The notes under the pieces are model-generated. The model saw nothing but the letters and a program-made list of their open reading frames with translations. It made no database searches and had not been told where the DNA came from. Positions 1 to 28,253 of a stretch of DNA of 28,253 bases are shown here, one piece after another. The stretch is from a virus. The stretch covers positions 1 to 28,253 of the IMG/VR virus record IMGVR_UViG_3300028569_000136. The stretch is one strand, 5' to 3'. Made by a program: the position numbers and the translations under genes. Position 1 is the first letter of the stretch, and the number at the start of each line of letters is the position of its first letter.

Positions 1-752
1 AAGGTTTCCACAACCTCAAAGGTCAGGTTGCCCTTGTCATCTTTGCCGTTTACAAATGCCTCGAAAATACCTTGCTTGTCAATGTATTTAAAGGTCATTT
101 TGTCGCTGTCCTTCCCGTTCCAAATTAGGGCATACTCGTTGGCCTTGTACCCGACAATGTATTTTTCATCGTAAATTTTGGCAATTGGGGCGATAAGTTC
201 CGACTGGTCAACAATATCGTATTCCTCACCTTCATCATCGTACACCGTCTTCATCGGCATATAGTCGGGGCAAACCACAAGCAATTGGTTGGGGTAGTTT
301 ATTTTCCGTTCCCGAACGATGTCGAAAAAGAACGCTTCAATAGAATAATACTCAGGGTAAAGGCCATAAAAGTATTCTTTCTGCTCAGGGTTAGGCCATT
401 CAATAGAATAGTTTTGGCTGTTGGCAACCGCCTTTGTACGGTTCAATGCCCTGTTCCATTCGGTGTTAGTGGTTGGTTCGTACAGGCCTTTTTGGTACTC
501 CCATTCCTCGGCTTGTTGGTTCGGTGCTTTTGACCGCAGAATTTCGTAGGGGAATTGGTCGGCCTCGGCATGAACTGCCACCGCATTCCGTTCCCGAATC
601 GTGTCCTCGTATATTTCATTGAAGTCGGGCAAACTATAATAATAGCTTTCCGTTTGGAATTTTTTATCGTACTTGCTGGGCATGCCGACAACATTCCGTT
701 TTTTGCGGATTGCTTTAGCGGCGTGGTCAATTAGGCTATAAATGTCTGCCAT
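1..752 (-). CDS. Portal-like protein, N-terminal 250 residues (runs off the left edge)
   Basis: An open frame starts with ATG at 752 and stays open to base 1, giving 250 residues without a stop. The N-terminus begins MADIYSLIDHAAKAIRKKRN, followed by an acidic, Tyr- and Trp-rich segment and then alternating beta-like stretches (INYPNQLLVVCPDY, KYIVGYKANEYALIW). This arrangement, a helical N-terminus, a region resembling the portal wing, then beta strands around 150-230, recalls portal proteins of Bacteroidetes phages. I cannot confirm it without a profile search. It follows the MuF-like gene in the direction of transcription, separated by the accessory cassette, and portal and MuF genes are usually close neighbours. 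A TATTTTTG box at 771-778 can drive it. It could instead be another large virion protein. That it is coding is nearly certain; the function is a moderate guess. Confidence 0.5.
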   Translation of the reverse strand, partial: MADIYSLIDHAAKAIRKKRNVVGMPSKYDKKFQTESYYYSLPDFNEIYEDTIRERNAVAVHAEADQFPYEILRSKAPNQQAEEWEYQKGLYEPTTNTEWNRALNRTKAVANSQNYSIEWPNPEQKEYFYGLYPEYYSIEAFFFDIVRERKINYPNQLLVVCPDYMPMKTVYDDEGEEYDIVDQSELIAPIAKIYDEKYIVGYKANEYALIWNGKDSDKMTFKYIDKQGIFEAFVNGKDDKGNLTFEVVET

Positions 753-770
753 TTGTTGGGGCTGTTTTCA

Positions 771-778
771 CAAAAATA
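771..778 (-). promoter_or_regulatory. Bacteroidetes-type -7 box (TATTTTTG) for the portal-like gene
   Basis: On the minus strand TATTTTTG matches TAnnTTTG, with a TTG 21 bases upstream as a possible -33 element. It ends 18 bases before the ATG at 752. It lies in the 32-base gap after the glycosyltransferase-propeller gene. Confidence 0.45.
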
Positions 779-784
779 CGCAAA

Positions 785-2542
785 CTATTCTATGTGTTTC
801 AACATTTCAGCAAGCGGCAACCGAATGACCGCATCGGTGCAATCGTGATGCCCCGCTAAAATTAGGCAATTGCCCTTCTTGTCAATTTCCAAATGCCTTG
901 GGTAGGTAACGTAACAAGCCAAGGGGTTCTGCCAAGTGTGCGGGTTTGCTGGTATTGTGTTTTGGTTTTCGTATGTAGGTTTCCAAAGGGGTGTTCTGCT
1001 CCAGCGTAATGCTTTAAATGGCGGCTTGGCTTCCATTTCAAGCAAGCCAGCCCAATAAAGGTTTGCACCGTTTACCTTCTGCTGCACGTGAAAAATCGTG
1101 TATAGCTTGCCCTTGTGTTCAACCAATTGCGTGCCGCCACGTAGGTGGTATCGGGTTAATGTCGGTGGCTCCGTTTTGTATTCCTTAACGGGCGTGTCCC
1201 AATTGTATTCAACAACGTGGCCGGGGGCATAAAGCACGTGTAATTTGCCATCGTAAACGAACGGCGACCAGTTCTTTTCCCGGCCATCGAAATCAGCGGG
1301 GCGGCTTGCTGGGGGTTGCATCAGGCAAGAACTGCCGTCATCAAGGTAGCCAAAGTACATTTTGTACCCGTCATTAAACATGATTGCCGGGCGGCCGTTT
1401 AGCATAACCCCGCACGGGTCTTCAGCGTGGCCGTTCTCGGTAACAAAGGGAATGATGCGGCCATTTGTTGGCTTGCCCCCGTTCCAATCCCATACCGCTA
1501 TTTTCCTATCCCTAAACCAAGGCGATTTGTCCAAGCGTGTTGCATACAGGCCGCCAACCAATGTGCCGTTAAATGCGTTTGTGAAGGGCTTGATTGCTGC
1601 CGAATGGTATGGTATAAGTTCAAGTTCGGGTTGCAGCTTTGCCTCAATAGCATCAAAATGAATCTTGCGAACATCGGGCTTATCAACATTGCGTACTGGC
1701 TTGCTTACCGCAAACTTTGCTTTCATTAAATGGTGGGCCTTGGCAGCCGTTACGCTGCCGTACATTTGCTTTTCAACATGATAAACAACCCTATCATATA
1801 AGTCGTATGTCTTTCGTGCCTCCGTGCTATATTGCCCATAGCAGCCTACAAAGTAATGGTTTTGTATTAGTTCGGTATAGTCGGGTGTCTTAGCCTTAAA
1901 TTGTACTGGGGCGATGCCAAGGTCAGCGTTTACGTTTGCTTGGCAAAGGGCAACATTTAAAGCTAATTCATCGGGAAAGGAATGCCCCCAATGCTTGGTG
2001 GCTAAATATTCCTTGTAGTTCGCCTTGGCGTTTGCCCAAACCTCTGCGGCCTTGGGTGTATTTTTCCAGTACAGGATTGATGAATTGATTTCGGGCAGCA
2101 TTCCCGTTTCGGGTAGTTCATATTCCTCACGAACTTTGTCAAGGGTTAACCAAAGGCAAGGCCATGAATCGTTAGTCAGGTCAGTTTGCGAAACCACTTG
2201 CGTAGCAAAATCGAAAGCAACGCAACGCTCCCATAAGGTGTTGAGTTCCTGTACAGCCACGCCGTCACAATCAAGGTACATTGTTTCATCGAATGGGCTG
2301 TATTTGTCAAGGTGTAGTTTAAACTTGCCCGGTGCGATGCGTCCAGTCGCATTGTTTAAATCCGCTTGGTTAATCTGCACGGCATGGGCAACGTGTTTTC
2401 GTTCCCGTTCAGGCAGAAGGTTGATGTCGCCCACAATCGCAATCGGTATTTCGGGGCTGAAATGGGCAAGGCTGTTGACCATGTTTTTTGCCCATTGGCC
2501 GTAGCTGAAATTGCCTGATAAAAATAGTAAGTAACCTTTCAT
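785..2542 (-). CDS. Glycosyltransferase fused to a GH130/GH43-like beta-propeller domain
   Basis: A 585-residue protein with two parts. Residues 1 to about 270 look like a GT-A nucleotide-sugar transferase: an N-terminal LLFLSGNFSYGQWAKNMVNS strand-helix, the DxD-type metal/nucleotide-sugar motif DCD at 91-93 (in MYLDCDG), and an acceptor-like region with NSSILYWK near 153. Residues from about 300 to the end have signatures of five-bladed beta-propeller proteins related to GH130/GH43: EDPCG at 374-378, KNWSPF at 423-428 and RGGTQ at 468-472 followed by a YTIFHV strand. Similar propellers occur in glycan-processing proteins and may bind or trim sugars; catalytic ability is not established here. 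It has its own TACCTTTG promoter and a terminator hairpin just upstream, so it looks like an independent unit. It is likely a glycan modifier of virion or host surface. Confidence is good in the fold, low in the substrate. Confidence 0.7.
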   Translation of the reverse strand: MKGYLLFLSGNFSYGQWAKNMVNSLAHFSPEIPIAIVGDINLLPERERKHVAHAVQINQADLNNATGRIAPGKFKLHLDKYSPFDETMYLDCDGVAVQELNTLWERCVAFDFATQVVSQTDLTNDSWPCLWLTLDKVREEYELPETGMLPEINSSILYWKNTPKAAEVWANAKANYKEYLATKHWGHSFPDELALNVALCQANVNADLGIAPVQFKAKTPDYTELIQNHYFVGCYGQYSTEARKTYDLYDRVVYHVEKQMYGSVTAAKAHHLMKAKFAVSKPVRNVDKPDVRKIHFDAIEAKLQPELELIPYHSAAIKPFTNAFNGTLVGGLYATRLDKSPWFRDRKIAVWDWNGGKPTNGRIIPFVTENGHAEDPCGVMLNGRPAIMFNDGYKMYFGYLDDGSSCLMQPPASRPADFDGREKNWSPFVYDGKLHVLYAPGHVVEYNWDTPVKEYKTEPPTLTRYHLRGGTQLVEHKGKLYTIFHVQQKVNGANLYWAGLLEMEAKPPFKALRWSRTPLWKPTYENQNTIPANPHTWQNPLACYVTYPRHLEIDKKGNCLILAGHHDCTDAVIRLPLAEMLKHIE

Positions 2543-2558
2543 ATTGTTGTTTGCTGTT

Positions 2559-2566
2559 CAAAGGTA
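2559..2566 (-). promoter_or_regulatory. -7 box TACCTTTG for the glycosyltransferase-propeller gene
   Basis: TACCTTTG on the minus strand fits TAnnTTTG and ends 16 bases before the ATG at 2542. A 14-base stretch (tcaaaggtagtaag on the plus strand) is identical here and at the promoter near 3932. A TTG about 21 bases upstream lies inside the neighbouring terminator hairpin. Confidence 0.6.
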
Positions 2567-2575
2567 GTAAGAAAA

Positions 2576-2600
2576 TGCAAAAAGCCCCAAGGGTGGGGCT
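2576..2600 (-). terminator. Rho-independent terminator after the 66-residue gene
   Basis: On the minus strand AGCCCC, loop ACCCTT, GGGGCT is followed by a run of T (plus-strand positions 2583-2600 for the hairpin). It lies downstream of the small gene ending at 2711 and just upstream of the next promoter, which insulates the two units. Confidence 0.7.
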
Positions 2601-2710
2601 AATTGTGGGTTCTAAACGAAAAAGAAATTTATACCCTATCAGTAGTTAAATGTATGCTTTTGAATACATTTGTACCCTATCGGGGGTTGTTTATTTCGCC
2701 TATACATTAG
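2601..2710. promoter_or_regulatory. Intergenic region with a dyad and a direct repeat
   Basis: This spacer holds a perfect 8-bp inverted repeat (AAATGTAT at 2648-2655, ATACATTT at 2664-2671) and a 9-bp direct repeat TACCCTATC at 2632-2640 and 2673-2681 that brackets it. TACATTTG at 2665-2672 on the plus strand matches the -7 box but has no convincing gene ahead of it. An operator is possible; no protein is implied. Confidence 0.3.
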
Positions 2711-2911
2711 TTATAGGGCATTTAAAGAACGTTCCTCCGCAATCTTATCCCTTTTCCATTTATCAACCGTACCAAATGTCACCAACTGATTTACTTCGTC
2801 CCTATCAAGGGAGCGAAGCAGTATCATAATTTGCCTATCAGTGCATAATTTTCTTTCATCTCTCAGTCTTTCGCAAAGACCATCAATTAATTTTTTACCG
2901 TCTGCATTCAT
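2711..2911 (-). CDS. Small hypothetical protein, 66 residues
   Basis: I do not recognise this protein. It is charged and probably all-helical, with the core LIDGLCERLRDERKLCTDRQ followed by a helical segment ending in a Trp-Lys-Arg-rich part (VDKWKRDK). No membrane segment or signal peptide is visible. It is followed by a strong terminator and sits between two other small minus-strand units, like a phage accessory gene. A 17-base sequence just before its start (2920-2936) recurs at 3018-3034 at the end of the next gene upstream. The reading frame is short, but the absence of a better frame and the terminator position support it. Confidence 0.55.
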   Translation of the reverse strand: MNADGKKLIDGLCERLRDERKLCTDRQIMILLRSLDRDEVNQLVTFGTVDKWKRDKIAEERSLNAL

Positions 2912-2919
2912 TTTGGTTG

Positions 2920-3034
2920 GGGTTAAAGGTTATTTGTTAAAAAAGCGTTTTAATGTGATTTGGCCGTGTTTATCTTGCGTTTAGAAGGACAAAGGCCGAT
3001 AAATCATATTATGGTGTGGGTTAAAGGTTATTTG
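2920..3034. repeat. 17-bp direct repeat pair (2920-2936 and 3018-3034)
   Basis: gggttaaaggttatttg occurs exactly at both places, 98 bases apart. One copy is just upstream of the 66-residue gene's start; the other spans the stop codon of the 80-residue gene. The 109-base gap between these genes (2912-3020) has no other clear feature. Confidence 0.6.
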
Positions 3035-3263
3035 CGTTTAGGAATTGTGCAAGCATCGGAATGGTGTCGGGGTTTATTTTCTCCCAATCTTTGCACCACA
3101 TTTCGGTGCTTACAAGTTCGCTTCCTTCGTAGGTCAGTTCAACGTAAAAGTTGCACTTTTGACTTTTAAACACGAAGGTAAAAAACTCATCGTGCTGATA
3201 GCTTCGTGTAATTTCAAAACCGCCGTTCAGTAGTTCCTCGTTAATTGTAATTTGTTGGCTCAT
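3021..3263 (-). CDS. Small hypothetical protein, 80 residues
   Basis: Unknown function. The protein begins MSQQITINEELLNGGFEITR and looks like a small alpha/beta fold with strands FFTFVFKSQKCNFYVELTYEG and a C-terminal helix DTIPMLAQFLNANNL. There is no membrane segment. A well-placed TAGGTTTG promoter box with an upstream TTTG precedes the ATG, which supports real expression from its own promoter. It lies downstream of the terminator that ends the 177-residue gene, so it is a separate transcription unit among small accessory genes. Confidence 0.6.
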   Translation of the reverse strand: MSQQITINEELLNGGFEITRSYQHDEFFTFVFKSQKCNFYVELTYEGSELVSTEMWCKDWEKINPDTIPMLAQFLNANNL

Positions 3264-3279
3264 GGGGTTAATGTTTCTG

Positions 3280-3308
3280 CAAACCTAAACAAAAAACCAA
3301 CACGCAAA
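3280..3308 (-). promoter_or_regulatory. Promoter for the 80-residue gene (TTTG, 17 bases, TAGGTTTG)
   Basis: Minus-strand TAGGTTTG (3280-3287) matches TAnnTTTG and a TTTG (3305-3308) lies 17 bases upstream. The box ends 16 bases before the ATG at 3263. Confidence 0.55.
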
Positions 3309-3326
3309 TGTTAATAAGTGTTAAAA

Positions 3327-3357
3327 CAAAAAGCCCCAACAAATGTCGGGGCTTTTC
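3327..3357 (-). terminator. Terminator after the 177-residue gene
   Basis: Inverted repeat AAAAGCCCC / GGGGCTTTT with a 10-base loop. It could work in both directions, since both flanks are A/T runs. It sits 24 bases past the stop at 3381 and just upstream of the next promoter. Confidence 0.7.
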
Positions 3358-3380
3358 GATACCATGAAACCAAAAAAGGC

Positions 3381-3911
3381 TTATTCAAAAATACCAGCGG
3401 GGGCGTTGTACAGAACGGGGAATTCGTTCGGTGCTGACTGCCAACCAAAGGCAACCATGTATTGCTGAACATCGTTCTCATCTGCTTTAGCTGGCTTGGC
3501 GATGCAACGTACTGGCTGCTCAACAACTCGGATTTCGTCCTCCTCATAGTAGAACCAAGCCAATTTGTACTTGCCGATTGTGTTCAGCGTTTCGTAGAAC
3601 GTGTCATTGCTGCTGTCCACGTTTGCGTCCATCACCGAAAGGGTATGGTTGAACTTGGTCAAGATGTCAGGCGTACCTCTGCGTGGGTTGGTAATGGTAA
3701 CCTCTTCCGCTTCGGGATAGTTGGCCTTGATTTCCTTGATGATTGCAACGTCGCCAGCGGCAATAGCGGCAGTCCATTCGGCGGCATCGGTGTAATCCAA
3801 AAAGGTGTAGTCATTGTCAATAACGGCAACGGCAGAAATGCCCGTTAACCGATTGATTTCGCAGACGTTTTCGCTGTAAACAGGCAAATTGTCAAAACAA
3901 GAATAGCTCAT
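3381..3911 (-). CDS. Hypothetical protein, possible virion component, 177 residues
   Basis: I choose the ATG at 3911 (MSYSCFDNLPVYSENVCEIN) over the ATG at 3947, because the -7 box TACCTTTG at 3932-3939 lies between them and a transcript would start downstream of 3947. The sequence is acidic, soluble and mixed alpha/beta: AVAVIDNDYTFLDYTDAAEW near the start, an Ala-rich helix, then FNHTLSVMDANVDSSNDTFY and KLAWFYYEEDEIRVVEQPVR. It ends close to a strong terminator and has its own promoter, so it is a monocistronic unit, probably made at high level. The extended beta content and independent strong signals would suit a major structural protein such as a tail-tube or decoration protein, but I see no diagnostic motif. 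Confidence 0.6.
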   Translation of the reverse strand: MSYSCFDNLPVYSENVCEINRLTGISAVAVIDNDYTFLDYTDAAEWTAAIAAGDVAIIKEIKANYPEAEEVTITNPRRGTPDILTKFNHTLSVMDANVDSSNDTFYETLNTIGKYKLAWFYYEEDEIRVVEQPVRCIAKPAKADENDVQQYMVAFGWQSAPNEFPVLYNAPAGIFE

Positions 3912-3931
3912 ATTTGTAAAATTTAGTTTCT

Positions 3932-3939
3932 CAAAGGTA
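3932..3939 (-). promoter_or_regulatory. -7 box TACCTTTG for the 177-residue gene
   Basis: Matches TAnnTTTG on the minus strand, 20 bases before the ATG at 3911. The 14 bases around it are identical to the promoter at 2559. It is back-to-back with the plus-strand promoter at 3982-3989. Confidence 0.6.
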
Positions 3940-3981
3940 GTAAGCACGCTTTAAACCTTCGCCCATTTGTCGCTATAATCG

Positions 3982-3989
3982 TACATTTG
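3982..3989 (+). promoter_or_regulatory. -7 box TACATTTG for the plus-strand cassette
   Basis: TACATTTG fits TAnnTTTG and ends only 5 bases before the ATG at 3995, so the transcript would be leaderless or nearly so. TATAAT lies just upstream at 3974-3979. Confidence 0.6.
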
Positions 3990-3994
3990 TAGCT

Positions 3995-4354
3995 ATGAAC
4001 GTGTCCCAACTTTCATTGGCCGAACTTTTCGACCTTAAATCTGCGGTGAATAGCGAACTGAATCGCCGCATTTCGCTGGCTGCCGATGACTTTCTTTGGT
4101 CTTTATGTGCTTACTACGGCGTTGACTACAGCGAATTTAGGGCGGCAACACGGCGGCAATACTCCGACATTAAGCGTATAGCATCGTACTATTTCGTGGC
4201 CATGAAGGGGCTATCAAGCGGCGAAGCGGCAGAACTCATCGGCATAAGTAGGGTAACGGTTGGGCAGCACGTTCAGCGGGTTTTGTTTTTCAAGAAGAAC
4301 GTACCCGGCAAATGGTTTAAAATTTACAACATCATTCAATCCACAACAAAATGA
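3995..4354 (+). CDS. DnaA domain IV-like (TrpR-superfamily) DNA-binding protein
   Basis: A 119-residue protein. Residues 28 to 97 resemble the C-terminal DNA-binding domain of DnaA: an entry helix (LCAYYGVDYSEFRAATRR), a basic YSDIKRIASYYFVAMKGLS helix, then the helix-turn-helix AAELIGISRVTVGQHVQRVL. In DnaA the equivalent helix holds the DHTTV-type signature; here it reads ISRVTVGQHV, so box specificity must differ. There is no ATPase domain, so this is not an initiator by itself. It overlaps the next gene by four bases (ATGA), so the two are translationally coupled. A TACATTTG box lies just before the start. It probably regulates this cassette or binds phage or host DnaA-type sites; the role is inferred. 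Confidence 0.6.
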   Translation: MNVSQLSLAELFDLKSAVNSELNRRISLAADDFLWSLCAYYGVDYSEFRAATRRQYSDIKRIASYYFVAMKGLSSGEAAELIGISRVTVGQHVQRVLFFKKNVPGKWFKIYNIIQSTTK

Positions 4355-5496
4355 AAAAACCCGTAGCGGTAACAATCGGCATTGGCGAGCATTTGGCCTA
4401 TGCTCAAAAGTCGGCAGAGTACGTGCGTAAACATCTCGGTCTTGAAACCCGAATAATAACCGATGAGCATTTGCACCTTGCTCTTGATTTGCCGACATTG
4501 GCTCAAAAGGTATGGACGCTTAAGTACAAGATTTGGGACATCTTCCCTGACCTTGATTTCATTATGTACCACGATTGCGACTGGCGGCCAGTACGGGATT
4601 TCAACATTATGGATTTTTTACCCGAACCAAATGACCTTTACTTTTGCCGTGATAGGCAAAACGACCACATAGAAGGGCTTGAAAAAAAGTACGGTCTAAA
4701 GCACAACACGTACTTTAATGCTGGCTGGTTTGTCGCCAACCGAAAACATAAGTCGCTGTTCGATTATTGCTATTCGAATTACCACAATTACGAAGTTGTA
4801 TGGGGCGACCAATGCGTATCGAATCAGGCAATGAAAGGGTTGGTAACCTTGGCCGATAAGCGTCTAAACGTAATGGATTTGTACAAAGATTACCACGAAA
4901 GCGAAATACTTGCCTTTCATTCAAGTGGCAACTATGCATTTTATAAAGGCGAACCCGATTTGGATTGGAATACAACGGTACCCGAACGTATAATGTTATG
5001 GGACGATAGCGAAGCATGGGCAACATCACGGCAGCACTTTATTGAAATTTACGAAACGTGCAAAGCGTATCGTGGCGGCAAGGCATTGGAAGTAGGTACG
5101 TTTACTGGTATGGGTTCAATGTCGATGCGGCTTGCGGGAATGCAAGTAAAGACCATTGATGTTACCTATGAATTTCTTGAACGCTGCAAAAACCTTTGGT
5201 CGGCTTGGCACATCGACTTTCACAAAATGAGCGGGGAAGATGAATTAAAATCTTCTGAAAAGTACGATGTTATATTCCACGATTCATACCACGGAAATTC
5301 CGTAATACCTGAACTCGTTTTGTTCTTTATGGCAAAGCTAAACAAGGGCGGCAAGCTAATTGTTCACGATGTCGATGCTCTTGACCTTGACCTTTTGTTA
5401 ACTGAACTTGGCAACCTTTACCCTAAAAAGAAAATCAAGCATACCGTTACAACCGATGAACGTGGCCGACAGCTTGGTACGTTTTGGGTTTTTTAG
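4351..5496 (+). CDS. Glycosyltransferase-methyltransferase fusion
   Basis: A 381-residue two-domain enzyme. Residues 1-215 look like a GT-A nucleotide-sugar transferase: an opening strand VAVTIGIGEH, the helix LAQKVWTLKYKIWDIFPDLD, the metal-binding motif DCD at 75-77 (in MYHDCDW), NAGWFVANR at 123-131 and a WGDQCVSNQAM acceptor/catalytic region near 151. Residues 235-381 form a Rossmann SAM-dependent methyltransferase: motif I EVGTFTGMGS at 247-256, an acidic motif II end (TIDVTYEF), DVIFHDSYHG at 306-315 and GGKLIVHDVDALD. The reaction is probably sugar transfer followed by sugar methylation. It lies opposite in direction to the structural operon, is coupled to the DnaA-like gene, and its stop shares three bases with that of the MuF gene. 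It is a likely virion- or host-glycan modifier. Confidence 0.7.
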   Translation: MKKPVAVTIGIGEHLAYAQKSAEYVRKHLGLETRIITDEHLHLALDLPTLAQKVWTLKYKIWDIFPDLDFIMYHDCDWRPVRDFNIMDFLPEPNDLYFCRDRQNDHIEGLEKKYGLKHNTYFNAGWFVANRKHKSLFDYCYSNYHNYEVVWGDQCVSNQAMKGLVTLADKRLNVMDLYKDYHESEILAFHSSGNYAFYKGEPDLDWNTTVPERIMLWDDSEAWATSRQHFIEIYETCKAYRGGKALEVGTFTGMGSMSMRLAGMQVKTIDVTYEFLERCKNLWSAWHIDFHKMSGEDELKSSEKYDVIFHDSYHGNSVIPELVLFFMAKLNKGGKLIVHDVDALDLDLLLTELGNLYPKKKIKHTVTTDERGRQLGTFWVF

Positions 5497-6383
5497 TCCT
5501 CGGCTTGTGGCTTATAAAACCCAGCGGCCTCGGCTCTGTCTTTAACATTCTGCGGCACATCTTCGGTTGCCACGGGAATTAACTGATGGCCGCAATTGTA
5601 CCCGCCACGAAGCGACCAAATGGTGCTTGAATTTGTTGCCCTGTTCTTGCCGTCCCAAGTTAGCGATGCCCATGCCTCGACCTCTTTGGCGTGGAATATC
5701 TTGTTGTTACGGGCAGCACAAAAACTGCGTGTACCTTTCACATCAACACCAATGTACTCGTAAAACTCAAAGCCAAGTTCCTCGGTCATTTCGTTGATGA
5801 CTTGGGCTTGGCTTATGGAATAGAAGTCGTAGGCGTTTTGCTTGGCATACCGTTCCATTCTGCCCTGAAAGTCGGCACTACCTTCAATGTTTTTTCGAAC
5901 GTTCCGCAGCACTTGGCCGAAGTTCTCGCCCGTGGCAACGCTGTTTTCAATGACCTTGCGAAAGGCAGCGGCCGCATCGGCTGGGGCATTGGTTGATAGC
6001 AGTTCTAAGGTTGTGCTTTTAGCGTTGCCGAGTATGGCCTGAACGGCTGCACTTTGCGTGTATGCCTCGCCCGTGATTACGCCCATCAGCTTTGCCGAAA
6101 GGTCTGCACCCTCGCCCATGCTGCCAACAAAATCCCTCAACGCCTCGGTGTATTTCGGGTTGTTGTATGCGGCTTTCATCTTACCAGTAAGCGATTGCAC
6201 CTTTGCAAAGTTGCCTTGGCTTATAATTACGTTGCCCGCTTCATCAAGGGTAAGGTCGGCCAACTCCGAAACCATCAAAGCAAACGCTTCACGCTGTGCC
6301 GCCTTTACGCCTGTAAAGAACGCATCGGGCACATCGTCCATGCTTTGAACGATTTTCTTTATAAGCCGTTCCTTTCGGGTCAT
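5493..6383 (-). CDS. MuF-like minor head (head morphogenesis) protein
   Basis: A 296-residue protein. The N-terminal two thirds are helical. The C-terminus has the MuF-type signature: SFCAARNNKIFHAKEVEAW, then TWDG and RGGYNCGHQLIPV near 260-275, matching the R-x-x-C, W-x-G and RGGYNCxH pattern of phage Mu gpF-like / SPP1 gp7-like proteins. These proteins sit inside the capsid near the portal, in few copies, and may be ejected with DNA. It closes the late operon, overlapping the upstream tail gene by one base. It is unusual to find it after the tail-tip genes. Its stop overlaps that of the opposite glycosyltransferase gene, leaving no room for a terminator between them. Confidence is high for the family. 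Confidence 0.8.
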   Translation of the reverse strand: MTRKERLIKKIVQSMDDVPDAFFTGVKAAQREAFALMVSELADLTLDEAGNVIISQGNFAKVQSLTGKMKAAYNNPKYTEALRDFVGSMGEGADLSAKLMGVITGEAYTQSAAVQAILGNAKSTTLELLSTNAPADAAAAFRKVIENSVATGENFGQVLRNVRKNIEGSADFQGRMERYAKQNAYDFYSISQAQVINEMTEELGFEFYEYIGVDVKGTRSFCAARNNKIFHAKEVEAWASLTWDGKNRATNSSTIWSLRGGYNCGHQLIPVATEDVPQNVKDRAEAAGFYKPQAED

Positions 6384-8125
6384 TATAACGGGTTAACGAT
6401 GTAACGCTGGTCTTTCTTCGCAACCTCGACAACGCAAGGGGCAATCTCGGCCGTATCGCCGTAGTCAGGCTCGTACTCGCCAATCTTCACGTATTGCACG
6501 CCGTTAACGTAGAAGTTACGGTGCATTAAACCTACCGCAATAGCTTGGTGTGCCGCTGGGAAGATAGCGTCAATGGCAAGTTCCTCAACCTTTCTTCCGT
6601 TGCTAAAGAAGGAACGCTGGTAGGAATCAACGCCCTTGCGTTCGTCATGGGCAAGGCTTACAATCTTGCCGTTCAATAGCCGCCCCTCAACGTACATTCG
6701 ATTCGTGAATCCCGTATTGTAGGCATGGCCGAATGAATTTGTATCGTTGTTCCAAGTTAGTTCCGCTTCGCAGTCCAATTGTTTAACGTGGTAACATTCA
6801 GAACAGGCAAATGTTTCAGGCTGGAAGTTTTGAATCTTGTACTTTAGGGTAGCACAAAGGGTAACGTTGTTGTTATGGGCTTTAATGATGATGCGTTTCG
6901 GCCCAGCGGTCATGCCGAAGTTACTCAAAGTAAACGTATGCACACCGTTTGAACCGTGCGGGCTTGAACAAACCTGCCCAGAAAGGTCGTTATTTTCAAT
7001 GCAAACCTGAACATTGCCAGTAACGTGCCCGCTAATGGTTAACTCAAACTGCACATTTGTTACAATTGTGCTAATGTCGCAGCCAATCCCCTCAGCAAAT
7101 GCCGAATTACCTTGCATGCTGCCATTAAAACAAACCTGAGTGCCGTCTAAGCTAATGCCAGCAGCTATATTGGTGTTCCAATTGCCCACCTCCCCAATGG
7201 TTTGAAATACAGAACAGCCCGCATCTTCGCTTAGGCAAACCGAAACGTCGCAACCTTCGGGCAGTTCAATACACTTTTCAATGATGCCGTTTTGCAAGCC
7301 CCCACCCGTGTAGGTAAATGGTGTCCATGCCCCGCCGTTCACGCTGTATGCGTAGTTCTTTTTTACCAAATAAGCCTCGCTATTGCATAAAGAAAGGCAA
7401 CCCGTGAACTCCCCCGTTGTTATAAACTGCAATCGGTTAATGTTAAATGGTTCACCGAAGTACCAATCGAATGTTCCAGGCGATGCAATCGGCAGCGTGT
7501 AAAGGGTAGCCCCAAATGCGGCGTTTAACGATGCCGTGCCTTGTGAATAGTTGCTGACCTCAAACGTGCCACGATACCAATTGCCAGCCGTACCAACTGG
7601 GAATGGTATTTGAACCTCGCCATCGAACCTATTAAAACAAATTGAATGGTCAGCCAATATACTAACGTTGTCAATTTCGCCAAGCGATGCAACAGTAAGA
7701 AATAGCCCATAAATTGCGTAACCTTGCCCCACTGTAAATGCATTAGGCCCGCTTGGAGTGCCACCTAAAAAAAGAATAGTTGGGTTAACTGTGGTTACTA
7801 CAAAAGTGTCGCCAGTTGTCGTATTTCTTACCAATTGATATAACAATATACCACCTGATACGAAATTTGCAGTTGAATCAATAAGCCTTGTCGGGCTTGT
7901 TGATGTTGCCGTACCCGTGTCAATCGGTAGGCAAGTAATTAGGTTGCTGCCCGTTTCTCCCGCCTTGAATTGAAAACAAAAGTCCTCGCTTGAATCCCAA
8001 GGTAGGCACATGGGGGAAGCGTAAAAGCCGCATTCTTGTGCTATCTGCTCATTGAATGATAGTTCGCCCTCGCCGTAGAAAATGGGGCTGCTGTAAGGTA
8101 TCGGTTGTGCGTTTCTAATTGCCAT
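6383..8125 (-). CDS. Large cysteine-rich tail-tip protein with a carbohydrate-binding-like domain
   Basis: A 580-residue, beta-rich protein with no signal peptide or membrane segment. It holds about 20 cysteines, high for a virion protein, spread in short beta-strand pairs. Residues around 330-440 (VQFELTISGHVTGNVQVCIE, then THTFTLSNFG-like strands ending in IIIKAHNN) resemble a carbohydrate-binding-module jelly roll. The C-terminal 130 residues (RMYVEGRLLNGKIVSLAHDE, AIAVGLMHRNFYVNGVQYVK) resemble a conserved structural end. It lies two genes after the tape measure in the same direction, so a distal tail or receptor-binding role is likely. A TACCTTTG box just before the ATG suggests an internal promoter. 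I cannot name a family. Confidence 0.6.
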   Translation of the reverse strand: MAIRNAQPIPYSSPIFYGEGELSFNEQIAQECGFYASPMCLPWDSSEDFCFQFKAGETGSNLITCLPIDTGTATSTSPTRLIDSTANFVSGGILLYQLVRNTTTGDTFVVTTVNPTILFLGGTPSGPNAFTVGQGYAIYGLFLTVASLGEIDNVSILADHSICFNRFDGEVQIPFPVGTAGNWYRGTFEVSNYSQGTASLNAAFGATLYTLPIASPGTFDWYFGEPFNINRLQFITTGEFTGCLSLCNSEAYLVKKNYAYSVNGGAWTPFTYTGGGLQNGIIEKCIELPEGCDVSVCLSEDAGCSVFQTIGEVGNWNTNIAAGISLDGTQVCFNGSMQGNSAFAEGIGCDISTIVTNVQFELTISGHVTGNVQVCIENNDLSGQVCSSPHGSNGVHTFTLSNFGMTAGPKRIIIKAHNNNVTLCATLKYKIQNFQPETFACSECYHVKQLDCEAELTWNNDTNSFGHAYNTGFTNRMYVEGRLLNGKIVSLAHDERKGVDSYQRSFFSNGRKVEELAIDAIFPAAHQAIAVGLMHRNFYVNGVQYVKIGEYEPDYGDTAEIAPCVVEVAKKDQRYIVNPL

Positions 8126-8129
8126 AATA

Positions 8130-8137
8130 CAAAGGTA
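8130..8137 (-). promoter_or_regulatory. Internal -7 box TACCTTTG before the cysteine-rich tail gene
   Basis: Matches TAnnTTTG in the gap after the stop at 8140 and ends four bases before the ATG at 8125, so the transcript would be leaderless. No clear -33 element was seen. Confidence 0.45.
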
Positions 8138-8139
8138 TG

Positions 8140-10278
8140 TTATTCGGGTTCACCTTGGCTGTTCAGGTCTTCAAAGTTCGGCGGCACTTGGTCAACTAAT
8201 CGGCCCGCCAATTGTGCCTCGGTTTCACCTGAAAGTAATTTGCGTGTCATGTCAAGAATCCACATGTTTCGCCCCTCGCCCGCATCGTTGACCTGATACT
8301 TTAATTGGCTGAAAGGCGATGCGGATATTTGCTGCCATGTAGGTAGCGGAAGGTTGCCCGCCCATTCGTTTTTTAGTAGGTAGTTGTTGCCGTCTTGAAC
8401 CTCAACCGCATCGCCGCCCGTTACGTTGGTAAAACTGATTGTAAAGTGGCTTATTTGTTTAAGGTAAAGTTTTGCAGAATAAAATGGATTGTTTTCCGAA
8501 AACTCAAGCGTTACAAATACCTTGTCAGTTGCATTAAAAATTATTGGCACTCCGCTTGATACTTGCATTTGAAAGGTTTTTAATAGTGCCCCAATTAAGT
8601 CGCCCTGTACTGCTGCATCGTAGGTATTTAAAAGCGTTACCGTTGAAAGGGTTGCATCGCCCCGCCACAATCTCATCTTTAATACCGTTGTATCTGCCAA
8701 ACTGAATCCAGTTCTATCAAGAACACAATCAATCAAGGAATAAAAGGTATAAAAACCAGTAACGGGAATTGTATATTGAAAGGTAATGTTGTTGTAATTG
8801 CCGCCGCCGTCAAACGCTGGGGCTATCGAATCGTTATCCCATTGGCAATAAAACTGATTTGAAGGTATTAAACCAGTTCCAAAAATCCCTGTTGATGTTC
8901 CGTTCCAGTTGATACCCCCAGCGGCGGTGTCTGCAATAAGCTCAAGCAAATCAAACTGAAATGCCGATGATGCCAATGGCGGCTGCTGAACATACGGCCC
9001 TGAACTATTGGCATAAAACCCAGCGGTAAAAAGGTTTTGATACTGCTTAAAAATCGTGGCGGGCAAGCCTGTAAAGTTGTTTATCAATACATTTTGGTTG
9101 CTAATGTCGCCGTTCAAATAGTATTCCCCGCTAAAATACAACGTGCCTTTTTCGTCCCAGTCAATGCCGTTGTGCTTTCGGCATATCACGTAAAACACTT
9201 CGTTATCTTTGCTGCTGTCAGGGCTCGCCAAGCCTTGCTGCGTTTGGGTGTAGTAAATTAGGTTAGTGTCCGTAATTAGAACTTGCATTCTTAGGTCAAG
9301 TTCCTTGTCAACGTTGCTTGCATAACTCATGGCAAATTGCTCCTCAAAGGTTGAAAGGAACGGCGTAAAAGCAAAATACCCGTCAAGGTCTTCGTCCTTG
9401 CTCCCAAGTCGAACGCACGAATATAGGGTATCGGCGTTTATCATTTCCTTTACAGGCGTGGCCACGTGCTGGGTGTTTATTACGCCCGATTGCCGTATAT
9501 CGTCAAAGCGTTCAACACGAAGTCGAAGGTTGCCTACGGAATCCCTTTCAATATACTGAACCAAGTTGTATAGCTTGGCAAGGTCGCTGTATAGGTACTC
9601 AAATGATATGTTTGGGCCGTATTGTTTTACGCCGTCCCGTAATGCTTCGCCGCTAAATAGGTAGCCTTGATTAAGCACGTTTTGAACTGGGTCTAAATAC
9701 TCCTGTAATGCGTCGGAATAAAAGCCGATTTGGTTGTCGGTCATGGCCGCTACAAGGAATTTCATAGCCTCGTATCTGCTCCAGCCTGTTACCGTGTTTG
9801 GAAAGTAAATAAGCGGCGGCGTTGGTAGGTTGTTCAAGACCTTGATTTGGGTTGAACTTGCAACCCCTGTAATGTTAGTGCCGTTCTTTGACCGCCCTGA
9901 GCCGATAATAAATTCAATGCTTTTGTTGTTTTCAATCTTGGCAAAGAACGAATTGTCCACAAGTTGAATTTCAACCGTTTGGGCGTATAAATCAAAGGTG
10001 CAATCGGTAACGAATACAAGGCCATGCAATACGGTTTCCCATACCCCAGCATATTCGTCAAACCTTGATAGGGTGCAAGGTACTTGGGTGTCGTAATCGG
10101 TACGCAATAGGTTTTGAAAGTAGCGGAATCCTTGGCCGCCCAATAGCACCGTGCCCGTTATCTCCTGAAGGAATGCCTTGCGTTCAATATCGTACCAAAT
10201 GTGTTCCGATAAATCGTTCAGGTCGCTTATCGTGTCGGGCGTGTAGTCAATCCCGTTTATGAATAATCTTGCGGTCAT
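8140..10278 (-). CDS. Tail-tip / baseplate-type protein, 712 residues
   Basis: A 712-residue beta-rich protein directly after the tape measure, overlapping it by four bases (ATGA), the usual place of distal-tail or tail-hub proteins. The N-terminus MTARLFINGIDYTPDTISDL reads like a strand-turn-strand entry, followed by DIERKAFLQEITGTVLLGGQ and ETVLHGLVFVTDC, which suggests the beta barrel of Dit/hub-like proteins. Later parts carry YFSGEYYLNGDISNQNVLI and many aromatic residues. The C-terminal end (NMWILDMTRKLLSGETEAQL) is helical. No enzymatic motif is visible. The tail location is inferred from gene order; the exact protein is not recognised. Confidence 0.6.
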   Translation of the reverse strand: MTARLFINGIDYTPDTISDLNDLSEHIWYDIERKAFLQEITGTVLLGGQGFRYFQNLLRTDYDTQVPCTLSRFDEYAGVWETVLHGLVFVTDCTFDLYAQTVEIQLVDNSFFAKIENNKSIEFIIGSGRSKNGTNITGVASSTQIKVLNNLPTPPLIYFPNTVTGWSRYEAMKFLVAAMTDNQIGFYSDALQEYLDPVQNVLNQGYLFSGEALRDGVKQYGPNISFEYLYSDLAKLYNLVQYIERDSVGNLRLRVERFDDIRQSGVINTQHVATPVKEMINADTLYSCVRLGSKDEDLDGYFAFTPFLSTFEEQFAMSYASNVDKELDLRMQVLITDTNLIYYTQTQQGLASPDSSKDNEVFYVICRKHNGIDWDEKGTLYFSGEYYLNGDISNQNVLINNFTGLPATIFKQYQNLFTAGFYANSSGPYVQQPPLASSAFQFDLLELIADTAAGGINWNGTSTGIFGTGLIPSNQFYCQWDNDSIAPAFDGGGNYNNITFQYTIPVTGFYTFYSLIDCVLDRTGFSLADTTVLKMRLWRGDATLSTVTLLNTYDAAVQGDLIGALLKTFQMQVSSGVPIIFNATDKVFVTLEFSENNPFYSAKLYLKQISHFTISFTNVTGGDAVEVQDGNNYLLKNEWAGNLPLPTWQQISASPFSQLKYQVNDAGEGRNMWILDMTRKLLSGETEAQLAGRLVDQVPPNFEDLNSQGEPE

Positions 10279-13200
10279 GCTCCCCTAAGTTTTTTGCGTG
10301 TTTGTTTCAGGTTTTCAAAGCCCACTCGTTGGATTGCCGTTTGTTCTTTGATTGCCCTAAATAGTCGGTAGTCATCAAAGCCGCCAGTCATTTGCAAGGC
10401 CATTGAAGCTGCAATCTTGTCGGCAAAGTCGGCCTCCATTTCACGTTGCTGCTCCATCAAAGCGGGGCTGATGAATTTCTTGTGAATGTAGCTGTCAAGG
10501 TTGCCGTCAATCCACGATTTGGCAAGGCCCGGATACTGCAAGTTCTTCCCAGTTGGGATAATCGCTTCGCCCTCGTGAGCCATTACGGGAATGGTGTCTT
10601 TGCCCCTTGGGTTGCTGCCCAACTGCAAATAGTCCGTACCCTCAAAGAACTTGTAAGGGTTGGGCTGGGCTGCGATGATGCCGATTTGCAATGCTCCGAA
10701 TGCCGCTGCCGCTGCCGCCGCCGCTGGGGCTGCTGGGGCGAATACCAAGGCTGTTGAAGTAAAGGCGTTCAATGCCGCCTGTGCTGAAGACATTATCGCT
10801 TGAATTATTTGGCTACCTCGGCTGACCTCGAACTGCTCGGCTAAGATTGCGTTCTTCTTTGCCTCGTATTCTTCCTCGATGCGAAGCCGCTCCTCGGCGG
10901 TTAGGTTTTCGTTGGCAAGCCGTTCGTTCTTTTCTTTCTCAAGGTTGTTTAATTGCAAATCAAAGTAGCCGTTCAATGCGTCCATTGCTGGGCCAAGCAC
11001 CGAATTGACCGCACCAAAGACCTCGCCCATTTTGGTTTCAATCTCGCCTACTTTTTTAAGTGCGTCTTGCTTTGCCTTTTCTTGAATTGTTATAATTACT
11101 GGAAGTTCAATCGGCTCTTCATCAGTAAATGAGCCAAGGCTTTCACGGTCTTTTTTTGCCTTACTCAATTCAGCGTCAATAAGGGCATCTACACCCGCTG
11201 ACAATGACGAATCGATTGCCTTGTCTAATGCCTCAAGGTCGCTATCGTCAACAATGCTACCCCTTACTTCTTCTAATTTGCTTTTGAATATTGCCAGTTG
11301 GTTTTCAAGTTTTGAAATCGCCTTTTGATATTCGCCCGCCTTTTCAATATCGCCAGCAAACGTGGCGTTTTCTTGTGCGGTTTTAAGTTTGCCAAGTTCT
11401 TCGTTTAGCTTTTCGATTGCCGTCTTTGCTATTTCCTTGGCCTTGGTGTCTTCCTTTGTTTTGTCGGTGTTTGCCGCTGTTGCATCGGTGCTTGCATTGG
11501 TTGCATCGGCTGCTGTCTGTGCCGTTTGCCCGTAGGTTAATAGTGAACCGCTTGCCGTTTGGGTTTTTTTGCTTAAGCCGCCCATGTCTTGGCTAAGTTC
11601 TTTGATACCTTTTTTAGACTTAACAAGCTCTACAGAGTTTTGATTTAGTGTTTCGTTTTGATATTTTGTTTCAATTGAAATTGTTGCTTGAATCTTTTTA
11701 AACTCCTTTCCAGCCTCTGCGGATTTTTGTACAGCATCTGCGTAATCAACAAATTTATCTGTATTAGAAAATATGCCTTGCCTAACTTTTTGTATTTGTT
11801 TACTTGAAAGCCCCATTGACTTGGCCACGCTTGTCATAACAGCGTCTACATCATTAAAAACTCCAATAGTTTGCTTGCCTGACTTTAATTGCTTTTCAAA
11901 TTCATCAAGCAACTTTGCATTTACCCCAGTATTTTTCCCAAGCAACTCTGTTCTAATTGAAATTGCCTGTGCCTCGGCTTCAATTTGCTTTTCCGATGCC
12001 TTTTGTGCAACCGCTTCTGCAGCCCTTAATCTAATCCTGTGTTCAAAAGAAGTGTTTGCTTTATCAAGTGCGGATTGCAATTGATTATTAAACATTGCCT
12101 CATCTTTAAGGTCTTGAATTGCAACTGGGGAAAGTTCGTTAAAACGCTTCAGCAACCTTGCCCTTTCCTCGCTTTGAGGGTTGGTGTTCTTTAATGCCTC
12201 GCCAACCAAATTAAGTTCGGCTTGTTCTTTGCGTAGGTTTTCGGATGCTTTAGCAGAAATCTCCTCTAAGTCCTTTTGCAACTCCGTAACACCGCTGAAC
12301 ATATCCAAAAGGTCAGGGCCGTATGCAATCAATGTGGCAACCGCCGTAGCGATTAAGCCGAATGGGTTTGCCATTACCGCCTTGCTCAACCCTTGAACGC
12401 CGCCAGTTGTAGCCTTTAGTATTCCAGTAAGGCCGCCCATGTCTTTTATCAACGTGCCTAACTTAAACGCACCGAAAGCCGTGGCGGCTACCGCAATAGC
12501 CTTGCCTAAATTGCGTATGGTATCGGCATCGACACCTTCCATAAAGTCCCGAAGCCCCTCGGCAGCGTCAAGCAAAACAGGCATTAAAGCGTTGCCAATT
12601 TCAATCTTCACGTCTTCAAATGCGTTCTGCATCAATTGGAATTGTGCATCTGCGGTCTGGGCTTGCTTTTCAAATGCCACGTTAACCGCATTTGCCCCCG
12701 TGGTCATGTCGGCCAAGGTAGCGGTGTATGATTCGTTAACTGTGCCGCCCAAGGCAAGGATAGCCGATGCCGTTTCGACGCTGCCAGTAACCTGTGCAAC
12801 GGTCATGCCCGATGCCTCGGCTTCCTCTTTAATTAACTTGAACGCATTTCCAAGGCCGCCCGATGTTTTGATTAAATCAATGCCGTCCTTGGCTCCCAGT
12901 TGTTTAAATATCTTGGAAAGTTCCGTACCAGGCTTTTGCATTTCGGTCAACGCCTGTTTCAATTGCGTTTGTGCTGCGGCGGCTGGGGTACCCAAGGTGG
13001 TGATTGCGGCGGTTGATGCTTGTAAGTCGGCAAGAGAAACCCCAGCGGCGGCGGCGGCTGGTGCAACTCCGCCAAATTGTGCGGTAAGTTCGGCCAATGT
13101 GGTCTTGCCCGCCTTTACGGTCTTAAATAAAATGTCGCTTATTTCATTTGCCGATAGCCCCTCAGCGGCGAATGCATTGACGGCCGATGTCATTATGTTT

Positions 13201-13703
13201 GCGGCCTCGGCAGTTGTTGCTAAACCCGCAACACCTAACTGGGCTGAACTTTCAAGAACGGCCATAGCGTCCTCGGCCGAAACCCCAGCGGAACGCACAT
13301 CGTACAAAGCTGATGACAATTGCCCAAGTTCAACAGGCGTTCGGGCTGCAAGTTCCCGTACTGATTTGCCCATCGACTCCATGCTTTCCACGTTGGTGTC
13401 AACCAGCGTGGCCACGTTGCCCATTGATTTCTCAAATGCTGATGCCGCTTGTACGGATTCACGGCCAAAATTTACAATCTCTTGAACAGCGAACGCCGCA
13501 GCAATTGACTTGCCTACGTCTTTAAGGGTTTCCTTGAACTTGTTGGCCGATGTACCGCTGTCATCTAAGGCTTTGCCTGTTTTCTTTGCGGAATCCGCAG
13601 CGGTTGACTCAACGACCTTTAGCTGCTTTTTGATTTCGTCCAGTTCCTTTTTGAACCCTGCTACTTGGGCCTCGTACTGAATTATTATTTTGTCGATTGC
13701 CAT
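10275..13703 (-). CDS. Tail tape-measure protein (TP901-like)
   Basis: A 1142-residue protein. Residues 1-50 are coiled coil (VAGFKKELDEIKKQLKVVES). Residues about 75-330 match the TP901-type tape-measure core: SAFEKSMGNVATLVDTNVES, AARTPVELGQLSSALYDVRS, VAGLATTAEAANIMTSAVNA. Hydrophobic, possibly membrane-inserting segments occur near 450-475 (FGLIATAVATLIAY) and near 985-1010 (Ala-rich). A conserved GKDTIPVMAHEGEAIIP motif lies near the C-terminus. The protein sets tail length and is ejected with DNA; at about 1.5 angstrom per residue the tail would be roughly 150-170 nm. It starts inside the frameshifted extension of the upstream chaperone, as in lambda. The middle of the gene is markedly AT-richer than its ends. 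Confidence 0.9.
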   Translation of the reverse strand: MAIDKIIIQYEAQVAGFKKELDEIKKQLKVVESTAADSAKKTGKALDDSGTSANKFKETLKDVGKSIAAAFAVQEIVNFGRESVQAASAFEKSMGNVATLVDTNVESMESMGKSVRELAARTPVELGQLSSALYDVRSAGVSAEDAMAVLESSAQLGVAGLATTAEAANIMTSAVNAFAAEGLSANEISDILFKTVKAGKTTLAELTAQFGGVAPAAAAAGVSLADLQASTAAITTLGTPAAAAQTQLKQALTEMQKPGTELSKIFKQLGAKDGIDLIKTSGGLGNAFKLIKEEAEASGMTVAQVTGSVETASAILALGGTVNESYTATLADMTTGANAVNVAFEKQAQTADAQFQLMQNAFEDVKIEIGNALMPVLLDAAEGLRDFMEGVDADTIRNLGKAIAVAATAFGAFKLGTLIKDMGGLTGILKATTGGVQGLSKAVMANPFGLIATAVATLIAYGPDLLDMFSGVTELQKDLEEISAKASENLRKEQAELNLVGEALKNTNPQSEERARLLKRFNELSPVAIQDLKDEAMFNNQLQSALDKANTSFEHRIRLRAAEAVAQKASEKQIEAEAQAISIRTELLGKNTGVNAKLLDEFEKQLKSGKQTIGVFNDVDAVMTSVAKSMGLSSKQIQKVRQGIFSNTDKFVDYADAVQKSAEAGKEFKKIQATISIETKYQNETLNQNSVELVKSKKGIKELSQDMGGLSKKTQTASGSLLTYGQTAQTAADATNASTDATAANTDKTKEDTKAKEIAKTAIEKLNEELGKLKTAQENATFAGDIEKAGEYQKAISKLENQLAIFKSKLEEVRGSIVDDSDLEALDKAIDSSLSAGVDALIDAELSKAKKDRESLGSFTDEEPIELPVIITIQEKAKQDALKKVGEIETKMGEVFGAVNSVLGPAMDALNGYFDLQLNNLEKEKNERLANENLTAEERLRIEEEYEAKKNAILAEQFEVSRGSQIIQAIMSSAQAALNAFTSTALVFAPAAPAAAAAAAAFGALQIGIIAAQPNPYKFFEGTDYLQLGSNPRGKDTIPVMAHEGEAIIPTGKNLQYPGLAKSWIDGNLDSYIHKKFISPALMEQQREMEADFADKIAASMALQMTGGFDDYRLFRAIKEQTAIQRVGFENLKQTRKKLRGA

Positions 13704-13878
13704 CGGCTTGCTTGGTTTTTAGTTTTAGTAAGCGAACAAAATCGTTGATTGTGCCTGTGGCCATAAGTTCAACGAATTGCGAATGCTCAGCATTACACAA
13801 AAATAAGCAATCGCTGTCGAAGTCGCTTAGCCAATTGAAGACCGAATCTCGCCAAGAATTGATTGAAAGATTGCGTTC
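13609..13878 (-). CDS. Tail-assembly chaperone extension, -1 frame (T-like domain)
   Basis: This is the downstream half of a -1 frameshift product. Slippage at the A AAA AAG heptamer (13878-13884) would append 89 residues, beginning ERNLSINSWRDSVFNWLSDF, to the first 201 residues of the 217-residue chaperone, giving a 290-residue fusion. The extension holds a conserved-looking core (FVELMATGTINDFVRLLKLK) and a basic tail (QKGTGRNQKAAKGR). It overlaps the start of the tape-measure gene by about 95 bases. In lambda, gpG and gpGT are made this way, and gpGT carries the T domain that recruits tail-tube protein to the tape measure. An independent start inside this frame (ATG at 13923) is possible but not needed. 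Confidence 0.75.
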   Translation of the reverse strand, partial: ERNLSINSWRDSVFNWLSDFDSDCLFLCNAEHSQFVELMATGTINDFVRLLKLKTKQADGNRQNNNSVRGPSSRVQKGTGRNQKAAKGR

Positions 13879-14480
13879 TTTTTTTGCTGGTGTTGGTCGC
13901 TGGTCTGCCATAGTTGCTGCCAAACGGCGGCCAGTTGCCCGGCATTGGGCAAGAATTCGTTTATGCCAGCGGACAAAAAAAAATCATGGCTTGTAAACTC
14001 ACGCTTGAACAGCCGTAACTTTTCGGCCTGTATGCCCTCGTTTATCTCGAATGGGTTTTCATCGCCACGTATCAAGTTCAATGCGGCCAGTTCGACAATC
14101 AAGTCGGTATGCAAGCCAAGTTCCTTATGGCGGCTTTCGGCTTCTTGTATGGCCCATAGGCATTGCTGTAAGCCCTTGCCCCTATCCTTGCGGCTTTGCC
14201 CTTCAATAGCGGCCACAACGCTTTCACGTGCGATGCTAAGAATGTTCATCAGTTCGGCCGAAGTCAGGCGGTTGTCAAGTTGAATTAACACCGCTTGAAT
14301 TTCCTTGTAACGTACCAACGGCACGTCGCCCGAATCCCTGAAGCGGTAATACTTATGGCCGTCCATTTCAACCATGAATTCGCAACCCGCTTTCCAGTTC
14401 TTTGAATCGGGCTTTAGGGCAACCAATACCGCATCGGGGTGGTTCTTAACTAACCAGTTCGCTAATTTACTTATGACCAT
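13827..14480 (-). CDS. Tail-assembly chaperone (G-like), short form
   Basis: A 217-residue protein immediately upstream of the tape-measure gene, the standard position of G-type tail chaperones. It has an alpha-rich body (KEIQAVLIQLDNRLTSAELM, AWAIQEAES-like helices, LHTDLIVELAALNLIRGDEN) and no membrane segment. Chaperones of this type bind the tape measure to keep it soluble during tail assembly. The frame holds a classic A AAA AAG slippery site 16 codons before its stop. It overlaps the upstream membrane-protein gene by 10 bases. Sequence similarity to lambda gpG is not visible by eye; the call rests on position, size and the frameshift. Confidence 0.7.
   Translation of the reverse strand: MVISKLANWLVKNHPDAVLVALKPDSKNWKAGCEFMVEMDGHKYYRFRDSGDVPLVRYKEIQAVLIQLDNRLTSAELMNILSIARESVVAAIEGQSRKDRGKGLQQCLWAIQEAESRHKELGLHTDLIVELAALNLIRGDENPFEINEGIQAEKLRLFKREFTSHDFFLSAGINEFLPNAGQLAAVWQQLWQTSDQHQQKKNAIFQSILGEIRSSIG
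13878..13884 (-). promoter_or_regulatory. Programmed -1 frameshift slippery site A AAA AAG
   Basis: In the zero frame the codons read CAA AAA AAG; the heptamer A AAA AAG is the same as in Escherichia coli dnaX. Both the P-site AAA and the A-site AAG re-pair as AAA AAA after a -1 slip, and the next codon is GAA. The -1 frame stays open for 89 more codons. Confidence 0.75.
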
Positions 14481-14770
14481 TTGGCAAGTTTTAAGATGAT
14501 GCCGTTAAACCCAGCCAAGCAAATGACGAAGATAGGCCAGCCCATAAGTGTCAATAGGTCGGTAGTGTTGCCGTTTATCAGGTGTTGCCCCCAATACGCC
14601 AACGTGCCGTACACCGAAGCCATGCACGTAGGGCAATCGACAAAGGGTTTGGCAAGTTCAGGGAAGCGGCTAATGAAAAGCCAGCGTAGTTCATCGCCAA
14701 TCATGCCCTCGGCGGTGGATAGCCATACGCCGAAGATGAACATTGATGTAAAGAAAAAGGTTTCAATCAT
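14471..14770 (-). CDS. Small membrane protein with a CPTC motif, holin-like position
   Basis: A 99-residue hydrophobic protein with about three membrane segments: residues 4-24 (TFFFTSMFIFGVWLS), roughly 50-65 (ASVYGTLAYWGQHL) and 72-94 (LMGWPIFVICLAGFNGIIL). Between the first and second is a DCPTC motif that could bind metal or form a disulfide. It lies between the lysis-like genes and the tail chaperone, overlapping the chaperone start by 10 bases. Its size and topology would suit a holin, but membrane proteins with a CPxC motif of unknown role are also common in phages of this phylum. The role is inferred. Confidence 0.55.
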   Translation of the reverse strand: MIETFFFTSMFIFGVWLSTAEGMIGDELRWLFISRFPELAKPFVDCPTCMASVYGTLAYWGQHLINGNTTDLLTLMGWPIFVICLAGFNGIILKLAKWS

Positions 14771-14800
14771 GGTTTTTAGTTTTTGGTATGGTAAAGGTAG

Positions 14801-15175
14801 TTAAACTGCCTGAATGTTCTGCGTAGTCGGGGCGGTTGTATTGCTTCGCCAAAAGTACAGCACGAAGCCAACGTGTATGTTGTCAATCAGCACATAATTT
14901 GCAATGTCATCGTTGTTGGCCACCACGTGCAAACTAAAAAGGTTGTTGCCGTTAAAGAACAGGGCGTTGGTTTGCAAGGCAATGGTCGCAAGGCCAGCCC
15001 CGTTGGTTACGATGTCGTACTTAATCGTTGTTTCGCTTCCGATGTTAGTAATATAAACATCATAAGCCGTTGAAGCGGCTAATGTGCCGATGTTTAGGTT
15101 AGCGGTTGCTTGGCAGTTGGTTGGTGCGGCCAATACTTTGGCAGTTGTTAAATCTTGAATGCAAACTGGGTTCAT
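14801..15175 (-). CDS. Small beta-rich hypothetical protein, 124 residues
   Basis: Function unknown. The sequence alternates strands typical of a beta sandwich: AKVLAAPTNCQATANLNIG, TAYDVYITNIGSETTIKYDI, LFSLHVVANNDDIANYVLID and HVGFVLYFWRSN. It has only two cysteines and no signal peptide. Its ATG overlaps the stop of the spanin-like gene (ATGA), so it belongs to the same operon. A fibre, decoration or minor tail protein is plausible, but no motif settles it. Confidence 0.55.
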   Translation of the reverse strand: MNPVCIQDLTTAKVLAAPTNCQATANLNIGTLAASTAYDVYITNIGSETTIKYDIVTNGAGLATIALQTNALFFNGNNLFSLHVVANNDDIANYVLIDNIHVGFVLYFWRSNTTAPTTQNIQAV

Positions 15176-15750
15176 TGTGCTTGGCTAAATTTGTTCAAAT
15201 ATACGGCAGAATCGTTAAAGCAAGGCGAAGCAATTTTGATGTACGCTTCTTTTTTGCCCAACAATCCGTTCCAAAGTTTTGCACCAAACCATTTGCCCGG
15301 TCGTTGCCAATACCCAACGACGCTTATTTGGTAGTCGGTGGTTAGCGTTACCTTGGCCGCTGAATCGGGGTGCAATAATGCGGTCAGCTTTATGCAGTTG
15401 GTGTCCACCGTAAAGGTTTGAATCGGGCATGGCAAAAGGTAAATATGCCAGCGTTTAACCTCGACCTCAAACGTGTCGGTTTCGGTTCGCCACTTAGTGT
15501 GGTACACGAACTGCACCTTGCCGCTTTTAATGTTAAGGCTATCCAGCAGACGTTTGTTCTCGGCGGTCAATTGCTCAACCGTCAAGTTCAAACGCCTTGC
15601 TGTGCTTCCCGTTGTTTGCTGGATTGCCTCGTAATTGCTCTTATGCCTCTCGGCCTCGGCTTTGTGATTGCATGATTGCTTCCCAAGTATCAATGCGGCT
15701 GCGATTGCGATAAGACCGTAATGCCTTGATATAAAGCCAAGCCAGTTCAT
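15172..15750 (-). CDS. Membrane-anchored coiled-coil protein, inner-membrane spanin-like
   Basis: A 192-residue protein with one N-terminal membrane segment (residues 9-23, HYGLIAIAAALILGK) and then a helical, charged coiled-coil stretch (about 28-75: KAEAERHKSNYEAIQQTTGS through LTAENKRLLDSL). The remainder is a beta-rich domain ending near PCFNDSAVYLNKFSQAQ. Topology (N-in, C-out) and position after amidase and phosphoesterase fit an Rz-type inner-membrane spanin, which fuses inner and outer membranes at lysis. The C-terminal domain is larger than in lambda Rz. No outer-membrane lipoprotein partner was seen. It overlaps both neighbours by four bases (ATGA). Confidence 0.5.
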   Translation of the reverse strand: MNWLGFISRHYGLIAIAAALILGKQSCNHKAEAERHKSNYEAIQQTTGSTARRLNLTVEQLTAENKRLLDSLNIKSGKVQFVYHTKWRTETDTFEVEVKRWHIYLLPCPIQTFTVDTNCIKLTALLHPDSAAKVTLTTDYQISVVGYWQRPGKWFGAKLWNGLLGKKEAYIKIASPCFNDSAVYLNKFSQAQ

Positions 15751-16784
15751 CGTACTTTGCGGTCAATGATGCGGAAGTTCTCCACGCTGAACTCCCCATC
15801 TTCATCAACATCAACAATGGCTGCCCCATGATTCCATTTCGTGTAAGCGAACGGGCGGTATGCTGGTTGCAAGTCGCATAAGCACCCCATTGAAAAGCAA
15901 GCGGTCGGGTCCCCGTTCAGGTTGTTTTCGTGGTGTTCACTTGTTTGGTGGTTATGCCCAGCCAGTACGCTTGACTTACCACGAAGGAATAACCCCCGTG
16001 CTGGGTTAACCGGGCTGAATACCGACTCGCCAAACTCATGGCCGTGCAGTACACTTAGCTTGCCAAACTTGGCGTGTTGGCGGCTGTCGATTAACTCGAT
16101 TTCAAGTTCATCAAGGCCGAGGGCGGCTTTCAGTTGCAGACCTGGCAGGGTAATAAGTTCAGGTGCGTTTTGAAGAATGTACCTATCCCATCTATCTTCA
16201 TGGTTGCCCAGCTTATAAAACACGGGCAGCCCAAGGCTAACCAAGCCTTGCAGAAAGTCCCTTGCCATTTGCACCTCAACTGGTGCGGACATTAACGCTG
16301 GGTCTTTTTCCCAGCGGCTTATCTTGGCAAAGTCAATCAAGTCGCCGTTAATGTAGATAGCATCAACCCCGTTTTTAACCCCGTAGTCGATTGCGGTTTC
16401 AAATGCCGAAACTTCATGGTAGGGTAAATGCAAGTCGGATATTACAAGCGGCTTGCGTATGTTTTTAGGCAAGTGCCATGTTTCCTTGCTGGTCTTTTCG
16501 CCTCGGCCCATGAATGCTTGCATATACTCGCTTGGCTTCATCTGCTCCGGGTTGTATAGCTTTTCCCTTAGCTTGCCGCTGCTTGTTGCAAAGCCCCTTT
16601 GTGTATCGCCTGTGGCTCCCGAACGGTATCGGATTGAACATCGCACCCTTTCCACCTCCTCGTTGGTTTGCTCAAATGCCCCCGGGTTTTCCATTACAAT
16701 TTTGCGGGCAAGGGTACGTTTAAAGAATCCCGCTTCTTGCGTGTCCACGTAACTTTCAATGATTTGCACCTGTTGTTCAGTCAT
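15747..16784 (-). CDS. Calcineurin-like metallophosphoesterase with an N-terminal helical domain
   Basis: A 345-residue protein. The metal-binding motifs of the family are complete: DLH at 117-119, GD at 147-148, GNHE at 193-196, HGHE at 247-250 and GHNH at 276-279. Such enzymes hydrolyse phosphodiesters or phosphomonoesters with two metal ions; the substrate here is unknown. Residues 1-60 precede the catalytic domain and may bind DNA (EQVQIIESYVDTQEAGFFKR is helical). It lies in the late operon between the amidase and spanin-like genes and overlaps the latter by four bases. It could act on nucleic acids or on a membrane-linked phosphate ester. Confidence 0.85.
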   Translation of the reverse strand: MTEQQVQIIESYVDTQEAGFFKRTLARKIVMENPGAFEQTNEEVERVRCSIRYRSGATGDTQRGFATSSGKLREKLYNPEQMKPSEYMQAFMGRGEKTSKETWHLPKNIRKPLVISDLHLPYHEVSAFETAIDYGVKNGVDAIYINGDLIDFAKISRWEKDPALMSAPVEVQMARDFLQGLVSLGLPVFYKLGNHEDRWDRYILQNAPELITLPGLQLKAALGLDELEIELIDSRQHAKFGKLSVLHGHEFGESVFSPVNPARGLFLRGKSSVLAGHNHQTSEHHENNLNGDPTACFSMGCLCDLQPAYRPFAYTKWNHGAAIVDVDEDGEFSVENFRIIDRKVR

Positions 16785-16810
16785 GGTTTTGTAAAATTGT
16801 TTACCCGAAA

Positions 16811-16833
16811 GTAGGTATTTTCCAATACCCTAC
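16811..16833. repeat. Imperfect inverted repeat between amidase and phosphoesterase genes
   Basis: GTAGGTATT pairs with AATACCCTAC with one bulged base. It lies in the 56-base gap between the two genes. No T run follows on the minus strand, so a terminator is unlikely; an operator or RNA processing site is possible. Confidence 0.4.
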
Positions 16834-16840
16834 AAGTTTT

Positions 16841-17260
16841 TTAACATTTCTTAACGGTTGCCCACCAAGCCCGTGCATCGAAACATGGGCAGGCTTTGGC
16901 AACATTTGGGAAGTCCCGATGACCTAAGACCTCAGCGTTTGGGAACTTTGCGGTTAGCTTGGCCACTAATTCGGCCATTGCTTGCTTTTGTTCCTTCGTG
17001 CGGTTGTCGGTAGGCTTGCCCTTCGCATCAATGCCACCAATGTAGCTGATGTTAATGCTGTCGTGGTTGTGGCCTTTTACACCGTTGCTTGTCTTTTCAA
17101 TAGGCCAATTGTCCACTACCTTGCCGTCCCGTTCGATGATGAAATGGTAACCGGGCGAACCCCAGTTAAGCACCTTACGGTGGTATCGGTTAATGCTGTC
17201 AGCCGTTGCCTTTATGTTGCTGGCTGTTGTGTGCAAAACGATGTGGTTAATTGGTCGCAT
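16841..17260 (-). CDS. N-acetylmuramoyl-L-alanine amidase (T7 lysozyme-like endolysin)
   Basis: The best start is the ATG at 17260 (MRPINHIVLH), giving 139 residues; the longer frame from 17356 would overlap the upstream gene needlessly. The zinc site of T7 lysozyme-type amidases is preserved: His10 in VLHTT, His114 in GHRD and Cys124 in KACPCFD (T7: His17, His122, Cys130), with Lys122 and the catalytic-type Tyr38 in GYHF also in place. The enzyme cuts the amide bond between N-acetylmuramic acid and L-alanine in peptidoglycan, for lysis. There is no export signal, so a holin is needed. It overlaps the upstream gene by 14 bases. Length is close to the 151 residues of T7 lysozyme. Confidence 0.9.
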   Translation of the reverse strand: MRPINHIVLHTTASNIKATADSINRYHRKVLNWGSPGYHFIIERDGKVVDNWPIEKTSNGVKGHNHDSINISYIGGIDAKGKPTDNRTKEQKQAMAELVAKLTAKFPNAEVLGHRDFPNVAKACPCFDARAWWATVKKC

Positions 17261-17495
17261 TGTCAAATGGGGGTTGGTTAACTTCAAATTCGGTAGGCTC
17301 GCCAAGGACAGGCACAAGGCTTTCATCATGGGTAATGTACCAAAATGTAGGCTCATCTAAAATTGCACATTGATAATCTACCCAATATTGAGTAGTGTCT
17401 TCAGGAGAAACAGGAATGCCATAATAGTCAGAGCAATCTTTTCTTGCCTTTTGAGCATCTGCTTCGGTTAAATATTTATATCCTAAAATTGTCAT
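17247..17495 (-). CDS. Small hypothetical protein, 82 residues, in the fibre-lysis region
   Basis: Function unknown. Begins MTILGYKYLTEADAQKARKD and continues with aromatic-rich strands (VDYQCAILDEPTFWYITHDE) and an acidic tail. The mix of helix and beta strands and its place between the receptor-binding candidate and the endolysin suggest a small fibre or lysis accessory protein. It overlaps both neighbours, so it is real and co-translated. Composition is AT-rich, like the gene before it. Confidence 0.65.
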   Translation of the reverse strand: MTILGYKYLTEADAQKARKDCSDYYGIPVSPEDTTQYWVDYQCAILDEPTFWYITHDESLVPVLGEPTEFEVNQPPFDNATN

Positions 17496-18310
17496 AATGT
17501 AATTGAATAATGCGTACTCATATCGGTTTCAATTGACGCTTTAAAACCGCTTTGTTGACTTGTTGGATATACTATACATTCAGACATTTTACCTAAAAAC
17601 CATCTTCCAATAAAAGTTACATCACTTATGCCAAACTTTTTAGTAAGAGCTGATGATGCGAAAGAAGATAAAATGTGCGGGTTTAAAATGTTATTTGCTG
17701 AAGTATGTAAGTTGCTGTTAAAGTACATATTGCTTCCATTTGTAAAATCATAGAAATCTGTTACTGCTGTACTTGGGGTTCTCCAATAGTTAGGAGAAAT
17801 AGAACGAATCCAAGGGCCAAACCCTTGACCTGAATGGTCAAATGAAATGAGGGATTGAAGCTGATTGTATGTGACAACCTGAGCAACCGTGAAAATACTT
17901 TGTGCAGTAACATTTTGCCCAGTTGTTCCTGTAAAAGTATTTGATAGGTAATTTATTGTAGGTTTAGAATTTAATGTTTCTAAAACCCCCGACAAAACAA
18001 TTATTGGTTGGCCAGCCGCTGAAGATTGAACGCTGTTCTTTGAATTGCCACTTTGGTCATAAAATGTAGTAACAAAACCATTGCCGTTGCCGCAAAAACT
18101 TAGCAAGGCGGCGGTATCTAAAACCCCATTAACAAATCCGATGTTTTGCTCAGTATTGTCGCTTGACCTACGAACACGAATTGCAGAGCCAGCGTATGCA
18201 CTTCTTAATTTCCTAAGTGAATATGCAACAGAAGCACCGGGGTTTACATCAAGCAAAAGTTGTACTGGTGGCAATCCACCACTCATCATACCTAATCGAA
18301 TACTTCTCAT
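17492..18310 (-). CDS. Lectin-like (ArabFuran/LamG-type fold) receptor-binding tail protein candidate
   Basis: A 272-residue protein. Residues 25-110 match the beta-jelly-roll of alpha-arabinofuranosidase-like (ArabFuran catalytic/LamG-type) domains found in phage tail fibres: PGASVAYSLRKLRSAYAG, IRVRRSSDNTEQNIGFVNG, LDTAALLSF and GFVTTFYDQSGNSKNSVQSS. The rest continues the sandwich with strands such as IFTVAQVVTYNQLQSLISFD. It follows the fibre gene by a single base and shares its operon, so it is probably the host-binding tip. Hydrolytic residues are not confirmed. The gene is strikingly AT-rich (about 33 percent GC over 17521-17700, against 55 percent in a line of the nearby phosphoesterase gene), which suggests recent exchange of the binding module. 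Confidence 0.65.
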   Translation of the reverse strand: MRSIRLGMMSGGLPPVQLLLDVNPGASVAYSLRKLRSAYAGSAIRVRRSSDNTEQNIGFVNGVLDTAALLSFCGNGNGFVTTFYDQSGNSKNSVQSSAAGQPIIVLSGVLETLNSKPTINYLSNTFTGTTGQNVTAQSIFTVAQVVTYNQLQSLISFDHSGQGFGPWIRSISPNYWRTPSTAVTDFYDFTNGSNMYFNSNLHTSANNILNPHILSSFASSALTKKFGISDVTFIGRWFLGKMSECIVYPTSQQSGFKASIETDMSTHYSITL

Positions 18311-18311
18311 A

Positions 18312-19844
18312 TTAAATGGCTGGCGTTATGATGTACCCTACATTTGTGCCGCCCATAAACCAAAACGCAATCACGTTTACTTTGGTTAGGTCGTAGCTTG
18401 CAGTACCAAACTTAATTGCCGTGCCTCCTGTTACTGTTATGGTCGGGGCAACACTATCATCGTGGTAAAGTATTTGGTCAACACCTCGCACGGCACTTGT
18501 TAAACTAACCGTTATGTTGCCCGTTTGGGGCGTGCCATAGCTGCCGTATTCTTGCGGCGTAACCAATGCAATAGAAACGCCCGTTGTGGTGGCAGTTGTG
18601 TTTTGCTTGCCTCCCAATCCTGTATCAACATAGCCTTTGGTTGCCGCATCAGTTGAAGATACAGGCGTAGTTAGGTTTGTTAGTCCTTGGCTGCCCATGT
18701 TTAATGCACCCGTCATCGTGCCGCCTGATTTGTCAAGTTTGGCTGTTAAACCAGTATCAACATAACCCTTGGTTGAAGCATCGGTAGAAGCCGAAGGCGT
18801 GGCAAGATTCGTTAAACCTTGCGAACCCATGTTAATCCCCCCTGTCATCGTGCCGCCCGCTTTTGGTAAAGCATTGTTGGCGGTTGTTTGTGCGGCATTT
18901 GCGGCTGATTGTGCCGTAGATGCGTTTGAAACTGCTGTGTTTGCTGTTGATTGTGCGGCTGCTGCGGCAGAATTAGCAGATGAAACGCCCGTGTCAACAT
19001 ATCCCTTGGTGGCTGCATCTGCTGAATTGCTTGGGGCAGCAAGGTTTGTTAATGCTTGTGAACCCATATTTAAACCCCCAGTCATTGTTCCACCAGCCTT
19101 TGGCAATGCGGCATTGGCTGTTGATTGTGCAGCGTTGGCTGTTGAAGTTGCCGAATTTGCCGTTGATTGTGCGGCGGCGGCATTAGTTACCCCTTGAGTT
19201 GCCGTTGATTGTGCAGCAGCGGCAGCAGAATTGGCGGTGGAAACGCCCGTGTCAACATATCCTTTTGTAGCTGCATCTGCTGAATTGCTTGGCGTAGCAA
19301 GGTTTGTTAATGCCTGTGAACTCATGTTAATTCCTCCAGTCATTGTTCCGCCAGCTTTTGGCAATGCTGCGTTGGCTGTTGATTGGGCAGCAGTTGCGGT
19401 TGAAGATGCAGCAGTTGCCGTTGAAGATGCAGCGTTGGCTGTTGATTGTGCAGCAGCAGCATCTGAAACCCCTTGGTTTGCTGTTGATTGAGCAGCAGTT
19501 GCAGTAGATTGGGCAGCGTTGGCTGTTGAAGATGCGGCAGTTGCGGTGCTTAATGCACTCGCAGCATTTGTACTGGCTTGCGTTGCATCTGATTGGGCAT
19601 TGCTTGCCGTTGTTTGTGCAGAAGTTGCTGTTGATTGTGCTGCGGTTGCGGCGGCGTTAGCAGCAGCCGCATTTGAAATCGCAGTAGTCGCATCGGATTG
19701 GGCAGCGTTGGCAGCGGCTAATGTTGAACTCATCAACATTTGCTTTGTCATTTTTTTGCTCGTATTGCTTTGAACAACGTATAAGAAATCGCTGTCGTTG
19801 CTGACGCTTGCAAATGGTAATTGCGTAACCTTTTGATTTGCCAT
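18312..19844 (-). CDS. Tail fibre with alanine-heptad coiled coil and four repeat modules
   Basis: A 510-residue fibre. Residues 45-160 are Ala/Ser/Thr heptads (AAQSTANAASSTATAASS), which suit a trimeric coiled coil. Four modules follow, at about residues 165-200, 251-286, 330-365 and 374-409, each GGTMTG, then an INM or LNM turn, then DAATKGYVDTG; this resembles the phage fibre repeat in which TKGYVD-type motifs recur. Coiled linkers separate the first three modules. The C-terminal 100 residues (TPQEYGSYGTPQTGNITVSL, VIAFWFMGGTNVGYIIT) form a compact end that could attach the next gene product. It starts at a TAATG overlap with the upstream gene. Confidence 0.85.
   Translation of the reverse strand: MANQKVTQLPFASVSNDSDFLYVVQSNTSKKMTKQMLMSSTLAAANAAQSDATTAISNAAAANAAATAAQSTATSAQTTASNAQSDATQASTNAASALSTATAASSTANAAQSTATAAQSTANQGVSDAAAAQSTANAASSTATAASSTATAAQSTANAALPKAGGTMTGGINMSSQALTNLATPSNSADAATKGYVDTGVSTANSAAAAAQSTATQGVTNAAAAQSTANSATSTANAAQSTANAALPKAGGTMTGGLNMGSQALTNLAAPSNSADAATKGYVDTGVSSANSAAAAAQSTANTAVSNASTAQSAANAAQTTANNALPKAGGTMTGGINMGSQGLTNLATPSASTDASTKGYVDTGLTAKLDKSGGTMTGALNMGSQGLTNLTTPVSSTDAATKGYVDTGLGGKQNTTATTTGVSIALVTPQEYGSYGTPQTGNITVSLTSAVRGVDQILYHDDSVAPTITVTGGTAIKFGTASYDLTKVNVIAFWFMGGTNVGYIITPAI
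18618..19352 (-). repeat. Four fibre repeat modules in the tail-fibre gene
   Basis: The copies lie at about 19245-19352, 18987-19094, 18750-18857 and 18618-18725. Each encodes GGTMTG ... TKGYVDTG. Spacing falls from about 86 to 79 to 44 residues, so linkers differ in length. The DNA copies are similar enough to allow recombination. Confidence 0.8.
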
Positions 19845-20491
19845 TATAGTGTTATTTGAGTATTATTTTCGTTTAGTAGAAAGTTATCGTTTTCAAGCAG
19901 CAACAATCCAACATCGGCTGTGCAAGATGCACCAATGATGCAGTTTAAATCGCCCGTTATAATTAAGTCCACCTCAAGCATCGCAGCCCCCATGTCAAGG
20001 GGTAAGCGTAGGTCGATGCCCTCAAACACATCGTCAAGGGTTTCGATGCCGTACTGCCGATTGCGTACAATGGTTTTGATGCGGTCAAGCCCAAGTGTAG
20101 ACCGTAGGCTTGGAATGTTGTCGAAGCTAACTGCCTTTTGAATCGCAAGCAAAATGTACTGCTCAAGGTATTGCGTATCGTTTTGCCATACCGAACGGCT
20201 GCCAACCCAATGGAATTTCAATGGTATGGTAATCTGCACCCTTTCTTTGTTGGCCCGTATGCGGTCAAGTAGTTCAATGTCCTCAGCACCGTTCTTTAGC
20301 CAAAACATCATGCCGCCCTTCCAGTCGAATCGGCTCACGTAGTCAAGGCTCCCGTTGCCCTCGTATATTGCTGGGAAGGTACGTGGCTCGCCGTTCTTGT
20401 TTACCTCGGTTACAAGTTGGCATAAAGGCCGTGATACCGCCGCAATGTTGGGCAGTTGGGCATTCAGGTAATTAAGTATGTCCGAAATCAT
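19844..20491 (-). CDS. Hypothetical late protein, 215 residues (tail completion candidate)
   Basis: Unknown. It begins MISDILNYLNAQLPNIAAVS with a helical N-terminus, then strands and a hydrophobic core (ERVQITIPLKFHWVGSRSVW, YILLAIQKAVSFDNIPSLRS). The C-terminal half (DLRLPLDMGAAMLEVDLIIT, ending in Asn-rich strands) is beta-like. It starts four bases inside the stop of the upstream gene, so coupled. It lies between a head-tail-joining-type candidate and the tail fibre. Genes in this place often encode tail-completion or terminator proteins, but no motif identifies it. Confidence 0.55.
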   Translation of the reverse strand: MISDILNYLNAQLPNIAAVSRPLCQLVTEVNKNGEPRTFPAIYEGNGSLDYVSRFDWKGGMMFWLKNGAEDIELLDRIRANKERVQITIPLKFHWVGSRSVWQNDTQYLEQYILLAIQKAVSFDNIPSLRSTLGLDRIKTIVRNRQYGIETLDDVFEGIDLRLPLDMGAAMLEVDLIITGDLNCIIGASCTADVGLLLLENDNFLLNENNTQITL

Positions 20492-20994
20492 TGGAACAAA
20501 GTTAACAAGAATTGGCGGGCCTTCTCCCTGAATAGCTGTTCTTCCTCGCCGCTGAACTTAAATGCCTCGCCATATTTGTCCAAAAGGCCGTCCACCTTGC
20601 CTTTCGGGTTGGCTGGGGTATAATTAAACCCTGACGTTATAAGCACCCCGCTGTTGCTAAACTGGACATCGGGGCGAACTAAACTGCCCAAATATGCCTG
20701 AGCAAAGAAGCGAAATAGAACCATCTTGCCTCGGCCAAGTTTGCGTTTGAATTGCTTGTACCCGCCCTCATATTTACCCGCAGCAGTTGCAATTGGCGAA
20801 GCCGAAGCACTTATATATATCGCCTTGGTTGAATAGTCGGGCTTAATATCCCCGCCGCCGTCATCTTTGCCGTCTTGAAATATGCGTTTGTGTTGCAACC
20901 TACCGACTGCCGAAGCCGCACCGACCAACTCCCTTGGGTTCGTCATTTTGCGGCTGGCTGCGTTTAGCTTTGCAATGTACTGGTCGGTAGTCAT
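20488..20994 (-). CDS. Head-tail joining / gp10-like candidate, 168 residues
   Basis: I use the ATG at 20994 (MTTDQYIAKLNAASRKMTNP): its ATGA overlaps the stop of the previous gene, whereas the ATG at 21054 lies deep inside that gene. The protein is alpha/beta and basic, with SAVGRLQHKRIFQDGKDDGG, a Lys/Arg-rich GGYKQFKRKLGRGKM stretch and a helical C-terminus (EEEQLFREKARQFLLTLFQ). Size, charge and helix-rich ends resemble HK97 gp10-like or virion-morphogenesis proteins that join tails to heads. This is a guess from general features and position only. Confidence 0.5.
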   Translation of the reverse strand: MTTDQYIAKLNAASRKMTNPRELVGAASAVGRLQHKRIFQDGKDDGGGDIKPDYSTKAIYISASASPIATAAGKYEGGYKQFKRKLGRGKMVLFRFFAQAYLGSLVRPDVQFSNSGVLITSGFNYTPANPKGKVDGLLDKYGEAFKFSGEEEQLFREKARQFLLTLFQ

Positions 20995-21218
20995 TTGCCC
21001 GTGATACGCTTGATTTCGGCTTCCACCGCCGTCAATAGTTCGTATCGGCTGCAACTCTCAAGGCCGTGGGTGGACTTTACACCGTACTCTAACTTATCGC
21101 TGCCGTTGTAGCATACGGTTAGGCAAATGATTGGCAGTTCGGGTTCAAGGCGGTGGAATACCATATCGCCCGGCCAAATGTCATTGATTTCAAATAGTTG
21201 TTTTGCGTGGTCTTGCAT
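20991..21218 (-). CDS. Small hypothetical protein, 75 residues
   Basis: Function unknown. The sequence looks like a small beta-barrel: GDMVFHRLEPELPIICLTVC, DKLEYGVKSTHGLESCSRYE, then a C-terminal helix (LLTAVEAEIKRITGK). It has a good promoter box (TATATTTG) four bases before its ATG, so it is the first gene of the long late operon. It overlaps the next gene by four bases. No family is recognised. Confidence 0.6.
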   Translation of the reverse strand: MQDHAKQLFEINDIWPGDMVFHRLEPELPIICLTVCYNGSDKLEYGVKSTHGLESCSRYELLTAVEAEIKRITGK

Positions 21219-21222
21219 GATT

Positions 21223-21230
21223 CAAATATA
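21223..21230 (-). promoter_or_regulatory. Late-operon promoter, -7 box TATATTTG
   Basis: TATATTTG on the minus strand ends four bases before the ATG at 21218. Transcription from here would cover the head-tail, fibre, lysis and tail genes. The 98-base gap (21219-21316) also holds a small TGGCG/CGCCA hairpin without a T run. Confidence 0.55.
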
Positions 21231-21316
21231 AATCAATTCAAATAAACGTGGCGGTAATTTCGCCAAGTTGTCATTAAACGCACAAACGCCCCATGTTTCG
21301 CCCCTTATAATTCCAC

Positions 21317-22636
21317 TTACCTAAATATGAACTGCCGATTGTTGGCGTGTAGGTCGTACCGCAAGCAGTCCAAGGCATCAGCACGTTTGTCAACCTTGGC
21401 TCGGCTGCCTTTGTCAACCCCGCCATCGGGTAACGCTTTTACAAATTCGCAATCCCGAATCAGTACCTTGCATTTCGGGTTAATTAGCACCTCATCGTAG
21501 TTGCTGAAGATGCTGTTGCACAGCCGCCGTGATTCTTGATGGGGCGGGTTTGACCTCGGCACAAGTATATTGTTCGGCGATACCCTCATGCGGTCAACTA
21601 TTTCACTCCACATATTCTGCCCCACCTTTGCGATGACCGACTGGGCACGGCCCGAAGCATCGCCAGTAATGAAGTACAATCGGTTTTGCACTTGTGCTGG
21701 TGTTCGCCTGAATATCTCCTCGGCCATTGCCTCGATAAACGTGCGGCCTTGCACTTGGTCAGGGGTTAAGGTAATTTCATCGAAATAGTGAATGTATTGC
21801 TTACCATCAGCGTTTCGGCCACGGTGGGCTAAGATAGCCGTGAACGGGTTGTTGTTAAAGTCAATCGAAACGTACACGGGCTGCATGGTATCGTATGCCG
21901 CCTTGCCACCGATATGCTTGGCACGTTCAAAGCTGTACAGCCAGTTTAGCCCATTCATGGTAACCCGTTCGGCCATGACCTCCCGTTTAAAAGTCAAAGC
22001 ATCGTATGTCTTTGCCAATTGCTCAATGTACCCCTCAGGCAAATTCGCCTTGTTGTCATAGGTTGTGCCAATGGTGTGCGGTATTGCTTTCTCGCCCCAT
22101 ATCATTTCATCAATGTCAGCGTTGTCCATTGGCGGTGTCATAGTCCACAGCGTTCGTGGGAACTTAGCCCCCGACATACGGCCAAGCACGATGTTCAGCG
22201 AATTTATTGCGGCGTCTTGCACCTCATCGCCCCAGCACCAACCAAGTTCAATGCCTCGTATCATTGTTTCGATGCTAAAGGTTATGACCTGAGCCCCGTT
22301 CATGAACGACCAAACGCCGTTGTGCTTTTCGAACTTCGACTTGTAGCCGAAGAACCGCTCGGGGTCTTTGTTGGCCACGTAATGCTCGCCCTTGTGCAGA
22401 CCATTGCTTTCCAGCACCTGAATAAACTCCGACAGCGTTGCGGTGTTTAGCTGGCTTACCGTGTTGCTGAATATCCCGCCCTTGGCTTCAGGGTAGTTGA
22501 TGATGTTGTGTAGTGCCCAATGTGCTCCCGTAATTGTCTTGCCTGAACGAATGCCGCCCACATACGCAAACAGCCGCTCGGTTTCGCTTTCGACTATCGT
22601 GGCGTATTGCTTGCGGTTCAGCTTATACGCTTTCAC
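21317..22636 (-). CDS. terL: Terminase large subunit (packaging ATPase and nuclease)
   Basis: A 439-residue protein. The Walker A is GGIRSGKT at 27-34; the Walker B and catalytic acid are WCWGDE at 133-138. The nuclease domain shows the acidic triad of the family: VSIDF (Asp259), ITGDASG (Asp326) and the VDKRADALDCLRY block near 416-428 (Asp420 or Asp423). The protein pumps DNA into the prohead and cuts it at each round. It overlaps the upstream small-subunit gene by 14 bases. Length is typical. No inserted intein or frameshift is seen. Confidence 0.92.
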   Translation of the reverse strand: MKAYKLNRKQYATIVESETERLFAYVGGIRSGKTITGAHWALHNIINYPEAKGGIFSNTVSQLNTATLSEFIQVLESNGLHKGEHYVANKDPERFFGYKSKFEKHNGVWSFMNGAQVITFSIETMIRGIELGWCWGDEVQDAAINSLNIVLGRMSGAKFPRTLWTMTPPMDNADIDEMIWGEKAIPHTIGTTYDNKANLPEGYIEQLAKTYDALTFKREVMAERVTMNGLNWLYSFERAKHIGGKAAYDTMQPVYVSIDFNNNPFTAILAHRGRNADGKQYIHYFDEITLTPDQVQGRTFIEAMAEEIFRRTPAQVQNRLYFITGDASGRAQSVIAKVGQNMWSEIVDRMRVSPNNILVPRSNPPHQESRRLCNSIFSNYDEVLINPKCKVLIRDCEFVKALPDGGVDKGSRAKVDKRADALDCLRYDLHANNRQFIFR

Positions 22637-22973
22637 TTTCGACGTTAAAGGTAAAGTTGCTCGGCCATTGTATCGACTCCCGCCTTTCTTCGTTGTGGCG
22701 GTTGTACCCTCGGCTCTTGCCCTTGTTGTTCAGGTAGAAGATAATCGCAACCGTATCGCCTTTGTTGATGCGTTCAATCAGTTTGCTTTCCACGAAGTCA
22801 AGCTGCACCTCGGTTAGTTCGTTTACCTTGGCGGCGTACTCCGCATCGTTCTCCATGTACTGGTAGTGGCTGCCCCTCGATATGCCGACTGCCTTGCAAG
22901 CCGTTGTAATGATGCCAAGGCTTTTTTCCAAGGCTTCGAGCATCAACTTTTTTTTAGTGTCTACGTTGCTCAT
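22623..22973 (-). CDS. terS: Terminase small subunit candidate
   Basis: A 116-residue, helical, charged protein just before the large subunit, overlapping it by 14 bases. Residues 10-45 form a helix-turn-helix (MLEALEKSLGIITTACKAVG, then ISRGSHYQYMENDAEYAAKV) resembling the DNA-recognition domain of terminase small subunits. The rest is helical (EVQLDFVESKLIERINKGDT) and would oligomerise into a ring. It selects viral DNA (pac or cos). The function is inferred from the domain and location. Confidence 0.75.
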   Translation of the reverse strand: MSNVDTKKKLMLEALEKSLGIITTACKAVGISRGSHYQYMENDAEYAAKVNELTEVQLDFVESKLIERINKGDTVAIIFYLNNKGKSRGYNRHNEERRESIQWPSNFTFNVESESV

Positions 22974-22989
22974 ATCGGTTGGCCGTTGC

Positions 22990-23484
22990 TCATTTGAATT
23001 TCACTTTAAAGCCCCTTGTGTTCAACTCGGTTAGTAGGTCTTCAAGTTGCTCGGCCGTACCCTCAACAAGTAGTGCATTCGGGTCAATATCTTCGCCATT
23101 GTCTTCGGGTAGTTCGCCATCAAGATGCGGTATATCCAATCCCCAATCGGTAAGCAAATCTGCGTCCCATTGGTTGGCCAGCATCTCCCAATCCCATTCG
23201 CCAAACCCAACATTGTCCTTGATGACAAATTCGGCCTGTTGCTGACGTGTCAAGTTTTCGGCAACAATAACGGGTACGGTTTCCCATTTCAGTTCTTGCA
23301 TCGCCTTTAGCCGCATATTGCCGCCCAGCACAACCATTTCGGCGTTTACAATTATCGGCCGCAGTTTTGCCATGTCGGGGAACTCCCGCAGGCTTTTTAC
23401 CAGCTTTGCAAATTTCTCATCACGAATAAAGCGTGGGTTGCCTTTGTTGGCCTTGACCTTTGAAATCGGTACGTTCTTAACCAT
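22990..23484 (-). CDS. ParB/Srx-fold DNA-binding or nuclease-like protein
   Basis: A 164-residue protein with the ParB/Srx fold: PISKVKANKGNPRF near the start, LRPIIV at 41-46 and the VVLGGNMRLKAMQEL (GxxR) motif, which in the family binds CTP or a nucleic acid. ParB-like proteins of this size are common in phages near terminases and methyltransferases; roles reported for relatives include CTP-dependent DNA binding and nuclease activity. It overlaps the nuclease gene before it by eight bases. The C-terminus is acidic. Real partition activity is unlikely, as no ParA is present. Confidence 0.75.
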   Translation of the reverse strand: MVKNVPISKVKANKGNPRFIRDEKFAKLVKSLREFPDMAKLRPIIVNAEMVVLGGNMRLKAMQELKWETVPVIVAENLTRQQQAEFVIKDNVGFGEWDWEMLANQWDADLLTDWGLDIPHLDGELPEDNGEDIDPNALLVEGTAEQLEDLLTELNTRGFKVKFK

Positions 23485-23821
23485 TTTGAATTGTTTGCTG
23501 AATCAAAAGTACAAATTGTTCGACGGTTCTCACAATGTGGTAATCGCCCCCATGTTTCAAAGCCATCGTTTGCCATTCTTTTTGCCCTTCGCTTTGCGTC
23601 CCCTTGGCGGTCTTTAACTCAATGCCGTGTAGCTTGCCTTTGTAAAAGAACAGAAGGTCGGGCACGCCAGCAATAACGCCCATGCCCTTTAATACCCCGC
23701 CGTTTCGCTTATCAATCGCTCGGCCATTCGTATGCCATAAGTTGCAATAAAGGTCGGGGTAAGCCGCCCTGAAATACTTGACACAAGCAAGTTGTATTTG
23801 ATGTTCAATGCTTTTGGGCAT
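23477..23821 (-). CDS. VRR-NUC-domain nuclease
   Basis: A 114-residue protein consisting of a VRR-NUC (PD-(D/E)xK family) domain. The core reads GVPD at 52-55 (the Asp), then IELK at 67-70 (Glu and Lys) followed by a Gln/Glu pair (SEGQKEW), the family's canonical pattern. Stand-alone VRR-NUC proteins are frequent in phages and are probably structure-specific or processing nucleases; a role in DNA packaging or recombination is likely. It sits between an unknown small gene and the ParB-like gene, overlapping both. Confidence 0.85.
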   Translation of the reverse strand: MPKSIEHQIQLACVKYFRAAYPDLYCNLWHTNGRAIDKRNGGVLKGMGVIAGVPDLLFFYKGKLHGIELKTAKGTQSEGQKEWQTMALKHGGDYHIVRTVEQFVLLIQQTIQNG

Positions 23822-24056
23822 AATGCTTAGTTAATTTTTCAATCCGCAGCCAGTAAGGTAGGTATGTCGGGTTGCCCTTGTTGTGCTTTAAGTACGAAAT
23901 GTGGGTATTCACAAAGGTACGAAGACAAATTACCTTTTCGCAGCCAATGGTTATCGGCTTGGCGGTGTCGAAATCGAAGTTAGCCCAAAACTCAGAAACG
24001 GTTTCGATGTTCATAGGGACAAACGTGTCCCCATGTACGGGACAACTCATCTCCAT
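23805..24056 (-). CDS. Small hypothetical protein, 83 residues
   Basis: Unknown. MEMSCPVHGDTFVPMNIETV begins a mixed fold; the middle has ITIGCEKVICLRTFVNTHIS and the C-terminus PTYLPYWLRIEKLTKHYAQK is basic and aromatic. Cysteines and histidines (CPVHG) may bind metal. It overlaps both neighbours slightly (10 bases before, 17 after), so it belongs to the same transcript. No family name can be given. Confidence 0.6.
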   Translation of the reverse strand: MEMSCPVHGDTFVPMNIETVSEFWANFDFDTAKPITIGCEKVICLRTFVNTHISYLKHNKGNPTYLPYWLRIEKLTKHYAQKH

Positions 24057-24283
24057 AACTCATCAATGTTTTGTTCACGAAGGTATTCCCGCAACTGCTC
24101 AGCAAGTTGAATTTGTTCTTCTGTTGCTGGCTTGCCGCTGAACGGGTTGTTGTTGTACTTGGTGATGTCCCGCAGCTTTTGGTCAAGGTCGTGCAGAACA
24201 ACAAAGTATTCGCCGCCTTTAAGAGCAAAGTTGGCCTTGGCCTCTTCTTTGGGTAATTTGAATTTAAGTTTTAGTTTGGGCAT
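24047..24283 (-). CDS. Small phage protein, 78 residues (conserved, unknown function)
   Basis: The sequence LKLKFKLPKEEAKANFALKG followed by VVLHDLDQKLRDITKYNNNP recalls a family of short phage proteins that combine a beta hairpin with a DLDQxLR helix; I know it as widespread but uncharacterised. The C-terminus is helical and acidic (LAEQLREYLREQNIDEL). It is the first gene downstream of the repeat-bearing intergenic region at 24284-24388, so it opens the nuclease-terminase unit. Function unknown. Confidence 0.6.
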   Translation of the reverse strand: MPKLKLKFKLPKEEAKANFALKGGEYFVVLHDLDQKLRDITKYNNNPFSGKPATEEQIQLAEQLREYLREQNIDELWR

Positions 24284-24392
24284 GGCTGCGTTGTATTTGC
24301 TTCGTTAAAGGTACAAATTAGGGTTAATGAATGGTTGTTTGGTCAAGGTATTGCTTTACTTTTTAGGTCGTTCGGTCAAGTTATTGCTTTAC
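24284..24392 (-). promoter_or_regulatory. Intergenic region with two near-identical 27-bp repeats, operator/promoter candidate
   Basis: Copies at 24333-24359 and 24366-24392 match at 24 of 27 positions, with starts 33 bases apart, close to three helical turns. The second copy spans the stop of the ATPase gene. A near-match to the TACCTTTG box (TACCTTTA) lies between the first copy and the start at 24283. Confidence 0.5.
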
Positions 24393-25159
24393 GGCTTTTG
24401 CAAATTACCCCAAAACGCTTTGCGAAGTTCATCGGCCTTGCTTGGCGGTCGGTCAACTACCTTGCCTGCAATTATGCCCAGCTTTTCGTAAATGCTTTCA
24501 CGTAAATGCTCAGGGCAAGGTACGGCTGGCGGCTCGGCATCGGCTGGTAATTCGGTCTGCGGCCATTGAGCAAAAGGCAAGATGTCAAAAACGCCTCGGT
24601 TGTCATCGCCGGGCATGATGATGGTTTCCCATTTTTTAAGCCGTGAAGCCATGCGGCCATCGGGTTCACCGTTGGTTGAAAAGCGGGTAAGTATTTCGGT
24701 TTTGGTGTTGTTGGAAATTATGCCCGTTAAGTGGTTGCCGTCCATTCGGCTTTCGATTATGTCATAAAGAATCGTATTCGCTCTGCCGTATGCCCCTACC
24801 GCTTCATCGCTGCCCACGTCATCAAGAATCAAAGCGGTGTACCGTGTCTTTTGAATAAATGCTAAGATAAACTCATCAGGGTTTTTCATGGCCGCATACT
24901 CACGAAACAAGTGCCGCATGTTGTAGTAAACGAACTTTTTGTCGGGCTGGGCTGCTAAGAACAATTTGGTGTAAATGGTTTTGCCTGTACCCGTATCGCC
25001 CGTTAAGAAGAACGGTGTGCCATTTTGAAATGCGGTGCAAAGCTGCCGAACTGCGGCGGCACGTTCTTTGGTTAGCCGCATTTTGTCAGGGCTGAATACC
25101 ACGTTTGCAAGTTCAATTGCTCGGCGGTCAAGTGTTGGTTCGTGTAATGTTAGTTTCAT
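24389..25159 (-). CDS. DnaC/IstB-like AAA+ ATPase, replicative helicase loader candidate
   Basis: A 256-residue AAA+ protein. Walker A GDTGTGKT at 54-61, Walker B ALILDD at 109-114, a sensor-type GIISNN motif near 146-151 and an Arg-rich MASRLKKW segment near 170-177, where DnaC-like proteins place the arginine finger and sensor 2. The order and spacing fit DnaC/IstB proteins, which load a DnaB-type helicase onto unwound DNA. It follows the replication-initiator and cytosine methyltransferase genes, so it completes the replication module. The C-terminus (about 200-256) is probably a helicase-binding tail. No IstA transposase is present, which argues against an IS21 origin. Confidence 0.8.
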   Translation of the reverse strand: MKLTLHEPTLDRRAIELANVVFSPDKMRLTKERAAAVRQLCTAFQNGTPFFLTGDTGTGKTIYTKLFLAAQPDKKFVYYNMRHLFREYAAMKNPDEFILAFIQKTRYTALILDDVGSDEAVGAYGRANTILYDIIESRMDGNHLTGIISNNTKTEILTRFSTNGEPDGRMASRLKKWETIIMPGDDNRGVFDILPFAQWPQTELPADAEPPAVPCPEHLRESIYEKLGIIAGKVVDRPPSKADELRKAFWGNLQKP

Positions 25160-25180
25160 GGTTGTAAAGTAAATTAAAAT

Positions 25181-26284
25181 TTACGTTGTTTTAGTTTGGT
25201 ATTCGTTTATTGCTTTGAAGATTTGATAAACTACTTGTGGCACGATGGCGTTTCCATAGGCTTTTATGGATTCGTTTCGGTGTTTTGGAATGGTAATTCC
25301 AACCAGTTCGGCGGAAAACCCATCATCTCGGCTACGAATCGGGGGTTGAGTTGGGAATTGCTCCCACCCCATTCTTTGGAATTGTTCGCTATTGTCCTCG
25401 TAAGATTTTGCTGCTTGTAAGTATTGCCCTTCACTTTGTCCCCTGTATCCCTCCACTCGCCCGAAACTGGTGTCGGCAACATTTGATTGAAGTCCAAAAA
25501 GTCCATCAGCCCGTTGGGTCTGCTCGCCCCCAGTTTTCTGCTCGCCATTGTTTCCGCACCTGACTCCTTCAATTTCTTTACCCTCTCCGAATGATGTATT
25601 TCGGAGGATATTGGCGTCGGCAATAGGCTCAACCTTGCCATTTGCCGTAGGTTGCAATGAAGGTTTATTCCCTTCTCGGCATATTTCTTCTTGTCCTTCT
25701 CCCAAAGTTCGGGGTGTCGGGCTGAGTTCCAATCGAAGCTCTCCGGGGTGGGGAGTAGTTCGGAATGCAACAAACCAAACCCTATCTCGTTTGTGGGGAG
25801 CAGAGTTGACACCCGCAGCTGGAAGTACATACGGTTGTACTTCGTACCCTTCACTTTCCAAGTCAGCCTGCACCTCTTCGAAAACCAACCCTCCTGACCA
25901 ATTAACAAGGCCGAGAACGTTTTCGCCCACAACCCATTTCGGTTGAACCTCCCGAATGAGTCGACGCATTTCGGGCCACAAGTGGCGTTCATCTTCTTTT
26001 CCAAGTCGCTTCCCGGCGGCTGAGTATGGCTGGCAAGGAAAACCTCCTGTGAGAATAATGTCATCTGCGTTCCAGTTTGCTCCAAATCTTTGTGTGAGTT
26101 CATAATCTATCTTTTCAAAAGTTAGTGTTTTGATGTCATCGTGGTGGTAGGCGTTTGGCCAGTAGTAGTTAAGGGCTTGTCTGCCGAATGGGTTAATCTC
26201 GCAAGATACCACATTCTGCCAGCCAGCCCATTCCGCCGCTAACTCAAAGCCACCAATCCCACTAAAAAGGCTTATTAGTTTCAT
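25181..26284 (-). CDS. dcm: DNA (cytosine-5-)-methyltransferase
   Basis: A 367-residue C5-cytosine methyltransferase. Motif I LFSGIGGFE at 6-14, motif IV with the catalytic Cys84 in GFPCQP, motif VI ENV at 121-123, motif VIII APHKRDRVW near 162-170 and motif X GNAIVPQV near 345 are all in order, so it should be active. It methylates cytosine in a specific DNA site to protect phage DNA from host restriction or mark its own. The region between motifs VIII and X is long and low in recognised fold; it is the target-recognition part. This same stretch, and more, also encodes a second protein in the +1 frame (see 25264-26103). No restriction partner is present. Confidence 0.92.
   Translation of the reverse strand: MKLISLFSGIGGFELAAEWAGWQNVVSCEINPFGRQALNYYWPNAYHHDDIKTLTFEKIDYELTQRFGANWNADDIILTGGFPCQPYSAAGKRLGKEDERHLWPEMRRLIREVQPKWVVGENVLGLVNWSGGLVFEEVQADLESEGYEVQPYVLPAAGVNSAPHKRDRVWFVAFRTTPHPGELRLELSPTPRTLGEGQEEICREGNKPSLQPTANGKVEPIADANILRNTSFGEGKEIEGVRCGNNGEQKTGGEQTQRADGLFGLQSNVADTSFGRVEGYRGQSEGQYLQAAKSYEDNSEQFQRMGWEQFPTQPPIRSRDDGFSAELVGITIPKHRNESIKAYGNAIVPQVVYQIFKAINEYQTKTT
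25264..26103 (-). CDS. Overprinted gene in the +1 frame of the cytosine methyltransferase
   Basis: A 279-residue frame lying entirely inside the methyltransferase gene, offset by +1. It is not random: it reads MNSHKDLEQTGTQMTLFSQE at the start, LWAKTFSALLIGQEGWFSKR then a CRLTWKVKGTKYNRMYFQL block, three LLPTP or MLPTP motifs, and SQLNPRFVAEMMGFPPNW then LELPF near the end. These motifs (LTWK...LFQL, LPTP repeats, LNPxFVxxMMGFPxxW) are those of phage proteins usually found next to, or overlapping, cytosine methyltransferases. Both frames therefore look like real, constrained proteins. Its function is unknown; a methyltransferase partner or target-recognition helper is plausible. It depends on internal initiation at the ATG at 26103. 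Confidence 0.7.
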   Translation of the reverse strand: MNSHKDLEQTGTQMTLFSQEVFLASHTQPPGSDLEKKMNATCGPKCVDSFGRFNRNGLWAKTFSALLIGQEGWFSKRCRLTWKVKGTKYNRMYFQLRVSTLLPTNEIGFGLLHSELLPTPESFDWNSARHPELWEKDKKKYAEKGINLHCNLRQMARLSLLPTPISSEIHHSERVKKLKESGAETMASRKLGASRPNGLMDFLDFNQMLPTPVSGEWRDTGDKVKGNTYKQQNLTRTIANNSKEWGGSNSQLNPRFVAEMMGFPPNWLELPFQNTETNP

Positions 26285-26286
26285 GC

Positions 26287-27078
26287 TTAAAATTGCGTTA
26301 CGCCCTCGCTTCGGTTTTCAAGTTTTTTAAACCGTTCGGCACTTGCCTTGGCATCGGCTATCGTTTGCGGGTCTTGTGAAGGTTTACCAACGGGTAAAGC
26401 GGTGCTTTTGCCTTGGCTTGTTTGGCTTGTTTTCGCTTTGCGTGAATAAAGCTGTGCCCAACCTTTATCGGCTGCGGCCATAATTGCGGCATACATTTCG
26501 CTTTTGTTATGCCCTTGTATTTCGGCCTTTGAAATTTGCATCGACTTTTCGGTGATGACCTTCTTCTTTTGAAGCCATGTTTTGGTTACGCTGCGTAGGT
26601 CGGCATCGGTTTTGAAGTCGCCAAGTAAATCATCGATGAAGTTTTCACGTGTGTATGTGCCTTTACACTCTTTATCTACTCTTATATCTTCTCTACTCTT
26701 CTCTACTCTACTCTTCTCTATTGAACGTTCGTTGAACGTTTGTTGAACATTCGTTGAACGTTCGTTGAACCTTTGTTCAGCGGATGCCTTGCCAGCGTTG
26801 GACATTTTTTCACGCTTTTGCCGCCCTTCATTAAACTGAATATCAAGAAATTTAATGCCAATTTTATCGCCAATAGCCTCAACCATTTTCAATGCAACAA
26901 GGCGGTCGAAATAGCCATCGCATTCAAGCTCTGCATGCTCAACCGTCATCTCGCATTCGGCATTCCAATAGATGCAGCACAGCCGTAAAAATGCTACCTG
27001 AACCTCGCATGATTGCCGTGAAATGCGGCCCATCATCCAGTCGGCTGGGCTAAATTTAAACCAAGGTAGTTGTTTCAT
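26287..27078 (-). CDS. Replication initiator / primosome-type protein candidate
   Basis: A 263-residue protein. Residues 1-100 form a helical, winged-helix-like N-terminal domain (MKQLPWFKFSPADWMMGRIS, VAFLRLCCIYWNAECEMTVE). A polar Glu/Lys/Arg linker follows (EKSRVEKSREDIRVDKE), then a helical C-terminal domain (DDLLGDFKTDADLRSVTKTW, KSEMYAAIMAAADKGWAQLY). This layout matches phage replisome-organiser proteins, which bind the origin and recruit helicase or loader. The linker-coding DNA holds five 11-bp iterons and a pyrimidine tract, as for lambda O. It is followed by the cytosine methyltransferase and the DnaC-like ATPase, and is preceded by a long structured leader. The exact family is not certain. 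Confidence 0.65.
   Translation of the reverse strand: MKQLPWFKFSPADWMMGRISRQSCEVQVAFLRLCCIYWNAECEMTVEHAELECDGYFDRLVALKMVEAIGDKIGIKFLDIQFNEGRQKREKMSNAGKASAEQRFNERSTNVQQTFNERSIEKSRVEKSREDIRVDKECKGTYTRENFIDDLLGDFKTDADLRSVTKTWLQKKKVITEKSMQISKAEIQGHNKSEMYAAIMAAADKGWAQLYSRKAKTSQTSQGKSTALPVGKPSQDPQTIADAKASAERFKKLENRSEGVTQF
26667..26775. other. Candidate replication origin: five 11-bp iterons plus pyrimidine tract
   Basis: Five direct copies of TTGAACGTTCG or near copies at 26721-26731, 26732-26742, 26743-26753, 26754-26764 and 26765-26775. Copies 1 and 4 are exact and contain the palindrome GAACGTTC. Eleven bases is not a multiple of three, so the periodicity is in DNA, not in protein. The adjacent 26667-26720 is an almost pure pyrimidine, AT-rich run built from CTCTACT-like units, a candidate unwinding region. 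Such layouts occur inside initiator genes (lambda O). Confidence 0.65.
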
Positions 27079-27086
27079 AATTCTAC

Positions 27087-27165
27087 AAAAAAGCCACCTG
27101 TTGGGGGGCGGTAAAAACGGGTGAAAATTGGCAAGGTGGCCTCCGTTTCTACGCTACCCCCGAAC
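27087..27165 (-). ncRNA. Structured leader with predicted H-type pseudoknot upstream of the replication gene
   Basis: In RNA from the minus strand, GUUCGGGGG (27157-27165) pairs with CCCCCCAAC (27100-27108), eight of nine bases. Inside it GUAGAAACGG (27143-27152) pairs with CCGUUUUUAC (27111-27120), all ten positions with one G-U. The 22-base apical loop holds GCCACCU (27134-27140), which pairs with AGGUGGC (27093-27099) directly 3' of the outer stem. A U6 run (27087-27092) and then the AUG at 27078 follow. This could be a translational control element, an attenuator or a small RNA. Confidence 0.55.
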
Positions 27166-27219
27166 AAATGGCGGGTTAAAGTTTATTCATTTGACCTTTT
27201 TAGCTTTTCACTGCTTGCA

Positions 27220-27227
27220 CAAATATA
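27220..27227 (-). promoter_or_regulatory. -7 box TATATTTG for the replication-gene leader
   Basis: TATATTTG on the minus strand lies about 140 bases before the ATG at 27078. A transcript starting a few bases downstream would carry the whole structured leader. It is just past the stop of the methyltransferase gene. No clear -33 element. Confidence 0.45.
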
Positions 27228-27234
27228 CAAAGAA

Positions 27235-28035
27235 TTAACTAAATAGCGTGTTGCCGCTTTTTTCAATTTCGGTTTTTGCATATCCATAAATTTGAATGTC
27301 TTTTTTCTTTGCAATTGCCGAATCAAGAAGCCTTTTTGCATTAACATAGAATTCCTTTTTTATTTCAAAGCCGTAGGTCTTGCGATTTAATTCTATTGCA
27401 GCAAGCAAAGTGCTTCCGCTTCCTGCACATGGGTCAATAACCACGTCCTCTTCATCGGTAAAAATTTCAATTAACCTTTTCAGCAAGCCGACTGGCTTTT
27501 GTGTCGGGTGTATTTTTTCGGTTTCGTTATCACGTTCCCAGTCGATGCAATTAAAAATCATTTTTCCTTTGTTGTTAAATTTGGGTAATTTGTCCCTGTA
27601 AAACAAAAGGCCATATTCGCAATTCCCAACTATTTTCATGTTTGCCTTTAAAACCTGAGCTGAAAAGTTTTTGCGAAATACAAGGTTAATGTACTTCATA
27701 AGGCCGTACTTTTTAGCAAGTTCAATAAGGTAAAACTGCTGCTCAAACTCGCAAAAAACAATCATGCAAGGGGATTGCCCCTTTTCTTTTGATTCTTTTT
27801 TTAGCATTGTAGAACAAAAGTGCATAAACTCGGCTGGCCTGAAATCTTTGTCGGTATCAAAAAACTCCTTTCCAGCCAATTCGCTTTCCCCGTTTTTGTT
27901 GTCGCCGTTTTTGTACCATGCTGGGTTTGAAGCATAGGCATTATTCCCAAGGTTGTAAGGTATATCGGCTATAATTAGCTGGGCCTTTGGTATTTGGTAT
28001 GTCTTAAAGTTTTGAAAATGGTCTCTGTATATCAT
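27235..28035 (-). CDS. DNA adenine/N4-cytosine methyltransferase (beta class)
   Basis: A 266-residue methyltransferase with motif order IV, X-region, I of the beta class. Motif IV is DIPY at 24-27, a variant of the usual DPPY. HPTQKP lies at 176-181 and the SAM-binding motif DPCAGSGST at 201-209. The target amino group may be N6-adenine (most likely) or N4-cytosine. The middle (GESELAGKEFFDTDKDFRPA, MIVFCEFEQQF, VLKANMKIVGNCEYGLLFYR) matches phage orphan methyltransferases I have seen in many phages. There is no restriction gene, so it is an orphan enzyme that may protect phage DNA or regulate timing. It is the first complete gene from the right end. Confidence 0.88.
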   Translation of the reverse strand: MIYRDHFQNFKTYQIPKAQLIIADIPYNLGNNAYASNPAWYKNGDNKNGESELAGKEFFDTDKDFRPAEFMHFCSTMLKKESKEKGQSPCMIVFCEFEQQFYLIELAKKYGLMKYINLVFRKNFSAQVLKANMKIVGNCEYGLLFYRDKLPKFNNKGKMIFNCIDWERDNETEKIHPTQKPVGLLKRLIEIFTDEEDVVIDPCAGSGSTLLAAIELNRKTYGFEIKKEFYVNAKRLLDSAIAKKKDIQIYGYAKTEIEKSGNTLFS

Positions 28036-28056
28036 TTGTTTATTGTTAAATAGTCA

Positions 28057-28253
28057 TCACATTAACGGTGCAAGAAATTCGGCCATAACCTGAATGCCGC
28101 TTCTCGAAGTTTTAATGTACTCGTAACCTTCTTTGTAAGATAGCGTGTTTGCGATGTTTACGATTTCGGCCAAGAACCCGTCCATTGCGAATAGCGGCTC
28201 ATCGTGCCCGTATTCTACGCTCCAGCCCGATTCTTCGTTGTGAATGAAAAGCA
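28057..28253 (-). CDS. Unknown protein, C-terminal 65 residues (runs off the right edge)
   Basis: The frame is open from the window edge and stops at the TGA 28057-28059. The visible part reads SGWSVEYGHDEPLFAMDGFL and then IVNIANTLSYKEGYEYIKTS, ending in AEFLAPLM: a small acidic alpha/beta fragment. The start lies beyond the window. It is 21 bases upstream of the methyltransferase start and in the same direction, probably the same operon. Nothing identifies its function. Confidence 0.55.
   Translation of the reverse strand, partial: LFIHNEESGWSVEYGHDEPLFAMDGFLAEIVNIANTLSYKEGYEYIKTSRSGIQVMAEFLAPLM

Follow-up and report, generated by a model that had tools for sequence, protein, structure and literature searches.

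The stretch of viral DNA analysed here (28,253 nucleotides, IMG/VR record IMGVR_UViG_3300028569_000136, positions 1 to 28,253; called the window) carries a dcm-type C5-cytosine DNA methyltransferase gene, inside which a second frame of 279 codons stays open in the +1 register. We investigated whether this inner frame is a gene and, if so, what its product has to do with the methyltransferase that surrounds it. An earlier note, made from the letters alone, had taken it for a second, overprinted gene and proposed a partner or target-recognition subunit.

Organization of the methyltransferase locus

The outer frame, called alpha, matched PF00145 (E 3e-40) and PHROG 363 (E 2e-67) and meets the PF00145 C5-cytosine methyltransferase criteria, with motif I, the PCQ catalytic motif IV, the ENV motif VI and motifs VIII and X. 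The inner frame, called beta, lies within dcm exactly where the earlier note had placed it, with an ATG start and in the +1 register (Table 1). Near the pair, at 27235-28035 on the minus strand, lies another DNA methyltransferase gene, of the N4/N6 type (PF01555). Elsewhere in the window, a 348-aa ATG frame (12439-13485, plus strand) lies antisense to the tape measure gene (10275-13703, minus strand); it had no PHROG match and is probably spurious.

Table 1 Features of the alpha/beta locus in the window and relatives that carry a stop insert
Feature	Position	Strand	Evidence
Alpha, C5-cytosine DNA methyltransferase (dcm-type), 367 aa, motifs I-VIII and X, without motif IX	25181..26284	-	ORF, PF00145, PHROG 363, AF2, Foldseek
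Beta, overprinted +1-frame gene, 279 aa, ATG start, wholly within alpha	25264..26103	-	ORF, PHROG 1008, relatives, substitution pattern
Beta residues 252-267, LNPRFVAEMMGFPPNW, motif IX-like block	25303..25350	-	Invariant columns; hhalign; +1 frame only in the 120-locus sample (among the matches listed)
Alpha residues 80-86, GGFPCQP, motif IV with catalytic Cys84	26027..26047	-	Sequence
Alpha residues 182-345, between motifs VIII and X	25250..25741	-	AF2 mostly pLDDT < 50; inner frame constrained (substitution counts)
Alpha motif X, GNAIVPQ, past the end of beta	25235..25255	-	Alignment; confident final helix in the model
Insert loci: L082-L128 (most), L134-L137, L149, L222, L229, L251, L255, L257-L260, L262, L015/L035/L059/L078			

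Coding capacity of the inner frame

An open +1 run as long as that of beta occurred in 1 of 5000 synonymous shuffles of dcm with its own codons and in 0 of 5000 with the codon usage of the other window genes. The mean open +1 run in shuffled dcm was already 95-117 codons, so that the length of the frame alone is suggestive and not a proof. Beta matched PHROG 1008 ('DNA methyltransferase'; E 2e-22, profile positions 32-285 of 329), and searches with beta gave no Pfam match and no PDB sequence match. Peptide patterns of beta retrieved 487 related stretches in IMG/VR, and 80 loci were kept as close viral relatives for the comparison of frames. Both frames were present in the same +1 register in all 80, with an inner identity of 32-83%, and in 4 of them the outer frame was split by one stop, lying immediately ahead of the catalytic Cys codon. 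Stops in the inner frame of close relatives, which the earlier note had named as a refutation, were thus absent in 80/80.

The inner gene is conserved across phages of several host phyla, and tblastn found beta in Bacteroides, Paenibacillus and Lacticaseibacillus phages. In Paenibacillus phage Redbud, it had been annotated by the depositors (REDBUD_51) as 'g50 internal gene', and a GGGAGG is present 12 nt upstream of its ATG. A further sample of at least 120 loci was drawn blind to the inner frame with the methyltransferase pattern GGFPCQP[YF]S..GK; the inner gene was detected by HMM in 118/120 of these (among the matches listed). Judged from the sequence evidence, and without expression data, the 279-codon +1 frame is a real protein-coding gene. 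The claim of a second gene was therefore borne out by the PHROG 1008 match, the open frame in 80/80 relatives and the shuffles (1/5000 and 0/5000).

Distribution of constraint between the two frames

When the window was compared with the relative L001 (83% inner identity), most changes in alpha codons 0-61, 61-176 and 340-367 fell at alpha position 3, the pattern to be expected of a constrained alpha. Over alpha codons 176-340, the changes at alpha positions 1, 2 and 3 were 28, 7 and 2; 30 alpha codons differed nonsynonymously and 3 synonymously, which indicates that the inner frame is constrained there and that alpha is the passenger. Substitution in the inner frame was thus depressed, as a check proposed with the earlier note required. 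Constraint is handed off along the locus, acting on alpha at motifs I-VIII and X and on beta at alpha residues 176-340. Family-wide, the share of amino-acid-identical alpha codon pairs with a different codon was 0.51-0.54 in the non-overlapping parts. Within the overlap it was mostly 0.28-0.49, and it fell to 0.16 at residues 305-340, a segment in which alpha and beta are both conserved; the codon pairs in this count are not independent.

Motifs and predicted structure of alpha and beta

In the AF2 model of alpha (55 rows), confidence was mostly high for residues 1-181, apart from a drop at about 84-100 around the catalytic loop, and was high again in the last helix. Residues 182-345 exhibited mostly a pLDDT < 50 and are predicted to be mostly disordered. 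Foldseek matched the model to M.HhaI over about 180 of 327 residues. Alpha fails the test of a monomeric C5-methyltransferase, having no motif IX or ordered recognition domain in the same chain. The earlier statement that Dcm keeps all motifs has to be corrected accordingly: the outer protein has I-VIII and X, without motif IX and without an ordered recognition domain.

The C-terminal block of beta, LNPRFVAEMMGFPPNW, is invariant and aligns to canonical motif IX (ITPREASRLQGFPSDF and the like), without the canonical Glu and second Arg. When the beta profile was compared by hhalign with canonical C5-methyltransferase C-termini, the best local match fell at motif IX (pairwise P 8e-4, probability 24%), a modest support from profiles for a motif IX in beta. 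The block was in the +1 frame in most loci of the 120-locus sample and in frame 0 in none, and motif X was usually in frame 0 (both among the matches listed). The AF2 model of beta alone was poor (pLDDT 56), and Foldseek with this model gave no fold match; such a poor model fits an obligate partner but is no evidence for one.

On these sequence features, the locus probably codes for a split C5-methyltransferase, both subunits of which come from one stretch of DNA, with beta as the target-recognition and motif IX domain; assembly, recognition, internal initiation and an anti-restriction role are inferred. Alpha, with motifs I-VIII and X, would form the large catalytic domain and would carry a filler linker in place of the small one. 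Beta would be started by internal initiation at the ATG upstream of the catalytic Cys codon, and would supply the small domain, made of a variable part, putatively for target recognition, and the motif IX-like block. The two chains would then assemble into one active enzyme, for which there are no binding or methylation data, and this enzyme would probably protect phage DNA from host restriction. The assignment of beta as recognition subunit rests on the inner frame being constrained exactly where alpha is without small domain, and on the alignment of the beta C-terminus to motif IX. Among the possible readings, the partner or target-recognition subunit guessed in the earlier note has the best support, with physical association and sequence recognition not shown.

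Variant arrangements and alternative explanations

The arrangement of the parts varied among relatives. In L344, the alpha frame closes directly behind motif VIII, and the beta body or recognition part, motif IX and motif X follow one another in the +1 ORF (on the reverse strand of the locus, or on the plus strand from 7022). In L324 (from 370, plus strand), several alpha-frame stops lie between motifs VIII and X and motif X is in a separate small frame-0 ORF; this is either a three-part enzyme or a decayed gene.

Beta might be a protein of its own, such as an anti-restriction or regulatory factor, sharing its locus with alpha without being part of the enzyme. Beta alone shows no detectable fold relation, and stand-alone second copies exist; both points speak for this possibility. 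L054 carries a second, separate beta (3214-3756, plus strand), the ATG of which lies directly at the alpha stop (TAAATG), and likewise L055. The second beta of L054 contains a remnant of the alpha frame, and the two betas are alike at their ends and different in the centre; our reading is a duplicated specificity subunit. In L267, from a Paenibacillus bovis plasmid, a stand-alone second beta (2911-3375, plus strand) lies next to the overlapping pair. Homologs outside the overlap, the absence of which would have refuted the earlier note, thus exist in L054 and L267. A separate protein would nevertheless leave alpha without motif IX and without ordered small domain while beta has a motif IX-like block; moreover, 118/120 alphas of this type carry beta (among the matches listed) and the beta ORF of L344 also contains motif X. 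We regard this possibility as improbable.

A ribosomal frameshift joining alpha motifs I-VIII to the inner frame, giving one chain and not two, would account for the switch of the constrained frame right after motif VIII, and in L309 alpha is joined directly in-frame to the inner frame; an indel or a sequencing error in a G run may explain this join. Such a chain would however require two opposite shifts, motif X being back in frame 0 past the end of beta. Conservation also extends to beta residues 43-99, which lie upstream of the hand-off, and no conserved slippery site was noticed, without a systematic search. A single frameshifted chain is thus very unlikely. That the inner frame is a functionless one held open by alpha codon bias is hardly credible: conserved genes can carry long spurious frames, and the shuffled mean run of 95-117 codons is a reminder of it, but the 1/5000 and 0/5000 shuffles and the conservation across phages of several host phyla speak against it, and it is refuted by purifying selection stronger on the inner frame than on alpha over codons 176-340.

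A stop insert before the catalytic cysteine codon in relatives

In scans of IMG/VR, and of GTDB genomes in one case, 61 relative loci (44 de-duplicated; Table 1) had 6, 7 or 9 extra nucleotides directly before the alpha catalytic Cys codon. The sequence takes the form GGFP-insert-CQP, the insert being located between the window-equivalent Pro83 and Cys84; its length among the 44 was 6 nt in 36, 7 nt in 3 and 9 nt in 5. It begins with a stop in all 44 (TAA 26, TGA 15, TAG 3). No methyltransferase with a sense codon at the stop position was found by a scan with all six inserted bases free, nor one with TGG by a second scan that also allowed TGG there. The final codon of the insert was CCN in 18, CTN in 18, TCN in 8 and TTN in 0; CCN, CTN and TCN, as landing codons, are pairable by a tRNA-Pro anticodon with no more than a single G-U pair at positions 1 and 2, and the take-off Pro codon was CCG, CCA or CCT, never CCC. 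In a protein tree, rough for its few columns (95), the insert was scattered, with 26 parsimony changes, at least 8 of them forced by well-supported branches. No cultured phage with the insert was identified, all insert loci being metagenomic or from MAGs. The window has no insert and exhibited a weak fold at the site (-6.1 kcal/mol). Beta was present in all 61 insert loci and in 118/120 standard loci too (among the matches listed), so that beta and the insert have no special association. In L251 and L149, with 7-nt inserts, the likely start codon of beta overlaps the alpha stop (ATGA, GTGA), which suggests termination-reinitiation coupling to beta.

The 60 nt ending with the take-off codon folded at -25.2 kcal/mol (sd 5.2, n=43) in insert loci, compared to -9.7 kcal/mol (sd 4.6, n=120) in standard loci, and in nearly all insert loci the 3' arm of the stem ends at the Pro codon's first base or no more than 1-2 bases away from it. 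A 9-nt arm pairs at 9/9 positions in 30/43 insert loci, against 0/120 standard loci and 5/860 shuffles. In a set of 17 distinct stems with 8 or more pairs, C-G, G-C, A-U and U-A all occur at the position of the third Gly-codon base, a covariation, and 146/153 cells pair, whereas 20,000 shuffles of the 3' arms reached 138 at most. The stems were chosen by pairing, which biases this count upward; the contrast with standard loci is the fairer control. Downstream of the stop, alpha substitutions in 22 disjoint pairs were 274/147/469 at positions 1/2/3, resembling the 382/178/690 of 34 standard pairs, which argues that alpha is still translated past the stop. When the same stem and stop were sought outside methyltransferases, only apparent normal gene ends were found.

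We consider it probable, in the absence of protein data, that ribosomes make a programmed hop over the stop before the catalytic Cys codon in at least 44 distinct relatives, with the stem-loop driving; this would be a natural in-frame stop-hop, arisen or lost repeatedly, within an overprinted gene. The peptidyl-tRNA-Pro would leave CCN, skip 6, 7 or 9 nt and re-pair with CCN, CUN or UCN, driven by the stem-loop abutting the take-off codon, and the hop would give a normal GGFP-CQP in all three length classes. It perhaps sets the alpha:beta ratio. Termination is known to be slower when Pro is the C-terminal residue ahead of a stop (PMC3985003).

Readthrough would add two or three residues to the catalytic loop, and in the 7-nt loci it would leave the frame unrestored. 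Several other candidates were rejected. Selenocysteine or stop recoding at the catalytic Cys was discarded, since the stop is an extra codon ahead of Cys and may be any of the three, as was a start codon (NTG) after the stop, third-frame ORFs being mostly very short. An RF2-like +1 shift would lead into beta in 6-nt loci and into alpha in 7-nt loci, and thus cannot serve both classes. A pseudogene is not compatible with a selection on alpha past the stop that matches standard loci, and no tRNA-Pro or suppressor tRNA was found in the 32 loci scanned for a local suppressor. A wide gap scan gave mostly chance matches, and the 25-nt 'inserts' of L254, L256 and L261 were ordinary genes.

Comparison with known systems

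Annotation usually keeps one of two overlapping genes, so that in this type of methyltransferase a nearly always present subunit goes unrecorded; the alpha that is kept then passes for a complete enzyme, though another frame of the same DNA holds its putative recognition half. Through beta, the specificity of such phage enzymes becomes testable. If the hop is true, the insert relatives would be many natural, alignable versions of a bypassing signal.

Bypassing in T4 gene 60 involves a P-site tRNA before a stop, an upstream stem-loop and a landing codon directly before resumption (PMC5009743, PMC11194080). The insert relatives are alike in the stop after the take-off codon, the landing codon matched within one G-U pair and the upstream stem-loop; they differ in a gap of 6-9 nt versus 50 nt, in tRNA-Pro and in imperfectly matched landing codons. 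In-frame stop-hopping had been demonstrated on synthetic constructs, while as of 2016 'no occurences' in nature were known, and the 2016 review gives very few bypassing cases in bacteria and phages (PMC5009743). No report of a natural in-frame stop-hop was found in the later open literature, subscription papers and preprints being largely outside the search.

PHROG 1008 and REDBUD_51 represent the same inner protein, with the same overlap as in the window, but are labelled just methyltransferase or hypothetical, with no function or recognition role. The beta gene of M.EcoHK31I, reportedly described by Lee in 1995, is also said to lie inside its alpha gene in another frame. M.EcoHK31I (YGGCCR) consists of two polypeptides, the large subunit with motifs I-VIII and X and the small subunit with motif IX (PMC3404938), and the two chains of the window are alike in this, with motif IX assigned by a weak profile match. 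Unlike M.EcoHK31I, the window pair is a phage gene, and the predicted recognition domain, said to be in the large subunit of M.EcoHK31I, appears in beta. M.AquI (CYCGRG) is also a C5-methyltransferase split in two polypeptides (PMC3404938); its motif X is on the small subunit, whereas that of the window is on alpha, and the I-VIII / IX-X split of L344 is M.AquI-like.
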